This document shows, piece after piece, positions 1 to 64,000 of a stretch of 64,000 bases of DNA (position 1 is the stretch's first letter; the number at the start of each line of letters is the position of its first letter). The notes under the pieces were generated by a model, which was not told the origin of the DNA, did not search any database, and worked only from the letters and a program-made list of their open reading frames with translations. Origin of the DNA: Candidatus Thermochlorobacter aerophilus (GTDB lineage Bacteria > Bacteroidota > Chlorobiia > Chlorobiales > Thermochlorobacteraceae); contig PHFL01000039.1 of the NCBI GenBank assembly GCA_002794105.1, positions 1 to 64,000 of the forward strand. Reading direction: 5' to 3'. The position numbers and the translations under genes are program-made.

Positions 1-441
1 GCGGCGAGTGTAGCACAAAAAGCTATCACAGTGCTAAATGGCGTGGGTATTTTTGGTGTGGAAATGTTCCTTTGTGAAGATGGTCGTGTGCTGATTAATG
101 AGCTGGCGCCGCGTCCGCATAATTCTGGACATTACACAATTGAAGCCTGTGTAACGTCGCAGTTTGAAAATCATCTGCGAGCCATTTTAGGCTACCCGCT
201 TGGTAGTCCAGAAATGCTGACTCAAGCGGCAGTGATGGTCAATCTCTTAGGCAAGCGTAATGCACCAGTGGAGCTATCATCTCTGCCGTGTGCGTTGCAG
301 TATCCGCATGCCAAAGTGCACATTTACGGCAAAGCCGATTCACGCATCGGGAGGAAGATGGGGCACATAACGGTGGTGGGCAACTCAATGGAAGAATGTT
401 GGCATCAGGCACATGCCGCCGCCGCCGCAATTGAAATTTGA
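1..441 (+). CDS. purK: N5-carboxyaminoimidazole ribonucleotide synthase, C-terminal part (5' end outside window)
   Basis: PurK makes N5-carboxy-AIR from AIR, bicarbonate and ATP in purine synthesis; PurE, encoded about 5.6 kb downstream, then rearranges the product. The reading frame is open from base 1, so the gene begins upstream. The visible part has the ATP-grasp C-terminal core: 'GVEMFL' followed by the Mg/ATP-binding 'INELAPRPHNSGHYTIEAC' and 'TSQFENHLRAILGYPLG', which are PurK hallmarks. The tail forms the usual small C-terminal domain. An internal GTG at 31 is not the start, because homology continues upstream of it. The only uncertainty is the missing 5' half. Confidence 0.93.
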   Translation, partial: AASVAQKAITVLNGVGIFGVEMFLCEDGRVLINELAPRPHNSGHYTIEACVTSQFENHLRAILGYPLGSPEMLTQAAVMVNLLGKRNAPVELSSLPCALQYPHAKVHIYGKADSRIGRKMGHITVVGNSMEECWHQAHAAAAAIEI

Positions 442-514
442 CCCAGCACAGCAGGGTGGCGTTTGCACTCTACACGCCCTGTTGTATATTTGCATCTTAC
501 GTAAGCACAGCCAT

Positions 515-588
515 GCGCGGTTAGCTCAGTTGGTTAGAGCGCCATCTTGACACGGTGGAGGTCAGTGGTTCGAATCCACTATCGCGCA
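515..588 (+). tRNA. tRNA-Val (GAC)
   Basis: A 74-nt cloverleaf can be drawn by eye. The 7-bp acceptor stem GCGCGGT/ATCGCGC has one G-T pair. The D arm is GCTC..GAGC, the anticodon stem is CCATC/GGTGG with loop TTGACAC, and the T arm is AGTGG-TTCGAAT-CCACT. The anticodon GAC reads GUC and GUU valine codons. The discriminator is A, and CCA is not encoded. It lies between purK and aguA on the same strand; open frames crossing it are spurious. Confidence 0.96.
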
Positions 589-675
589 CAAGTTCAGCTT
601 ACAATCCACCACAGCACGCAGCGCCAAAGGGGCAAAGCAACAGTTAAAACCAAAACAGCAAAACAAATCTTGCCT

Positions 676-1749
676 GTGACGCCAAGCCAGCTTGGATACC
701 GAATGCCCCCAGAATGGTTTGAGCACAAAGCAACATGGCTTTCGTGGCCCCATAACCCGAACACTTGGCCAAATAAGCCGCTTGAACCTGTGCAGGCAAC
801 CTTCATTGAAATCATTCGCTTTTTGGTGCCGCATGAAGAAGTGCATATCAACGTCACAGGCGAGCAAATGGAGCAAGAAATTCGCGAACTGGTAAAAAAA
901 AGTGGCATCACGCGCGATAATGTGGGCAATATCTACTATCATCACTTCCCAACCAACGACGCATGGTGCCGTGACCATGGACCAAACTACATTCTGCGTG
1001 AGCACAACGGCAAAATTGAAAAAGCCATTGTTGATTGGGGCTACAACGCATGGGGCGGCAAATATCCCCCGTTTGAGTTGGATGATGAAATTCCCACAAA
1101 AATTGCACAGTGGCAAGGCTTGCCTTGCTTTAAGCCGCCAATGATTCTCGAAGGCGGTTCAATCGATGTCAATGGCAAAGGCTCGTTGCTGACAACCAGC
1201 TCATGCCTGCTTAACCCAAACCGCAATCCGCACCTGTCAAAGTCGCAAATCGAGCAATATCTCAAAGACTACTTAGGCGTCAGCCACATTCTTTGGCTAG
1301 GAGAAGGCATCGCTGGAGACGATACAGACGGTCATATCGACGACATCACGCGATTTGTTAATCCCACGACGATTGTAACGGCGATTGAAGAAGATAAGAG
1401 CGACGAAAACTACGAGCCACTTAAAGAAAATTATGAGTTGCTCAAAACCATGACTGACCAAGATGGCAACCCCTTTAACGTTGTAACCATTCCCATGCCA
1501 GAGCCAATCTACGAGCAAGGACAGCGCCTGCCAGCCAGCTATGCAAACTTCTACATTGCCAACAACGTGGTGCTGGTACCCACCTATCGATGTGCTAACG
1601 ACATCAAGGCGCTGGAAATTTTGCAGAAGTGTTTTCCAACGCGGCGTGTGCAGGGCATTGATTGCACAGACCTTATTTGGGGACTTGGTGCCATTCACTG
1701 CGTCACGCACGAAGAGCCGGCAACCGATTTTCCGCTAACTCAAACTTAG
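676..1749 (+). CDS. aguA: Agmatine deiminase
   Basis: Converts agmatine to N-carbamoylputrescine and ammonia; AguB, encoded at the other end of the window, completes putrescine formation. It is a guanidine-modifying enzyme of the peptidyl-arginine-deiminase superfamily. Visible motifs are 'GYRMPPEW' near the start, 'LEGGSIDVNG', 'GDDTDGHIDDITRF' with the acid/His catalytic residues, and the C-terminal nucleophile Cys in 'GLGAIHC'. The GTG at 676 gives a start (MTPSQLGYRMPPEW) and length (357 aa) that fit the family. The ATG at 703 is the alternative, and longer frames run into the tRNA. No Shine-Dalgarno is evident. The next gene follows after 6 bp. Confidence 0.93.
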   Translation: MTPSQLGYRMPPEWFEHKATWLSWPHNPNTWPNKPLEPVQATFIEIIRFLVPHEEVHINVTGEQMEQEIRELVKKSGITRDNVGNIYYHHFPTNDAWCRDHGPNYILREHNGKIEKAIVDWGYNAWGGKYPPFELDDEIPTKIAQWQGLPCFKPPMILEGGSIDVNGKGSLLTTSSCLLNPNRNPHLSKSQIEQYLKDYLGVSHILWLGEGIAGDDTDGHIDDITRFVNPTTIVTAIEEDKSDENYEPLKENYELLKTMTDQDGNPFNVVTIPMPEPIYEQGQRLPASYANFYIANNVVLVPTYRCANDIKALEILQKCFPTRRVQGIDCTDLIWGLGAIHCVTHEEPATDFPLTQT

Positions 1750-1755
1750 AAGCCT

Positions 1756-2295
1756 ATGCCCGAGGAACAACTCACATCAACAGCACAAGATGGTGACGAA
1801 AAACCCGATAGTTTCAACGCTATACTCTGGGGAGCAGGCGTAATTGTCGTTACTAGCTTGTTACCATATGTTGGCATACTGAACAATTTGTGTTGCTTGG
1901 GAGTCATTGTGGGCGGCTTAGTCACTGCTTACCAATACATCAATCAGTATCAACTAACCATACGCGGCGGTGAAGGCTTCAAGCTCGGAGCGCTGGCAGG
2001 ACTGCTGGGTGGCATAATTTACACGGTTGTCTTCACGGCAGTGCAAATGCTCCTCGACTACCAAATTAACATCGAAGAAACAAAGAATCTGCTAATAGCG
2101 CTATTTGGCTCCGACCCGCAAGCAAGAGAACAAATAGAAGAATCATTTCGCAGGCGGAAATTGGAGGGAGTTACTATATCCAATATCCTGATTGGGTTGA
2201 TTTCCACGCTGATTATTTATCCAATTGCAGGTGGAATCGGAGGCGCAATTGGCGCCGCCGTATTTCGCAAGGGAAAAACTGACCTTGAAGAATGA
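1756..2295 (+). CDS. Hypothetical multi-pass membrane protein
   Basis: A 179-residue protein I cannot assign to a named family with confidence. A polar, acidic N-terminus of about 20 residues is followed by hydrophobic segments near residues 24-60, a Gly-rich segment near 75-98 and a Gly/Ile-rich segment near 140-170 ending in a Lys-rich tail. This suggests four membrane spans with both ends cytoplasmic. A charged loop (about 100-135) separates spans 3 and 4. It starts 6 bp after aguA and its stop overlaps the rsmB start in ATGA, so the three genes are probably co-transcribed. It resembles small DUF4199-like proteins of Bacteroidota only in general character. Confidence 0.72.
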   Translation: MPEEQLTSTAQDGDEKPDSFNAILWGAGVIVVTSLLPYVGILNNLCCLGVIVGGLVTAYQYINQYQLTIRGGEGFKLGALAGLLGGIIYTVVFTAVQMLLDYQINIEETKNLLIALFGSDPQAREQIEESFRRRKLEGVTISNILIGLISTLIIYPIAGGIGGAIGAAVFRKGKTDLEE

Positions 2296-3632
2296 ACCTT
2301 GATGGGCTACTGTCTCATGCTATTGAGGTGTATGAAGAAATTGTAACATCTAATCGTCCAGCGGATGCCGTGTTATCGCAGTATTTGAGAGCGCGCAAAT
2401 ACTTGGGCTCGCACGACCGAAAATTTATTTCAGAGTCAGTCTATGGTGCGCTGCGTGAGCACCTTACAATAGAGTCCATAGCTGGGAAATTTCTTGCCGC
2501 ACAAAACCTGCCGCCAAAGTTTCATATCACATTCATACTTGTCTTTTTTCTGCTTGAACATCAGCGCGTGCAAACTGCATCACTGTATGCCGCACTGAAA
2601 GCACGCTACGCCTTCAGAGATGCTACACTTGAAGCGATTGCAAATTTTTGGGAACAGCACAAAAATGCGCCGCAAGGGAGCGAAAAAGATATGCTCTCTT
2701 GGCAATATGCATTCCCAGCTTGGATGACAGAGCGACTGCTGCAGACAATGCCATTGAACGATGTGGCATCACTTTACGCAGCACTTAACAGACCTGCGCC
2801 AGTGGTGTTGCGCGTCAACACAATGAAGACAACACGAGAAGCGCTACAAGAAAAATTAAGCGCTGAAGGCATTGAGACATATAAAGGGGAGCTTTCGCCA
2901 GACGCCTTGTATTGCCGTGAGCGCTGCAACGTCATGCAAACTGAAGCCTTCAGGCAAGGCTGGTTTGAAATTCAGGACGAAGGCAGTCAGCTCATTTCAT
3001 TGCTGGTAAATCCAGTGCCACATCAAAAAATTTTAGATGCGTGTGCAGGAGGCGGTGGCAAGACATTGCACCTTGCTACACTGATGCAGGGAAAAGGCAA
3101 AGTTTTTGCATTTGAGAAGTATGAAAAACGCTGGGGGAATATCCGCAAGCGGATTCGTCGTTCTGGACTCCAAAACATCGAGATTGTGCCAGCAGAAAAG
3201 TTCAAAAAGTTTGAGGAAAAATATCGTGGCAAATTAGATGCAGTGCTGATTGATGCACCGTGCACGGGCTCGGGCACAGTGCGCCGAAATCCAGACCTGA
3301 AATTGCGCTTGACAGAAAGTGCATTGAAAAAAATGTCTGCCGTACAAAGTGAAATTTTGTCTCAATACGCGCCGTTTGTGAAAAGTGGAGGCACAGTGGT
3401 GTATGCGACATGCTCTATCTTCAAGGAAGAAAATGAGCAGATTATTGAGACATTTTTGGATAAACATCAAGAATTCAAGTTGGTAAAGCCTGAAGTGCAA
3501 TTACAAGCCGCAAACCGAGTACAAGAGCTTGCAATGCTAATGCAGCGTGTGTCGCAAATGCCATATCTGAAGCTCTTACCGCATCAAGATGGAACAGATG
3601 GCTTTTTTGCGGCGGTCTTAATGAAAACTTAA
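2292..3632 (+). CDS. rsmB: 16S rRNA (cytosine-C5) methyltransferase, RsmB/NOL1-NOP2-Sun family
   Basis: SAM-dependent m5C methyltransferase acting on ribosomal RNA. The first 140 or so residues look like the NusB-like RNA-binding domain of RsmB ('AVLSQYLRARKYLGSHDRKF'). A linker domain and a Rossmann methyltransferase follow: SAM motif 'ILDACAGGGGKTLHLA', motif IV 'IDAPCTGSGTVRRNPD' with the release Cys, and motif VI 'VYATCSIFKEENE' with the catalytic Cys. The 446-aa length suits RsmB; RsmF-type specificity cannot be excluded from sequence alone. The ATG overlaps the stop of the upstream membrane-protein gene, implying translational coupling. Confidence 0.9.
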   Translation: MNLDGLLSHAIEVYEEIVTSNRPADAVLSQYLRARKYLGSHDRKFISESVYGALREHLTIESIAGKFLAAQNLPPKFHITFILVFFLLEHQRVQTASLYAALKARYAFRDATLEAIANFWEQHKNAPQGSEKDMLSWQYAFPAWMTERLLQTMPLNDVASLYAALNRPAPVVLRVNTMKTTREALQEKLSAEGIETYKGELSPDALYCRERCNVMQTEAFRQGWFEIQDEGSQLISLLVNPVPHQKILDACAGGGGKTLHLATLMQGKGKVFAFEKYEKRWGNIRKRIRRSGLQNIEIVPAEKFKKFEEKYRGKLDAVLIDAPCTGSGTVRRNPDLKLRLTESALKKMSAVQSEILSQYAPFVKSGGTVVYATCSIFKEENEQIIETFLDKHQEFKLVKPEVQLQAANRVQELAMLMQRVSQMPYLKLLPHQDGTDGFFAAVLMKT

Positions 3633-3696
3633 CGCCCAGAAGACAATAAGTTGGGGGTTTTTAATTAACTTACTATTCTGTTAAAATTGGCTCAAT

Positions 3697-3751
3697 AGCT
3701 AAAAGCGAGAAGCGTTCTGCACAAGTTTGCAGCGCTCGAGTTCTTTTAGCT
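3697..3751 (+). promoter_or_regulatory. Long imperfect hairpin in the leader of the tandem-receiver gene
   Basis: The outer arms AGCTAAAAG (3697-3705) and CTTTTAGCT (3743-3751) are perfectly complementary over 9 bp. Inside them, CTGCA/TGCAG and GCG/CGC can also pair with small bulges around a CAAGTT loop. The structure ends 20 nt before the ATG at 3771. No U-run follows, so it does not look like a terminator for rsmB. A structured 5' leader or a protein-binding site is the likelier reading; function is unproven. Confidence 0.4.
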
Positions 3752-3770
3752 CAACTCACGAAATCAAGGT

Positions 3771-4700
3771 ATGCCAAGCAGAATTTTATTCGTAGATGAT
3801 GAACCAAATGTGTTGCTCTCGCTAACCGAGCTGTTTCGCGATGAGCGCCCATACACGGCTCAACGCGCCAAAGATGCCTTAGAAATTCTGCGCAAACACC
3901 CCGAAATCGATGTGATTGTAACCGACCAACGCATGCCAACCATGACTGGCGTGGAGTTTCTGCGTGAAGCTAAAAAAATTAATCCAATTGCTATTCGCAT
4001 TTTGCTGACAGGCTATTCCGACCTCGATGAAGTCTTAGGGTCAGTCAATACTGGAGAAGTATATCGATACATCCTAAAGCCCTGGGATGTTGAGAAACTG
4101 CGAAGCACTATCAAACTGGCACTGGAATTAGCGCAGCGAACGCGCCTCATTATGCCAAAAAATGCACAACCTACTGCAACAAGTGCGAGCAGTGCCACAC
4201 TGCACCATACCACAGCAAACAACATCGCTACTACGACGCGCAGTTTTATTCCAGAAAAACAGCCCATTTTGGTCATTGACAGCAATCCTTCGCACCTTTC
4301 CTCAATGCGTGAGCTATTTGCTGAAAATTATGTGGTTAGCATCAGTAGCTCATCGCAATCCGCCATAGAAATTCTCAAGCGCTCGCCAATGGCGGCTATC
4401 ATCACCGAACTAAATTTACCAGATACCGACCCTGTAAAATTTCTCTCCGAAGTCAAGTCATTTAACCCCAATACGCCAATTATTGTGCTCAGCTCTATGA
4501 AAGATTCGAGCATTGCTATTCAGCTCATCAACCAAGTGCAAATCTTTCGATATTTGGTGCGTCCGCTGCGCCGCGATACATTAGAGAGCACAGTACAGAC
4601 GGCAGTCGAGCTCTACAAAGCCTACACAGCAACACCAGGGCTGAACCTGAAAAATCTCGAGGGCGATATTCTCAAGCAGAGCGGCAATCAGCCTAAGTAG
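3771..4700 (+). CDS. Tandem receiver-domain protein, second receiver degenerate
   Basis: 309 residues made of two CheY-like receivers and no output domain. Receiver 1 (about 4-125) is complete: acidic pair D9/D10, phosphoacceptor D52 in 'VIVTDQRMP', and K103 in 'ILKPWD', the style seen in RpfG-type regulators. A Ser/Thr/Ala-rich linker (130-160) leads to receiver 2 (about 164-285). There the acceptor position is Glu (E213 in 'AIITELNLP'), the acidic pair is D170-S171, and the Lys is replaced by R264. Receiver 2 therefore probably cannot be phosphorylated normally. No kinase is adjacent. It sits at the head of a same-strand run leading into the ABC permease gene. Confidence 0.88.
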   Translation: MPSRILFVDDEPNVLLSLTELFRDERPYTAQRAKDALEILRKHPEIDVIVTDQRMPTMTGVEFLREAKKINPIAIRILLTGYSDLDEVLGSVNTGEVYRYILKPWDVEKLRSTIKLALELAQRTRLIMPKNAQPTATSASSATLHHTTANNIATTTRSFIPEKQPILVIDSNPSHLSSMRELFAENYVVSISSSSQSAIEILKRSPMAAIITELNLPDTDPVKFLSEVKSFNPNTPIIVLSSMKDSSIAIQLINQVQIFRYLVRPLRRDTLESTVQTAVELYKAYTATPGLNLKNLEGDILKQSGNQPK

Positions 4701-4721
4701 CACTTTTGCCGACCTTTCGCG

Positions 4722-5516
4722 ATGAGAAAATACTTCTTCGTTTATCGCACATCTTTGCAGCGATTTGTGCAATATCGTAGCGAGTTGGTCATTGATTTTG
4801 TTGGCAAAATCTTCATTCCAATTGTAGTGCAACTCCTGCTATGGAAAGCGGTAACGGAATCAACTGATACAGGAAAAATTGCCAACTACGACTTTGATGA
4901 ATTGGTGCGCTACAGTCTGTTTAGCATTGTGATTTACAACCTCATGAAAGCCGACTATGTAGAGCGTGAAATAGCACGCGCCATTCGTGAAGGCGAACTG
5001 AACAAGTTTCTCTCAAAGCCGATTGATTTTGCGCTCTACTACTTTGCGGTGTTTGTCGCCGATAACACGCCAGTGATAATCTTCGCACTGCTTATCTACA
5101 TTGGCTGTAGTGCTGTTGGGTTTATCACGCCTCATGTTTGGGCAGTAGGCTTATGTGCGCTGGCAACGCTCTCTGGCATGGCAGTCGCCTATCTGATGGG
5201 GTTTCTGATTGCCATGTTAGCCTTCTGGATGGATGAAGTGTGGACGCTCTTTGTCATGAAAAACTTAGTGCTGTGGTTTTTGACTGGACAGCTGGTGCCA
5301 CTAGACATGTTCCCAGAAGCAATACGGCAAGCCAGCAAGTTTTTACCGTTTGGTTACCTTGCCTATTTTCCAACAAAGGTGCTGACGGTAGCACTACCGC
5401 TAAGTGAAATCATATCAGGGCTGTGTATCATTTTATCGTGGGTGGTTATGTTTTATATTGCTTATAAATTGTTTTGGAATTACGCATTGCGCAAATACGG
5501 CGCATTTGGAGGATAA
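4722..5516 (+). CDS. ABC-2 type transporter permease subunit (DUF990/COG4587-like)
   Basis: 264-residue integral membrane protein with about six hydrophobic segments. It has the typical DUF990-type permease signature after the second span, 'IREGELNKFLSKPIDFALYY', in which (R/K)xGxLxxxLxKP precedes a membrane helix. Such permeases work as pairs with an ATPase; the substrate is unknown. The likely partner half is on the minus strand at 18926-19750, 13 kb away, and no ATPase gene is adjacent to either. It starts 21 bp after the receiver gene and is followed 22 bp later by the rpiB-like gene. The family call is firm, the substrate is not. Confidence 0.82.
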   Translation: MRKYFFVYRTSLQRFVQYRSELVIDFVGKIFIPIVVQLLLWKAVTESTDTGKIANYDFDELVRYSLFSIVIYNLMKADYVEREIARAIREGELNKFLSKPIDFALYYFAVFVADNTPVIIFALLIYIGCSAVGFITPHVWAVGLCALATLSGMAVAYLMGFLIAMLAFWMDEVWTLFVMKNLVLWFLTGQLVPLDMFPEAIRQASKFLPFGYLAYFPTKVLTVALPLSEIISGLCIILSWVVMFYIAYKLFWNYALRKYGAFGG

Positions 5517-5538
5517 TAAAAACAAAGCGGTTTCAACG

Positions 5539-6018
5539 ATGATCATTGCAATTGGTAGCGATGAACGTACTGAACTGACAGATGCCGTCATAGCGGAGTT
5601 AGAGTCGAAAGGGCATGTGTTGGTACGCTTCGGGGCGTTGAAAGATGGTGCGTCGCCAGATGAGAAGCGTTGGACAGCGGCTGCACGTGCTGTGGCACAG
5701 GCGGTGTCGCAAGGCGAGTGCCAGAATGGGATTCTCTTTTGCTGGACGGGAACAGGCGTAGCAATGGCAGCAAATAAAGTGCCAAATGTGCGTGCCGCAC
5801 TCTGCACAGATGCTCAAACGGCGCAAGGAGCACGGCGATGGAACGACGCAAACGTCTTGGTCATGAGTTTGCGTTTGACATCAATAGCCGTTGCCAAGGA
5901 AATGTTGCGTGAGTGGTTTATTACCCTGCCTGACAAAGATGAGGAAAATCAGCGATGCTTGGCAGAATTGCAGGAGATAGAGAAAATGTATCTCTCACAG
6001 AACGTATCTGAAGCATAA
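5539..6018 (+). CDS. rpiB: RpiB/LacA/LacB-family sugar-phosphate isomerase
   Basis: 159-aa aldose-ketose isomerase fold. The start at 5539 gives '[18 protein letters not shown]', matching the family N-terminus; the longer frame overlaps the permease gene. The catalytic Cys lies in '[14 protein letters not shown]', where canonical RpiB has CGTGxG, and '[14 protein letters not shown]' is the conserved C-terminal region. The SDERT and CWTGTG variants mark a distinct subfamily common in soil and thermophilic bacteria, so ribose-5-phosphate isomerase is the best guess but the sugar phosphate may differ. It lies 8 bp upstream of purE, consistent with supply of ribose phosphate to purine synthesis. 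Confidence 0.83.
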
Positions 6019-6025
6019 AAGCCTT

Positions 6026-6592
6026 ATGCCAAGTCGAGAAAAGGCAGGAACAAATGGGCGGGCACGTGCAAGCGGTAAAACTAAGCCGCTGGTAGGCATT
6101 ATTATGGGCTCAGACTCGGATATGCAGGTGATGCAGGAAGCTGCTATGGTGATGGAAGAATTTCAGGTAGCCTTCGAAATGAAGGTGGTCTCGGCACATC
6201 GCACCCCAGACGACATGGCAAGATATGCCAAGAGCGCAAAAGCAAGGGGACTAAAAGTGATTATTGCTGGCGCAGGCGGTGCTGCACATCTGCCCGGCAT
6301 GACGGCATCATACACCACACTGCCTGTAATTGGCGTGCCTGTGCCATCACGTGCACTAAATGGATTAGATTCGCTATACTCAATTGTGCAAATGCCAGCA
6401 GGAATTCCCGTTGCAACCGTGGCAATCGGCAATGCACGCAATGCCGGACTGCTGGCCGTGCAAATCCTCGCCCTGAGCGACGAAGGACTAAGCCAGCAAC
6501 TTGAAGAGTTTAGAAAGAAAATGGCGGCAACATCTCGTAAAAAAAATCAGTCGCTTTATCTCAAGTTGGAAAGTGATGTCAAGACAAACTGA
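6026..6592 (+). CDS. purE: 5-(carboxyamino)imidazole ribonucleotide mutase
   Basis: Class I PurE, which rearranges N5-CAIR (made by PurK) to 4-carboxy-AIR. The motifs are clear: '[10 protein letters not shown]' near residues 24-33, '[11 protein letters not shown]' with the catalytic His, '[16 protein letters not shown]', and '[22 protein letters not shown]'. The first 20 residues are a basic extension not needed by the fold, so a later start is possible although no better codon is evident. The last 17 bp overlap yqgE. purK is at the left edge of the window rather than adjacent. Confidence 0.96.
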
Positions 6593-7142
6593 ATTTGAAA
6601 TCACAAAGGGAACGCTGCTGATTGCTAATGTTGCTATGCAAGACCCGAACTTCAAACGCACGGTTGTCTTGCTATGCGAGCACAATGAGCAAGGCACATT
6701 CGGCTTAGTGCTCAATCGACCGCTCGATTTACATCTTTCAGATGTGTTAGAGGGCTTTGAAGAATGGGAGTATCCGCTTTGGTTGGGCGGACCAGTGCAG
6801 ACAAACACCCTGCACTTGCTACACACACTGGGAACACGCATCGAAGGAAGTGTAGAAGTCGCAGATGGTATCTTCTGGGGAGGCGACTACGAAGAAGTTC
6901 GAGAGCTTATCCGACTTAGAATAGCCAACGAAACAAATCTCAAATTCTTTCTGGGATACTCCGGCTGGGGCGCTGGACAGTTAGAAGACGAAATGCAGCT
7001 TAACTCGTGGTATCTGGCAAAAGCTACAGCGCAAATTGTCTTCTCAGAACCGTATGATAAAATGTGGCGTAGAGTGCTGCGCGCAAAAGGTGGTGACTAC
7101 GCCTATCTGGCAAACTTTCCAGAAGACCCTCGCTTGAACTAA
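6576..7142 (+). CDS. yqgE: YqgE/AlgH family (DUF179) protein
   Basis: 188-aa protein of the UPF0301 family. Its recognisable sequence is '[20 protein letters not shown]' at the N-terminus, then '[13 protein letters not shown]', 'LWLGGPVQ', 'GIFWGGDYE' and '[17 protein letters not shown]'. The biochemical role is not established; AlgH in Pseudomonas was named for an effect on alginate. I chose the ATG at 6576, which overlaps purE, because an upstream in-frame start would add 25 residues without family similarity. It ends the operon that begins at the receiver gene and converges on the gene ending at 7434. Confidence 0.9.
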
Positions 7143-7433
7143 GCCTTTGCCATAGCTTGGGCTTTGTTGCTAAAGAGTGCGCCCCTTCCTGCTAGTCGCC
7201 TACATTCCTGCTGATGAGACAATTGTGCCCAAAGTGACTTTGGCAAGATGCAAAGTGAAGCTTAGGTAAAACGATTTCAAGATTGCGGCAAACCCAATCT
7301 GCCTTTATACCTGTGTATTAAGCCGCTATGATAGGCGGGTTTTGCTTGCACTCATATCGTTCATTGCCAGTCTTTACGGCAGTGTTTCCCCACATACCTG
7401 ATGCATGAAGCACGAAATGCCATAGCTGCATGA
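7143..7433. other. Convergent intergenic region without a recognisable gene
   Basis: 291 bp between two convergent genes. I see no open frame of useful length and no tRNA or ncRNA signature. A small hairpin CCAAAG-TGA-CTTTGG lies near 7230 and could act as a weak terminator, but it has no U-run. The segment may be untranslated spacer. Confidence 0.5.
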
Positions 7434-7862
7434 CTACTCAATCATGTAGTCAATAATAAGTTGCTGGTCGCCGCTACTGCGGACATTTTTGAAGCGCGCA
7501 CGACTAAAAATCTGCTCGAGACATTCTTGAATTGCCTGAAGAGTAGTTGGAGCACGCAAGATTTGTACATCGCTAGCGTAGCCATTTGGCTGAATGAGAA
7601 TGCGCAGTTGTAGCATGCCGCGGGAGGCATTCTTATCTAATCTTGAATAAGCTGTCTGCAAGCAGGCTAAAATGTATTTTTCCTGTGCCTTCAAGGTGCG
7701 TATCACCTCTTCTTCAGTGCGAAGACCGCTGCTGAGCCGCATGCCATCGTAATTGGCATGCAGCGAAAGCGGTGTATGGCTACTGTCGCCCTGTGCGTAG
7801 ATAGGATTGCTAATGCATAGCAAGCCGAGTAGCAAAATAACTTGCAATACACAGTAGTGCAT
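7434..7862 (-). CDS. Secreted AgmX/TonB-C-like domain protein
   Basis: 142 aa. Residues 1-23 form a signal peptide ending 'NPIYAQG'. The rest resembles the C-terminal domain found in AgmX/PglI-type gliding proteins and distantly in TonB: a helix with 'YILACLQTAYSRLDKNASRG', then strands 'LQLRILIQPNGYASDVQIL' and 'CLEQIFSRARF'. These domains usually sit at the end of envelope-spanning proteins; here the domain stands alone after a signal peptide, so it probably acts in the periplasm. It is 1 bp downstream of the ATP-grasp gene and likely co-transcribed. The precise role is unknown. Confidence 0.72.
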   Translation of the reverse strand: MHYCVLQVILLLGLLCISNPIYAQGDSSHTPLSLHANYDGMRLSSGLRTEEEVIRTLKAQEKYILACLQTAYSRLDKNASRGMLQLRILIQPNGYASDVQILRAPTTLQAIQECLEQIFSRARFKNVRSSGDQQLIIDYMIE

Positions 7863-7863
7863 A

Positions 7864-8883
7864 TCACTTCCCGTTTAGAAATTTATCCCAGCGAAAGGCG
7901 TGGCGTTGAATTGTTTTTTTCTTAGCAACTTCTTCAGCTTTGTCCATCAAAAAGCGTGTCATGGTTTGAACAATCCAAGTGTAATTATCGTGCCCGACAG
8001 AGTGATAATCGGCGTCAGGTGCAGGATTCATGTAGTCAATGGCGTAGGGAATACCGTCGCGGACGGCAAACTCAATGGTATTGAGGTCATAGCCTAAGGC
8101 ATCGCAAATGTCTATGCAGTATTGGGTCATGGTTTTTTGCAAGGCTTCTGAAGGTGAAAACGGGGCTTGATAGCGCAAATGATGTGGGTTACGCGGCTCA
8201 TATGGCATGATATGAACATACTTTTTGCCGACACAGTAACAGCGATAATACTCTTCAAACGCAATATCTTCTTGCATTACCATGCAAATGGTGCCTGTCT
8301 GGTTATACCTTTCAAAAAACTCATGCGGGCTGTGAATCTTATAGACATGTTTCCATCCGCCTCCAGTAAAGGGCTTGAGCCAAAGCGGAAAGCCGACATA
8401 ATCGAAGCACTCTTGCCAATTGAGCGGATAGATGAGATTTCGCATGGATTCTGAAGTCGTGTTCGGTGGGTGCTCGTTGCTGGGCAAAATCACCGTTTTC
8501 GGAACGGGGATATTCATGCGCGTTGCCAGCGAGTAATTGAAGAACTTGTCGTCAGCGCTCCACCAAAACGGGTTATTGACCACATAGGTGCCGCTAAGCA
8601 CAGCATTCTTGAGATAGGCACGGTAAAAATCAATCTCATGAGAGATACGGTCAAGAATGACTGTGTAAGGGCAGGGCTCAGCCATTTTCAATCCACCTAT
8701 CTTGATAAACTCTGCAACAATGTTGCGCCTTTGTGCCTCAGCTTCACGATTGATGTTGGCAATAAGCCCTTCAGGAAAAGAATTTTCCTGACCGCGAAGA
8801 ATACCAATGCGCAACGGTTCAGCAGAAGATGAGGTGGAAAATGAAGTATCAGATGATTCGATTGTTTTTTTCCTTCTTGGCAT
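7864..8883 (-). CDS. ATP-grasp domain protein (RimK/glutathione-synthetase-like)
   Basis: 339 aa. A Ser-rich N-terminus is followed by a pre-ATP-grasp domain and an ATP-grasp fold: lysine-bearing 'FPLWLKPFTGGGWKHVYK', a central 'MVMQEDIAFEEYYRCY', and a metal-binding end 'IPYAIDYMNPAPDADY'. Such enzymes ligate a carboxylate to an amine or thiol through an acyl phosphate. No peptide, carrier or biosynthetic partner gene is adjacent, so the substrate cannot be read from context. The gene is divergent from the tolC-like gene across a 235-bp regulatory gap. The start at 8883 is the most upstream ATG; other starts in the Ser-rich tail are possible. Confidence 0.8.
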   Translation of the reverse strand: MPRRKKTIESSDTSFSTSSSAEPLRIGILRGQENSFPEGLIANINREAEAQRRNIVAEFIKIGGLKMAEPCPYTVILDRISHEIDFYRAYLKNAVLSGTYVVNNPFWWSADDKFFNYSLATRMNIPVPKTVILPSNEHPPNTTSESMRNLIYPLNWQECFDYVGFPLWLKPFTGGGWKHVYKIHSPHEFFERYNQTGTICMVMQEDIAFEEYYRCYCVGKKYVHIMPYEPRNPHHLRYQAPFSPSEALQKTMTQYCIDICDALGYDLNTIEFAVRDGIPYAIDYMNPAPDADYHSVGHDNYTWIVQTMTRFLMDKAEEVAKKKTIQRHAFRWDKFLNGK

Positions 8884-9001
8884 AGCAGTTTTTGAATTAG
8901 AGTGTCGTCAAAATCGGTTGCAAAAATAAAGTATGAAAATTTCAATCACGTAGCCTACGAAAGCAGGGGTGAAACTTTTGAGCAAATTTTGCCGTTCTGG
9001 C

Positions 9002-9037
9002 TGACCGCAAGTCAGTTTCTAACCGTGAGTCAGTTTT
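9002..9037 (+). promoter_or_regulatory. Tandem 18-bp operator-like repeat upstream of the TolC-type gene
   Basis: Two adjacent 18-bp units share 14 of 18 positions, with consensus T(G/A)ACCG(C/T)(A/G)AGTCAGTTT. The first also contains the inverted pair CTGAC-N5-GTCAG at 9001-9015. Direct plus inverted TGAC/GTCA elements are typical of TetR-family operators upstream of efflux genes. The element lies 82 bp before the tolC-like ATG, within the divergent region shared with the ATP-grasp gene. No regulator gene is next to it, so the binding protein is unknown. Confidence 0.5.
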
Positions 9038-9118
9038 TACCACGGCTTACTATTGCACAGCAAGTAAGATGCAACAGTAAAACTCAAAAAGACTTCTTAA
9101 AGCACATCTTTCAAAATT

Positions 9119-10498
9119 ATGAAATGTAGCTTACTCTGCGCGATGGTGCTATGGCTTTTCTTTAGCGCCAGTAGCACTGTTCAAGCACAAGTGCGTCGTC
9201 TTACGCTCAACGATGCGCTGTCGCTGGCTTTGGAATACAACCGTGAGTTGAAGGTTGCACGGTTAGAGCGAGAAAAATCAAATCAGAGTGTCAGAGAAGC
9301 GTGGGGCAATGTCTATCCCTCTCTTACTTTGACGGGACAATTTGCACACAGTTTCCGCAATACCAATTTCTTCATTTTCCCAGCTGGCTTTGGCGGACCG
9401 CCGGGGGCAGGCGGCGGTGGCACGACGGGACCAGTACAAATTGTAGCAACGGGTATCAATAGCATCAACGCTACGCTGCAGTTTACACAATCACTGTATC
9501 GCGGAGCAATCTGGGCTGGCATCAGAGCCTCGTCGGTTGTGTATGAAATCAGCGAAGAAAGCTACATCAGTGCAAAAGCAACAACGATAACAGAGGTCAA
9601 AAAAGCCTACTACGATGTCTTGATTGCACAGGAATCGGCACGGTTGATTGAACAGAGCATTGCACGAAATGAATTAGCACTGCAAGATGTACGTCAGCTC
9701 TACAGACAGGGACTTGCCGCTGATATCGACACACTACGAGCATTTGTGGCTGTCGAGAACTTGAAACCGCAACTTATCAAAGCGCTCAACGGTGTAGAGA
9801 CAGCAAAAATTGCACTCAAGGTCAAAATTGGCTTGCCAGCAGATGAAGAATTAGAGCTGACCGATTCACTCAAGTTTGAAGACAAAATAGGTGACCTGAC
9901 ATTTGCACAAGCCTACCAAGAGGCACTAGCAATGCGACCAGAAATCAAGCAGCTTGAGTTGCAAGTGCGTGCCAATGAAGAGCAGATTGCCGCCGAGTTT
10001 TCAAACTTTCTGCCCACATTAGATGCCTTTGTGCAGGCACAAGTGCTGACGCTGCAAACAGACTTCAACATTGGCTCTTATCAATGGGGTACCAATCTTG
10101 CGGCAGGTCTGCAACTCTCGGTGCCAATTTTTTCAGGCTTCCGCAATGATGCACGTCTGGCACGAGCAGAAATGGAAAAACGGCAAAATCAAACGCGCTT
10201 AGAAAACTTGCAAGAAATCATTCGTTCTGAAATTTCCGTCAGTCTCTCCAATGTGATGGAAGCCAAGAAAAGAATTGCAGTGCAAGCCACCACGGTGCAA
10301 TCGGCAGAGCGCAGCTACGCGCTCACACGCAGCCGACGCAAGCAAGGCATTGGCTCTCAGCTGGAACTGACCGACGCAGAACTGGCACTCAATCAAGCCA
10401 AAGTGAATTATCTGCAAGCCGTGTATGACTATCTGGTTGCGGTAGCAAACTTAGAAAAAGCGTTAGGCAGAGCAGGCAGGTTGCCCGAAACACGCTGA
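9119..10498 (+). CDS. TolC-family outer membrane efflux protein
   Basis: 459 aa with a signal peptide ending 'STVQAQV', followed by 'LTLNDALSLALEYNRELKVA', the standard first helix of the outer membrane efflux protein domain. Two internally similar alpha-helical/beta repeats follow, the second beginning around 'ALAMRPEIKQLELQV'. The end 'VAVANLEKALGR' is typical. A Gly/Pro-rich insert near residue 90 (GGPPGAGGGG) falls at the position of an extracellular loop. The protein would trimerise as the outer-membrane duct for a type I or RND pump, but no adaptor or pump gene is adjacent. A strong hairpin follows the stop. Confidence 0.9.
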   Translation: MKCSLLCAMVLWLFFSASSTVQAQVRRLTLNDALSLALEYNRELKVARLEREKSNQSVREAWGNVYPSLTLTGQFAHSFRNTNFFIFPAGFGGPPGAGGGGTTGPVQIVATGINSINATLQFTQSLYRGAIWAGIRASSVVYEISEESYISAKATTITEVKKAYYDVLIAQESARLIEQSIARNELALQDVRQLYRQGLAADIDTLRAFVAVENLKPQLIKALNGVETAKIALKVKIGLPADEELELTDSLKFEDKIGDLTFAQAYQEALAMRPEIKQLELQVRANEEQIAAEFSNFLPTLDAFVQAQVLTLQTDFNIGSYQWGTNLAAGLQLSVPIFSGFRNDARLARAEMEKRQNQTRLENLQEIIRSEISVSLSNVMEAKKRIAVQATTVQSAERSYALTRSRRKQGIGSQLELTDAELALNQAKVNYLQAVYDYLVAVANLEKALGRAGRLPETR

Positions 10499-10528
10499 AG
10501 ACTTGCACGCAGTGCGCAGCAAATCACT

Positions 10529-10578
10529 TGATGAAGCCATGAGCATGATGGAATAAAGTTGGACTCATGGCTTCATCA
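10529..10578. terminator. Hairpin between convergent genes (bidirectional terminator-like)
   Basis: A perfect 15-bp inverted repeat: TGATGAAGCCATGAG (10529-10543) pairs with its complement at 10564-10578 across a 20-nt loop. It sits between the stop of the TolC-type gene and the stop of the 2-oxoglutarate dehydrogenase gene, where it can fold in transcripts of both strands. U-runs are weak, so termination is inferred from position and stem strength. Confidence 0.6.
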
Positions 10579-10582
10579 TCAT

Positions 10583-13129
10583 TCAACTTAGGGCTTCACG
10601 CACCAATGCGGCTTGCTCTTGCTCGTGTTTTTTGATATACCCCGTGGCTGGGCTTGCTGAAGCAGGACGACCCACATATCGTAGCGTCTGTCCGGGCAAG
10701 AGCTGTTCAGAAAGCAAGGGCATAATGAACGACCATGCGCCCATATTCTTTGGCTCTTCTTGCACCCAGAAAACTTCCTTGGCAGAGCGATATTTTTCAA
10801 GCAGATGTGCAATGCGCTTTTCTGGATAAGGATAAAGCTGTTCTACTCGCAAAATGACAATGTCTGGCTTGACCATGCGGCGTCGCTCTTGCAAAAGGTC
10901 GTAGTAGACTTTGCCCGAACAGAACAAAATGCGACGAGGCGATTCAATCTCATCGACTTCATCGAGCACATTTCTAAACTTGCCTTCAAGCAATTCGGTA
11001 ACGGGTGATACAGCAAGCGGATGGCGCAGCAAGCTCTTCGGTGTCATCACTATCAACGGCTTGATGTTGCCAGCATAGACCTGACGACGCAGCAAGTGGA
11101 AATACTGCGCAGGTGTGGTGCAATTTACCACTTGCATATTCACTTCTGCACAAAGCTGCAAAAAGCGCTCCAGTCGTGCCGAGGAGTGCTCCGGTCCTTG
11201 ACCTTCGTAGCCGTGTGGCAATAGCAAGACCAAGCCTGAAGGCTGTCCCCACTTCGATTCTGTGCTGGAAATGAACTGGTCAATGATAATTTGAGCACCG
11301 TTGGCAAAGTCGCCAAATTGGGCTTCCCAGATGGTTAAAGTCAGTGGGTCGGCAACACTGTAGCCGAACTCGAAGCCCATGGCGGCAAATTCTGAAAGCA
11401 AGCTATCATTGACATAAAATGGAGCTTGATGCGGTGAAATATGTTTGAGAGGCGTGTATTCTTCGCCCGTCTCTGTGTCGAAGAGCGAAAGATGCCGCTG
11501 GCTAAAGGTGCCGCGCGTACTGTCTTGTCCGCTAAGACGCACAGGGTAGCCTTCAAGCAAAAGGGTGCCGAATGCCAAAGCCTCTGCAAATGCCCAGTCG
11601 AGCATGGTTTGTAGAGCATGTTCGCCTAAGAGTTGTGCGCGTTTAGCAAACTGTTGCTCCAGTTTTTTATTCAGGTTAAAGCCTTTAGGCAAATTCAGCA
11701 TAGCGCGCACTACGGTTTGCAACTGCTCGAGCGTTGTGTGCGTCGCTGGAGATTTGCCGCGGTAGCGAGCAACAATTTCTCTGGGGTCAACTGCCAGTGG
11801 CAAATCGGCTCGGGCTTCGGTTTTCCGCTCATGCTCTTGTGCCATGGCTTTGGCTTTTTCTGAAGCCTGGTCAAGAGTGCGGCGGAAGTCTTCCATCATG
11901 GCGCGGGCATCTTCAGGCGTTAAGATGCCTTCGCGGATGAGTTGCTGTTCGTATAGCTCACGCACAGAGGGATGTTCGCGGATACGCCGATATAGTACAG
12001 GTTGCGTGTAGCCCGGGTCGTCGCCTTCGTTGTGTCCATGGCGGCGGTAGCAGAGCATGTCAATGACCACATCGCTATTGAACGTCATGCGGTAGTCGAG
12101 AGCAAGCTTTGCAACAATCAAGCAAGCTTCTGGGTCGTCGCCATTGACATGAAAAATTGGGGCTTGCACCATCTTTGCCACATCTGTAGCGTAGAGCGTA
12201 GAGCGTGCATCGTTTGGCGTGGTTGTAAATCCAATTTGATTGTTGATAATGAGGTGAATGGTGCCGCCTGTAGTATAGCCTTCCAGTTGAGAAAGATTAA
12301 GCGTTTCAGTTACAACGCCTTGACCAGCAAATGCAGCATCGCCATGGATAAGAAGCGGAATGACACGATTGCGCTTGGTATCGTTCATGCGGTCTTGCTT
12401 GGCGCGCACGATTCCTTCGACAACAGGATTGACCGCCTCAAGATGACTGGGATTAGAGGCAACCGATATTTTGATTTCCTTACCATCGTAACCAATTCGA
12501 GTACCAGTGGCACCTAAGTGGTATTTTACATCGCCGGAGCCTTGTGTGAGGTAATCGGCTTTCATAGGTAGCGGCTTGCCTTCAAACTCCACAAAGAGCG
12601 TCTCGTATGGCTTACCTACAATGTTGGTCAGAACATTGAGGCGACCGCGATGCGCCATACCAATTACAACCTCTTTGACATCATAGCGCGTAGCCTCTTT
12701 GATGAGAAAATCAATAATTGCAATGGCAGATTCACCGCCCTCAATTGAGAAGCGCTTGTGCCCCAGATATTTGGTGTGCAAATATCGTTCAAACCCTTCG
12801 GCGCGAACCAAATTTTGATAGATAGCCAGCTTATCCTCTTTTGAAAATTGAAGTTGTTCAGAGCGATTTTCAATATGGCGTTGAATCCAGCGTTTTTGTT
12901 CGAGCGACTGGATGTTCATATACTCCACGCCTATTTTTTCACAATAGGCTTTGCGGACCTTCTCTAAAATCTCACGCAGCGTCATCGCAGGTTTATCACC
13001 AAAGTTGGTCGTGATAAACACTCGGTCAAGGTCCCAAATGGTAAGGTCGTAAAAGTCAGGTTCGAGTTCGGGATGGTAGTGTGGCTTATACTCCAGCGGA
13101 TTGATGTTGGCAATCAGGTGTCCGCGCAC
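10583..13129 (-). CDS. kgd: Kgd-like 2-oxoglutarate dehydrogenase, E1 part (3' piece of a frame-split gene)
   Basis: Thiamine-diphosphate-dependent E1 component that decarboxylates 2-oxoglutarate in the oxidative TCA cycle. It shows 'YDLTIWDLDRVF', 'KRFSIEGGESAI', 'VVIGMAHRGRLNVL', 'SGDVKYHLGATG', the ThDP/Mg region from 'HGDAAFAGQG' to 'INNQIGFTTTP', and the transketolase-like C-terminal half ('GQDSTRGTFSQRHLSLFD'). The frame opens with GTG in 'RGHLIANINPLEY', but in Kgd/SucA proteins this sequence directly follows 'VMQLINSYR', which ends the overlapping upstream frame. The pair is thus one gene broken by one base near 13137. Combined length would be about 1255 aa, the size of mycobacterial Kgd. 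Confidence 0.93.
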   Translation of the reverse strand: MRGHLIANINPLEYKPHYHPELEPDFYDLTIWDLDRVFITTNFGDKPAMTLREILEKVRKAYCEKIGVEYMNIQSLEQKRWIQRHIENRSEQLQFSKEDKLAIYQNLVRAEGFERYLHTKYLGHKRFSIEGGESAIAIIDFLIKEATRYDVKEVVIGMAHRGRLNVLTNIVGKPYETLFVEFEGKPLPMKADYLTQGSGDVKYHLGATGTRIGYDGKEIKISVASNPSHLEAVNPVVEGIVRAKQDRMNDTKRNRVIPLLIHGDAAFAGQGVVTETLNLSQLEGYTTGGTIHLIINNQIGFTTTPNDARSTLYATDVAKMVQAPIFHVNGDDPEACLIVAKLALDYRMTFNSDVVIDMLCYRRHGHNEGDDPGYTQPVLYRRIREHPSVRELYEQQLIREGILTPEDARAMMEDFRRTLDQASEKAKAMAQEHERKTEARADLPLAVDPREIVARYRGKSPATHTTLEQLQTVVRAMLNLPKGFNLNKKLEQQFAKRAQLLGEHALQTMLDWAFAEALAFGTLLLEGYPVRLSGQDSTRGTFSQRHLSLFDTETGEEYTPLKHISPHQAPFYVNDSLLSEFAAMGFEFGYSVADPLTLTIWEAQFGDFANGAQIIIDQFISSTESKWGQPSGLVLLLPHGYEGQGPEHSSARLERFLQLCAEVNMQVVNCTTPAQYFHLLRRQVYAGNIKPLIVMTPKSLLRHPLAVSPVTELLEGKFRNVLDEVDEIESPRRILFCSGKVYYDLLQERRRMVKPDIVILRVEQLYPYPEKRIAHLLEKYRSAKEVFWVQEEPKNMGAWSFIMPLLSEQLLPGQTLRYVGRPASASPATGYIKKHEQEQAALVREALS

Positions 13130-14351
13130 GCGGTAGGGAGTTAATCAATTGCATTACGCGAGCTTGCTTGCGCACAGCTTCTTCAGTGCCAAGGCTATCA
13201 ATCAAACCAAGTCGTGATTTGTCAATACAATGCCGAAATGGGCGATGCGGCGCCGACATTGCCGCAAAGATTTCGTCGTAGAAGTTGTCTTCTCCCAAAA
13301 GCAAGTGATGGATGTAAGCCAGAAGCTCACCTGACTCAGCACCTTGAATAATGCGATGGTCGTAAGTGCTGGTCAGGGTCATAACTTTGCTGATGCCCAG
13401 CTGTGAAAGCGTCTGTGGCGACATGCCATGATACTCTGCAGGATAGTCAATAGCACCAGCGGCGATGATGACACTTTGACCTTGCATCAGGCGAGGCACA
13501 CTCATCACTGTGCCAATGGTGCCCGGATTCGTCAGCGAAACTGTTGTACCTTGAAAGTCGGCGGGTTCAAGTTGGTTTTTGCGTGCCCTTTCTATCAGTC
13601 GGTTGTAGGCATCAAAAAATTGTGAAAAGTTCATCAACTCTGCACGCTTGATATTGGGCACCACCAGCGAGCGTGAGCCATCTTTGCGAGTAAGGTCAAT
13701 TGCAATGCCAAGATTGATATGAGCGCGCTCAATGCGCTGTGCCTTCCCTGAAACTACCGCATATGTAGCGTTGAGCGAAGGATACTTTTTGAAGGCTTTG
13801 ACAATAGCCCAAGCAATCAAATGGGTGAAAGCGGCTTTGCCGCGCCCAATCAGTTGCAGGTGCTGGTTCAAAATCAAACGGTTTTCTTCAAGCGCCTTAA
13901 CGGGAATCGTGCGCACCGAGGTAGCAGTCGGTACACCGAGCGAAAGTTCCATGTTTTGCGCAATCAGTGCCGACACTCCAGAGAGGGGTTTGGCGCGGTC
14001 ATCAATGTCCAAATTGAGCTCAGCCAGCGAAGTGTAGCTCGGTGAGGCGACTTTGGGTGAAGGTGCTGCAATAGGTGTTGAGCCCAACGACGAGTTGCTG
14101 TAGTGAGTTCCGTTCGTGCTTGTCTCAAGGTGCGAACCGTTATGTGAAGTATGAGTTTCTAAAGCATTGAGGTCTAGCGACCCGGATTCAAGCGCTTGGA
14201 AAAAGTTGCGCCAATCATTGCGAAGAAGTGAAGGGTCTTTAAGGTACTGGGTATAGAGTTCATGGACAAATGTCGTGTTAGGTCCGAAAATCTCAACGAG
14301 TTTTTCTTTTAGAGAATCTGGTATGTCAGCAGTTGCCATAGCTAAATTCAA
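13086..14351 (-). CDS. kgd: Kgd-like 2-oxoglutarate dehydrogenase, N-terminal and E2-like part (5' piece of a frame-split gene)
   Basis: Holds the N-terminal segment of 2-oxoglutarate dehydrogenase ('FVHELYTQYLKDPSLLRNDW'), a Ser/Thr-rich linker of about 80 residues, and a dihydrolipoamide-succinyltransferase-like catalytic domain. The latter has 'SLTNPGTIGTVMSVPRLM' and the active-site signature 'TYDHRIIQGAESGE'. There is no lipoyl domain, as in actinobacterial Kgd. The final 15 residues ('LPRARTPDCQHQSAGV') have left the family frame; homology continues in the overlapping frame that starts at 13129. Two tRNA-Leu genes lie upstream on the same strand. Either a damaged gene, an assembly error, or recoding. 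Confidence 0.9.
   Translation of the reverse strand: MNLAMATADIPDSLKEKLVEIFGPNTTFVHELYTQYLKDPSLLRNDWRNFFQALESGSLDLNALETHTSHNGSHLETSTNGTHYSNSSLGSTPIAAPSPKVASPSYTSLAELNLDIDDRAKPLSGVSALIAQNMELSLGVPTATSVRTIPVKALEENRLILNQHLQLIGRGKAAFTHLIAWAIVKAFKKYPSLNATYAVVSGKAQRIERAHINLGIAIDLTRKDGSRSLVVPNIKRAELMNFSQFFDAYNRLIERARKNQLEPADFQGTTVSLTNPGTIGTVMSVPRLMQGQSVIIAAGAIDYPAEYHGMSPQTLSQLGISKVMTLTSTYDHRIIQGAESGELLAYIHHLLLGEDNFYDEIFAAMSAPHRPFRHCIDKSRLGLIDSLGTEEAVRKQARVMQLINSLPRARTPDCQHQSAGV
13136..13138 (-). other. Single-base frame break inside kgd
   Basis: On the minus strand the sequence reads AAC TCC C TAC CGC GTG CGC. Removing one C of the CCC run restores N-S-Y-R-V-R-G-H-L, the expected continuous Kgd sequence. 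The shift is therefore one extra base in a three-C run. No classical +1 slippery codon with a stop or a rare codon is present at this point, which favours mutation or consensus error over programmed frameshifting. Confidence 0.75.
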
Positions 14352-14422
14352 GTAAGTTTAGTGGTGATGCAAAAAGCTTGCATAGATAATCCTTTGTCAA
14401 CGGTTTTGCAAAGGGAGAAGTT

Positions 14423-14452
14423 CTACTTAGGGTTCAGAGGGAACTGAAGTAG
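14423..14452 (-). terminator. Hairpin downstream of the tRNA-Leu pair
   Basis: On the minus strand CTACTT-CA-GTTC pairs with GAAC-CCT-AAGTAG around a short loop, 16 nt past the 3' end of tRNA-Leu(CAA), followed by a pyrimidine-rich stretch. Its position suggests termination or 3' processing of the tRNA transcript upstream of kgd. Confidence 0.4.
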
Positions 14453-14467
14453 GGAGAGAAGCAGATG

Positions 14468-14554
14468 TGCCGAAGGCGAGAGTCGAACTCGCACGAAGTT
14501 TTTAACTTCGCCAGATTTTGAGTCTGGTGCGTCTGCCAATTCCGCCACTTCGGC
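14468..14554 (-). tRNA. tRNA-Leu (CAA)
   Basis: 87-nt class II tRNA with a long variable arm. The acceptor stem is GCCGAAG/CTTCGGC and the anticodon stem CCAGA/TCTGG, with loop CTCAAAA giving anticodon CAA for UUG codons. The variable arm CGAAGTT..AACTTCG and the T loop TTCGACT are present. Discriminator A; CCA not encoded. It lies 15 bp downstream of a second tRNA-Leu on the same strand. Confidence 0.95.
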
Positions 14555-14569
14555 AAAGACGAGAATCAG

Positions 14570-14651
14570 TGCGAGAGGAGGGACTTGAACCCACACGCCT
14601 TGCGGCACTGGCTTCTAAGACCAGCGCGTCTGCCAGTTCCGCCACTCTCGC
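14570..14651 (-). tRNA. tRNA-Leu (TAG)
   Basis: 82-nt class II tRNA. The acceptor stem is GCGAGAG/CTCTCGC and the anticodon stem CTGGT/GCCAG, with loop CTTAGAA giving anticodon UAG for CUN codons. A variable arm TGCCGC-AA-GGCG and T loop TTCAAGT are visible. Discriminator A; CCA not encoded. Forms a tandem leucine pair with tRNA-Leu(CAA). Confidence 0.95.
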
Positions 14652-14851
14652 TTGCAAAGCTTCTTCTGGAAACTGGGAGTGTAAGATACAACAAACTTAT
14701 TAATTCTGCAAACCGCTCCATCATAGGCAGCTGCAAAGCAAGTGCAGTGGCATAAATAAAACGAGAACAGTAGCAACTGTTGTTTGTGTCATGATGTAAA
14801 AGAGCTTTATTTTCTGATGAAGTAGCGACAAGTCCAAAACAAGATACCACA

Positions 14852-15625
14852 ATGATAAGAGTGGAAAATCTAACCAAAGTGTTCGGGCGTGGCACACCCA
14901 ACGAAATCTACGCGCTCGATAGAGTAAATCTGACTATTGAGGAAGGAGATTTTGCCGTCGTCATCGGTGTCAATGGTAGTGGGAAATCTACATTGCTTAA
15001 TGCTATTGCGGGCAGTATCATTTGTGACTCAGGCAAAATATTCATTGACAATGTCGATGTCACAAAAGACCCTGACTACAAGCGTGCAAAGTATATTGGA
15101 AGGGTGTTTCAAAATCCATACATGGGTACAGCACCCAATATGACGATTGCGGAGAATATGCAGATGGCATCGCTGCGCGGAGAAAGCAAAAGATTGAGCA
15201 TTGGGCTATCTAAGCAACGGCGAGAGTTCTTGCGTGAAAAATTGGCTGAATTGCAAATGGGACTGGAAAACCGAATGGATACCCCGATTGGACTGTTGTC
15301 AGGCGGACAGCGGCAGGCGGTAACACTTCTGATGGCAGCCATGCGTCGACCAAAGATTTTACTGCTCGATGAGCACACTGCAGCACTGGACCCCATTTCT
15401 GGTGAACAGGTTCTCTTCATTACTCAACAGCTGATTGAGCGCTATAACCTAACAGCCTTGATGGTCACGCACTCTATGAATCATGCCGTGCGGTTCGGTA
15501 ACCGCGTCATCATGATGAACTTAGGTGATGTAGCTTGTGATATTCGTGGCGAAGAAAAGCTCTCACTTACTGAAGAAAGCCTGCTGAAACGCTTCAATGA
15601 ACGCCACATTCACTATATCTACTAA
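14852..15625 (+). CDS. ABC transporter ATP-binding protein (COG1101 type), orphan
   Basis: 257-aa nucleotide-binding protein with Walker A 'GVNGSGKST', signature 'LLSGGQRQAVTLLMAAMRR', Walker B 'ILLLDEHTAALDP' and switch His in 'MVTHSMNHA'. The longer loop before the signature and the 'DEHTAALDP' form match the COG1101 family, which normally pairs with a BPD-type permease and a periplasmic binding protein in putative tryptophan/tyrosine-type importers. Neither partner is here: tRNA genes lie upstream and photolyase 20 bp downstream. It might serve permeases elsewhere; a link to the two ABC-2 permease halves in this window is possible but not supported by family. Confidence 0.85.
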   Translation: MIRVENLTKVFGRGTPNEIYALDRVNLTIEEGDFAVVIGVNGSGKSTLLNAIAGSIICDSGKIFIDNVDVTKDPDYKRAKYIGRVFQNPYMGTAPNMTIAENMQMASLRGESKRLSIGLSKQRREFLREKLAELQMGLENRMDTPIGLLSGGQRQAVTLLMAAMRRPKILLLDEHTAALDPISGEQVLFITQQLIERYNLTALMVTHSMNHAVRFGNRVIMMNLGDVACDIRGEEKLSLTEESLLKRFNERHIHYIY

Positions 15626-15645
15626 GTCCATACATACTGCTCTCA

Positions 15646-17091
15646 ATGAATCGGATTATTGTGTGGCATCGGCGAGACTTGAGGATTTATGATAACACGG
15701 CGCTAAATGCCGCACGTAAAGTCACTAAAGAAATTCTCCCACTCTTTATTTTTGCTGATGATATTCTTAAAGAAAGAGATGACTTTTCACCTGCCTGTGT
15801 CAAATTCATGTGCGAATCGCTATCTGAACTATGCGAAAGCTATCGAAGAATTGGCGGAAAATTGATTTTGAGAAAAGGAAAATTTGTTGAGGTAATAAAG
15901 CAGGTGGTTAAAGAAACGGAAGCACGAGCTGTGTATTTTAATGAGGATTATGAGCCAGCCGCAAAAGAGCGCGATAAAAAAGTGACCGAAGAATTAAGGA
16001 AAATGGGTGTAGAGGTAAAAGCGTTCAAAGACCAAGTATGTTTTTCGCCAAAAGAGATACTGACCCAGCAAGGCAGACCCTATACGGTATTTACGCCCTA
16101 TAAGAAAAATTGGCTATCGCAGATAGATAAGGTGCCAAGCCCAAACGATAGTGTTAGAGACATTGTAACACCAGATATTTTTTCAATAAGTGTACCAACG
16201 CTTTCGGAGCTGGGGCTAACATTTGAAGGAAATCTTTTGGTCAAGGGCGGTGAAAGACATGGTAGAGCGCAGTTTCAGCATTTTCTTGAAAATAAAATCC
16301 GCTACTACAAAGAGAAGAGGGATTTTCCAAGTGATGACGGAACAAGTCTACTGTCGGCGCACTTGCGCTTTGGCACAATATCGGTAAGAGAGATTATTGA
16401 TAAATCAAGAAAAGAATTAGACAAGGCGGAAGGTAAAGAAAGAGACGGAATTGAAACCTTTATTTCAGAAATTATTTGGCGAGATTTTTATTTCCAAATT
16501 TTGGATCACTTCCCTCATGTAGAAAAAGAAAGTTTTAAGCCAGAATATCGTGCGCTAAGCTGGGAGAATAGGGAAGATTACTTCGAAGCTTGGAAAAATG
16601 GTAGAACAGGCTTCCCAATTGTTGACGCAGCAATGCGACAGCTTAATCAGACTGGCTGGATGCACAATCGATTGAGAATGATTGTAGCAAGTTTTCTAAC
16701 TAAGGATCTGCTCATAGACTGGCGCTGGGGTGAAAAATACTTCATGCAAAAGCTGGTTGATGGAGATATGGCGGCAAATAATGGTGGCTGGCAATGGTCA
16801 GCATCAACGGGAACCGATGCACAACCTTATTTTCGGATATTTAATCCAATCTCTCAATCCAAAAAGTTTGATGCAGAGGGAAAATTTATCAAGAAATTTG
16901 TTCCAGAGCTTAAAAATATCCCCGAAAAATATATCCATAACCCTGCAGAAATACTGCAATCCTCACCACTCTTGCAATCAGAGTGGGGCGTGCGATTAGG
17001 CATCGACTATCCGTTTCCCATCGTTAATCATGAGCAGCAACGAGAAAAGGCATTAAAAATGTTCAAAAAAGCGGCAGAGCAGAAGATTTAG
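15646..17091 (+). CDS. phrB: Deoxyribodipyrimidine photolyase
   Basis: 481-aa cryptochrome/photolyase family enzyme that repairs UV-induced pyrimidine dimers with blue light. The N-terminal antenna domain starts 'IIVWHRRDLRIYDNTAL'. The FAD-binding helical domain carries 'TGFPIVDAAMRQLNQTGWMH', 'NRLRMIVASFLTKDLLIDW' and 'NGGWQWSASTGTDAQPYFR', the class I CPD photolyase signature. The start lies 20 bp after the ABC ATPase stop. The stop overlaps by 3 bp the stop of the convergent amylase gene. Presence of photolyase suits a surface-dwelling, light-exposed organism. Confidence 0.96.
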   Translation: MNRIIVWHRRDLRIYDNTALNAARKVTKEILPLFIFADDILKERDDFSPACVKFMCESLSELCESYRRIGGKLILRKGKFVEVIKQVVKETEARAVYFNEDYEPAAKERDKKVTEELRKMGVEVKAFKDQVCFSPKEILTQQGRPYTVFTPYKKNWLSQIDKVPSPNDSVRDIVTPDIFSISVPTLSELGLTFEGNLLVKGGERHGRAQFQHFLENKIRYYKEKRDFPSDDGTSLLSAHLRFGTISVREIIDKSRKELDKAEGKERDGIETFISEIIWRDFYFQILDHFPHVEKESFKPEYRALSWENREDYFEAWKNGRTGFPIVDAAMRQLNQTGWMHNRLRMIVASFLTKDLLIDWRWGEKYFMQKLVDGDMAANNGGWQWSASTGTDAQPYFRIFNPISQSKKFDAEGKFIKKFVPELKNIPEKYIHNPAEILQSSPLLQSEWGVRLGIDYPFPIVNHEQQREKALKMFKKAAEQKI

Positions 17092-18887
17092 TTGGAAGAA
17101 AGTTTTCTCAAAACTGCACCCGAGTGAGAGTCTAATGTAAGCTGTATTTTGGGCATGGACATGCTTGCAGTTTGAAAAATTTGCCCCGTGATTTCATCTT
17201 TCCACTTTCCGGTAAGGAAATCAAGAGCCACGCATGCTGGTTTCTCTGAGGCATTCAAAATAACGATAACTTTATCTTCCTCAAACTGGCGCTCATAGCA
17301 GAGAAGGCGACGATTCGGGTGACTAAGATAAAGGGGCTTGAATGAGCCAAACCTTATTGCTTTGCTTTGCTTGCGTATGGAAATAAGTTTTTTGTGATAA
17401 TTAAAAAGGTCATAGTCAAATTCAACGGTGTATGAAATACCGCTATCATGCGGAGAAGTTTCGTTGTCGTACACTAAATCTGGCCAGACCATGGGCTTAC
17501 GGTTATCAGGGTCATCGGCACCCCACATCCCAGCTTCAGCACCATAGTAAATCATAGGAGAGCCAATATAGGTCATCTGGAAAAGTGTAATTAGCTTTTG
17601 AATTTTGCGTTCTTCAGCATTGGGCTTGCGGGTATCATATTTAGGATTAAAGCGAAATGAGGCGTCGCGGTCATAGTCACGATTAGGGTTAATAATCATG
17701 GATGGAAGTCGGTCGGTATCATGACTTTCGAGCAAATTTAATAATCTGTAGTTTACCTCGTCTGGGTAGCTGCGAAGCAGATTTTCCAGCTTTGTTAGAA
17801 AGCTTTTGCTGCTTTGGATACTTTTCCTAATAAAAAATTGAAAGGCTAAAATAGCAAATTGGTAATTTGTAACCGCGTCGAACTCATCACCGTGTAACCA
17901 TTCTTTTGCGTTTTTCCAAATTTCTCCAACGATATAAGCATTAGGGTTAAGCGATTTGACATGCCGCCGCCAGCGCTTCCAGAATTGATGTGGAACTTCA
18001 TCGGCAGCGTCAAGTCGCCAGCCGTCAATGCCATCTTCTACTCGTCCATTAGGTTGCATCCAACGCTGTGTTATTGCAAAAATGTAATTGCTGACTTCAG
18101 GATGCAAACCATAAAGAGAATCATGAGCAAAAGCAGGGAGAGATTTTGAGCCAAACCAGCCACGATAATCAAACTTTGTGCCTTTGGCAGAGTCGTCCCA
18201 GCTTATGATTTGATACCAATCTCGGTAACGTGACTTTTCTTGATTTTTCAAAATATCTTGAAAAGCCCAGAAACTTCGTCCAGTATGATTAAATACGCCA
18301 TCAATAATAATACGAATGTTTCGACGATGCGCCTCTGAAATAAGCTTTAAGAAAAGTTTATCAGCACTGGTCCATTGCCAAGTACTAGGGTCCTCTGGAT
18401 TTTCCTTAGCGATAATTTCAAGGTCGCCTGCAGGGTCAGGACCAAAATTGACATCAATATGGTGAAGAAGAGTAGCATCGTACTTATGAAGCGATGGTGC
18501 CTCGAAGAGCGGATTGAAATAAATTGCATCAACACCTAAGTCAGCTAAATAATCTAACTTATCTATAACGCCTTGAAGGTCGCCACCGTAGCGGCGACGA
18601 AAAACATTGTCATAGAAATTAGGAGAGTAAGCTCGTTCGTCTTCTGACAATGCATACCAATTGCTTGTCCATTGATGTGCTCTACCAGTAGGTGAGGATT
18701 TGTCGAAAGATGGGTCATTATTTGAGTCTCCATTACGAAAGCGTTCAGGGAAAATTTGGTAGAACACAGCGCCGCATGCCCATTTCGGCGAAGACTCTAG
18801 GGAAAACTTCTGATGCATTTGGTAGGAAGAACTTTGCATGGCAAAAATTGCTTGAAAAAGGAAAATACTAATGTAGATAGGTATCAT
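17088..18887 (-). CDS. Alpha-amylase family (GH13) glycosidase, neopullulanase/cyclomaltodextrinase-like
   Basis: 599 aa. The first 16 residues are hydrophobic ('IYISIFLFQAIFAMQ'), consistent with a signal sequence, so it probably acts in the periplasm. 'VFYQIFPERFRNGD' opens the GH13 catalytic barrel. The conserved regions are 'IRIIIDGVFNHTG', nucleophile Asp in 'DGWRLDAADE', acid/base Glu in 'YIVGEIWKNA' and 'NLLESHDTDRL'. A beta-sandwich C-terminal domain ends the protein. The catalytic triad is intact. The absence of an N-terminal CBM34 domain makes alpha-glucan or maltodextrin hydrolysis the safe call. An ABC-2 permease gene lies 38 bp upstream on the same strand. Confidence 0.9.
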   Translation of the reverse strand: MIPIYISIFLFQAIFAMQSSSYQMHQKFSLESSPKWACGAVFYQIFPERFRNGDSNNDPSFDKSSPTGRAHQWTSNWYALSEDERAYSPNFYDNVFRRRYGGDLQGVIDKLDYLADLGVDAIYFNPLFEAPSLHKYDATLLHHIDVNFGPDPAGDLEIIAKENPEDPSTWQWTSADKLFLKLISEAHRRNIRIIIDGVFNHTGRSFWAFQDILKNQEKSRYRDWYQIISWDDSAKGTKFDYRGWFGSKSLPAFAHDSLYGLHPEVSNYIFAITQRWMQPNGRVEDGIDGWRLDAADEVPHQFWKRWRRHVKSLNPNAYIVGEIWKNAKEWLHGDEFDAVTNYQFAILAFQFFIRKSIQSSKSFLTKLENLLRSYPDEVNYRLLNLLESHDTDRLPSMIINPNRDYDRDASFRFNPKYDTRKPNAEERKIQKLITLFQMTYIGSPMIYYGAEAGMWGADDPDNRKPMVWPDLVYDNETSPHDSGISYTVEFDYDLFNYHKKLISIRKQSKAIRFGSFKPLYLSHPNRRLLCYERQFEEDKVIVILNASEKPACVALDFLTGKWKDEITGQIFQTASMSMPKIQLTLDSHSGAVLRKLSSN

Positions 18888-18925
18888 CTCAGTAAGGCTT
18901 TTGAAGTTGTGACAAGAAAACTGTC

Positions 18926-19750
18926 TTAGCTTGATGCACTTTCATAGTGCCGCAAGGCAAAATAGAAAAACTTTATGGTTAAAAAAAGTGACAGAGTGCT
19001 AATTATGATGCAGGTAAGAAAGGTTTGTAAATTAAATCCACGGAGAATCATAGTGGAAGGTACAGAGGAAATAACAATCATTGGCAATAGATAGAGTAAA
19101 AAGAATCGGAAAATGCCTTTGTAGATGGCTTCCGGGCGCATGGCAAGTTGATAGAGGTGATGGAAGCCCCACTGCAATCCAGTTGAAGCATTGACAAAAA
19201 TAAAACCAAGTGCTGCAAAAAACACCTGAATAGAATACATAACAATTAGCCCAGATACAGCTAAAACAATGTATGCCACAATATCAAGGAATGTGGGGGT
19301 AACATCAAGGTTGAAAAAAGCAATAATCAATAAACCGATAGCAAAAATTAAATCAAGTAATGAACCAAATGACACATAACGCATGGTAGAATACATAAGT
19401 GGCGAGATGGGCTTAGAAAGAATAAAATCAAAATCGCCTTTGCGAATAAAATCGCTCATTTGCCAAATGCCTGAAGCAAAAAAAGTCATGTCGATGGCGT
19501 CAATCACAAATGTGGTTGCCATAAAGAAAAAAACATCGTTGCGTGTGTATCCTGCAATAGTGGAGGTATTGAAGTAAATGACTTCAAAAAAACCTAAATT
19601 CACGGCATACCAGACAATATCCATGATAAAGACTAAGAAAAAGTTGCCACGATACTGGATATCGCGAGTGAGGCAGTTTTTGATAAATGCCCACTCAAGC
19701 CGTAAAAACCGAACAATACTGCCAGAAAGCTTGTAGAGGATACGCTTCAT
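18926..19750 (-). CDS. ABC-2 type transporter permease subunit (DUF990/COG3694-like)
   Basis: 274 aa with six predicted membrane spans and the family motif 'IRKGDFDFILSKPISPLMY' after the second span, parallel to the motif in the permease at 4722-5516. The two are probably the two halves of one exporter, since COG4587 and COG3694 subunits normally sit side by side with an ATPase of COG4586. Here they are 13 kb apart on opposite strands and no COG4586-type ATPase is adjacent. It is divergent from the coiled-coil lipoprotein gene and precedes the amylase gene. Confidence 0.82.
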   Translation of the reverse strand: MKRILYKLSGSIVRFLRLEWAFIKNCLTRDIQYRGNFFLVFIMDIVWYAVNLGFFEVIYFNTSTIAGYTRNDVFFFMATTFVIDAIDMTFFASGIWQMSDFIRKGDFDFILSKPISPLMYSTMRYVSFGSLLDLIFAIGLLIIAFFNLDVTPTFLDIVAYIVLAVSGLIVMYSIQVFFAALGFIFVNASTGLQWGFHHLYQLAMRPEAIYKGIFRFFLLYLLPMIVISSVPSTMILRGFNLQTFLTCIIISTLSLFLTIKFFYFALRHYESASS

Positions 19751-19822
19751 GGTATTTTGAATGAAAGTACCAAGTTCTATATTAGCGAATATTTTACTGC
19801 AATCAAAAGCAAAAGTCTCACT

Positions 19823-20701
19823 ATGAGCAAGATTATCTTGAAAGTACTATCTCTCACTGCGCTATTGTCAGCAGGAATGCTGTTGGGCTGTGCTAATAAG
19901 GAAATGGAAGAGAAAATCCGTCAGCTCGAAAAAGAGAAAGCGCAGATAGAAGCAGAGAGCAACGAGAAGCAGCGTCAGATTGATGACATCTTAGCTGCAA
20001 TGAGTGAGATACAAGAGAGCCTTAACGCCGTGCGGGAAACACAAGCCGTGGTAGCCAGAACAGCAAGCGACATGGAAGCAAGAAAAAATAGTCAAGACAT
20101 GAAGGCGCGAATTATAAACGGAATTCAAGACATAGAAAGCGCCATGGCTGAAAACCGCCGAAAGATGGAAGAACTGCAGCAAAAGCTAAAAGGATACCAA
20201 GGCAAAATCAAGAGCTTGGAACGAATGGCAAAATCCCTGCAAGAGACCATTGCTCAAAAAGATAGAGAAATTGCCATGTTGAAAGAAGAAATTGCAAGGC
20301 TGAACATTCAAGTGGCAACACTAACCAGCTCTGTTCAGGAAAAAGAAGGAATCATACAAGAGCAGGAAAGAATACTGCAGTCGGCATACTACATCGTGGA
20401 CACAGAAAACAACCTGAAAGAGAAGGGAATTCTTGAATACAAAGGAGGCATTATTGGAATTGGTAGCACGATTACAACAACACAAGATTTCGATGTCTCA
20501 CAGTTCAAGAAGATTGACATTAACGAGGTAAGAGAATTTTCAATCCCAAGAAACATCCACCAGATTAGGGTGCTGACCACACATAGCACAAGTTCATATG
20601 AACTATCAGCCGTGACCGAGAAAGAAAGTGTGCTGAGAATCAAAGACCCAAAGATTTTCTGGGAAAAATCAAAGTTCTTGGTAGTGATGATGTGGAACTA
20701 A
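19823..20701 (+). CDS. Coiled-coil lipoprotein of unknown function
   Basis: 292 aa from the ATG at 19823, which gives a clean lipoprotein signal ending in lipobox 'MLLGC' (Cys 23). The longer frame would bury this signal. Residues about 28-190 are Glu/Lys/Gln-rich with strong heptad character, interrupted around residue 75 by a less charged stretch; these form long coiled coils. The last 90 residues are globular ('GIIGIGSTITTTQDFDVSQF'). It resembles OmpA-less coiled-coil lipoproteins of Bacteroidota; no named family is recognised. It should be anchored to a membrane on the periplasmic side. Confidence 0.75.
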   Translation: MSKIILKVLSLTALLSAGMLLGCANKEMEEKIRQLEKEKAQIEAESNEKQRQIDDILAAMSEIQESLNAVRETQAVVARTASDMEARKNSQDMKARIINGIQDIESAMAENRRKMEELQQKLKGYQGKIKSLERMAKSLQETIAQKDREIAMLKEEIARLNIQVATLTSSVQEKEGIIQEQERILQSAYYIVDTENNLKEKGILEYKGGIIGIGSTITTTQDFDVSQFKKIDINEVREFSIPRNIHQIRVLTTHSTSSYELSAVTEKESVLRIKDPKIFWEKSKFLVVMMWN

Positions 20702-20764
20702 GAGGTAGAAAATGCCTGACCCTGCATAAGTGAAGAATACATGGTAAGGAGACCCTACTCACAT

Positions 20765-21208
20765 TCAGCTTGAAGGTAGTGTATCAATGATTTCTTCGCT
20801 GAATGAATTGCGTTCAGGAGAAAGTCTCCAGCAGCGCACACTTATCTCCGATGGACCCTTTATGCTAATAATTGGATACCACCAGTTTGCGAAAGGAAAA
20901 TGCTGACGGTCAAATTCAGAAGGGATAGGGTCAGCATGCGGATGCGAATGATAAAAGCCCCAAATACCAAGATTTTTCCGCATGGCGTACCGCTCAGCTT
21001 TAGCATAGTGTAGCGGGTGAATTTCAATGCGATTGTGGCGCGATTCTAAGCGCACATTATCGAGCCGCAGAACTTCTACCACATTCAGCAGGGCGTGACC
21101 TGATAGCTCAGAGACAGTGCCAAGCAGTAACCCGCCACACTCTTCTGGAAAAGCTTCTTGTGCATGAGCAATCATGGCGGAAAGATCAGCAGATGATAGA
21201 CGAATCAT
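20765..21208 (-). CDS. JAMM/MPN-family metalloprotease
   Basis: 147-aa Zn-dependent isopeptidase-like domain. The N-terminal Glu motif is 'FPEECGGLLLG', and the metal site is 'YHSHPHADPIPSEFD', which fits H-x-H-P-x(7)-S-x-x-D with all ligands present. Bacterial stand-alone JAMM proteins (Mec+/RadC-like) process ubiquitin-like sulfur carriers or remove peptide tags. Its ATG overlaps the stop of the upstream gene in ATGA, so the two are translationally coupled. No ThiS/MoaD or E1-like gene is recognisable nearby. Substrate unknown; the upstream partner is the obvious candidate. Confidence 0.88.
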   Translation of the reverse strand: MIRLSSADLSAMIAHAQEAFPEECGGLLLGTVSELSGHALLNVVEVLRLDNVRLESRHNRIEIHPLHYAKAERYAMRKNLGIWGFYHSHPHADPIPSEFDRQHFPFANWWYPIISIKGPSEISVRCWRLSPERNSFSEEIIDTLPSS

Positions 21209-21621
21209 GATGTGGATTTAGCGCTTGAAAAAGAAGTTGGAGTAAGTATGGCGCGCCCGATAAAAATCAACTGCCCGTCTTCATAAATACCTTGTGGAGT
21301 AGGTGAAAGGGCATGTGGAATAAGGTAGACGTTTGCCCAATTAGGCTTGCCTTGAAGCAAGCGCATCATAGCAAGTTCCGAATCAGGTTGAAGCAAGAGC
21401 CTTTGACCAGATATACCTGAAAGCCAAACACATCTGTCGAGCTCGATAATCACTGCTTTTTCTAAATATCCTGTAAGCTTCTTTTCAATCTCTGCTATCG
21501 TGGCAACTGTACCACTAATTTCCGAAGACAAGAGGTTATCGAAGTAAAAATTTGTAGGAGAAACAACTCTGATATGAATTCGCATAGCAGTGCAGAGTTC
21601 TTGATTGACAAACATCAGCAT
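21205..21621 (-). CDS. Hypothetical protein coupled to the JAMM protease
   Basis: Up to 138 aa; an internal ATG giving 'MRIHIRVVSPTNFYF' (start at 21585) may be the true start because it begins directly with a predicted beta strand. No signal peptide and no family that I recognise. The body alternates strands and a helix ('TIAEIEKKLTGYLEKAVIIE'); the C-terminus is Ser/Thr-rich and does not end in Gly-Gly, so it is not an obvious ubiquitin-like substrate. Overlap with the JAMM gene implies a shared function. Confidence 0.6.
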   Translation of the reverse strand: MLMFVNQELCTAMRIHIRVVSPTNFYFDNLLSSEISGTVATIAEIEKKLTGYLEKAVIIELDRCVWLSGISGQRLLLQPDSELAMMRLLQGKPNWANVYLIPHALSPTPQGIYEDGQLIFIGRAILTPTSFSSAKSTS

Positions 21622-21721
21622 AGTTGCATGACCGTTTGATTGGAATTTACAGCAAGTTATCCTTCTTGCATGCTGCTATAGTGTAACTACGCCGGCGAAA
21701 ATTAGTTTCTCTAAAATTGCA

Positions 21722-21745
21722 AACCTTGTGCGTTAAAGCACAAGG
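21722..21745. promoter_or_regulatory. Perfect 9-bp hairpin upstream of truA
   Basis: ACCTTGTGC (21722-21730) and GCACAAGGT (21737-21745) flank a 6-nt GTTAAA loop in the divergent gap between truA and the JAMM-coupled gene, 27 nt before the truA ATG. There is no U-run. It may be a leader hairpin for truA or an operator; this is inference from position only. Confidence 0.35.
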
Positions 21746-21772
21746 TGGGCGAAACATCACACCAAAATTGCT

Positions 21773-22585
21773 ATGGCGATGGCACGATTCAAACTGGAAA
21801 TTGAGTATGAGGGCACACGCTACAGTGGTTGGCAAGTGCAAAAGCATGTCCGCACGGTTCAAGGAGAATTGCTCGAAGCCATCAAGCGCATTTTGCCAGA
21901 GCGTGAGATTGTGCTGCAAGGCGCAGGACGCACAGATGCAGGCGTGCATGCCTTATGCCAAGTCGCTCACCTTGACTGCGACACGCGCATTCCGCCCGAT
22001 GTCTTGCGCCTCAAAATCAATGATGAACTTCCAGCCGATATCCATGTCCTGCATCTGGAGCCGGCACCGAAAAACTTTCATGCACGCCATAGCGCCGTGG
22101 CACGCAGCTATATCTACCAAATTTCACAGCGACGCACAGCGTTTGGCAAACGCTTCGTGTGGTGGGTAAAGGATGCATTAGACATAGAAGCGATGCAAAA
22201 AGCGGCGGCACAGTTTGTGGGTTTGAAAAATTTCGAATCCTTTACAGCCGATGATAGCAGGGAAAAATCCACCAAAGCCTTGCTCATGCCGATTGAACTC
22301 AAAGTCTATGGCGAACTAATTTTGTTGCGCTTTGTAGGCTCGCACTTTCTCTGGAAAATGGTACGGCAAATTGTTGGCGTGATAGTCGAAGTCGGTCGCG
22401 GCAAACTCACGCTCGAAGAGGTGCAGAGTTTCTTCCAGACCAAATCAAAACGACCAGCTGAGCTGACCGCACCGCCGTCGGGTCTGTTCTTCGAGCGTGC
22501 CTACTACCATCCTGATGAACCGCTCAGAGAATTGGTGCCACCGCTTATGCTGGCTTTTGAATCAAGACCGCCAACTCGAACCTAA
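21773..22585 (+). CDS. truA: tRNA pseudouridine(38-40) synthase
   Basis: 270-aa TruA, which converts uridines 38-40 in the anticodon arm to pseudouridine. Seen are 'IEYEGTRYSGWQVQ', the catalytic Asp motif 'GAGRTDAGVHAL', 'FHARHSAVARSYIY', 'FVGLKNFESFTADDS' and 'FLWKMVRQIVGVIVEVG'. Two ATGs lie close together (21773 and 21779); the first is used here. A hairpin with some terminator character follows the stop, before the convergent PAS gene. Confidence 0.95.
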   Translation: MAMARFKLEIEYEGTRYSGWQVQKHVRTVQGELLEAIKRILPEREIVLQGAGRTDAGVHALCQVAHLDCDTRIPPDVLRLKINDELPADIHVLHLEPAPKNFHARHSAVARSYIYQISQRRTAFGKRFVWWVKDALDIEAMQKAAAQFVGLKNFESFTADDSREKSTKALLMPIELKVYGELILLRFVGSHFLWKMVRQIVGVIVEVGRGKLTLEEVQSFFQTKSKRPAELTAPPSGLFFERAYYHPDEPLRELVPPLMLAFESRPPTRT

Positions 22586-22600
22586 GCACGAAAACAAAAA

Positions 22601-22624
22601 GGGCTTGCATATTCTGCAAGACCC
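22601..22624. terminator. Hairpin between truA and the PAS gene
   Basis: GGGCTTGCA pairs with TGCAAGACCC around TATTC, with one bulged base. It lies 15 nt after the truA stop, between convergent genes. The upstream A-rich stretch gives a U-run for the minus-strand transcript, so it may serve the PAS gene better than truA. Confidence 0.45.
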
Positions 22625-22657
22625 GTATGTGGAGCATCGAGGAAATTTGTAGTAATG

Positions 22658-23110
22658 CTACTTTGTGACGGCGGCACTTTCGCTTGACATGCGAGCCAAT
22701 TCCTTCATCTTCTTATACTCAGTAATATCGACGACAGCAGTAACTTTGCAGCGAGTGCCATCTTTGCGAATCATGAGTGTCGGTACAACATAGACATCAA
22801 GCAATGTGCCATCGCGGCGCATGACTTTCCACTCTGCGGGCATTTCTGGCGCGCCAGCAATAAAGGCATCATGAATTTGCTGACCAAGCTCTCGCATGTT
22901 TTCAGGCAAGACCATTGTAAAAGACTTGCCAATCAATTCCTCGCGCGTGTAGCCATAGAGCTCACAGTAGGCTTTATTGACTTCCACATAGCGACCGTTG
23001 GCATCTGTGACGCAGATAGCAATGCCGACCGCCTCGTAGATATCCATCAAAAACTCAGCATCCTTGGCATCCGTAATGATGGGCGAAAATTGAAATTTGT
23101 CTTTCTTCAT
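22658..23110 (-). CDS. Single PAS-domain protein
   Basis: 150 aa consisting of one PAS/PAC module: 'MDIYEAVGIAICVTDANGRY', then 'EVNKAYCELYGYTREELIGK', 'WKVMRRDGTLLDVYV' and the PAC end 'KVTAVVDITEYKKMKEL'. There is no kinase, GGDEF or DNA-binding output, so it would have to act through a partner protein. A strong Shine-Dalgarno GGAGGG at 23119-23124 (minus strand) lies 8 nt before the ATG and fixes the start. No ligand residues typical of LOV (NCRFLQ) or haem PAS are visible. Stand-alone; the neighbouring genes give no hint of partner. Confidence 0.87.
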   Translation of the reverse strand: MKKDKFQFSPIITDAKDAEFLMDIYEAVGIAICVTDANGRYVEVNKAYCELYGYTREELIGKSFTMVLPENMRELGQQIHDAFIAGAPEMPAEWKVMRRDGTLLDVYVVPTLMIRKDGTRCKVTAVVDITEYKKMKELARMSSESAAVTK

Positions 23111-23463
23111 ATAGTTATCCCTCCGATGTTGCGTTTGAAAGTTAAGTTAAAAGTGCAGAAAATCGCACATTGTATAAACTTCAACAAAAGTAAAGGTAAA
23201 ATTTATCAAAGAACAGGGGGGATAAGTCGCAAAAATTTGCCTCTGGACCTTCAGCTGGGCATACTGAACCCTACCAGATAATTAAGCTGCAAATATGATG
23301 CCATAATAAAGCTTTACATAGACAAAGTGCAAATAAAAGGGTACTTGAAGATTATTTTAAGTTGTGCAAGTATGGGACTTGATATGGTGTTAAAAAATGA
23401 TTAAATTGCGTCGAAAGTGCTTCACGGATTGAGCCTGTCTAACCAAAGCAACATCAATTGGAT
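23111..23463. other. Divergent intergenic region, no gene recognised
   Basis: 353 bp between the PAS gene (-) and the TonB-C-domain gene (+). AT-rich, with the PAS ribosome-binding site at its left end. A modest hairpin TTCAG...CTGAA lies near 23250-23270. I do not recognise a riboswitch, tRNA or small coding frame. It probably carries the promoters of both genes. Confidence 0.5.
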
Positions 23464-24279
23464 ATGACAAACCGGACGACCTATCTCTTCATTGCGCTGT
23501 GCTTTGTAGCAACTAACATTGCATTAGCACAGGGACGAGTGATTGGAAGAGTAGTAGATGAGCGAGGCGAGCCAGTAGGTGGCGCTACCGTCTCACTTAT
23601 TGGGAAGAATGTAGCAGTAACGCAGGCGGCAATTTCAAATGGGCAAGGCTATTATGTGCTCTTAGGCGTACAGGAAGGCGGCTATGAAATGCGTGTCAAG
23701 CGCAAGGGCTATCCAGAATGGAAATCTGAAATTGCTGTTGTGGCATCAGTAACAAAGCGAATGGATATTAAGCTTGGAGAATCGCCAGATGTAGCTCTCA
23801 AGGCAAGCCCAGCGAGCGACAGAGAGAAAAACAAACAGCAAGAACAACAGCAGCAACAGCAAGCAAGCGAGAGCATACAGTATAACGTGGCTCGAGACAT
23901 TGAGGTCAGTGCTATTGCAAGTGATGCTGGATTGCTGAGTGCCTTGAGAAGTGCAGAAGAATTTGCGAAAATAGAGGAAAGCGTGGCTGTACCTGACAAA
24001 GAAATTGAACTGGTCGGTGGGATTGAAAGCCTTTACAAGAAAATAATCTACCCGTTTGTTGCGGAACGAGCAAGAATTGAGGGACAAGTTGTCGCAAAAG
24101 TCTATGTAGATGAATCAGGCTACATTACGCAAATCAGCCTTGTTAAGAGTGCACATCCCTTGCTCAATGCTGAGGTCTTGCGGGTGATTACCGAAGATGC
24201 AAAGTTCATTCCAGCAAGCATAAAGGGCAAGCCGGTCAAAAGTGCAATGATTATTCCCATACGCTTTTCGCTGAAATAA
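23464..24279 (+). CDS. Secreted protein with carboxypeptidase-regulatory-like domain and TonB C-terminal domain
   Basis: 271 aa from the ATG at 23464 (a TTG two codons earlier is possible). Signal peptide ends 'NIALAQG'. Residues about 25-105 are a CarboxypepD-regulatory-like beta sandwich ('GRVVDERGEPVGGATVSLIG'). A Gln/Lys-rich linker with a polyglutamine run (about 120-133) follows. The C-terminal 80 or so residues form a TonB_C domain ('IEGQVVAKVYVDESGYITQI', then 'ILPVR'-like 'IIPIRF'). Unlike TonB itself there is no N-terminal membrane anchor beyond the cleavable signal, so energy transduction is unlikely. It ends at a strong rho-independent terminator. Confidence 0.82.
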   Translation: MTNRTTYLFIALCFVATNIALAQGRVIGRVVDERGEPVGGATVSLIGKNVAVTQAAISNGQGYYVLLGVQEGGYEMRVKRKGYPEWKSEIAVVASVTKRMDIKLGESPDVALKASPASDREKNKQQEQQQQQQASESIQYNVARDIEVSAIASDAGLLSALRSAEEFAKIEESVAVPDKEIELVGGIESLYKKIIYPFVAERARIEGQVVAKVYVDESGYITQISLVKSAHPLLNAEVLRVITEDAKFIPASIKGKPVKSAMIIPIRFSLK

Positions 24280-24298
24280 GCGACGCACAACTTGCTAC

Positions 24299-24328
24299 GG
24301 CGTGCCCTTTGGCACGCCTTTTTCTTTT
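24299..24328 (+). terminator. Rho-independent terminator
   Basis: GGCGTGCC-CTTT-GGCACGCC forms a perfect 8-bp GC-rich stem with a 4-nt loop, followed by TTTTTCTTTT. It lies 20 nt after the stop of the TonB-C-domain gene and before the convergent recJ gene. Textbook form. Confidence 0.93.
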
Positions 24329-24343
24329 GCATTCGTAGCAAAA

Positions 24344-26053
24344 TCATGCGCTGCTTGGGCGCAAGTCGCGCAAACGAAGTTGTGTGGTCGTGTTGCCATT
24401 GTAAGTGTTTTCCTCAATTGAGTACACAATATCCAACGCTATGTCGCGATTTTGAACGAGCTCATAGTGGTGCGAGAGATTAAATCCAATAGCACCATAG
24501 ACAGGGCTTTGCAGTGTGGCAAGATGGAGTTTAAGATGTTTTTCATGTAAAAGACGTGCTTCAGAGGTTTGCTTAACACCACGAGCGATAAAAACTGGGT
24601 GAAGATTTCCTGGACCGCAGGGCTCGAATCGTTTAATGACCTTCAAAAGATTGGGCGTAATCTGCTCTAAAGCCAGTTCTGCATCGATTTTAAGCTTTGG
24701 CGTGCGGTGCTCAAGTGTAAGGTGCGCAGCACAGACCTGCTCGAAGGCTGAACGAAAACTATCGAGCGACTCAATTTTGAGCGAAAGTCCAGCCGCCGCG
24801 GCATGACCGCCAAACTGAATTAAGTGAGAACGGCACTCAGAGATAGCATGGTAAATGTCAAACCCGGGAACACTGCGTGCTGAGCCCTTCAAAACCCCAT
24901 TAACTTCGGTCAGAATAATGGTGGGCACGTAGAAGTGCTCCACAATACGAGAGGCGACAATGCCAATGACGCCCAAGTGCCAATCAGGCTTGTAGAGCAC
25001 AACAGACGAAGGATAGGTCATCAGCAAACGAGACGCTTCCTCGAGAGCTTCTTGCGTGATTTGTTTGTCAAGGTCTCGGCGCTCTTCATTGAGCTCTTCA
25101 AGAGAGTGAGCCAACTGCTCAGCCAGAGCACTATCCGATGTAGTAAGAAGTTCAACAACCTGCCTTGCGTGGTCAAGCCGACCGGCGGCGTTGATGCGCG
25201 GCGCAAGCGTAAACACCGCGGACGAAGAGCTAAGCTGAGAAAGCGACAGACCAGCTTCCTCTGCCAAGACAACAAGAGGCAAACGAGGATTGGCTTGCGC
25301 ACGCTTGATGCCTTCAGCCAGCAAGATGCGATTTTCTTGAACCGCGGGTACAATATCGGCGGCAATCGCAAGAGCAACCAAATCAAGGTATTGGTATGCG
25401 ATGTCAATGTCCAGACCGCGTAAGAGGCAAACGGCTTGAGCAAGTTTAAGGGCAACACCGCAGCCTGATAGCTCTTTGAATGGATAATTGCAGTCAGGGC
25501 GCTTGGGGTCAAGAACAGCAAATGCACATGGAATCTGCGTGCCAGATTCATGATGGTCACAAATGATGAAATCAATGCCGAGCGACTGGCTATACTGAAC
25601 GGGCTCAAAAGCGCTAATACCGCAATCGACAGAGATGATAAGGCTCACGCCGTGTTGATGAGCATAGTCAATGCCGGAACGAGCCACGCCATATCCTTCT
25701 TTGAATCGGTCGTTGATGTAAAACATCACATCAGCGCCAAGCTCACGAAGAAAAAGTAGTAGTAGCGATGTGCCTGTAGTGCCATCCACATCATAGTCGC
25801 CATAAATCATGATTCTTTCACCGCGGTCAAGGGCTTGTGAAAGGCGCATGGCCGCCTTGTGCATATCTTGCATCTGAAACGGCGAATGAAGGTATTCGAG
25901 TGAAGGGCAAAAAAATTGCTTGGCATCTTCGTAGCTAAAAATGCCACGATGATACAGGGCTCTTGCAATAGGCTCGCTAACGTTGATGGCACGCATCAGT
26001 GCCTGCACTTTTTCTGGGTCGGCAGCGAGAAGTTGCCAAGTAAGTTGCTTCAT
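24344..26053 (-). CDS. recJ: Single-stranded-DNA-specific exonuclease RecJ
   Basis: 569-aa DHH-family 5'-3' exonuclease used in recombination and base-excision repair. Motif I 'MIYGDYDVDGTTGTSLL', motif 'SVDCGISA', motif III 'FIICDHHESG', 'VALAIAADIVP' and the DHHA1 signature 'QFGGHAAAAGLSL' are intact. I start at the ATG at 26053 ('MKQLTWQLLAADP'), where family similarity begins; the frame extends 17 codons upstream without similarity. It converges on the terminator of the preceding gene and is divergent from lepA. Confidence 0.94.
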   Translation of the reverse strand: MKQLTWQLLAADPEKVQALMRAINVSEPIARALYHRGIFSYEDAKQFFCPSLEYLHSPFQMQDMHKAAMRLSQALDRGERIMIYGDYDVDGTTGTSLLLLFLRELGADVMFYINDRFKEGYGVARSGIDYAHQHGVSLIISVDCGISAFEPVQYSQSLGIDFIICDHHESGTQIPCAFAVLDPKRPDCNYPFKELSGCGVALKLAQAVCLLRGLDIDIAYQYLDLVALAIAADIVPAVQENRILLAEGIKRAQANPRLPLVVLAEEAGLSLSQLSSSSAVFTLAPRINAAGRLDHARQVVELLTTSDSALAEQLAHSLEELNEERRDLDKQITQEALEEASRLLMTYPSSVVLYKPDWHLGVIGIVASRIVEHFYVPTIILTEVNGVLKGSARSVPGFDIYHAISECRSHLIQFGGHAAAAGLSLKIESLDSFRSAFEQVCAAHLTLEHRTPKLKIDAELALEQITPNLLKVIKRFEPCGPGNLHPVFIARGVKQTSEARLLHEKHLKLHLATLQSPVYGAIGFNLSHHYELVQNRDIALDIVYSIEENTYNGNTTTQLRLRDLRPSSA

Positions 26054-26180
26054 TGGTGTTAGCTTGAAATTTTTAGAACCTATTCGTATAAAGCCAAGAC
26101 GCAAAAAATGAAACGGATTTCACTATATTGAAAGTTGTTCAAAAGCTAAAAAAGTTATAGCACCGCAACACAGTTCAGAC

Positions 26181-28025
26181 ATGAGCGCTGTTCAATCGCT
26201 GGCATATCTTCCCAAAGTGGGTCTGTCGCAAGATAAGATTCGCAACTTTTGCATCATTGCCCATATTGACCACGGCAAATCCACGCTTGCCGATAGGCTG
26301 TTGGAAATGACAGGGACGATTTCAAAGCGTGAGATGATGGACCAAGTGCTCGACGACATGGAGCTGGAACGCGAGCGTGGCATTACCATTAAGAGCCATG
26401 CAATTCAGATGCACTACAAAGCCAAAAACGGCGAAACCTACACCTTGAACCTCATCGACACACCGGGACACGTAGATTTCACGTATGAAGTCTCTCGCTC
26501 ACTGGCAGCTTGTGAAGGGGCACTGCTGGTCGTGGATGCGGCACAAGGCGTAGAGGCACAGACCATAGCTAATCTGTATCTGGCAATCGATGCTGGGCTG
26601 GAAATCATCCCGGTCATCAACAAAATTGATTTGCCATCAGCAGATATACCGAAAGTCAAAGCGCAGCTACGCGATTTGATTGGAGCAAAAGATGAAGAAA
26701 TAATTCTGGCTTCGGCAAAGGAAGGCATTGGTATTGAAGAGATTTTGGAAGCTGTAGTCAATCGCATTCCTGCGCCGCGGTCAGATGCGAACAAACCGCT
26801 ACGGGCACTAATCTTCGACTCGGTCTTCGATGACTATCGTGGCGCCATTGCCTACATTCGCATCGTCGATGGCGTCTTACGCAAAGGCGATAAAGTGCGC
26901 TTTTTTGCAAGTGGCAAAACTTACACCGCTGAAGAAATTGGTGTCTTGGGCTTGAAGCGCCAGCCGACAGATATACTGGAGACAGGCAACGTGGGCTATC
27001 TTATCTGTTCTATCAAAGATGTGAAAGACACCAAAGTGGGCGATACAGTTACAACTGTCGACAATCCGGCTTCCGAACCGCTTGCTGGCTATAAGGAAGT
27101 CAAGCCGATGGTCTTTAGTGGAATCTACCCTGTAAATTCGGAAGATTTCGAAGAATTGCGCGAATCGCTCGATAAACTATCGCTTAATGATTCTTCACTC
27201 GTATATGTGCCTGAAAGTTCGGTGGCGCTGGGGTTTGGTTTTCGTTGTGGGTTTTTGGGCTTGCTACACATGGAAATTGTCCAAGAGCGTTTAGAGCGCG
27301 AGTATGGAATGAACATCATTACCACCGTGCCGAATGTAGAGTATATCGTCTATACGACCAACAACGAAAAGATTTTGGTCGATAATCCAGCGAAAATGCC
27401 AGATGCTAGCAGAATTGAGCGCATTGAAGAGCCCTACATTCGAGCCCAGATTATCACGGCAACAGAGTACATTGGCAATATCATGAAACTTGCTATGGAG
27501 CGGCGTGGCGAACACAAGGATACACAATACCTTGACGCCACACGTGCTGATTTGAAGTTTGAATTTCCACTCTCTGAAATCATCTTTGACTTCTACGATA
27601 AGCTCAAGTCAGTCTCCAAAGGCTATGCTTCCATGGACTATGAGCCGATTGGCTATCGTGAGTCCGACCTTGTAAAGCTAGACATTCTGCTCAATGGGGA
27701 GCCCGTTGATGCACTCTCTATGATTGTGCATCGTAGCAGAAGCTACGAATGGGGCAAGAAGCTGTGCGCAAAGCTCAAAGAACTGATTCCACGCCAGATG
27801 TTTGAGGTGGCAATTCAGGCGGCCATCGGTAGCCGTGTCATTGCGCGAGAGACCATTAGCGCTTTGCGCAAAAATGTTCTGGCAAAATGCTATGGCGGTG
27901 ATATTTCACGCAAACGCAAACTTTTGGAAAAGCAAAAGGAAGGAAAAAAACGCATGAAGCAGGTCGGTAGAGTTGAGGTCCCGCAAGAAGCCTTTCTTGC
28001 AGTATTGAGCGTCAATGATGACTAA
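26181..28025 (+). CDS. lepA: Elongation factor 4 (LepA), ribosomal back-translocase GTPase
   Basis: 614-aa translational GTPase. G1 '[15 protein letters not shown]', G2 '[12 protein letters not shown]', G3 '[13 protein letters not shown]', G4 '[12 protein letters not shown]' and G5 'ASAKEGIGI' are all present. The LepA-specific C-terminal domain ends '[25 protein letters not shown]' in part, a diagnostic region. It has a normal length. It heads a same-strand cluster with lepB (32 bp gap), an outer-membrane protein gene and ftsX; lepA-lepB linkage is conserved in many bacteria. Confidence 0.97.
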
Positions 28026-28057
28026 TATGAAGTTTGCAAACTTAAATTTATCGTAAC

Positions 28058-28969
28058 GTGTCCACTGCCAAAGCAAAAACAAAGAAGCCAGACGCTGAGC
28101 CACGCCCTGCGCGTAAATCCAGTGAAATTCTCAACGGGCGAAACGAAGCGAAACAATCGGCAAAGAAAAGCAAGTCTCGAGAGTGGATAGAAGCTTTAAT
28201 CTTTGCAGGCATTGCCGCCTTCATTTTGCGCTCATTTGTCATCGAAGCCTATCGTATTCCCACAGGCTCTATGGAAAACACCTTGCTGGCTGGCGATTTT
28301 CTGCTGGTCAATAAGTTTATCTACGGGGCAGTGGTGCCATTTACAGACTACCGCTTGCCCGGCTTCAAAAATGTCGAGCAAGGCGACGTGGTGGTCTTTA
28401 AGTATCCGCGTGACAAAGAAGTCAATTACATCAAACGCTGTGTAGCAACAGCTGGTAAGACCATTGAAATCAAAGATAGGAAGGTATTCGTCGATGGCAT
28501 TGAGTTTCCGCTCCCGCCAGAGGCACAGTTCCTCTCAAGGCAGGTGATACCGCCTGGACAAGCTGAGATGAACATTTTTCCGCCGTATTCATCCTTCAAC
28601 AAAGATAACTTTGGACCGCTGTATATCCCCAAGAAAGGGGATAAGATTACCCTAACAGCCGAAAATTACTACACCTATAAGTTTCTCTTGGAGTATGAAG
28701 GGCATTCAACGGCGCTGATGGGACGCCAAGTCTATGTAGATGGCAAGCCCGCAACCGAATATGAAGTCAAACAGGATTACTACTTCATGATGGGCGATAA
28801 CCGAGATAACAGCTTAGATAGCCGATATTGGGGATTTGTGCCGCATTCGCACATTGTAGGCTCTGCTTTGATTATCTATTGGTCGTGGGACCCCGACATC
28901 AGTATCTTCCACATATTCGATAAGCTGGCTTCCATTCGTTGGTCGCGTATTGGGCGAGTCGTTCACTAA
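28058..28969 (+). CDS. lepB: Signal peptidase I
   Basis: 303-aa S26 serine protease that removes signal peptides at the inner membrane. A Lys-rich cytoplasmic tail (1-40) precedes one membrane span (about 42-62). The catalytic Ser is S71 in 'YRIPTGSMENTLLAGD', and the catalytic Lys is K126 in 'VNYIKRCVATAGK'. 'FMMGDNRDNSLDSRYWG' is box E. Start is GTG at 28058; no ATG offers a better fit. The insert between boxes D and E is longer than in the E. coli minimum but usual for Bacteroidota/Chlorobiota. Confidence 0.95.
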   Translation: MSTAKAKTKKPDAEPRPARKSSEILNGRNEAKQSAKKSKSREWIEALIFAGIAAFILRSFVIEAYRIPTGSMENTLLAGDFLLVNKFIYGAVVPFTDYRLPGFKNVEQGDVVVFKYPRDKEVNYIKRCVATAGKTIEIKDRKVFVDGIEFPLPPEAQFLSRQVIPPGQAEMNIFPPYSSFNKDNFGPLYIPKKGDKITLTAENYYTYKFLLEYEGHSTALMGRQVYVDGKPATEYEVKQDYYFMMGDNRDNSLDSRYWGFVPHSHIVGSALIIYWSWDPDISIFHIFDKLASIRWSRIGRVVH

Positions 28970-28988
28970 ACTGGAAGGTGAATTGCTT

Positions 28989-30278
28989 GTGAAGACGAGG
29001 CTTCTTTTAGTAGCGCTTGTAGTCTGCCATTCAAGTGTAGCTTTGGCGCAAGGAGGTTCGCTCTATTCACGATTCGGTATCGGTGAAATACGGACACAGG
29101 CTACGGCACAGTCTGCAGGCATGGGCTTTGCAGGCGCAGCGATTCCCGACCCTTTCTACATCAATCGCATCAATCCAGCTATGCTGACGGCAGTCGACCA
29201 AGCTCGTGTGTCTGGCGATTTTAGCTACATTGGCTATCTGGCTACGACAGCACAGGCTTCTGGTTATCAGGTGGTTGCTGGCTGGGAAGGCGCAAGCTTA
29301 GCTATACCCATTTGGAATGCAAGAGTGGTGCTCTCAACTGGACTGCTGCCTTACTCGCGCATCAATTACAAACAAACGCAGCAAGGTCGATTTGTTGCAC
29401 AATCATCCAGCGATACCGTCCGTTACACATTTTCATATCGGGGACTGGGCGGATTGAACTCAGCACCTGTAGCCGTTGGCGTTGTTCCAGTCAAAGACGA
29501 AGAAAAATGGGGAGTACTGCGATTGGGTAGTGCTATCAACTTCATCTTTGGGGCAAGTACCCAAGGTTCAGAACACCAATTTGCTGCGTTCGAACTTGTC
29601 GACTCAGCTATTGAGTTCGAGGACAGGCTAGCCGGTACCAGCCTTACACTTGGCGCAGCGTATAGCACTAGGCAAGGTATCTTTGCGGCGGCAGACCAAT
29701 TCACGCTGGGCGTCTCATGGACAACAGGAACCACACTGAAAGGAACTCGTCAAGCCATACTGATAAATAACTTGGGTAGCTCGCAATTCCAAACCCGTGA
29801 TACTTTATGGGTTTTAGACGGAGAAGCCAAACTGCCAAGCTCAATAACGATAAGCACAGCATACACAGCTAACTCTAGCTTGACTATTGCGGCTGACCTA
29901 ACAGTGCAAGAGTGGGCTGATGTACGCTACTTTGGCGCGCAAAGTGAAATTCAGCGTAACGCTCTGCGTCTTGCACTTGGCGCCGAAATCATTCCAAGCA
30001 GTGAAGCAAGAGCAAATGTGTTTTTGCGTTCAGCCTATCGTCTCGGTGCCTACTATCATCGAACGAATATACAAATCGCTGGCACAGGCATAGATGAGCT
30101 GGGTATTACCTTCGGTATGGGAATACCACTAAGTGCTGAATCCTCGCGGTTGGATATTTACTTGCACTATGCCTTGCGCGGCACAAAAGAGAGCAACTTG
30201 ATTCAGGAAAACATCTTCCGAATTGGTGCAGCACTAAACATCGGCGAAAAGTGGTTCTTGCAACGCAAAATCGAATAA
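28989..30278 (+). CDS. Putative outer membrane beta-barrel protein
   Basis: 429 aa from the GTG at 28989, preceded by GGAAGG about 12 nt upstream. Signal peptide 'TRLLLVALVVCHSSVALAQG'. The mature part begins 'SLYSRFGIGEIRTQATAQS' and 'GMGFAGAAIPDPFYINRINPA', an N-terminal pattern shared with FadL/OmpP1-like porins of Bacteroidota. The rest shows alternating strands ending 'NIFRIGAALNIGEKWF', consistent with a barrel of about 14 strands. Substrate unknown. It sits between lepB and ftsX. Confidence 0.75.
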   Translation: MKTRLLLVALVVCHSSVALAQGGSLYSRFGIGEIRTQATAQSAGMGFAGAAIPDPFYINRINPAMLTAVDQARVSGDFSYIGYLATTAQASGYQVVAGWEGASLAIPIWNARVVLSTGLLPYSRINYKQTQQGRFVAQSSSDTVRYTFSYRGLGGLNSAPVAVGVVPVKDEEKWGVLRLGSAINFIFGASTQGSEHQFAAFELVDSAIEFEDRLAGTSLTLGAAYSTRQGIFAAADQFTLGVSWTTGTTLKGTRQAILINNLGSSQFQTRDTLWVLDGEAKLPSSITISTAYTANSSLTIAADLTVQEWADVRYFGAQSEIQRNALRLALGAEIIPSSEARANVFLRSAYRLGAYYHRTNIQIAGTGIDELGITFGMGIPLSAESSRLDIYLHYALRGTKESNLIQENIFRIGAALNIGEKWFLQRKIE

Positions 30279-30331
30279 CCATCTTCCCCAATGCTCAGGA
30301 TAAAAATCTGAACAGAGTTGATGCAGAGCGC

Positions 30332-31198
30332 ATGAATATCCCGTATATCCTGAAAGAAAGCTTTTCAGGTTTTCGAAGGGCAAGGCTTTCGACGCTCATT
30401 TCAATTCTGACCGTTGCTGTCTCGCTGGTGCTACTGGGTGTCTTCCTGATTCTGACGCAAAGTGCAGCACGTGTGCTGGAGGAAATTCGAAGCCGAGTGG
30501 AGATAGAGTTTTTCCTGAGTGAGGCAGTGTCGGTGTCGGAGGCAAAAGCCATAGCTGAGGAGATAGCAAGGCATCCAGCTGTAGCCAAGTCCACATTCAT
30601 TTCCAAAGAAACTGCAGCAAAGATTTTTGAGCAAGAATTCGGCGAAAAGATAGAGCAAATTTTGGGTACCAATCCCCTGCCACAGTCCATCAAAGTCAAT
30701 CTCAAACCTGAATATGCCACGCTCGATAGCTTAGAAAAATTTGCGCGTCAGGCATCGCAGTATCAAGGCATATTAGAGGCACGATACAATAAGGAATTGC
30801 TGTCAAGTGTCGATAGCAACGCGCGAGTGCTTGTTTTGCTCACAGCAGGATTAGGCATCTTGATTTCACTGGCGGCTGTGGCGTTGGTCTCCAACACCAT
30901 ACGCTTAGCCATATACAGCAAGCGTGAGATAATTCGCACGATGAAGCTGGTGGGTGCAACCTTCAACTTTATTCGAATGCCTTTTCTCTTGGAAGGCCTT
31001 TTTCAAGGTGCAGTGGGCGGTCTGCTAGCGACAGCGTTACTACTACTTTTGATGCTGCTGCTATCACACGGATTGCCAGAAATCTATACTGCGCTGGAAC
31101 CCATGTCGCTGTGGCACTGTGCAGTCTTAGTTTTGACAGGTTCGGCATTAGGGCTACTGGGAAGTTTTTTCTCTGTGCGCAAGTTCATTGATGAGTAA
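30332..31198 (+). CDS. ftsX: Cell division protein FtsX
   Basis: 288-aa permease-like subunit that pairs with FtsE to regulate peptidoglycan hydrolases at the septum. Start 'MNIPYILKESFSGFRRARLS' at 30332. First membrane span about 22-45, an extracytoplasmic loop with 'VEIEFFLSE' and 'LPQSIKVNLKPEY', then three spans ('LLTAGLGILISLAAVALV' and two more) with the conserved 'REIIRTMKLVGAT' between. ftsE lies 5.2 kb downstream in another operon rather than adjacent. Confidence 0.93.
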   Translation: MNIPYILKESFSGFRRARLSTLISILTVAVSLVLLGVFLILTQSAARVLEEIRSRVEIEFFLSEAVSVSEAKAIAEEIARHPAVAKSTFISKETAAKIFEQEFGEKIEQILGTNPLPQSIKVNLKPEYATLDSLEKFARQASQYQGILEARYNKELLSSVDSNARVLVLLTAGLGILISLAAVALVSNTIRLAIYSKREIIRTMKLVGATFNFIRMPFLLEGLFQGAVGGLLATALLLLLMLLLSHGLPEIYTALEPMSLWHCAVLVLTGSALGLLGSFFSVRKFIDE

Positions 31199-31218
31199 TT
31201 GTGCTGTTTTAGCTTAGA

Positions 31219-31232
31219 TTTGCAATTGCAAA
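31219..31232. repeat. 14-bp perfect palindrome TTTGCAATTGCAAA
   Basis: Located just after ftsX and about 155 bp before the secreted-protein gene. The half-site GATTTGCAA is repeated once more in direct orientation about 24 bp downstream, near 31241. It could be a dimer-binding operator for the following gene; no regulator is adjacent. Confidence 0.35.
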
Positions 31233-31387
31233 ACAGGGGCGATTTGCAAAAAGCAACGGGCAGGCGTGACACACAAGGATATGCGTGATGAATATCACAG
31301 AAAAAAAGATGAAAAAAAAGTATGCTAGCAAGGCCTTTACACCCGTCATCGCTCGATGATATTTTCTCAACCTAAAGTCTGCGAAAT

Positions 31388-32503
31388 ATGATGAAATATG
31401 CAAAGTTGCTCTCGTTAATGTGCCTGCTCTTGATGGCAGGAGAAGCCATAGCGCAGTTTCCTGCCGGGGTTAGTCTAAGCGGGGCACTGACAAGCAACCC
31501 GCAAATTGTGCGCACGGGGGATATTTTGGCGCTAAACCCAGAGACAGGTGCCTCCCCATCAGGGCAAGACCTGTTTTTTATAGCGCTCAACAACAGCTCA
31601 GGGCGAGATGTCGTAGGGTTGAGGTTGCGGCTAATTTTCCGCAAGGATGGCATTGAAGTTGCCCGCGGTTTTTCAAGCAACATTCCGCCGCGTACGCTTG
31701 CACCGGGTACACTGCGCCTGACGAGCAATCAAATCGGTTCAAGTCCATGGGCACCACGAGGCTTCTCATTCGATGAGTGTGCGCTGCGAACACTAGCTGG
31801 AGCAGTACAAACTGTTGCTGGAGTAACAAATATTCCTTCACAACTGCCTGCAGGCGTTTATACGCTGGAGTGGACACTTGTCGACCAGAATGGCAATGAA
31901 AGTAACACCGTGCCAATCGTCTTTACGCTCACGAATCCAACGGGCTTTGTTCAGCTTATTAGTCCGGGCACACCGGTGGGCGACGTGGTACAAGAGGAGG
32001 TAAACTCGGTGCTGCCATTCTTCCTCTGGCAAGGCGACGCCCCTGAATATGAGATTACCATTTGGACAGATGATAATGAAGAAGGCAGTGGCAGGCGCTT
32101 TAACGAAGAAAATAGTCCGCATCCTAACCCTAATGTAAGAGAGCGTGTGCGCGTGCCAAGCTATCAATTTCCGAGCGGCGGTTCAACAACACTTGGTCGT
32201 GTGGTGCGACCGCTTCAACCTGGGAAGACGGTGTATTGGCAAGTCAAATCATTTGCCGAAGTAGCCTTTGCAGGTAGCGCGCCACTCTCCACTTCACCTG
32301 TCTACACATTCAAAATAAGCAATGTCAATAGCCGAGCTGTGTCGGAATTGATTCAGTTGCTTAAAGATAAGTACGGAATTCAGGACATAGATGACCTTAT
32401 TTTTGTCAGCTGGACGGGCGTGGCTGGCGGTACGTTGTACGAAAATAGCAACGATGTTGCAACCCTACTTAATGAACTGCGTCGCAGAGCTCCAGTAAAA
32501 TGA
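31388..32503 (+). CDS. Secreted protein of unknown function
   Basis: 371 aa. Signal peptide 'MMKYAKLLSLMCLLLMAGEAIAQF'. The mature protein has two or three beta-sandwich-like segments: about 35-180 ('LFFIALNNSSGRDVVGLRLR') and about 195-300, whose 'PFFLWQGDAPEYEITIW' and 'KTVYWQVKSF' resemble fibronectin-III-like modules that frame a queried value. A short alpha-helical tail ends the protein. No catalytic motif is seen and no T9SS sorting domain. Its stop lies 20 bp before the FecR-like gene, which suggests a joint envelope role. Confidence 0.75.
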   Translation: MMKYAKLLSLMCLLLMAGEAIAQFPAGVSLSGALTSNPQIVRTGDILALNPETGASPSGQDLFFIALNNSSGRDVVGLRLRLIFRKDGIEVARGFSSNIPPRTLAPGTLRLTSNQIGSSPWAPRGFSFDECALRTLAGAVQTVAGVTNIPSQLPAGVYTLEWTLVDQNGNESNTVPIVFTLTNPTGFVQLISPGTPVGDVVQEEVNSVLPFFLWQGDAPEYEITIWTDDNEEGSGRRFNEENSPHPNPNVRERVRVPSYQFPSGGSTTLGRVVRPLQPGKTVYWQVKSFAEVAFAGSAPLSTSPVYTFKISNVNSRAVSELIQLLKDKYGIQDIDDLIFVSWTGVAGGTLYENSNDVATLLNELRRRAPVK

Positions 32504-32507
32504 CAAC

Positions 32508-32514
32508 AAGGAGG
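32508..32514 (+). promoter_or_regulatory. Strong ribosome-binding site of the FecR-like gene
   Basis: AAGGAGG lies 9 nt before the ATG at 32524 and settles that start over the in-frame codon at 32500, which overlaps the previous gene. Shine-Dalgarno sites this strong are rare in the window. Confidence 0.75.
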
Positions 32515-32523
32515 GTTTTTACC

Positions 32524-33204
32524 ATGAAAACAATGCTCACCATAATTTTGAGTTTGACCGTAGCCTTGGCGAGCAGTGAAAGTTTTTCCAGCGAAAACCC
32601 CAAGGCAGAGCCACAGGGTATAGCTATAGTTATTAAAGCTATCAAGATTGTAGAAGCACGAGAGGGAAAAGAAAACTGGAAAAGTGTGCAGCGCGGACAG
32701 CAGCTCAACTCGGGAGCGCAAGTTCGCACTGGCGTACAATCCTTCTCAATCTTGAAGTTTGCAGATAACTCTGTTGTGCGTGTGCCCGAAAATTCTGAGA
32801 TTGTTGTGCGTGGCGATAAAAGTGGAGCTGGTGCAATGAGCAAGACCGTAGAGCTAAACCTTGGCAAAGTGGGTTTCAATATCAAAAAACAAGGTCCAAA
32901 CGAACAATTCCGCTTTGTATCGCCAACTTCTGTGGCGTCCATCAAAGGCACATCGGGTTACTACAGCGCAGAAAGGCTACTGATTTTGGAGGGTTCAGCC
33001 TCGCTGTCGCTGCCTGATGGAACAGGAGCAACAGAGGTCACAAGTGGGCAGATTGGCGAGATTGTGGACGGTCAGGTGCAAGTACGCAAAGCCACAATCG
33101 AAGAACTTGATGAAGCTCGGCGAGTTTTGGCAGAGCTCAATGAGCGTATCATCATTAAGTTTAGAGATGCCAGTGGCAACATCCGTGAGATACAGATTGA
33201 GTAA
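32524..33204 (+). CDS. Secreted FecR-domain protein
   Basis: 226 aa. Signal peptide 'MKTMLTIILSLTVALASSES'. Residues about 35-180 form a FecR domain: 'KENWKSVQRGQQLNSGAQVR', 'SFSILKFADNSVVRVPENSE', 'ELNLGKVGFNIKKQ', and 'FRFVSPTSVASIKGTSGYY'. There is no transmembrane helix or anti-sigma N-terminus, so it is not a classical iron-signalling FecR but one of the stand-alone periplasmic kind. A helical tail ('EELDEARRVLAELNERIII') ends the protein. It is followed by a terminator. Confidence 0.85.
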   Translation: MKTMLTIILSLTVALASSESFSSENPKAEPQGIAIVIKAIKIVEAREGKENWKSVQRGQQLNSGAQVRTGVQSFSILKFADNSVVRVPENSEIVVRGDKSGAGAMSKTVELNLGKVGFNIKKQGPNEQFRFVSPTSVASIKGTSGYYSAERLLILEGSASLSLPDGTGATEVTSGQIGEIVDGQVQVRKATIEELDEARRVLAELNERIIIKFRDASGNIREIQIE

Positions 33205-33237
33205 GCATAGGCACAAAGGCGATAAAATTTTTGTGGA

Positions 33238-33277
33238 AAGCGTTCGGTCTTCTACCTTTGAAGACCGACGCTTTTTT
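33238..33277 (+). terminator. Rho-independent terminator before queG
   Basis: AAGCG-T-TCGGTCTTC pairs with GAAGACCGA-CGCTT around a 7-nt loop (one bulged T), followed directly by TTTTTT. It lies 33 nt after the FecR-like stop and its U-run ends only 11 nt before the queG ATG, so it also occupies the queG leader. Confidence 0.88.
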
Positions 33278-33288
33278 ATTGGCAAGCA

Positions 33289-34296
33289 ATGACAATTGTA
33301 AGAAAGATTAAAGAATACGCCTACGCGTTAGGGTTTTCAGCGATTGGGATAAGCAAGGCTGAAGAGCTGACTGAAGAGGCACGGCGATTGGAAGCATGGT
33401 TGAAAGCCGGCATGCACGGCGAGATGCGCTACATGGAAGAAAATTTTGATAAGCGTATCGATCCGAGGAAATTGATGCCTGAATGTCGAACAGTTATTTC
33501 CGTTATTGCAAATTACTTTACCCCAACTCATAACTCCGACAAAAAACAAAGAAAGGACTGCAATTCGACGGAAGGCGAAAGTGAAAAAGCAAAAGGAAAA
33601 ATCTCCATATACGCCATACGCGCAGACTACCACGCGGTGATGAAAAAGAAACTCTACCAACTCTTTGACTACATCACGCAGCTGGTGGGAGAAGTAAATG
33701 GACGGGCATTCGTGGATTCAGCGCCGATGCTCGACAAGGCATGGGCAGCACGCGCTGGACTGGGCTGGATTGGCAAACACACCAACCTCATCAATCGCTC
33801 AATCGGCTCATACTTCTTCATTGGCAACTTGCTACTGGATTGCGAACTTGAACCAGATAAGCCACTGCCAAAAAATTACTGCGGCACCTGCACTGCATGC
33901 ATTGACCTTTGTCCAACAAAAGCCATTGTGGCACCCTATCAAGTTGATGCAAGACGGTGCATTTCTTACCTTACCATTGAACTTAAGCGCGAGTTTACAG
34001 ATGAAGAAAAAAGCATGCTGGGCGAGTGGCTGTTTGGATGCGACATCTGCCAAGAAGTGTGCCCATGGACAAGATTCTCGAAAGTAACCGAGCTCGCTGA
34101 ATTTGCACCAATTGAAGCGTTGCAATCTCTTTCTGAACGTGAGATATTGGAAATGACCAAGTCTACATTCAAGCGGCTCTTCGGTGAAACGCCTGTCTGG
34201 CGAACAGGACTGCGACGCTTGAAGCGCAACGCCAAAGCCGTGCAAGAAAACCTTAGCAGCGCAAAAATCTCGGAAAGTGAAAGACAAGCAGACTGA
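33289..34296 (+). CDS. queG: Epoxyqueuosine reductase
   Basis: 335-aa cobalamin-dependent iron-sulfur enzyme that reduces epoxyqueuosine to queuosine, the last step of tRNA queuosine synthesis. The N-terminal half has 'LGFSAIGISKAE' and 'MRYMEENFDKRIDPRKLMP', then 'FVDSAPMLDKAWAARAGLGW'. Two [4Fe-4S] sites follow: 'CGTCTACIDLCPTKAI' and 'FGCDICQEVCPW'. Queuosine precursor enzyme QueA is encoded 12 kb downstream. It heads an operon with PAP2, DUF4293, pdxA and ftsE genes, all with gaps of 15 bp or less or overlaps. Confidence 0.95.
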   Translation: MTIVRKIKEYAYALGFSAIGISKAEELTEEARRLEAWLKAGMHGEMRYMEENFDKRIDPRKLMPECRTVISVIANYFTPTHNSDKKQRKDCNSTEGESEKAKGKISIYAIRADYHAVMKKKLYQLFDYITQLVGEVNGRAFVDSAPMLDKAWAARAGLGWIGKHTNLINRSIGSYFFIGNLLLDCELEPDKPLPKNYCGTCTACIDLCPTKAIVAPYQVDARRCISYLTIELKREFTDEEKSMLGEWLFGCDICQEVCPWTRFSKVTELAEFAPIEALQSLSEREILEMTKSTFKRLFGETPVWRTGLRRLKRNAKAVQENLSSAKISESERQAD

Positions 34297-34302
34297 ATAG
34301 TT

Positions 34303-34920
34303 ATGCAAGAGTGGATAGAGCGCATCAATACAGAAGTGTTCTTTTTCGTCAATGCTTCCATGAAGCATGCCATCAACGATATTTGGCTGGGCTATAGCAC
34401 GCACTTAGGAAATGGCTGGATACTTTTTCCGATTGCGGCACTGGTGCTGTTTGTGTATGAGCGCGCCACCTTTTGGAAAAATTTGAGCTACTTAGCATTG
34501 GCAGGGGTTATAGGCGGTTTTTTGCTCACACAAGCAAAGCTATTTTTTGATGCTCCACGACCGCTGGCAGTATATCACGACCAAATTCAAGCGGGGCTTA
34601 TCCATATCAACGTGATGTTTGAGCCGCTGTACTCATACTCATTTCCCTCGGGGCATGCACAGACGGCATTTACAGTTGCTCATGCATTAGCATTGCAATG
34701 CACAAGACTAAGTTGGTGGGTGAAAGCTGGGCTCTATGGCTTAGCAGGAATTGTGGCGATTTCACGCATATATGTAGGCGCACACTTTCCTGTGGATGTG
34801 CTGGCAGGTGCAGGAATAGGAATTGCAACTTCACACGTGGCATGGTGGATATTTCGTGCCGTAGCAGATAGAAAAAGCATGCAAAAAGAAAATTTGTCAA
34901 GTGCTAACTCAAACGCATAG
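34303..34920 (+). CDS. PAP2-family phosphatase
   Basis: 205-aa integral membrane phosphatase, probably acting on lipid phosphates such as undecaprenyl diphosphate or phosphatidic acid. The three catalytic motifs are present: 'KLFFDAPRP' (KxxxxxxRP), 'SFPSGH' and 'SRIYVGAHFPVDV'. Five to six hydrophobic spans surround them. Starts 6 bp after queG and ends 5 bp before the DUF4293 gene. BacA-like undecaprenyl recycling is plausible given cell-division genes downstream, but not proven. Confidence 0.88.
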   Translation: MQEWIERINTEVFFFVNASMKHAINDIWLGYSTHLGNGWILFPIAALVLFVYERATFWKNLSYLALAGVIGGFLLTQAKLFFDAPRPLAVYHDQIQAGLIHINVMFEPLYSYSFPSGHAQTAFTVAHALALQCTRLSWWVKAGLYGLAGIVAISRIYVGAHFPVDVLAGAGIGIATSHVAWWIFRAVADRKSMQKENLSSANSNA

Positions 34921-34925
34921 AAACA

Positions 34926-35396
34926 ATGCTGGCGCGCATTCAAACCGTGTATCTTTTTTTGGCTGCCGTGTGCGCGGCGCTCAATATCGGTGTGGTGCCA
35001 TTCTGGAAATATGAGTTTTCCAACCCCGATGCAGCGCCAATGATGCTGTATGGCTTCGGAAGTTTCGGCAAAGGTCTGTCAATGGGAATTCTCTTCTGGA
35101 TTTTCAATGCAGGCATTGCTGTTGCGACACTCTTGCCACTGATTAACATTGCACTGTTTAATAACCGACGCTTGCAAGCCAAATTGGCACTGATTATAGC
35201 TGCAGTGGAAATCGTCGCTATTGCGTTTGGCACGGTGGCAGCACTGGCACTGCAAGCTAAACTGGGCTCAGACAGTGTGCGGCACGTGCCTCAACTCGGT
35301 TTCGTGTTGCTGGTGATTTCGCCGATTTTTGCGCTTTTAGCAAGGCGAGGAATTTTGAAAGATGAAGAAATCGCTACGGCTTACAAACGACTCTGA
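34926..35396 (+). CDS. DUF4293-type membrane protein
   Basis: 156 aa with four predicted spans. The start 'MLARIQTVYLFLAAVCAALN' and end 'LLARRGILKDEEIATAYKRL' match the pattern of DUF4293, a family essentially confined to Bacteroidota/Chlorobiota. No biochemical role is known. Located in the queG-ftsE operon, which supports taxonomic placement rather than function. Confidence 0.8.
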   Translation: MLARIQTVYLFLAAVCAALNIGVVPFWKYEFSNPDAAPMMLYGFGSFGKGLSMGILFWIFNAGIAVATLLPLINIALFNNRRLQAKLALIIAAVEIVAIAFGTVAALALQAKLGSDSVRHVPQLGFVLLVISPIFALLARRGILKDEEIATAYKRL

Positions 35397-35411
35397 AAGG
35401 AAAGCTAAACA

Positions 35412-36452
35412 ATGCTCATACTTTGGACACAAGGAGACCCAAACGGGATTGGTTCAGAAATTATTCTCAAAGCATTTGAGGCGCTAAAGCAGAGCGAGCA
35501 TCAGTTTGTGGTGGTCGGCTCATACTGCATGATGAAATACTATGCAAAACATCTGGGCTTGAACGTGCCTATCAAGGAAATCACCGCGCTGCATGAAATC
35601 AGTCCAACAGCGGATTCAGAAGAGAGACAACTTTATGTGCTTAGTCTATCATGCAACATAAAAGCACGCGTGGGAGAAATTCAAGCGGATGCGGGAAACT
35701 TAGCCATGCAAGCCATCGAGACAGCGGCAACGCTGTGCCTGTTGCAAAAAGCCGATGCCATGGTAACCGCACCCATTCACAAGCAAGCGATTCAACTGGC
35801 AGGATACAAGTTTCAAGGACACACTGATTTTCTTGAGCATCTATCTCGCCCCTACGATAAAGCCGCAAAGGCGCAAATGATTTTGGTTGACCGCCCAAGC
35901 GCACTGCGCGTGGCGCTGGCGACCGTGCATGTTCCACTCAAGGAAGTTTCTGAAACCTTACGACGGTCGGATGCTCTAAGAACCAGCATAGAGGCGCTGT
36001 CCAAAGCCTTGATGAAGGATTTTGCCATTCCATCGCCATGCATTGCCGTGTTGGGGCTAAATCCACATGCGTCAGATGGTGGCGTGATTGGATGCGAAGA
36101 AATTGAGTGGATTCAGCCAGAGCTGGATAGGTTGAAAGAAACATTCAATGTTCATGGCGTCTTCGCGGCAGATGGATTTTTCGGCGCCAAACTCTACAAG
36201 CAGTTTGATGCGGTGCTGGCACTGTATCACGACCAAGGACTGATTCCATTCAAGATGCTGGCGTTTGAGACCGGCGTCAATGTAACGGCGGGATTGCCAA
36301 TTGTGCGCACATCACCTGACCACGGCACAGCATTTGACATCGCTGGCAAAGGCATTGCCAATCCAAAGAGCTTCATTGAAGCCACTTTGCTGGCGTGTGA
36401 AATTGCTGCACAGCGCAAAAAATATCAGGTCTCATCTGGTGTAGAAGCATGA
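35412..36452 (+). CDS. pdxA: 4-hydroxythreonine-4-phosphate dehydrogenase
   Basis: 346-aa NAD-dependent enzyme of pyridoxal-phosphate synthesis (DXP-dependent route). 'GDPNGIGSEIILKAF' at the N-terminus, 'MVTAPIHKQAIQLAGYKFQG' with 'HTDFLEHL', metal His in 'LALYHDQGLIPFKML', and the end 'TSPDHGTAFDIAGKG'. All metal-binding histidines appear present. Its stop overlaps the ftsE start in ATGA. Confidence 0.95.
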   Translation: MLILWTQGDPNGIGSEIILKAFEALKQSEHQFVVVGSYCMMKYYAKHLGLNVPIKEITALHEISPTADSEERQLYVLSLSCNIKARVGEIQADAGNLAMQAIETAATLCLLQKADAMVTAPIHKQAIQLAGYKFQGHTDFLEHLSRPYDKAAKAQMILVDRPSALRVALATVHVPLKEVSETLRRSDALRTSIEALSKALMKDFAIPSPCIAVLGLNPHASDGGVIGCEEIEWIQPELDRLKETFNVHGVFAADGFFGAKLYKQFDAVLALYHDQGLIPFKMLAFETGVNVTAGLPIVRTSPDHGTAFDIAGKGIANPKSFIEATLLACEIAAQRKKYQVSSGVEA

Positions 36453-37123
36453 TTGCTCTGCGTGACGTCTCATTGCGATTCGGCAATAAGTCAATCTTTG
36501 AGCGAGTGTCGTTAGAAATCGGACGCGGTGAATTTCTTTACGTCCTAGGCAAAAGCGGTGCAGGCAAAAGTTCGCTGCTCAAGTTGCTCTACATGGAAAT
36601 TTTCCCTGATAGCGGGGAAGTGCAAGTCGGCGAGTTTAACTCACGCACCATTCGAAAGCATGAGATTCCATACTTGCGGCGCAACTTGGGCATCGTCTTC
36701 CAAGAATTTCGTCTCTTTGAAGACCGCACTGTGTATGAAAATGTGGCTTTTGTGCTGGAAGTAACCGGCACGCGTCGCAAAGACATTCCGAAAAAAGTAA
36801 GCGATGCCCTCTCTGAAGTTGGCTTATCGCAGAAGCGTAACGAGATGCCCCACACGCTCTCTGGCGGTGAGCAGCAGCGCGTTGCCATCGCACGAGCCAT
36901 TGTGCGTGAGCCATATGTGCTCTTGGCAGATGAGCCCACAGGAAACTTAGACCCAGAAGTCTCGCTGGAAATCATGCAAATCCTAAAACGCATTAGCTTC
37001 AAGGGAATTACAACTATCGTGGTTACGCACGACTATCACATCGCTGAAAAACTGCCTGCCAAGACGCTCATGGTCAGGGATGGAAAAATTGAAGAAATCA
37101 CGGCGCTGCCGAAAATTATCTAA
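36449..37123 (+). CDS. ftsE: Cell division ATP-binding protein FtsE
   Basis: 224-aa ABC ATPase that drives FtsX. Walker A 'LGKSGAGKSSLLKLLY', Q-loop 'GIVFQEFRLFEDRTVYENV', signature 'LSGGEQQRVAIARAI', Walker B 'VLLADEPTGNLDPEVS', switch 'VVTHD'. The 'FQEFRLFEDRTVYENVA' segment is typical of FtsE. Overlaps pdxA by 4 bp. It converges on the sugar transferase gene 11 bp beyond. Confidence 0.94.
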   Translation: MIALRDVSLRFGNKSIFERVSLEIGRGEFLYVLGKSGAGKSSLLKLLYMEIFPDSGEVQVGEFNSRTIRKHEIPYLRRNLGIVFQEFRLFEDRTVYENVAFVLEVTGTRRKDIPKKVSDALSEVGLSQKRNEMPHTLSGGEQQRVAIARAIVREPYVLLADEPTGNLDPEVSLEIMQILKRISFKGITTIVVTHDYHIAEKLPAKTLMVRDGKIEEITALPKII

Positions 37124-37134
37124 GCCAAAGCACA

Positions 37135-38550
37135 TCACTGACCGCGACCAGCAAAGATGACATAAATGGTGGCTAACAAAATCTTGAAGTCCATTGAAAG
37201 GCTCATATTCTCAACATAGAACAGGTCATATTTCATGCGCTCGAGCATCTCATCAAGATTTGAAGCATATCCGAATTTCACTTGTCCCCAACTGGTGATG
37301 CCCGGACGAACACGGTGCAAGCGCGCATAGTGAGGCGCAATCGCTTTCAGCTGCTCAACAAAGTAAGGGCGTTCAGGGCGGGGACCCACGATGGACATAT
37401 CACCGATTAAAACATTCCAAAACTGCGGTAGCTCATCAAGGCGATACTTGCGCAAGAACTTGCCAAATGAAGTAATGCGTGCATCATCTTTCTGCGTAAG
37501 CATCGGCACACCGTTTTCTGCATCCTTGTGCATGGAGCGAAATTTGTAAATCGTAAAATGCCGCCCATGCCGACCGACACGAGTTTGGCAATAAATCGGT
37601 GAGGCTTTTGTGTCATACCACACAATGAAGGCAATGAGAATCAAAACTGGCGAGAGGAAAATCAGAGCAGAGAGCGAAAACACAATATCAAAAAGCCGCT
37701 TAAGGTTTTCAGCGAAGGGTGTCAGTGAAGGTGGAGAAAGTTCAATGAGCGGCGTGCCATAAATTTGCGTGGTGCGTGCCGCGCCCGAAAGAATATCATA
37801 CATGTCGGGCAGAATTTTCAGGCTGATGTTTTTGCCTTCGCAGCGACCAATAACGCGCAGAAGGTCGTCATGCTTCGCTGATTGCATGGCAATAATCACT
37901 TCGGCAATGTTGTGCCGTGTAAGCAAATCTTCAAGGTCATCTAAGTCGCCAAGTGTGCGAGATGGAAGTGATGTAGCATGAGAGCACTCTTTGATGAACC
38001 CCACGACATCCAAACCAAGCGCAGGATGCTGGGCAATATCCGATGCAAGCGATAAGGCACGCTGACCAGTGCCGATGATAACCGCACGCCGGCGACCAAT
38101 TCCTTTTTCCACAAGCAAGCGGCGCTGATAGCTGCGCTGAATCAAGCGACCGACGGGCATCACAGAGCAGAGCACCAGCCAATACAGTGCCGCACCGTAG
38201 CGCGACGAGTAGGTGCGAGGCATATCATCGGCATGAAATTCGGCAACATCGTCAGCAAAAATCAAAATGAAGAGAAGAAAAGTGCCGAAGGTGATGGCTT
38301 TCAGCACAGTTACGGCTTCCTCGTAGCGTGAGCTAAAACGCCAATCGCGATAAAGACCAAACAGCCAAAAGATAAGTATCCAGCCAACCGTCAGCGTGAG
38401 CATCGGCAAGACCAGCATGGGGGCTTGTTCGGTAAAAGCCACAAAATGAATAGAGTTGCGGATAGCATAGTAAAGCAAAAAGGCAAGGTTGAATGAGAAA
38501 AAGTCAATAGTTAGGGTCAGCAGGCGCTGTGTGGTTTCAGGCTTGAGCAT
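37135..38550 (-). CDS. Exopolysaccharide polyprenyl glycosylphosphotransferase (initiating sugar transferase)
   Basis: 471 aa. Transfers a sugar-1-phosphate to undecaprenyl phosphate to start polysaccharide repeat synthesis. Four to five N-terminal spans, a CoA-binding-like Rossmann segment (about 140-250, 'AVIIGTGQRALSLASDI'), a fifth span and the bacterial sugar transferase domain: 'KRLFDIVFSLSALIFLSPVL', 'YKFRSMHKDAE', 'KYRLDELPQFWNVLIGDMS', 'VGPRPERPYFV' and 'RPGITSWGQV'. Start 38550 ('MLKPETTQR') suits the family; the frame extends 15 codons upstream. No glycosyltransferase cluster follows; a Wzi-like gene lies upstream. Confidence 0.9.
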   Translation of the reverse strand: MLKPETTQRLLTLTIDFFSFNLAFLLYYAIRNSIHFVAFTEQAPMLVLPMLTLTVGWILIFWLFGLYRDWRFSSRYEEAVTVLKAITFGTFLLFILIFADDVAEFHADDMPRTYSSRYGAALYWLVLCSVMPVGRLIQRSYQRRLLVEKGIGRRRAVIIGTGQRALSLASDIAQHPALGLDVVGFIKECSHATSLPSRTLGDLDDLEDLLTRHNIAEVIIAMQSAKHDDLLRVIGRCEGKNISLKILPDMYDILSGAARTTQIYGTPLIELSPPSLTPFAENLKRLFDIVFSLSALIFLSPVLILIAFIVWYDTKASPIYCQTRVGRHGRHFTIYKFRSMHKDAENGVPMLTQKDDARITSFGKFLRKYRLDELPQFWNVLIGDMSIVGPRPERPYFVEQLKAIAPHYARLHRVRPGITSWGQVKFGYASNLDEMLERMKYDLFYVENMSLSMDFKILLATIYVIFAGRGQ

Positions 38551-38690
38551 AGGCTGTTTTGGTCGGAGTAACAGCACGGAAGTTCTTAGCCGCATAGTTC
38601 AACACTTCAACGCCGCGGCGCATTTGCCTCATGTATCTGAAGGCACGGCAAAGTGTATAGAGCGCAAAAATACACTTCTCTTGAAAGAAC

Positions 38691-40433
38691 TCAATACTCT
38701 GCTGTAAAACGCAAGAACCCGAAACTAAACGGACGAGACAATCCAAGCGAAACTTGCTGTTCAACTTGATAGCTATAGCGTAACTCAAAGACATAATTTT
38801 TCAGCGGTTCATACCGTAGCGAGGCTGTAAAGATAAAGTCGTTAAAGCGCTCGCCATCAAGAAAAGGCGCAGCACGACGCAAGGGAATATCTGGACCATG
38901 TGTCAGACCAATATCGCCACCCACGTTCTTGACAAGGCGACCTTGCTCATCGTAGATGTTTTCGCCACGACGAATGCTGCGAAACTCAAAATTGAGACGC
39001 AAATTCTCAAGCACATTATACGACAAGCGCACATAGAGTTCATCCGCATTTGGACCAATAGGATTGCCAACGGGCAGACCGCTTGCTGTAAAGGCATTGC
39101 GCGGGTCAACATGCGAGTAAAAAAACGGGCGGATGTAAGTGTATTCCACAACAGCGGAAAAATTCTGAATCCAGAAGGCTTCATACCAAAACATGCCAAC
39201 CTGAAAAGCATATTTATCCGTAACAAACTCATTTGGCGAAAAGAATTGAAACGAGAGCGCCTCATCCATCACAAACGTGCCTTGAAACTCCAGATTCTTA
39301 AAAAAGTGAGTTTGCACATCGACAAAAATGAGAGAATTGTCGCGGTCTTGTAGCACATCTTGTTCCAAAAACTTGTAGAAGACAATTGGATTGAGATAAG
39401 CAAGCTCCAAGCCCCTGCCTGAATAGACCATGACATCGCCAAAGGTGGCAGAAAACCAGTTCGGCACGCTGACTTTCAGTTTGTGCATGGCAAAGAACTT
39501 GGTAAAGCGCTCGTCACGATTGAAACTGAAATTGCCGACCGTAGAGACATGAACCATAGAGTAGTGAAAAATGCCGTAGTTGGCATTGATTTTGAAGAAA
39601 TCAAACACAGGACCGGAGCCAGAGACGAGTAAGCGGTTGCCGTATCCGAACCCATAGCGAATGGGTTCGCGTCCAATTTGAAAGGCGAGATTGAGGTCAG
39701 CGGTGGGCTCGGTGTAGAAGCGCACATACCCTTCGCTGAGCGTATAGTTTGGAAATTCTTCGGGTTGGATATTGCCTTCGATGAGTTTGAAGTTGGTGCG
39801 CAAGTCTGGGCGAGCGGCAAGCACAAGGTCGCGGCTGCCTGGGTTCATGCCTTGCGTGAAAGAAAGCATGGTGCCAAGCTGACCAAAGAGCGTTACACGA
39901 AAACGAAATGCGGCATCATAAACAAATGCTGAAACATTTGGGCGTGGCTCAAGTCGCAAGACATTGTAACCGCCAAGCAAAAGCTCGGTGAAAACGCTGG
40001 TGCTATCGCGCTTGTAGAAGAAAAAATTCTTTTCCTTGTCAGAAAAAATTTCAGCGGCACGTTCATCAAAGGGACGGTCATACTGAATGAGGTTAGAAAA
40101 GGTCTCACTGTTTTGAAACGATTCATCGAAGGTGATTTGAAAGCGGCGCAGCAGCTTGCGCTCGGTATCGCTAAGCTCATTTTCCTTAGCGGCAATTTCG
40201 CGCAGGAGTCGGATAACTTCCAAGCGAGAGAGCGGCAAGTTGTCGTCATGAAAAAATGACGTGATTTTTTTGACGCGCATTTCCTTGAGGTATTCATAGA
40301 TATCGACAGCGTGGAACGTGGCGTTGAGAGGAATGTTATCCTGCTGGGCATAGAGCAGGCGCGCCGCAAAGCAGAGCAATGTCAAAAGCAGAAAGCCAAG
40401 CAGTCGAGGCATGCGAAGTTGATAACGTTGCAA
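38691..40433 (-). CDS. Putative outer membrane beta-barrel protein, capsule-assembly Wzi-like
   Basis: 580 aa (or 573 from an internal ATG at 40412). Signal peptide 'LLGFLLLTLLCFAARLLYAQ'. A helical N-terminal segment ('DIYEYLKEMRVKKITSFFHD') of about 80 residues precedes many amphipathic strands with aromatic girdles and the closing 'FSFGFLRFTAEY', ending in an aromatic residue as for BAM substrates. 'GREPIRYGFGYGNRLLVSG' recalls Wzi-type capsule anchors. The neighbouring polysaccharide-initiating transferase supports a surface-glycan role. Family assignment is tentative; the barrel call is firmer. Confidence 0.68.
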   Translation of the reverse strand: MQRYQLRMPRLLGFLLLTLLCFAARLLYAQQDNIPLNATFHAVDIYEYLKEMRVKKITSFFHDDNLPLSRLEVIRLLREIAAKENELSDTERKLLRRFQITFDESFQNSETFSNLIQYDRPFDERAAEIFSDKEKNFFFYKRDSTSVFTELLLGGYNVLRLEPRPNVSAFVYDAAFRFRVTLFGQLGTMLSFTQGMNPGSRDLVLAARPDLRTNFKLIEGNIQPEEFPNYTLSEGYVRFYTEPTADLNLAFQIGREPIRYGFGYGNRLLVSGSGPVFDFFKINANYGIFHYSMVHVSTVGNFSFNRDERFTKFFAMHKLKVSVPNWFSATFGDVMVYSGRGLELAYLNPIVFYKFLEQDVLQDRDNSLIFVDVQTHFFKNLEFQGTFVMDEALSFQFFSPNEFVTDKYAFQVGMFWYEAFWIQNFSAVVEYTYIRPFFYSHVDPRNAFTASGLPVGNPIGPNADELYVRLSYNVLENLRLNFEFRSIRRGENIYDEQGRLVKNVGGDIGLTHGPDIPLRRAAPFLDGERFNDFIFTASLRYEPLKNYVFELRYSYQVEQQVSLGLSRPFSFGFLRFTAEY

Positions 40434-40474
40434 AAAGCTGGCAATCGCACCAAGTGATGCGTGCTTGAAGGAGG

Positions 40475-41476
40475 CTATGGTGAATCTTTGTAAATCTGAA
40501 CAACGGGTTCGCCACGCTCGTTGATGTAAGCACGATACATGCCTTCGCTATTGAAAGGCATGGCAATATTTCCATGCTTATCGAGAATGATCATGCCACC
40601 GTCGCCACCGAGCTTGCCAATTTTCTCAATGACAAGTTTGCCGGCTTCTGCCGCCGAAAGTCCTTTGTAAGCCATCAGGGCGGAGACATCGAAAGCCGCA
40701 ACAGTGCGAATAAAATACTCACCCCAACCTGTGGTGGAAACGGCACAGGTTGCATTGTTGGCGTAAGTGCCAGCACCGATGATAGGTGAATCGCCGACGC
40801 GACCGTAGCGCTTGTTCATCATGCCGCCTGTAGAAGTACCCGCTGCAAGATTGCCGAACTTATCGAGAGCTACGGCGCCAACCGTGCCTTTCTTATCAGG
40901 CTGACGCCCTTGCGAGGATTTCTCACGCTCTTTGGCGCGCTCGAGCCCTTTCTGGCGTTCTGGCGTGATGAAGTAAGTTTCGGGCACCAGCTCAAACCCT
41001 TGCGATTGGGCGAAGATTTCAGCGCCCTCGCCGACGAGCAAAACATGCGGCGATTTTTCCATCACGGCGCGTGCCAGCGAAATAGGGTTTTTAATGCGGT
41101 GCACAGCCGCCACTGCGCCAGCAGCAAGTGTCTTGCCGTCCATGATGGAGGCATCAAGTTCTGCTTTGCCGTCAGCGTTGAGCACAGCGCCTTTGCCCGC
41201 ATTGAAGAGCGGAGAATCTTCTAAAATTTTAATTGCCGCTTCAACGGCGTCTAACCCGCTGCCGCCAGATTGAAGGATGCGGTATCCAGCCAGCACCGCT
41301 TCGGTAAGTTTTTCCCGATAAGCCTGCTCTTTTTCAGGCGACATATCTTGCTTGCGAATAACGCCAGCGCCGCCATGGATAGCAAAGGCAATTTTGCCCG
41401 TAGCAGGTGCTGAAGGCTGCGCTTGAACATGAAGGCTTATCATGGAAAAAACAAGTGTGCAAAAAAGAAAACGCAT
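40475..41476 (-). CDS. iaaA: Isoaspartyl peptidase / type III L-asparaginase
   Basis: 333-aa Ntn hydrolase that cleaves isoaspartyl dipeptides and asparagine after self-cleavage. Signal peptide 'FLFCTLVFSMISLHVQAQ' indicates export. 'FAIHGGAGVIRKQDM' is the N-terminal signature, 'LFNAGKGAVLNADGKAELDA' follows, and the autocleavage Gly-Thr is in 'DKKGTVGAVALDKFG'. 'GRVGDSPIIGAGTYAN' and 'GDGGMIILDKHG' complete the active site. It lies 40 bp upstream of the barrel gene on the same strand. Confidence 0.93.
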   Translation of the reverse strand: MRFLFCTLVFSMISLHVQAQPSAPATGKIAFAIHGGAGVIRKQDMSPEKEQAYREKLTEAVLAGYRILQSGGSGLDAVEAAIKILEDSPLFNAGKGAVLNADGKAELDASIMDGKTLAAGAVAAVHRIKNPISLARAVMEKSPHVLLVGEGAEIFAQSQGFELVPETYFITPERQKGLERAKEREKSSQGRQPDKKGTVGAVALDKFGNLAAGTSTGGMMNKRYGRVGDSPIIGAGTYANNATCAVSTTGWGEYFIRTVAAFDVSALMAYKGLSAAEAGKLVIEKIGKLGGDGGMIILDKHGNIAMPFNSEGMYRAYINERGEPVVQIYKDSP

Positions 41477-41560
41477 GGCAATACAAAAGTGTGTTGATTA
41501 TCGAATGAAATGAGATTTCTGAACTACACGGACAACATCGCTGAATAAAGACTTATGAAA

Positions 41561-41925
41561 TCACAAAAATAAGAAACCAGTGTAAAGCAAAAAGAGCAAG
41601 AGCAAAGCCACAAAGACGAGTACATTCTTACGACCAAACACACTGGCGCTCACAAAATAAGCTCGACCAGCGATTCAAAAATTCAAATGCAGGGTAAAAC
41701 AAAATGACGACAATCATCATGCCAAGCACCGTAAGCAGATATGGATTGTCTTGACGAACCTATCGAGACTTGTAACCAGCGCGTTAATGGATGTGGTAAC
41801 AAGGTCAGTGCAGAGCAGCGTGAGTGCAACATAACTCGGGAGTGGCGACAAGTGCGAGATGATTTTTGCTGATGCGTATCAAGGCTTGCAGGCATAGCAA
41901 AAAAGAGAAGCAATTTTCAGCTAAG
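41561..41925 (-). pseudogene. Decayed membrane-protein gene (several frameshifts)
   Basis: On the minus strand one membrane-protein sequence can be followed across at least three frame changes: 'CLQALIRISK', then 'SHLSPLPSYVALTLLCTDLV' through 'TTSINALVTSLD', then 'RQDNPYLLTVLGMMIVVILF' through 'YPAFEFLN', then 'RAYFVSASVFGRKN' and a final span 'VLVFVALLLLFLLYTGFLFL' before a stop. One break coincides with an AAAAA run. No usable start is seen upstream. It lies immediately downstream of the SPFH gene, where an NfeD-like partner is often found, but the sequence is too damaged to assign. Confidence 0.6.
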
Positions 41926-41995
41926 CAAATAAAATATCAAAGCTTCTCTTCAAAAGAATAATGCAGCAATTATGATGACAGGAGCAACAAGCATG

Positions 41996-42949
41996 CTACA
42001 CTTTGGGAACAGTGCGCTCAGAGCTGTTTTTGTTCAAGTCTGCAATGCCGTGACTGAGTGCCATGAGCTGCTGCAAAGTGCGAGTCATGCCCTCGACCGA
42101 GGCGTCAAGGAAAATAACATTGCCTTTACCATTTTCAGCAAAGTGCTTGATGGCTTCAGTCCACATTGAAAAAAGAATGAAAGAGGCGTCCAGATGTGCG
42201 TCTGCCATTTCCTTAGCAGCATTCTTCATGCCGCGTGCCACTTCTTCGCGGAAGAGCGCTACACCCTGACCGCGCAGCTGTGCCGCCTGTCGTTCCGCTT
42301 CGGCGGCAATTTTGATGGCATTGCCTTCTGCTTCGGCTTGCTTGGTTTTCGTAATAAGCAGGGCTTGACCTTCATTTTCTGCCGCCGCTTTAAGATTCTT
42401 TGAAGCTACCACTTGCGACATCGAGCGCATGATGGCTTCGTCAAACGTAATGTCATTAATTTGCAAATCAATTAAATGATACCCCCACGACTCCAGCGTC
42501 GGGTCAATTTGCTCTTTGACATAATGGACAATTTCAGAGCGTAGCCCAAGAATTTCAGCCTGACGCTTCTTAGCAACAAAACCGCGCACCGAACCCTCTA
42601 CCGTGCGCACTAAGGCTTGCATAAAGTTCTGTTCATTGACAAACTTAAAAGCCACATTTTTGATAGTCTCTTCTTCTTGGTTAAGCACAGAATACACCAA
42701 GAGCGATTGGAAATTGACATTGGCTTGGTCTTCAGTGATGGCTTGAAATGTAAGTTCTACCGAGCGATTCTGAATGGAGATACGGGTCTCAATTTTTTCA
42801 AGAATAGGAATCCTAAAGTTCAGACCGGGGCGTAGCACACGCTTGTATTGCCCAAACTGGGTGATAACAGCCACGGTGCCTTGCTTAACCGTAACAAAGC
42901 ATTGGGAGAGCACAAGCGCAATAATAACGAGAATGATAATAGCGGTCAT
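41996..42949 (-). CDS. SPFH/Band 7 (stomatin/prohibitin-like) membrane protein
   Basis: 317 aa from the ATG at 42949, which has AAAGGAG about 9 nt upstream; the longer frame is not needed. One N-terminal membrane anchor ('AIIILVIIALVLSQCF'), then 'VKQGTVAVITQFGQYKRVLR' and 'PGLNFRIPILEKIETRIS', the SPFH domain, and 'EAIMRSMSQVVASKNLKAAA' leading into an Ala/Glu-rich coiled coil (about 185-250). Such proteins oligomerise into membrane microdomain scaffolds and guard proteases. No intact NfeD gene is adjacent. Confidence 0.92.
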   Translation of the reverse strand: MTAIIILVIIALVLSQCFVTVKQGTVAVITQFGQYKRVLRPGLNFRIPILEKIETRISIQNRSVELTFQAITEDQANVNFQSLLVYSVLNQEEETIKNVAFKFVNEQNFMQALVRTVEGSVRGFVAKKRQAEILGLRSEIVHYVKEQIDPTLESWGYHLIDLQINDITFDEAIMRSMSQVVASKNLKAAAENEGQALLITKTKQAEAEGNAIKIAAEAERQAAQLRGQGVALFREEVARGMKNAAKEMADAHLDASFILFSMWTEAIKHFAENGKGNVIFLDASVEGMTRTLQQLMALSHGIADLNKNSSERTVPKV

Positions 42950-42984
42950 AGTGAAGAACTCCTTTCTTTCTGAGTTGCAAGAGG

Positions 42985-43392
42985 CTAAGCAAGATAGAGA
43001 AAAACAAAGACCATGCAAAGGACGAAGTGAATCGTAGTATCAAGCCAAACAAGGCGATAGAGCCGCTGAATATGAGGTAAGACGAGCACCAGCGCCATGC
43101 GCCAAAACAGCTCACCGACGCAGCAAAAAAATAGAGGCAAACTGAGGCGATTCATGCGCTGGACTTGGGTGAAATCGCCAACCGTATAGCGACCAAAATC
43201 GCGTGTGATGCCGCAAAAGGGACAAGGCTGACCCGTGCGTGCCTGATACCAGCAGTGCGAAAGAGATGGAAAGACTTTGGTAAGCAGAGGCGATACAAAC
43301 GGAAAAATCAAGGCATAGCCGCTCAGCACAAGCAGCACAAGGCTGACGACCCGATACGATTCCCCCAAAGCGTGAAGCCGAAAATGTGACAT
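42985..43392 (-). CDS. DUF2752-family membrane protein
   Basis: 135 aa with three spans and the family hallmark 'TGQPCPFCGITRDF', a CPxCG-x-TR motif between span 1 and 2. Function unknown; the Cys pair may bind metal or be redox-active. It lies 35 bp upstream of the SPFH gene on the same strand. Confidence 0.85.
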   Translation of the reverse strand: MSHFRLHALGESYRVVSLVLLVLSGYALIFPFVSPLLTKVFPSLSHCWYQARTGQPCPFCGITRDFGRYTVGDFTQVQRMNRLSLPLFFCCVGELFWRMALVLVLPHIQRLYRLVWLDTTIHFVLCMVFVFLYLA

Positions 43393-43466
43393 AAGAGAGC
43401 TATAGTAAGCGATTTGGTAAGCTCCTTGCCGATGGCTACAGCGGATGTAAAAACCCTCGTGCGGGA

Positions 43467-44033
43467 CTAATCTAAGCCAACCTGATTTTTCTCTTTGACT
43501 TTGCCGTTTTCAAAAGTAATCACAACGAACCTGAAGCCATCGATTTTCCAAAATAAAGTGCCGTCTTGCGAGCTGGATTTAGTAATTTCCTCTGACATAG
43601 TAGTTTTACCCAAAATTGCTTCTACTTCAGCGAGCGACATGCCGGGCTGGATGCGGTTGTAATTAGCTTTCGTAACCTGTTCTGGCTCAAGCGCTGTTTG
43701 AATAGTTTGCAAAGTATCAATGCTTTTCTTGATGTCTTTGAACATTTCACTTGCGCTGCTATAGCCAGCTTCCTTAGCAACTTCTTCAAGTCCTCTACCA
43801 AGCAGCAAGGTCACAACGATAATCATGCCGATGGAAAGTGCATTGAGACCGGTGCCGACATATCCGAGGACAGGTGAAGCGGTGTTATCTCCTTTGGTAC
43901 CATTTTTCTGAACAATCTCAGCAATGCCTAAGATAAGTCCAATGAGTGCAGGCAGAAGGGCAAACCAGCCGATACAAGGCACCCAAGCAACCAAAATGGT
44001 AATAATGCCAAGAACAAGTGATGCAACACCCAT
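43467..44033 (-). CDS. Membrane protein with DUF4190-like N-terminus and BamE/DUF3862-like C-terminus
   Basis: 188 aa. Two close hydrophobic segments (1-40 and about 52-80) with Gly-rich 'LGIITILVAWVPCIGWFALL', as in DUF4190 proteins. After a helical linker the C-terminal 65 residues begin 'ITKANYNRIQPGMSLAEVEA'-like sequence ('VTKANYNRIQPGMSLAEVEA') followed by 'ILGKTTMSEEITKSS' and 'FRFVVITFENGKVKEK', a BamE/SmpA-like fold. Combination suggests an envelope-associated sensor or assembly factor; unassigned. Downstream of lpdA by 45 bp. Confidence 0.72.
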   Translation of the reverse strand: MGVASLVLGIITILVAWVPCIGWFALLPALIGLILGIAEIVQKNGTKGDNTASPVLGYVGTGLNALSIGMIIVVTLLLGRGLEEVAKEAGYSSASEMFKDIKKSIDTLQTIQTALEPEQVTKANYNRIQPGMSLAEVEAILGKTTMSEEITKSSSQDGTLFWKIDGFRFVVITFENGKVKEKNQVGLD

Positions 44034-44078
44034 TTTTCTATTCTCTTTGGGTCTGAATTGATTAAAGCTTATAACAAG

Positions 44079-45509
44079 TTAAATGTTAATCGCTTCGCCG
44101 TATGCATCTGCAGCCGCTTCCTTAATAGCTTCAGAAAAAGTTGGATGAGCATGAACCGTGTGGTGAATCCACTCTGCGGTGGCCTCAAGTTTGCGTGCCA
44201 GACAGAGTGAAGCAATAAGTTCGGTGGCTTCGTAGCCAATGATGTGGGCGCCAAGCAGGTCGCCATATTTGGCATCAAAGATGAGCTTGACCATGCCTTC
44301 TGGGTGCCCAGCTGCAGTTGCTTTGCCAGAGGCTTTAAATGGAAATCTGCCAATTTTGATGTCGTAGCCCCGTTCTCGAGCTTGCTTTTCGGTCAATCCG
44401 ACATGAGCCACAGAAGGCTGACAATAGGTGCATGCCGGAATTTCCAACGGGTCAAGCGGCTGAACGTTGAGTCCAGCGATGTGTTCGATACAACGAATGC
44501 CTTCTGCGGAAGCTTTGTGTGCCAATAGCATTCCGCCCGCCACATCGCCAATTGCATATACGCCCTCGACATTCGTGCGCCCGAACGCATCAACCTTGAT
44601 AAACCCACGCTCAGTTTTAACACCAACCTCTTCCAGACCGATATTTTCGATATTGCCTACAAGACCAACGGCAACAAGGCAGTAGTCAGAAATCAGCTCT
44701 TTCTGTTTGCCGTTGCTATCTATGACCACCGTTTTGACTTTATCACCTTCGACGGTAGCGGATTCGACTTTGGCACTAGTCATAATGCTGATGCCTTGCT
44801 TTTTGAACTCACGCGTAAGCAGCGTGGAAATTTCCTCATCTTCATTAGGAAGAATTTGCGGCATGGCTTCAATGAGCGTAACGGCGGTGCCCACAGCATT
44901 GTAGAAGTAGGCAAACTCGACACCGATAGCGCCAGCGCCAATGATGGTAAGTGTCTCTGGCTTCTGAGGCAAAATCATGGCTTCGTAGCTGGTAATGATG
45001 CGCTTGCGATCGATAGGGACATTAGGAAGGGAACGAGCCTTAGCCCCAGTGGCAATAATGGTGTAGAGAGCACCCACTTTTTCTACGGTGCCATCTTCGG
45101 CTCTGATTTCAATGTTATGTGGGGAGCAAAGCCTGCCAAAACCTTTCTTGACAGTAATTTTGTTTTTCTTCATGAGGTAATCGACACCCTTTGCCATTTG
45201 TGCGGCTACATCGCGGCTGCGCTTGATGATTTGTGCAAAATCAATCTGCATGCTCTCGAGCTTGATGCCAAAGGTCTCAGCATGCTTGAGTGTCTGAATG
45301 ATTTCAGCATTTTTCAGAAGTGATTTTGTGGGAATGCAACCCCAATTGAGGCATACACCGCCAAGCGTAGGTTCTTTTTCAATCACGCAGGTTTTATAGC
45401 CAAGCTGCGAGGCGCGAATAGCGGTCTCATAACCGCCCGGTCCAGAGCCGATGATGACAACATCAAAGTCATATGAGTGTGAGGGCTTATTGATGGCTTG
45501 CTTCGACAT
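44079..45509 (-). CDS. lpdA: Dihydrolipoyl dehydrogenase (E3)
   Basis: 476-aa FAD flavoprotein that reoxidises dihydrolipoamide in 2-oxoacid dehydrogenase complexes. 'VVIIGSGPGGYETAI' binds FAD, the redox pair is in 'GGVCLNWGCIPTKSLL', 'IIGAGAIGVEFAYF' binds NAD, 'GVYAIGDVAGG' is the second FAD motif and 'HAHPTFSEAIKEA' holds the catalytic His-Glu. It could serve the Kgd-like 2-oxoglutarate dehydrogenase encoded 30 kb away. Divergent from queA. Confidence 0.96.
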   Translation of the reverse strand: MSKQAINKPSHSYDFDVVIIGSGPGGYETAIRASQLGYKTCVIEKEPTLGGVCLNWGCIPTKSLLKNAEIIQTLKHAETFGIKLESMQIDFAQIIKRSRDVAAQMAKGVDYLMKKNKITVKKGFGRLCSPHNIEIRAEDGTVEKVGALYTIIATGAKARSLPNVPIDRKRIITSYEAMILPQKPETLTIIGAGAIGVEFAYFYNAVGTAVTLIEAMPQILPNEDEEISTLLTREFKKQGISIMTSAKVESATVEGDKVKTVVIDSNGKQKELISDYCLVAVGLVGNIENIGLEEVGVKTERGFIKVDAFGRTNVEGVYAIGDVAGGMLLAHKASAEGIRCIEHIAGLNVQPLDPLEIPACTYCQPSVAHVGLTEKQARERGYDIKIGRFPFKASGKATAAGHPEGMVKLIFDAKYGDLLGAHIIGYEATELIASLCLARKLEATAEWIHHTVHAHPTFSEAIKEAAADAYGEAINI

Positions 45510-45690
45510 GGATAATCCTTTAGTTTAATTGAACAGAGTTGAGAAGGAGTTCGGAGTTTTATAGAGCTTTATAGTCACTGCAAAAACTTGTAGAAGATTG
45601 CAGGAAATCATAATGAGCCAGTGCAAATATACAACTTTTGGAGTAGAGTTTCGCTTAACGATGGCTTAAGCAAACAAAACATTTCTGTAG

Positions 45691-46995
45691 ATGACAAAGT
45701 TGCACAGCACCAACCCCATGGTTCCAGAAATACCAGAAATTGCTATTGATGACTATACCTACGACCTGCCTGAAGAGCGCATAGCCAGCATGCCACTGGT
45801 CGAGCGTGACCAGAGCAAACTGATGGTTGTTGATGCAAAAACGGGAGCTATTTCTCATCACCGTTTTTACAACCTGCCTGAACTGTTGCCGCCACAGACG
45901 CTGCTAATACGCAACAACTCCAAGGTGATTGCAGCGCGCCTATCCCTAAGAAAACAAAGTGGCGGACGAGTAGAAGTGCTCTGCGCGCAACCACTTGAAC
46001 CAAGTAACGAACTGCCTTCGGCATTGCTGGCAAGAGGAAGCACAAAGTGGAAATGTTTGCTGCATGGCAGAAATCTCAAACCGTTGATGTCGCTAAGCGC
46101 CAGCGTCGTCTACAACGCAAGTCCACTGCTGCTGAAAGCCACTTTGCTGGAAAAAGGTGCAGAGTCAACCGTATGCTTTGAATGGCAGCCCAAAGAACTC
46201 ACTTTTTTAGAAGTGTTGGAAGCTGTCGGCAAAGTGCCTTTGCCACCGTATCTGAACCGTGAGCCAGATGAGCAGGATAAAATACGCTACCAGACAGTGT
46301 ATGCTAAAAATGAAGGGTCAGTGGCGGCACCTACGGCGGGACTGCATTTTACACAAGCCATCTACGAACGCCTTCAGCAAAAGGGTGTAGATGTGCAAGA
46401 GCTCACACTACATGTAGGAATTGGCACATTTAAGCCCGTGCATGAGCGTGATGCACGCAAGCACGACATGCATGCTGAACAGATACATGTGCCCAAACAA
46501 ACATTGCTATCGCTATACCAGCATCTGGTTCGCCAAGAGCCAGTAGTGGCGGTAGGCACCACCTCGCTGCGCGTGCTGGAGTCGCTGTATTGGTTTGGCG
46601 CAAAACTCTCACGCCAGCAAATGCCAGTCTGGCGTGCAAAAACCATGAATCTTGAACAGTGGGAAGCCTATTCATTATCGCAGGAGTCAGCTATATCACC
46701 AGTGCAGAGTCTGGAGACCGTGTTGAATTGGTTAGATAAGCATGGGCTTGAGTCTGTCAATGGCTCCACGCAGTTAATGATTGTGCCGGGGTATGATTAC
46801 AAAGTATGTGATGGACTTATTACCAATTTTCATCAGCCGCGTAGCACCCTGATTTTGCTCGTGGCAGCATTTTTAGGCGGTGACCTATGGAAAAAAGTAT
46901 ATCATGAGGCTTTGCAAAACGACTATCGTTTTCTAAGTTACGGAGATGCATCGCTTCTGTGGCGAAGAAGCGCTCTTCCAAGTAAATCGGCTTAG
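45691..46995 (+). CDS. queA: S-adenosylmethionine:tRNA ribosyltransferase-isomerase (QueA)
   Basis: 434 aa. Transfers and isomerises the ribosyl group of SAM to preQ1 in tRNA, making epoxyqueuosine, the substrate of QueG in this window. 'YDLPEERIASMPLVERDQSKL' begins the family core (slightly shortened here: 'LPEERIASMPLVERDQSKL'). Then 'NNSKVIAARL', 'GKVPLPPYLNREPDEQDKIR', 'GSVAAPTAGLHFT', 'LTLHVGIGTFKPV', 'VVAVGTTSLRVLES' and 'LITNFHQPRSTLILLV'. ATG at 45718 is an alternative start. A histidine kinase gene follows after 26 bp. Confidence 0.93.
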   Translation: MTKLHSTNPMVPEIPEIAIDDYTYDLPEERIASMPLVERDQSKLMVVDAKTGAISHHRFYNLPELLPPQTLLIRNNSKVIAARLSLRKQSGGRVEVLCAQPLEPSNELPSALLARGSTKWKCLLHGRNLKPLMSLSASVVYNASPLLLKATLLEKGAESTVCFEWQPKELTFLEVLEAVGKVPLPPYLNREPDEQDKIRYQTVYAKNEGSVAAPTAGLHFTQAIYERLQQKGVDVQELTLHVGIGTFKPVHERDARKHDMHAEQIHVPKQTLLSLYQHLVRQEPVVAVGTTSLRVLESLYWFGAKLSRQQMPVWRAKTMNLEQWEAYSLSQESAISPVQSLETVLNWLDKHGLESVNGSTQLMIVPGYDYKVCDGLITNFHQPRSTLILLVAAFLGGDLWKKVYHEALQNDYRFLSYGDASLLWRRSALPSKSA

Positions 46996-47021
46996 CCTTA
47001 AGCCACAACTCCTAACAAGAA

Positions 47022-47786
47022 ATGAGTTTGCCTCACGAATCTAGCAATATAGAACTGCTGAAAGCCACAAAACTGGCACTGCTGGGCGAAGTAACTGGCA
47101 GTATCTTGCATGAACTCAATCAGCCTCTGACGGCAATGAGTATCGATGCAGGCTACCTGAAAATGTTAGCCGAAAAGCCAGATGAACTCTCTGCCGAAAT
47201 GCTTATTCAGGTTGGCGCAGATATTGAAGATGATATTCATCGCCTGCAGAAAATTACCCAGCATTTGCGCGCCTTTGCATATGAGCGGGAACAAACGCTG
47301 CATACGCATCTCAAAGTGGCGGTTGAAAATATCATGAGCTTGATTGGCGAGCAATTCCGCGCACGTGCCATTAAGTGGGAGTTCGAGTTCAAAGATGATT
47401 TGCCCAGTGTCGCTATTGATGCAATTGAACTGGAGTATATTCTGCTAAACATCTTTCTCAATGCACGCAAAGCTATTGATTTGCGCGAAAAGCTCTGCCC
47501 AGAAAAGCCATTTCAAAAAAGCCTGACGCTGAAAGCATGGCGTAATCAAGACCGTGTAATGGCACTGGTCAAAGACAATGGGCTGAACTTATCATACACC
47601 AATCTGCATCATCTTTGGCAACCCTTTTTCACGGTGCATGTAGCAAAGGAGCGGCAGTATTACAATCTCTTTCTCGTGGCACAGTTGCTGGAAAAAGTTG
47701 GAGGCAAGTGTCAGGTGCATCAGTATTTTAATGGCGAAGGCATGGGCAATGCCATAGAACTGACGCTGCCGGCATGGGACAAATGA
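47022..47786 (+). CDS. Soluble histidine kinase without sensor domain, degenerate ATP lid
   Basis: 254 aa. There is no sensor or membrane segment: only about 18 residues precede the H-box 'LGEVTGSILHELNQPLTAMS' with phospho-acceptor H30. The ATPase domain keeps the N-box 'ILLNIFLNARKAID' and a G1-like 'VKDNGLN' plus F-box 'LWQPFFT'. The G2 box, normally GTGLGL, is replaced by 'RQYYNLFLVAQLL'. ATP hydrolysis or lid closure may be altered; it might act mainly as phosphatase or need a partner. The BTAD response regulator gene follows after 15 bp, so the pair is a two-component system. Confidence 0.87.
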   Translation: MSLPHESSNIELLKATKLALLGEVTGSILHELNQPLTAMSIDAGYLKMLAEKPDELSAEMLIQVGADIEDDIHRLQKITQHLRAFAYEREQTLHTHLKVAVENIMSLIGEQFRARAIKWEFEFKDDLPSVAIDAIELEYILLNIFLNARKAIDLREKLCPEKPFQKSLTLKAWRNQDRVMALVKDNGLNLSYTNLHHLWQPFFTVHVAKERQYYNLFLVAQLLEKVGGKCQVHQYFNGEGMGNAIELTLPAWDK

Positions 47787-47801
47787 GGCAAAACGATTGG
47801 A

Positions 47802-49106
47802 ATGATGCGGCGAGCGACATCAAGGAGAACTGATGCGGCTAAAAAATCCTCTGCAAAAAAAGCACAAACCAACTCGGCAAAAAAAGCGCAGACTAAAAGT
47901 GCAAAAAAGCAAAGTGCACCCATAAAGCCAGAGCCTGAAAGAAATCCAGTCAAGATTCTATTGGTCGATGATGATAGGCGTATTCGCGAAAGCATTTCAC
48001 GCGCGCTGACCTTAGCCAACTACCACGTCCTGACGGCAAAATGCGGGCAGGATGCCATTGCACTTTTTGAGAAAGAAAGACCGCAGATTATCCTGCTCGA
48101 TATTCGCCTGCCTGACATTGATGGCTTTGAGGTTTTGAAGGAAATTCATGCCAGAGATGAATTCGCAGAAGTGCTATTTATTACAGGGCATGGCGACATG
48201 AACTTGGTCATCAGTGCCATGCGAGCAGGTGCATCAGACTTTATCCCAAAGCCGTTGCAGCTGGAGCATATCATTGAGGCGATTAACTCGGCAGAAAAAC
48301 GGCTGAGAAAAAAGATGCAAAATGCTCAAGGGTTGTCCTTACGCGTGGCAACGCCAAAAAAAGTCGAAGTCAGGGCATTTGGCAATCTGTGGATGCGCCT
48401 TGGGGAAAAAGTCATTCTGCAGCGCGATTGGCTATCGCCAAAGACGCGCGATGTCTTCAAGCTCCTCTTGATTAACCATCGCAAACTGGCAAGGACGGAA
48501 GAATTCTACGAAGTGCTCTGGGCAGATACACGCCGAGAAAGTGCAGAAATTGGGCTCTACACGGCAATTTCATACATCCGAAGAATGTTTGAGCCAGAGT
48601 TGGCAACTGCAAAAGACTCTCGCTATGTGCTAAATCATAGTGGCGGGTATGAATTACGTTTGGGCAATACAGAGAACGACTACGACTACGATGTAGAGCG
48701 GTTTCTTAGTCTCTGTGCCCAAAGCCGACATGCTGGTAGCTTGGAGCCTCTGCGCACCGCTGTTGAGCTCTACACCGATGATTTTCTCAAAGATGATGTC
48801 ACGCTGACTCCAGTAATTGAAGAGCGTGAGCGACTGCGCGATATGTACCTAAACGCACTCATTACGCTGGGACGCAACGATTTGGCAGTCGGACGCTTAG
48901 ATGAAGCGCTCTACTACGGTCAGAAAATTACCAAAGCAGATTTGCTGTATGAGGCAGGATATGAGATTCAAATCCAAGCTTATCTCAAGCAGGGGTATGT
49001 AACAAAGGCAAAGCGCATCTTGGAAAACTGTCGAGAAATCTACCTTGAGGAACTAGGTGTGCCAGAACCGCAGCGCTTGACCGCACTCTTACTCCAAAGC
49101 ATGTGA
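47802..49106 (+). CDS. Response regulator with receiver, winged-helix and BTAD domains
   Basis: 434 aa. Residues 1-45 are a Lys/Ala/Ser-rich histone-H1-like tail with repeats 'SAKKAQT'. The receiver (about 50-165) has D56-D58, acceptor D100 in 'ILLDIRLPDIDG' and K150 in 'FIPKPL'. A winged-helix DNA-binding domain (about 185-290) includes 'DWLSPKTRDVFKLLLINHRK' and 'AISYIRRMF'. The C-terminal 130 residues are a BTAD-type TPR-like domain as in SARP activators. Probably a transcription factor phosphorylated by the upstream kinase. Ends 14 bp before the 3' end of rnpB (convergent). Confidence 0.9.
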   Translation: MMRRATSRRTDAAKKSSAKKAQTNSAKKAQTKSAKKQSAPIKPEPERNPVKILLVDDDRRIRESISRALTLANYHVLTAKCGQDAIALFEKERPQIILLDIRLPDIDGFEVLKEIHARDEFAEVLFITGHGDMNLVISAMRAGASDFIPKPLQLEHIIEAINSAEKRLRKKMQNAQGLSLRVATPKKVEVRAFGNLWMRLGEKVILQRDWLSPKTRDVFKLLLINHRKLARTEEFYEVLWADTRRESAEIGLYTAISYIRRMFEPELATAKDSRYVLNHSGGYELRLGNTENDYDYDVERFLSLCAQSRHAGSLEPLRTAVELYTDDFLKDDVTLTPVIEERERLRDMYLNALITLGRNDLAVGRLDEALYYGQKITKADLLYEAGYEIQIQAYLKQGYVTKAKRILENCREIYLEELGVPEPQRLTALLLQSM

Positions 49107-49120
49107 AGGTGAAAAAAATA

Positions 49121-49540
49121 AAGTCGCGCCCGTAAGCCGAATTCTGTTACCCTGACAAGGTCAGGGCGGCAGTCATTTCTCTATGCGACTTACCCGGAAG
49201 CTCCTGCCAAGGCAGATTGAGCTGGCTACTCTCTTTTCAGTGATTGGCATCACTGAAAAAGCTTCCCTACTTAGTCTTGCATCGGAGAGGTTTGCATAGC
49301 TTGCTTCATTACTGAAGCAACTGGTGGTCTCTTACACCACCTTTTCACCCTTACCCCGTACTGTGGTGTCAGCACGTGGCGGTATGCTTTCTGTTGCACT
49401 ACTCTGTCGAGACAGAATTGCTTCTGCTCGCCCGAACTTGTGTTTCCCAAACGGAAACCTTGTTCGGCATCCTGCCATGCGATGTTCGGACTTTCCTCAG
49501 CGCAAGTAACCTTGCGCCGCGACTGCCACAGCGCGACTTC
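49121..49540 (-). ncRNA. rnpB: RNase P RNA (bacterial class A)
   Basis: About 420 nt, read on the minus strand. The P1 helix closes perfectly: AAGTCGCGC at the 5' end (complement of 49531-49539) with GCGCGACTT at the 3' end (complement of 49121-49129). Universal elements are visible: 'GAGGAAAGTCCGAACATCGC' early (CR-I/P4 side), 'GGGTGAAAAGG' in the middle, and 'ACAGAATTCGGCTTACGGGC' at the 3' end (CR-V/P4 side). It is the catalytic RNA for tRNA 5' maturation. Exact ends may differ by a few bases. Short open frames crossing it are spurious. Confidence 0.95.
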
Positions 49541-49663
49541 GCACAAAACTACGAAATCATGAAGAAAGGGGTTTCAAAGATACGAAAACGGATTAAAGCC
49601 TTTCTAAGGTTTAATGTAGAGCCACATCGTCGTTTTATTTGCGAACAGTAAATTCCACATGTT

Positions 49664-50158
49664 ATGCATAGATTTCAGCGCTCTATTGAGATTAAAGCAC
49701 CGATTGAGAAGGTGTTTCACTTTCACGACAATCCAGAAAACTTGCTTAGAATCACACCAAAGGATGTTAAGGTCGAGCTTTTAAAAGCCACTGCGCCGGG
49801 CAAGGGACAGCAAGTCAGTATTGTGGTAACACAGTTCGGTCTGTTCAAAAGTCGCTGGGATGTGGAAATTACTGAGTATGAGCCGCCGTATCGGATAGTG
49901 GATGTGGCGCATCGTAGCCCATTTGGCAAGTGGCGACAAGAACGACGCTTCGAAAAGCTAAGCGAAGGGCTGACCAAGATGACAGATTGCATTGACTACG
50001 AACTGCCTGCTGAAGCCTTCACTTATATTTTTGTAGGAAAGTTCATAGAAAGAGAGATTGAGAAGATGTTCAAATATCGTCAGGAGCAAACCAAAGCCTA
50101 TATCGAAGAGCAAGAAGTAAAAGCAACATTTCAGAACTCAAAGGAAACAATTTCTTAG
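49664..50158 (+). CDS. SRPBCC-family (START-like) ligand-binding protein
   Basis: 164 aa. 'IEIKAPIEKVFHFHDNPENL' is the typical first strand and helix of polyketide-cyclase/coenzyme-Q-binding-like SRPBCC proteins. 'VVTQFGLFKSRWDVEITEYE', 'GKWRQERRFEKLSEGLTKM' and a C-terminal helix with a hydrophobic face complete the helix-grip fold. No signal peptide; cytosolic. Ligand unknown. It is separated from rnpB by about 124 bp and transcribed away from it. Confidence 0.87.
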   Translation: MHRFQRSIEIKAPIEKVFHFHDNPENLLRITPKDVKVELLKATAPGKGQQVSIVVTQFGLFKSRWDVEITEYEPPYRIVDVAHRSPFGKWRQERRFEKLSEGLTKMTDCIDYELPAEAFTYIFVGKFIEREIEKMFKYRQEQTKAYIEEQEVKATFQNSKETIS

Positions 50159-50229
50159 CACGAAGAAACTTGAAACATAAGCTGTAGAGAAGCTAAATTT
50201 CCATAAAAAACTCTACCGCATAAAAAGGC

Positions 50230-50598
50230 ATGTCTGAATCGCTGGAAAGAGGGGGACTCACACCGCAAGAGTGGAAAGATCTGCAAGTGCAAATTGCAGA
50301 ACTCTTTGATATTACCTTGCGCTATGCTGAAATTGTGGCAAAAGAAAGTGACAAAGTTTGGGACAAAGACCGCCCAAAGTTTGTCAAACCAAAAGACATG
50401 TCGGTCGATGAGGCGTTGGCAGAATATCAGAAACGCTTGAGAGAGTTTGAAGATGAACGCCAGAGAGCATACGAGAAAAACTACAACCGCATTAAAGCCG
50501 ATAGCTTCGATCGTGTCGTAAAGATTGAAAAATACTTGGAACGGCTGGCAGCATCAGTTGGCGTAAATTTCTCCGTAGGACTTGACCGAAAAAGGTAA
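50230..50598 (+). CDS. Hypothetical small helical protein
   Basis: 122 aa, highly charged, mostly alpha-helical by composition ('DEALAEYQKRLREFEDERQR'), with no signal peptide or membrane segment. The Glu/Lys/Arg heptads around residues 60-110 suggest a coiled coil. No family recognised. Same strand as the SRPBCC gene with 71 bp between. Codon pattern and convergent packing (4 bp) against glcF support that it is real. Confidence 0.68.
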   Translation: MSESLERGGLTPQEWKDLQVQIAELFDITLRYAEIVAKESDKVWDKDRPKFVKPKDMSVDEALAEYQKRLREFEDERQRAYEKNYNRIKADSFDRVVKIEKYLERLAASVGVNFSVGLDRKR

Positions 50599-50602
50599 CG
50601 CC

Positions 50603-51937
50603 CTAAAGCCGAAGAGCTGTAGCCAAGTGAATCGCTCTAACTTTGCTTCCAGCTCGACGCAAGCCATACTGCAACTGCAAAAGACAACCGGGATTGGCAC
50701 TGACAACCAACTCTGCACCAGTCCGCTCGATCGCTTGAACTTTTTCGGCTAAAAGCTCCTCTGCAAAGTTAGGCTGCAGCAAGTTGTAGATGCCAGCACT
50801 GCCACAGCACTGTGGTGAATTGAGCTCGAGCACATTGCCAAACTTACGCCGAAGTAACTCACGTGGCTCCTCACGAAGTTTCTGTCCATGCTCTAAATGA
50901 CAAGCATCTTGGTAGGTTACCTTCTTGGTAAGCCTATTCGGCTGAAAATTGCGAGCAAGTAGAATTTGCGATAAATCTTTCACGCGTTTTGAGAAAGCCA
51001 ATGCCTGAGCATGTTCAGGCTCGTCAGGTGAAAAAAGGTCAGGATAGTGCTTCATCATTGCCCCACAGCCAGCAGAGTTAACCGCAATCCATTCGGAACC
51101 AGCAAAAGCATGAAGATTTCTGCGTGCCAATGCTTTAGCTTCTTTGAGAAACCCATTGTGCGCATGAAGGGCACCGCAGCAATACTGTGCTTTAGGCACA
51201 ACCACACGCAACCCAACACTTTCGAGCAACGCAACGGAATCGTGATGCACATCAGCAAAAGCCGTGTTCATGATACAGCCCGAAAGAAATAGCACACTTT
51301 CACCAGAAGAAGGGGTAGGATTTTCATAGGTCTCATCAAAAAATTGTGGCGAGAAGCGAGGCGCAAGCATATACATGCGACGCAGGGGTTTAGGCAGCAG
51401 TCGTTCTAATGGCAAACGTTGAGAAAAGGCAATCAGTCGCGAGGCTTGCTTAAAGCGTTTGGGATTCATGAAAAGATGTCGCATCGCCAGCGAGAGCAAG
51501 CGCAAAGACCACGAAGAACGCAAAGACGGCGCCTGCACAACCAGCGTTTTAGCGGACTCAAAAATCTTCTCATACTCAACTCCAGCTGGACATGCTGTCT
51601 GACAAGCTAAACACCCCAGACAAGTATTAATAGAATCGGCAATATCGGCGAGATGTTCAGGTGCGGAAAGCCTGCCTTCAAACAAGGCACGTGTCAGCTG
51701 AATACGTCCGCGCGGTGAGTAGCGCTCAAGCTTGGTAAGGCTATAGGTTGGACAGTGCGGCAAGCAAAACCCGCATTGCATGCAGTTGAGGAGCATCTCA
51801 TCGGTGATGAGTGGCAAGGTTGGTACTGGCGAAGCACTCTGTGGAGAAGCGCTCGGCGGTGTAGCAGGTGGTGCAGCAAATGGCAACTGCGATGGCGTAA
51901 CCGAATCGGCGGAAGATGCAGAGTTTGGATTTGACAT
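50603..51937 (-). CDS. glcF: Glycolate oxidase iron-sulfur subunit-like protein
   Basis: 444 aa from the ATG at 51937. An Ala/Ser/Pro-rich leader (1-40) precedes two [4Fe-4S] motifs, 'NCMQCGFCLPHCPTY' and 'CLGCLACQTACPAG', and two CCG domains with 'YCCGALHAHNG' and 'QCCGSAGIYNLL'. This is the GlcF architecture, which passes electrons from the flavin subunit GlcD to the membrane. No glcD/glcE neighbour is present. It follows the dipeptidyl peptidase gene with 2 bp between. LutA/anaerobic G3P dehydrogenase C-subunit are less good matches because the two ferredoxin sites and two CCG domains fit GlcF. Confidence 0.9.
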   Translation of the reverse strand: MSNPNSASSADSVTPSQLPFAAPPATPPSASPQSASPVPTLPLITDEMLLNCMQCGFCLPHCPTYSLTKLERYSPRGRIQLTRALFEGRLSAPEHLADIADSINTCLGCLACQTACPAGVEYEKIFESAKTLVVQAPSLRSSWSLRLLSLAMRHLFMNPKRFKQASRLIAFSQRLPLERLLPKPLRRMYMLAPRFSPQFFDETYENPTPSSGESVLFLSGCIMNTAFADVHHDSVALLESVGLRVVVPKAQYCCGALHAHNGFLKEAKALARRNLHAFAGSEWIAVNSAGCGAMMKHYPDLFSPDEPEHAQALAFSKRVKDLSQILLARNFQPNRLTKKVTYQDACHLEHGQKLREEPRELLRRKFGNVLELNSPQCCGSAGIYNLLQPNFAEELLAEKVQAIERTGAELVVSANPGCLLQLQYGLRRAGSKVRAIHLATALRL

Positions 51938-51939
51938 AA

Positions 51940-54123
51940 TCAAAGCTTTTCTAAGATGAACTGTGTCATTAACTGATGCAAGTGAAAACGTGCAGGTCCG
52001 CGAATGCCGTGATACTGTTCAGGATAGAACATGGTGTAAAATAGCTTGCCAGACTCTTGGAGTTTCTTGGCGAAGGTGGCAGAGTTCTGGAAATGCACAT
52101 TGTCGTCCAGTGTGCCATGAATGAGTAGAAAATGCCCTTTAAGTTTGTCGGCATAAGTGAGCGGCGCAGAAATTTCATATCCTTTGGGATTGCGTTGTGG
52201 GGTATCCATGTAGCGTTCGGTGTAGATGGTGTCGTAGAATTTCCAGTGCGTGACAGGTGCGCCAGCAATGCCTAATTTGAAGACTTGTTCGCCTTGCGCA
52301 TTGCCATAGGTCATACACATTGATGCCATGTAGCCACCGTAGCTCCAGCCGTAGATGCCAATGCGACTCCTATCCACAAAAGGCAGAGAGGCAAGAAACT
52401 TTGCACCTGCAACTTGGTCTTCGGTCTCAAGGATACCAAGCTGCTTGTAAGTCTGTTTCTTAAAGGCGGCGCCACGAAAGCCCGTGCCACGATTATCTAC
52501 ACTAAAGACTAAATAGCCCTGCTGCGAAAGGTAATGATACCAAAGGCTCACACTGCCCCAGAGGTTGCGCACGGTCTGCGAGCCGGGACCGCCATAGACA
52601 TGCATCAGCACAGGATACTTTTTGGTCGAATCAAAGTTGGCGGGCAAAAGTAGCCATGCGTTGAGGGAAATGCCACTGGGATTCTGAAACGTCAGAAATT
52701 GCACTTTGCCCATCGCATAATCGGAGAGAGTTTTTTCCAAAGCGGCATTGTTTTCTAACTCACGCACCAAAGACCCATCTTTTTTGCGCAAATAAAACTT
52801 CGGAGGCGTGCTCACATTTGAGTAAGTGTGATAGTAAAGCGACCCGTCTGGTGAAAAAGTTGCACTATGCGTGCCGGGTTCGCTGGTCAGCTTCTTCAAA
52901 TCGGAGCCATCAAACTTGACTGAATAGAGATGACGTTCTAAGGGACTTTCTTTAGCAGAAGTGAAATAAAGTGTCTGCTGAGGCTCATCGACATACACCA
53001 GAGCATCGTCATCGAACTCGCCTTTGGTTAATTGGGCTTTGAGTGAGCCATCATAGCCGTAGAGGTAAAAGTGCTGATAGCCATCACGGTCAGAACTCCA
53101 GATGAAGCCATCTGAAAGAAATCGGTAGGCATCATTTTCTACTTCAATCCAAGCATCGCTGCGCTCGGTGAGAATCAAGCGAGATTGTTTTTGCTCAATG
53201 TCGTAGAAGAAAAGCTCCAGCTGATTTTGCTGGCGGTTCAAACGCTGGTAGGCAAGGCGCTTGGCATCGGGTAGCCAATCTATGCGAGGAATGTAGATAT
53301 CAGGATTATCTCCTAAATCAATGAAGGTGGGTTGGGGACGACGAGTATCGACGCTGACAACCCCAATTTTGACGCGTGAATTTTTATCCCCAGCTTTTGG
53401 GTAGCGATACTCAAGAAATGAAAGGTAGAGCGAATCATACTTTGCAATTTTGAATGCTGGTACTTGACTTTGGTCAAGTTGCCAGAACGCAATGTGTTTG
53501 GAATCAGGCGACCACTGCCAGCCATCAATGATGGAAAACTCTTCTTCATACACCCAATCAAAAACTCCATTGAGAATGTTTGCATTGCCGTCGCGTGTTA
53601 GCTGGGTTTCCTTGCCTGACGCAATGTCATAGACGAAAAGGTTTTTATCGCGCACATAGCCGACCTTTTTGCCATCGGGCGAAAGTTTGACGATTTCATA
53701 TTCGCCTTTCGTGCTGGAGAGTTTGCGAACGAGTTTAGTTTTGCAGTTGTAGAGATAGACATCGCCGCCGGTTTTGAGTCGCCGTGCAGGCAAAGCGCCA
53801 GTCAGCAAAATGTGTTCTTTGTCGCGGCTGATTTCAAAATGGGCAAAGTCTATGGGTCTGCCGAAGAATTTGAGGTCTTCGCCGCGAGCAAGGATTTCTT
53901 TTTCGCCAGTTAGCGCATGGATGAGAACAATTTGAATAGTCTTGGTGGCGTCGTCAGTTTCAAGGGCGGCATATCGCTGGTCACTAAACCAGTTGAAGCC
54001 TTCAACAAAACGCGGCAGAAATTTGCGCGATTTGAAAATTTCTTCAAGTGAGAAATTTTTTTGCTGGGCAAACGACTCAACACTTACCCAGAGAAAGAGG
54101 CAAGCAAGAAGAAGACGACTCAT
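51940..54123 (-). CDS. Dipeptidyl peptidase IV (S9B family)
   Basis: 727-aa exported serine peptidase removing X-Pro dipeptides. Signal peptide 'MSRLLLACLFLWVSVESFAQ' supports the ATG at 54123. The N-terminal beta-propeller includes 'DWVYEEEFSIIDGWQWSPDS', which holds the substrate-binding Glu pair ('YEEEF'). The alpha/beta-hydrolase domain has the nucleophile 'GIYGWSYGGYM', Asp in 'IHGTLDDNVHF' and His in 'PEQYHGIRG'. Intact triad. It overlaps the M48 peptidase gene by 4 bp (ATGA), so two peptidase genes and glcF form one operon. Confidence 0.95.
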   Translation of the reverse strand: MSRLLLACLFLWVSVESFAQQKNFSLEEIFKSRKFLPRFVEGFNWFSDQRYAALETDDATKTIQIVLIHALTGEKEILARGEDLKFFGRPIDFAHFEISRDKEHILLTGALPARRLKTGGDVYLYNCKTKLVRKLSSTKGEYEIVKLSPDGKKVGYVRDKNLFVYDIASGKETQLTRDGNANILNGVFDWVYEEEFSIIDGWQWSPDSKHIAFWQLDQSQVPAFKIAKYDSLYLSFLEYRYPKAGDKNSRVKIGVVSVDTRRPQPTFIDLGDNPDIYIPRIDWLPDAKRLAYQRLNRQQNQLELFFYDIEQKQSRLILTERSDAWIEVENDAYRFLSDGFIWSSDRDGYQHFYLYGYDGSLKAQLTKGEFDDDALVYVDEPQQTLYFTSAKESPLERHLYSVKFDGSDLKKLTSEPGTHSATFSPDGSLYYHTYSNVSTPPKFYLRKKDGSLVRELENNAALEKTLSDYAMGKVQFLTFQNPSGISLNAWLLLPANFDSTKKYPVLMHVYGGPGSQTVRNLWGSVSLWYHYLSQQGYLVFSVDNRGTGFRGAAFKKQTYKQLGILETEDQVAGAKFLASLPFVDRSRIGIYGWSYGGYMASMCMTYGNAQGEQVFKLGIAGAPVTHWKFYDTIYTERYMDTPQRNPKGYEISAPLTYADKLKGHFLLIHGTLDDNVHFQNSATFAKKLQESGKLFYTMFYPEQYHGIRGPARFHLHQLMTQFILEKL

Positions 54124-55220
54124 GGTGTGGATGATGAGTTTTTTGAAGTTGTTTGAAGCAAGCTCTTCCATTCTTGTTCAGAAAGATACGTTTTTATGGA
54201 GGAGGGCAGAGCAACTTTTTGAACGAGCATTTCACGCTCGGCGTGTGAAGGATGCGTAGAAAGCACTTGAGGAATTTCAAAACTGCTACTGCCTAAGCGT
54301 TTGAGAAGTTTCGGTAAGGCGTGGGTATCGAGCCCGGCGATTTGCAAGGTTTCAAGGGCGAACTGGTCGGCTTCAAGTTCTTCTTGGCGGCTGTAAGAGA
54401 GTTCAAGCAAGTTAGAGCTTTGACTGAGCAAAATACCTGAAAGGCTTTGTGTATCGCCAAGGAGAATCGAGAGCATAGCAGCAAAGAGCACATTGCGCAA
54501 GAGCCGCTTCGAGCCATGCCGAAGAACGACATGCCCGGCTTCGTGCGCAAGCAGTCCGAAAAGTTCGCTCTCAGTGTGAATTGAGTCCAAAATCCCGCGA
54601 TAGACCACGATGTAGCCGCCCGGCAAAGCAAATGCGTTTTTAATGGTTCGATTTTCTACAATCGTGATTTGAAGATGCAGCGAGGTATCCTGTCGCCAGC
54701 TTGAGATAAGGTTGGCACATTTTTGCAGGACGGCTTGTGTTGCCGAGTCCTTGCAGACGCGCTCGGTGTAGAGGGCTTGTGCCAAGGCAGATTCGCCAAG
54801 GGCACGCTCGAGCTGAGGCGGAATGCGTGCTGCACCCCACGAAACCAGCGCTTGAAGCCCAAGCGTGAAGAACAAAATCCCCACGGCGATAAGCACGCCA
54901 AAGAGGATAAGTACGCCAGCGTAAGAGGGAGTTTTGAACGAGCGGCTGGGCGCAAAAAAGCCATAGCGTTCAAGTGCTGCAATGCCAGATGGGTCAGAGA
55001 GCATCACAACACTGCCACCGAGTACATCAGCCGTGATTTTGACAAATGCCGTATTGGGCTGTTCAGAGATGTGAAAAGAGCCTACGGGAAGCTCAAGCTG
55101 GAGCTGATTGCCAAAAAGCGCAAGACCTGCAGCCGTGATGCGTATCGAAATACTTTCTGGAAGTGCCGCTTGAGGGCGAAAAAGTTGTGCAGAACCCTGC
55201 CAGTCTGAATAAGCTTGCAT
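54120..55220 (-). CDS. M48-family metallopeptidase with membrane-anchored N-terminal domain
   Basis: 366 aa. The first 100 or so residues are a beta-rich domain of unknown type (resembling the cytoplasmic domain of some Ste24-like proteins). One membrane span lies near 107-130 ('YAGVLILFGVLIAVGILFFT'). The protease domain carries the zinc motif 'LLAHEAGHVVLRHGSKRL' and third ligand in 'QEELEADQFALE', and the C-terminus has 'STHPSHAERE'. It is a BepA/LoiP/HtpX-like quality-control peptidase. Its stop overlaps the dipeptidyl peptidase start. Confidence 0.92.
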   Translation of the reverse strand: MQAYSDWQGSAQLFRPQAALPESISIRITAAGLALFGNQLQLELPVGSFHISEQPNTAFVKITADVLGGSVVMLSDPSGIAALERYGFFAPSRSFKTPSYAGVLILFGVLIAVGILFFTLGLQALVSWGAARIPPQLERALGESALAQALYTERVCKDSATQAVLQKCANLISSWRQDTSLHLQITIVENRTIKNAFALPGGYIVVYRGILDSIHTESELFGLLAHEAGHVVLRHGSKRLLRNVLFAAMLSILLGDTQSLSGILLSQSSNLLELSYSRQEELEADQFALETLQIAGLDTHALPKLLKRLGSSSFEIPQVLSTHPSHAEREMLVQKVALPSSIKTYLSEQEWKSLLQTTSKNSSSTP

Positions 55221-55277
55221 CTCCTGCGAAAAGATTGAAGTGCATCTTAAAAACGCATGGCAAGCCTGTAAAATTTT

Positions 55278-56720
55278 TTAGCATACATGCGGGCAGGAAA
55301 ATAGGCGATAATAAGAATGCTCTGACTGCGGTAACTTTAAGTGCCCAATATCCAAGCCAATTACAGACCATGTATTGGTGCTGACATTAAAGCGCACGAC
55401 CACACTAGTTGGAGCCGGCAATGACGCACCGGGATTAGGTGGAGAAAAATTCCCGCCGATGAAAACATCCTGACCTGAAGACGCAATAGCATAGACCTCG
55501 TTGTTAATGCTACTGGTAGAACTAAACACAGACCATGCATTGGTTGTGAGGCTATAGCGTGCAATGTAGCTTGCCATGACTGGGGAAGTAGCCCCTAAGT
55601 TCGCTTTGGTAAAAAAGCCACCAACGAAGAGATACTCGCCCAGCACGGCAATTGCATTGACGGCACCATTGACTCCATTACCCGGCGCCGTGCCCAAGGT
55701 TGACCAAGTGTTTCGGACTGTATTGAATCGTGCAATGTAATTTGCTGCCATAGGAGAACCTGCGTTGACTTGTGTGAATTCACCGCCGATGAAGACATCT
55801 TCGCCTGAGACGGCAATCGTATAGACAGCAGGTTGGGATGCTCCACTGACGCCGCTACCGGAGCCTAAGTTCGACCATTGATTTGTCTTGGTGTGAAACC
55901 GAACAATGCCAGTTGCCTTGAGCGAGGTGCGACCTGTAACTTGAGTAAAATCACCACCGATGAAAAGGTCTTCGCCTAAGGTTGCAAGTGCATACACCAC
56001 GCCGTTGACCCCAGACGAGCCCAAAGCACTCCACGCATTAGTCTGCGTGTCGAAGACAGCAACATGGTTTGCAGATATGGGAGATGCGCCTGCATTCGCT
56101 TGTGTGAAGTCACCGCCGACAAAAACAAAATGATTGAATGCAGTGATAGCATAGACGCGCCCATTGACACCATTGCCTGCACCTGAACCGAGCGCCGACC
56201 ATGTGTTCGTGCGGATATCGAAGCGGGCAATGTTACTAACCGATATAGGAGAGGCAGAACCAGCATCAGCTTGGGTGAATTCGCCGCCAACGAAGAGAGA
56301 ATTACCTAAGATGGCAATCGAACGGACTTCGCCATTTAGTCCATTGCCTGACCCCAGAGCAGACCAAGTGTTTGTGGGCGCATGAAAGCGCGCAATGTAG
56401 TGTGCAGATACGCTGGACGAGCTATTAACAAGTGTAAAATTGCCGCCGACATACCAATTCCCAGCGCCATCGGTTGCAATGGCGTAAATGATGCCGTTAC
56501 CGCCGTCTGGCGATAAAAAAGTAGGCAAAGAAGAAACGGGCAGCGTTAGCGCTGGATGCGTCGAGGCATGAGGACAGCTTGGTGCGTCATCATTCGCGAG
56601 GTGAGTGCAATATGAGGCGGTGGCGTCATGTAGCGGGTATGGGTCAAGCGATTGTGCTGTGGCAACGCTGAGTGAGAGAAGCAGAAATGCAAGGAGCGTA
56701 GAATAACTTATCATAGTCAT
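55278..56720 (-). CDS. Secreted seven-repeat beta-propeller-like protein
   Basis: 480 aa. Signal peptide 'MTMISYSTLLAFLLLSLSVATAQ'. A Cys/His-rich leader of about 45 residues follows, then seven tandem repeats of about 55 residues with consensus 'IARFDTxTNTWSALGSG', 'NGVNGxVYAIAxxG' and 'VFVGGxFTQANAG'. Similar repeats occur in surface proteins of Ignavibacteria and Chloroherpeton-like bacteria, usually followed by a T9SS sorting domain. Here the end is short ('LPQSEHSYYRLFSCPHVC') with no sorting domain, so the gene may be 3'-truncated or the protein periplasmic. Seven units suit a closed propeller. Confidence 0.85.
   Translation of the reverse strand: MTMISYSTLLAFLLLSLSVATAQSLDPYPLHDATASYCTHLANDDAPSCPHASTHPALTLPVSSLPTFLSPDGGNGIIYAIATDGAGNWYVGGNFTLVNSSSSVSAHYIARFHAPTNTWSALGSGNGLNGEVRSIAILGNSLFVGGEFTQADAGSASPISVSNIARFDIRTNTWSALGSGAGNGVNGRVYAITAFNHFVFVGGDFTQANAGASPISANHVAVFDTQTNAWSALGSSGVNGVVYALATLGEDLFIGGDFTQVTGRTSLKATGIVRFHTKTNQWSNLGSGSGVSGASQPAVYTIAVSGEDVFIGGEFTQVNAGSPMAANYIARFNTVRNTWSTLGTAPGNGVNGAVNAIAVLGEYLFVGGFFTKANLGATSPVMASYIARYSLTTNAWSVFSSTSSINNEVYAIASSGQDVFIGGNFSPPNPGASLPAPTSVVVRFNVSTNTWSVIGLDIGHLKLPQSEHSYYRLFSCPHVC
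55349..56504 (-). repeat. Seven tandem coding repeats of about 165 bp
   Basis: Nucleotide repeats inside the propeller gene, each marked by a copy of the reading 'GG-x-FTQ' and 'TNTWSALG'. Middle units are the most similar, the outer ones more diverged, as expected for expansion by unequal recombination. Confidence 0.8.
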
Positions 56721-56969
56721 AGTTAATTTGGTTGAGTTAAATGTGCTAAGTCAGGTTGAGCGGCTTTACCTGTCAAGCTATGCAGGGTGCTAGTGCATCA
56801 CTGCGCAGCCTCTTGTGCGATTGCAGAAAAGTTAAAAAGTCTATGCAATTAAGCAAAGTAACTAAGCCACGACGCTAAAAGCCATGTAGAGGTAGCGATT
56901 GACTTTAGGACACAATTTTGTATAAATTTTTGAATGATTGCACTAACCTTAACTTGACGGCATAGAGGT

Positions 56970-57548
56970 ATGCAGCAAAAGAAACCGAATCTTATTTTCT
57001 TGACAGGATTTAGCACGGCTGGTAAATCCACGATTGGACCTATCCTTGCCAGTTCGTTAGGCTATAGCTTTATTGACATTGACGAAGCGATTATGGAAAA
57101 AGAAAAAAAGTCGGTCGTGGAAATTTTTAGTGAGAAAGGAGAAGCCTACTTTCGGCAGTTGGAGTATGAAATTTTGCAGCAATGTGCGCAGGCAGAAAAT
57201 TTGGTAGTTGCTTTAGGTGGGGGGACACTAGAGAACGACAAAAGTTTTCAGATTGTCAAAGACTCGGGTACGCTCATTTACTTGAAGTCGGAAGTAGATA
57301 CTTTGACGAAGCGTTTGGCAAACAAAGACGACCGACCGTTAATGAAAGCTGAAAATGGAGAGCGGCTGTCGGCGGAAGATTTGCATCGGCGTGTGAAGCA
57401 GTTGTTGATGAGTCGAGAGGAGCGCTATCAAAGCCATGCCGTGATTTCTATTGCAACAGACCAAAACCCAATTGGAAAAACAGTAGAAATGCTGACGCGC
57501 CAAGTAGAGCAATATCAAAAAGAGCAATTACGCCTATCTGAAAAGTAG
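56970..57548 (+). CDS. aroK: Shikimate kinase
   Basis: 192-aa kinase that phosphorylates shikimate in aromatic amino acid synthesis. P-loop 'LTGFSTAGKSTIGPILA', shikimate-binding 'FIDIDEAIMEK' and 'FRQLEYEIL', and 'VVALGGGTLEND' are all present; 'ANKDDRPLM' is the lid region. Long C-terminal helix of about 20 residues is slightly beyond the usual length. aroB follows after 32 bp. Confidence 0.95.
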   Translation: MQQKKPNLIFLTGFSTAGKSTIGPILASSLGYSFIDIDEAIMEKEKKSVVEIFSEKGEAYFRQLEYEILQQCAQAENLVVALGGGTLENDKSFQIVKDSGTLIYLKSEVDTLTKRLANKDDRPLMKAENGERLSAEDLHRRVKQLLMSREERYQSHAVISIATDQNPIGKTVEMLTRQVEQYQKEQLRLSEK

Positions 57549-57580
57549 AAACGGGTGGCAATGATGAAGCCCGCTTTCAA

Positions 57581-58675
57581 ATGAGTAAAGTCATCTTCAC
57601 ACATGCACTTGCCGACGATTTGGAGGCATACTGCCTAAGACAGGCTTTGCCGAAAAAGTTGGTGCTCTGTGTAGACAAATACATTGATACGCACTTTGGT
57701 GCAGCACTGAGTTTGGAGTTAAGAAAAAAAAATTTTACTGCGCACAAAAGTGTCATTCCAGCTAGCGAGCGCAGCAAGTCGCTTGCCATGGCAAACAAAC
57801 TCTATGGAGAATGGCTGACAGCTGGAGTAGATAGAAGCCATGTTGTTGTAGCGATTGGAGGTGGTGTCGTAGGGGACTTAGCAGGCTTTGTGGCAGCAAG
57901 CTATATGCGTGGCTTACGCCTCATCCACGTACCGACAACACTCTTAGCTATGGTAGATTCTGCAATTGGCGGTAAGGTTGCCGTCAATCATCATGCTGGG
58001 AAAAATCTAATTGGGTTTTTCTATGATGCTGAACTGACGCTCATCGATACTGCTTTTTTGCGCTCACTGCCTGAGCGTGACATGCACTCGGGATTGGCAG
58101 AAGTGCTCAAATACGCACTTATCGGAGATGAAAAATTTCTCACATTTTTGGAAAGGCATTTTGAAGACATTCTTGCACAGCGACCGCCTCTGCTGACCGC
58201 CATCAAAAAAAGTGTAGCGGCTAAATTGCGCATTGTCAGGCAAGATTTTAGAGAGACAAAAGGACTGCGTGCAACACTCAACTTTGGACACACCTTTGCG
58301 CATGCCCTAGAAAAACTGGCGCATTACAAATACCTCCGCCATGGTGAAGCTGTGCTGTGGGGTATGCTGTGTGCCTCGGCACTTTCGTGGCGCGTAGGAA
58401 AAATCACGGCTGAAGACTTAAAGCGTATTGCGCAAATGGTGGTGCGCTTCAAAATAAAAGAGCGTATCGCAAAAGCTTACTTCCTTGAGTGCAAGGAAGC
58501 AGAAATTATAAACGCCATGCAAGCCGATAAGAAAAAACAAGATGGAAAATTGCGCTTTGTCTTACTGGAAAAAATTGGTCAAGCAGCTTTGTCGGATGAG
58601 CAGATAGAGATGCACAAGGTCTGTCAGGCGATTAAAGATGCAAAAGCGCTGTGGAAACATGCAGGTAACGCATAG
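57581..58675 (+). CDS. aroB: 3-dehydroquinate synthase
   Basis: 364 aa, NAD- and metal-dependent second step of the shikimate pathway. 'VVAIGGGVVGDLAGFVAASYM', 'VPTTLLAMVDSAIGGKVAVN', 'SGLAEVLKYALI', 'ATLNFGHTFAHALE' with metal His and 'KYLRHGEAVLWGM' with the second His; 'ADKKKQDGKLRFVLL' at the end. Complete. Forms an aroKB operon with a 43-codon membrane peptide gene behind it. Confidence 0.96.
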   Translation: MSKVIFTHALADDLEAYCLRQALPKKLVLCVDKYIDTHFGAALSLELRKKNFTAHKSVIPASERSKSLAMANKLYGEWLTAGVDRSHVVVAIGGGVVGDLAGFVAASYMRGLRLIHVPTTLLAMVDSAIGGKVAVNHHAGKNLIGFFYDAELTLIDTAFLRSLPERDMHSGLAEVLKYALIGDEKFLTFLERHFEDILAQRPPLLTAIKKSVAAKLRIVRQDFRETKGLRATLNFGHTFAHALEKLAHYKYLRHGEAVLWGMLCASALSWRVGKITAEDLKRIAQMVVRFKIKERIAKAYFLECKEAEIINAMQADKKKQDGKLRFVLLEKIGQAALSDEQIEMHKVCQAIKDAKALWKHAGNA

Positions 58676-58697
58676 AGAAAACCGAATGCACTGAGGT

Positions 58698-58829
58698 ATG
58701 TCAAGCTCACAGAAAGACACACCAATAAAAATCGTGGGGCGCTGGTTTTACCGCATTGTGCTGACGCTAATTATCATCCAAATCGTATTAGCGCTGGGGG
58801 CGTGGGCAAAAAGCTGTTTCTATTTCTGA
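58698..58829 (+). CDS. Small single-span membrane peptide (43 aa)
   Basis: A short frame starting with ATG 23 bp after aroB. About 20 polar/basic residues ('MSSSQKDTPIKIVGRWFYR') are followed by one hydrophobic span 'IVLTLIIIQIVLALGAWA' and 'KSCFYF'. The positive-inside pattern predicts an N-in anchor. An upstream GAGGT near 58694 is too close to be a good ribosome-binding site. The gene may be translationally coupled to aroB. Function unknown; the well-formed span argues against chance. Confidence 0.5.
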   Translation: MSSSQKDTPIKIVGRWFYRIVLTLIIIQIVLALGAWAKSCFYF

Positions 58830-58874
58830 CAGTTGTAGCAGAAGCCACACGACCCCCTGACACTAAATTGATAC

Positions 58875-60029
58875 TCAAGCGCGCAGCAATGAGCGAGCAA
58901 TCACAATGCGTTGAACTTCTGAAGTGCCTTCGTAGATTTCAGTGATTTTTGCGTCACGCAAGTAGCGCTCGACTTCATACTCCTGCACATAGCCATATCC
59001 CCCGTGAATTTGCACTGCCTCAAGAGCGGCTTTGACTGCAATTTTCGATGCATAGAGTTTAGCCATAGCCGACTGTGCAGAGTGAGGTAGATGCTGGTCT
59101 TTACGCCATGCCGCTTCGTAGGTGAGCATTCTTGCAGCTTCAAGCTCGGTAGCCATATCTGCCAGTTTCATCTGAATAGCTTGATGCTCAATCAGGAATT
59201 TGCCAAAAGAGCGACGCTCCTTAGCATACTTGATAGAGCGTTCTAGCGAAGCAGCAGCAATGCCTAAAGCTTGCGCAGCAATGCCAATTCGACCGCCATC
59301 AAGCGTTTTCATAGCAATCTTGAACCCTTCACCTTCAGGACCGAGCAAATTTTCAAGTGGGATGCGGCAGTCTGTAAAGCCCAGAGAACAGGTATCCGAT
59401 GAGCGAATACCGAGTTTTTTTTCTTTCTTGAGAATTTCAAAACCGGGTGTGTCGCGCTCGACCAAAAAGGCTGAAATGCCATGCGAGCCTTTGGATTTAT
59501 CCGTTACAGCAAAAACAAGATACAGTTCAGATGTGGTGCCGTTAGTAATCCAGTTTTTGGTGCCATTGAGAACCCACGAATTACCGTCGCGGACGGCTGT
59601 AGTGGTTTGTGCTGTGGCGTCCGAGCCAGCGTTGGGTTCAGATAGACAGAAGGCGCCAATATAGAGCTTGCCATTATGCTGACCGCGTGCCAAGGGGCGC
59701 AAATACTTTTCTTTCTGTTCTGGGGTGCCGTATTCGTTGATAGCCCAGCAAACAAGGGAATTATTGACCGACATAATCACGCCGACAGAGGCATCGGCTT
59801 TAGAAATTTCTTCCATCGCCAAAACATAGCTTAGCGTGTCCATGCCAGCGCCATCGTATTCCACTGGGGCAAGCATGCCCAAGAAGCCAAGCTCGCCGAG
59901 TTTCCTGACAATCTCATATGGAAATTCTGATGTCTCATCGCGCTCAATGGCGTCAGTGATTTCCGTGCGCGCAAAGTCGCGAGCAGTCTGCTGAATCATG
60001 AGCTGCTCTTCGGTAAATGCAAATTTCAT
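58875..60029 (-). CDS. Acyl-CoA dehydrogenase
   Basis: 384-aa FAD enzyme of beta-oxidation or branched-chain acyl-CoA breakdown. Start 'MKFAFTEEQLMIQQTARDFA' at 60029 suits the family; the frame extends upstream without similarity. 'FCLSEPNAGSDA', 'WVLNGTKNWITNG' and 'CRIPLENLLGPEGEGF' form the substrate and FAD sites. The catalytic Glu lies in 'TEIYEGTSEVQRIVIAR', as in short-chain/butyryl-CoA types, and 'QIHGGYGYVQEYEVERYLRD' precedes it. Lone gene; no electron-transfer flavoprotein gene adjacent. Confidence 0.93.
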   Translation of the reverse strand: MKFAFTEEQLMIQQTARDFARTEITDAIERDETSEFPYEIVRKLGELGFLGMLAPVEYDGAGMDTLSYVLAMEEISKADASVGVIMSVNNSLVCWAINEYGTPEQKEKYLRPLARGQHNGKLYIGAFCLSEPNAGSDATAQTTTAVRDGNSWVLNGTKNWITNGTTSELYLVFAVTDKSKGSHGISAFLVERDTPGFEILKKEKKLGIRSSDTCSLGFTDCRIPLENLLGPEGEGFKIAMKTLDGGRIGIAAQALGIAAASLERSIKYAKERRSFGKFLIEHQAIQMKLADMATELEAARMLTYEAAWRKDQHLPHSAQSAMAKLYASKIAVKAALEAVQIHGGYGYVQEYEVERYLRDAKITEIYEGTSEVQRIVIARSLLRA

Positions 60030-60201
60030 AGCTGGCTTAAGTTGAGTTGAAAGAAAACACACCGAATTTAATCGATTTGCGCAAAAGTTACCTAATGCCA
60101 GTTTCAAAATAGTGGTGCATGCAAAAAGAAAAGAACGAATTTGTGCGGGAAACACTTATATTCTTCTGCCAACAATATGAGTAACTAAACGAATTTAAGT
60201 T

Positions 60202-60507
60202 ATGGAATTTCCACGCTGCGACTTATACCCAGCCGAGGCGGGCTTCTACTGCCAGTGCATTGGATGCCCTGTAATTTCCAATGTGCAACCGGGCTGCGTG
60301 CTAACCGAGAAGGAAACAGGTATTTACGAGTTTATTGGTCCGACGCCACACGGCGGCGTCAAAGCCATCTTGGTTTTCACAAATGACGAAGGTGAAATTG
60401 TTCCAAAGCCTGATGCAAAACATGTAGAGATTCGTGAGCTCAGTGCAAAGGGTGAAACGGTGCAGGTGATGTTTGGTGTAGCAGACCCTCAAGGCTTTTA
60501 TGAATAG
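60202..60507 (+). CDS. Small Cys-rich protein of unknown function
   Basis: 101 aa. Five cysteines lie in the first 32 residues (C6, C17, C19, C22, C32; 'CDLYPAEAGFYCQCIGCP'), which could bind Zn or an Fe-S cluster. The rest is a compact beta-rich domain ('GVKAILVFTNDEGEIVP'). No signal peptide, no family recognised. It sits 47 bp upstream of the ferredoxin-NADP reductase gene and shares its strand, so a redox or cofactor role is possible but inferred. Confidence 0.65.
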   Translation: MEFPRCDLYPAEAGFYCQCIGCPVISNVQPGCVLTEKETGIYEFIGPTPHGGVKAILVFTNDEGEIVPKPDAKHVEIRELSAKGETVQVMFGVADPQGFYE

Positions 60508-60551
60508 CCTTTACCGTCTGTTTATCAGGTTTTGCAACAAAAGGAGAATAA

Positions 60552-61586
<1,035 letters not shown>

Positions 61587-61636
61587 ACGCCAAATGAAGT
61601 AGATGTGGTATAACTCGAAAGTAAAATTCACAAGCT

Positions 61637-62716
61637 ATGTCTGCTGCGCTAAAGAGTTGGCTAAGTTGTGTTGCCATTACAGTGGCAGTAGTGAGCATTC
61701 ATGCCTGCCAGCGTTCAGAGTTAGCAAGAACACAAACTGAACTTCAACCTCGAACTCAAAGTTTGCAAATGATGGAAGACCTGATTTATCAAAAAAGTGA
61801 CCCGAAACCAAGTCCCGAGCTGTTGCCAGAAGATGTCGTCAAAATTCAGCTCAACGCCTTGAAGCATAACGATGAGAAAAACCATGGCATTGCAATTGCA
61901 TATCGCTTTGCGTCTCCTGAAAATCGTCTGCACACAGGACCGCTGGAAAGATTTATAAGAATGCTTCACAACCCGCTCTATGCGCCGATGCTGAACTACG
62001 ACACAGAGGAACTCGGTGCGATGAAAAAAGATGAACAACGTGCCGAACAAAAAGTGATGCTGATTGATAAGAACGGCAGGGCATACACCTACTTATTTTT
62101 GCTTTCAAAACAGCAGGAAGGAGACTACCAAGGTTGCTGGATGACCGATGGAGTGATAAATCTGACAGCAGAACGTCAGAAAGAGATGGCGCGTCAGCAA
62201 GAAAGGCAACAGCTGAAGATGACCGCCGCAGAAAAGCAGGTGATCTTGGATTCACTTTTTGAACAGCTGAAAGCCGCTGAAAGTGAAGATGCAGCTGCCT
62301 TTATTGAAAATCTGATTTGGGAGCTATGGTTGATAAGCGAGCAAGAGGAAGTCAATGCGTTAATGGCGAAGGGAATTGAAGAGATGAGCAGGGGCAATTA
62401 CGCCCGTGCTGTACAAGCATTTTCGGCAATAACCGAGCTGTCACCAGATTTCCCAGAAGGGTGGAACAAGCGCGCAACTGCCTACTACCTCAAGGGCGAT
62501 TTTGCTGCTTCAATGAGAGATATTCAACGCACGCTGGCCTTGGAGCCGCGCCATTTTGGTGCCCTTACCGGCTTGGGGTTAATTTACACAGCATTAGGCA
62601 ATGAACTAGCCGCCCTGAAAGCCTATGAAAGCGTTCTGAGCATTCATCCCAAGCAAAAAGGCTTGCAAAAGTATGTTGAGGAACTGCGCCGCAAACTCGG
62701 CTTCAGACAAATGTAA
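61637..62716 (+). CDS. Lipoprotein with DUF4864-like domain and TPR repeats
   Basis: 359 aa. A lipoprotein signal ends at 'VVSIHACQRS' (Cys about 24). Residues about 60-175 resemble DUF4864: 'LLPEDVVKIQLNALKHND', 'FASPENRLHTGPLERFIRML' and 'GCWMTDGVI'. A charged Gln/Glu/Lys linker (about 178-230) leads to three TPR units near the end ('NYARAVQAFSAITELSPDFP', 'WNKRATAYYLKGDFAASMRD', 'GALTGLGLIYTALGNELAAL'). Role unknown; possibly a periplasmic scaffold. Between FNR and aguB. Confidence 0.78.
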   Translation: MSAALKSWLSCVAITVAVVSIHACQRSELARTQTELQPRTQSLQMMEDLIYQKSDPKPSPELLPEDVVKIQLNALKHNDEKNHGIAIAYRFASPENRLHTGPLERFIRMLHNPLYAPMLNYDTEELGAMKKDEQRAEQKVMLIDKNGRAYTYLFLLSKQQEGDYQGCWMTDGVINLTAERQKEMARQQERQQLKMTAAEKQVILDSLFEQLKAAESEDAAAFIENLIWELWLISEQEEVNALMAKGIEEMSRGNYARAVQAFSAITELSPDFPEGWNKRATAYYLKGDFAASMRDIQRTLALEPRHFGALTGLGLIYTALGNELAALKAYESVLSIHPKQKGLQKYVEELRRKLGFRQM

Positions 62717-62771
62717 GAGCTAAACAAGACTGCCACACTGACCGAGCAAAAAGACATCTCATCTCCGCATC

Positions 62772-63674
62772 ATGCCAGAGCAGATTGTCAGAGTAGGGTT
62801 AATTCAGCACAAGGCGAGTGCAGAGCCTGAAGAAAATCTGGCACGTGCCATCAAAGGCATTCGCGAAGCTGCCGCCTGTGGTGCAAATGTAGTTTGTACG
62901 CAAGAACTCTTCACCACACTCTACTTCTGCCAAAGTGAAGACTATAATGCCTTTCGGTTTGCAGAACCAATTCCCGGCAAGACCACTGACCGACTGGCAG
63001 CACTCGCAAAAGAACTCGGTATCGTCATTATTGCCGCCTTGTTTGAGAAACGTGCACAAGGACTCTATCACAATACCGCCGCTGTCATCGACGCCGATGG
63101 CACCTATTTGGGCAAATACCGCAAAATGCACATTCCCGATGACCCCGGATTCTATGAGAAATTCTACTTTACGCCCGGCGACTTGGGGTTCAAAGTCTTC
63201 AAAACAAAGTTTGCAACCCTTGGTGTCTTGATTTGCTGGGACCAGTGGTACCCAGAAGCGGCACGGCTGACCGCCATGCAAGGGGCACAAATTCTGTTCT
63301 ATCCTACTGCTATTGGCTGGGCGACCACTGAAAACGATATGGCAGTGCGTGCTGCACAGTATCAAGCATGGGAAATGATTCAGCGGGGACACGCTATCGC
63401 AAATGGCGTCTATGTGGCAGTGGTAAATCGTGTTGGTCTAGAGTATGCACCGAATAACCCAAAAGAAGGACTGGAATTTTGGGGACAGAGTTTTGTGGCA
63501 AACCCATTCGGTATCCAGCTGGCAAAGGGCTCAAGTCATGAAGAAGAGGTAATTGTTGCCGACTGCGACCTGTCACAAATAGACTACTACCGACAACATT
63601 GGCCTTTTATGCGAGACCGCCGCATTGATGCCTACCATGCTATTACCAAGCGCTTCTTGGATAGCGAAGCATAG
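62772..63674 (+). CDS. aguB: N-carbamoylputrescine amidase
   Basis: 300-aa nitrilase-superfamily amidase that converts N-carbamoylputrescine to putrescine, CO2 and ammonia. Catalytic triad: Glu in 'NVVCTQELFTTLYF' (E45), Lys in 'LGKYRKMHIPDDPGFYEK' (K118) and Cys in 'LGVLICWDQWYPEAAR' (C155). 'PTAIGWATTENDMAVRAAQ' is a branch-specific region of AguB. Together with aguA at the left end it provides the arginine-agmatine route to putrescine. Confidence 0.95.
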   Translation: MPEQIVRVGLIQHKASAEPEENLARAIKGIREAAACGANVVCTQELFTTLYFCQSEDYNAFRFAEPIPGKTTDRLAALAKELGIVIIAALFEKRAQGLYHNTAAVIDADGTYLGKYRKMHIPDDPGFYEKFYFTPGDLGFKVFKTKFATLGVLICWDQWYPEAARLTAMQGAQILFYPTAIGWATTENDMAVRAAQYQAWEMIQRGHAIANGVYVAVVNRVGLEYAPNNPKEGLEFWGQSFVANPFGIQLAKGSSHEEEVIVADCDLSQIDYYRQHWPFMRDRRIDAYHAITKRFLDSEA

Positions 63675-63860
63675 GAGAATTTTCAGCACAAAAAGTTATA
63701 TTGAGAAAATTTCAGAAATGCAAGGATAAGCACAAGTGCAACAAAATCCTTCGGACTCATGCACGTTACAACTTCATGACAATAAGCAGAAATGCTCAAA
63801 GACAACGGTTTCAAATCAAGCCTAATAGATCTCCTCTAACTAACCAAAGCAAACTAAGGT

Positions 63861-64000
63861 ATGAAGAAACAGGCTACTTTTACTTTATTTCTGCTGCTTA
63901 TAATCATGACACTATCTGCTCACGCGCAAGTTCCGGGCTTGCCGCAGCTGCTTACCATTGAAGGCGGTATCGGCGGCGGGTTTTCAAGTGGCGGGCAGGA
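63861..64000 (+). CDS. Secreted protein, N-terminal fragment (continues beyond window)
   Basis: The frame from ATG at 63861 is open to the last base. It codes for a classical signal peptide 'MKKQATFTLFLLLIIMTLSA' with cleavage after 'HAQ', followed by 'VPGLPQLLTIEGGIGGGFSS', Gly-rich as at the start of outer-membrane barrel proteins. Too little is present to assign a family. Confidence 0.7.
   Translation, partial: MKKQATFTLFLLLIIMTLSAHAQVPGLPQLLTIEGGIGGGFSSGGQ

Follow-up and report, generated by a model that had tools for sequence, protein, structure and literature searches.

A one-base frame break in the Kgd/OdhA-type gene of Candidatus Thermochlorobacter aerophilus is very probably a consensus error or a very recent insertion

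Actinobacterial OdhA obtains its lipoyl groups in trans from the E2 of pyruvate dehydrogenase (PMC10415282). The Kgd/OdhA enzymes (NF008907, PRK12270; PDB 8p5r, 8p5t and 2xt6) are the closest described counterparts of a locus, kgd, that we analyzed in a window of 64,000 nucleotides from Candidatus Thermochlorobacter aerophilus (contig PHFL01000039.1), an organism of the same order as the green sulfur bacteria. Like them, the locus shows the order PF16078, PF00198, E1_dh, Transket_pyr and C-terminal domain, covers the family profile fully across its two pieces, has no lipoyl domain of its own and carries the DHRIIQGAESG motif; unlike them, its frame is split by one extra base and its host is not actinobacterial. 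Unfused SucA E1 (PDB 2jgd; locus L012 of a Chlorobiaceae-like relative) shares the E1 domains at about 50% identity but its gene encodes no E2-like domain, and L012 has a lipoylated E2 as its neighbour. By homology with the fused enzymes, the E1 domain of the intact form would decarboxylate 2-oxoglutarate and the E2-like domain would pass the succinyl group to CoA, with lipoyl groups supplied in trans by a second, lipoylated E2 encoded elsewhere on the contig. Only two PF00198 loci were found in the source genome, and the one that is not kgd carries a lipoyl domain and lies on the same contig; the fused enzyme would presumably depend on such a separate lipoylated E2, as does actinobacterial OdhA.

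The gene, an E2-like domain followed by E1, lies on the minus strand and is read as two open frames overlapping by about 50 bases (Table 1). Its start is likely ATG 14339 rather than TTG 14351. The upstream frame reads ...RVMQLINS and then LPRARTPDCQHQSAGV up to the stop TAA 13088-13086, and the E1 frame (13144-10583) reads ...YRVRGHLIANINPLEY, homology starting at Tyr 13135. Pfam assigns PF16078, the E1 N-terminal segment, and PF00198, the E2-like acyltransferase domain, to the upstream piece, and Pfam and NCBIfam searches of both pieces agree that on the DNA the E2 acyltransferase domain precedes the E1o domains. Against PRK12270/NF008907 (multifunctional oxoglutarate decarboxylase/dehydrogenase) the E2-like half matched profile positions 7-408 and the E1 half positions 412-1239 of 1241. 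As both halves match a single family, we are dealing with one broken gene and not with two chance frames, which bears out the initial annotation in reading the frames as the E2-like and E1 halves of one Kgd-type protein; as sequenced, no continuous polypeptide is encoded and the frame breaks at the CCC run. The source genome (hereafter G000; 80 contigs, 3.43 Mb, estimated 99% complete with 12% contamination) holds kgd in single copy, with no second intact copy. The tRNA-Leu pair upstream of kgd occupies the same place in the congeners G001 and G002, and was not found in the stretch of the outgroup G003.

Table 1. Coordinates of the features discussed (positions in the window, or genome and contig where these are given; the names of the last three genes come from reading their sequences)
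Feature	Position	Strand	Remarks
Upstream piece of kgd	13086..14339	-	ATG 14339 to TAA 13088-13086; PF16078, PF00198, then 16 out-of-frame codons past the break
Downstream piece, E1 core	10583..13144	-	E1_dh, Transket_pyr, OxoGdeHyase_C; frame open from 13144 to the stop
CCC run with extra base	13136..13138	-	Relatives have one base fewer here (DNA alignment)
GTG, first possible start of the E1 frame	13127..13129	-	No Shine-Dalgarno-like sequence at usable spacing
Internal ATG (MTLREIL)	12983..12985	-	GGTGAT 9 bases upstream; about 50 E1 residues lost
Two tRNA-Leu genes (CAA, UAG)	14467..14651	-	Upstream of kgd
Nucleotide-cyclase-like gene	G000:C15:121105-122566		One more T in a long T run
Small lipoprotein-like gene	G000:C47:216978-217569		One more G in a GG pair near 217354
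Beta-propeller-like gene	G000:C1:9134-10554		Clear frame break

At the junction the minus strand reads AAC TCC C TAC CGC GTG, the CCC run being one base too long. When the gene was aligned at the DNA level with those of ten relatives, only G000 had the extra base and no other length change was seen nearby, and all ten relatives read N-[S/A]-Y-R-V-R-G-H in frame (INS or INA, then YRVRGH). A single extra C between VMQLINS and YRVRGHLIAN, as initially annotated, is hence what the alignment shows, and the indel and consensus-error causes proposed for it fit a base that is private to G000. Among 91 loci examined, the junction was in frame in 46 of the 46 fused ones (E2-like domain directly before E1; several phyla; one locus counted twice, L011 and L031 being apparently the same record), so that no splitting at this junction was seen in other lineages.

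We then compared the frequency of such breaks between genomes, using 201 orthologous genes of G000 and G001 (76,178 aligned residues in 768 kb of stretches). Seven G000 genes were flagged automatically, and four were clear breaks on inspection (4 of 201): kgd and three others, of one or two bases each, in conserved genes (Table 1). Of the three discounted cases, one overlaps the tRNA-Leu genes, which lie on the other strand, and in the remaining two (contigs C18 and C5) the aligned frame is probably non-coding. The rate in G000, about 5 breaks per 100,000 codons, gives a gene as long as kgd (about 1,256 codons) a chance of around 7% of being broken and predicts about one break per 64 kb; thus the kgd break is not exceptional. 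At 4 of 201 broken genes, against roughly 1-3 of 199 in G001, the assembly cannot be described as error-ridden on the strength of this rate. Over the roughly 72 kb set against G002, G000 showed no clear break other than that in kgd.

The close relatives, which the initial annotation had proposed to compare, keep the gene intact except for G002, where a different break was found in an error-rich genome. This second break lies about 50 codons downstream of the G000 site, in the opposite direction, with TGA over ATG (ATGA). Frame breaks affected about 11 of the 73 G002 genes set against G000 and 13 of the 66 set against G001. We considered a recurrent split with ATGA overlap and rejected it, as an error rate of this size in G002 predicts such a break and explains it best. 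More generally, with about 15% of compared genes frame-broken, G002 (G002:C6, L131-L136) is unfit for inferring pseudogenes.

Selection on the gene was examined through private amino-acid changes, counted wherever the outgroup G003 and the two remaining congeners share the same residue. In G000 there are 14 such changes in 393 columns of the E2 half and 8 in 801 columns of the E1 half; the corresponding counts are 22 and 26 in G001 and 8 and 13 in G002, the E1 count of the latter covering only the part downstream of its own break. Within the genus dN/dS of kgd is 0.04-0.09, with dS near saturation. Neither half of the G000 gene showed relaxed selection or decay, nor was a second lesion found in it. 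Hence, unless the broken form is functional, the extra base either does not exist in the organism or arose very recently.

The frame break is not a conserved feature; very probably it reflects either an error in the consensus or an insertion that is private to G000 and very recent. As to the one-base indel itself, we lean towards a sequencing or consensus error: the gene would be an ordinary single fused 2-oxoglutarate dehydrogenase gene whose C run was lengthened by one base in this assembly, which would break the frame. The other form of this reading, rather unlikely though clearly worth retaining, is a real insertion that recently inactivated the gene in the sampled population and is tolerated since KorAB or other routes would oxidize 2-oxoglutarate. 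An intact KorAB-type 2-oxoacid:ferredoxin oxidoreductase pair is indeed present on contig C15 of G000 (TIGR03710, 670 bits; TIGR02177, 270 bits), a young mutation would not be expected to show decay, and the genome-wide break rate of G000 is not far above that of G001; against this, kgd is under strong constraint and the other family members examined all keep it, mostly intact. This alternative overlaps the best explanation, which leaves error and fresh mutation together. The KorAB-type pair is a plausible, putative second route from 2-oxoglutarate to succinyl-CoA, so that loss of Kgd alone would not cut the cycle, and the initial statement that it would cut the oxidative TCA cycle goes too far.

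It is very improbable that the insertion is real and fixed, with the enzyme made either as two chains, translation also initiating inside the gene near ATG 12985, or as a fusion produced when the ribosome slips by +1 at TCC CTA; were it so, the locus would offer a natural test of whether the two-in-one enzyme works as two chains. A functional split, in which the E2-like and E1 pieces are made separately and then assemble, is possible but unlikely, and we would give it very little weight. Each piece keeps its catalytic domains, and an N-terminally truncated mycobacterial Kgd E1 (delta-360, 2xta), reportedly a working E1, has been crystallised; but the start of that construct lies some 16 residues before the break, which falls inside a predicted continuous helix, the first of the E1 core, and not in a linker. 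The helix spans residues 80-104 of the L031 segment with the junction at 96/97 (pLDDT about 65-74), in a structure model that is poor overall (pLDDT 54) and was used for this helix only. Neither possible start of the E1 frame is satisfactory: GTG 13129 is not preceded by a ribosome-binding site, and a start at ATG 12985, with its GGTGAT upstream, would cost about 50 conserved E1 residues. Nor does any relative show a split here. Programmed +1 frameshifting is known in prfB, and recoding of this kind, yielding a short E2-like protein and a fusion, had also been suggested initially. The minus strand at 13140-13129 (C TCC CTA CCG CG) does offer the site TCC CTA, at which slippage by +1 would bring back the fusion and yield the ancestral protein, and kgd resembles prfB in its two overlapping frames and the +1 direction. 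Unlike prfB, it lacks a conserved site, a Shine-Dalgarno stimulator upstream and a stop codon at the slip point, and the shift is shared by none of the 10 close relatives and none of the 46 fused loci. Folding was no better than in shuffled sequences (111 bases round the site, pseudoknot-free: -14.6 against -16.9 kcal/mol, z +0.73) and no Shine-Dalgarno-like element was found just upstream of the slip site. With the shift in no relative and no stimulatory element found, recoding is scarcely credible. The slip motif matched once more in G000 and once in G033 within the order, taken as chance, and the 30 of 49 tRNA loci read for a frameshift suppressor did not include tRNA-Ser(GGA) or tRNA-Pro(GGG).

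As a feature, the frame break matters little. Automatic annotation would nevertheless list this central enzyme as broken, and 2-oxoglutarate dehydrogenase could be left out by mistake from a metabolic model built on this genome.

The fused form was found in the two congeners, in members of the same family and in three representatives of the order from other families, and fused E2-like/E1 enzymes are common outside Actinobacteria. Chlorobiaceae-like relatives (L012 and the other f4 loci) have an E1 that is not fused and shares about 50% identity with that of G000, and many others have no E1 at all, giving a patchy distribution inside one order.
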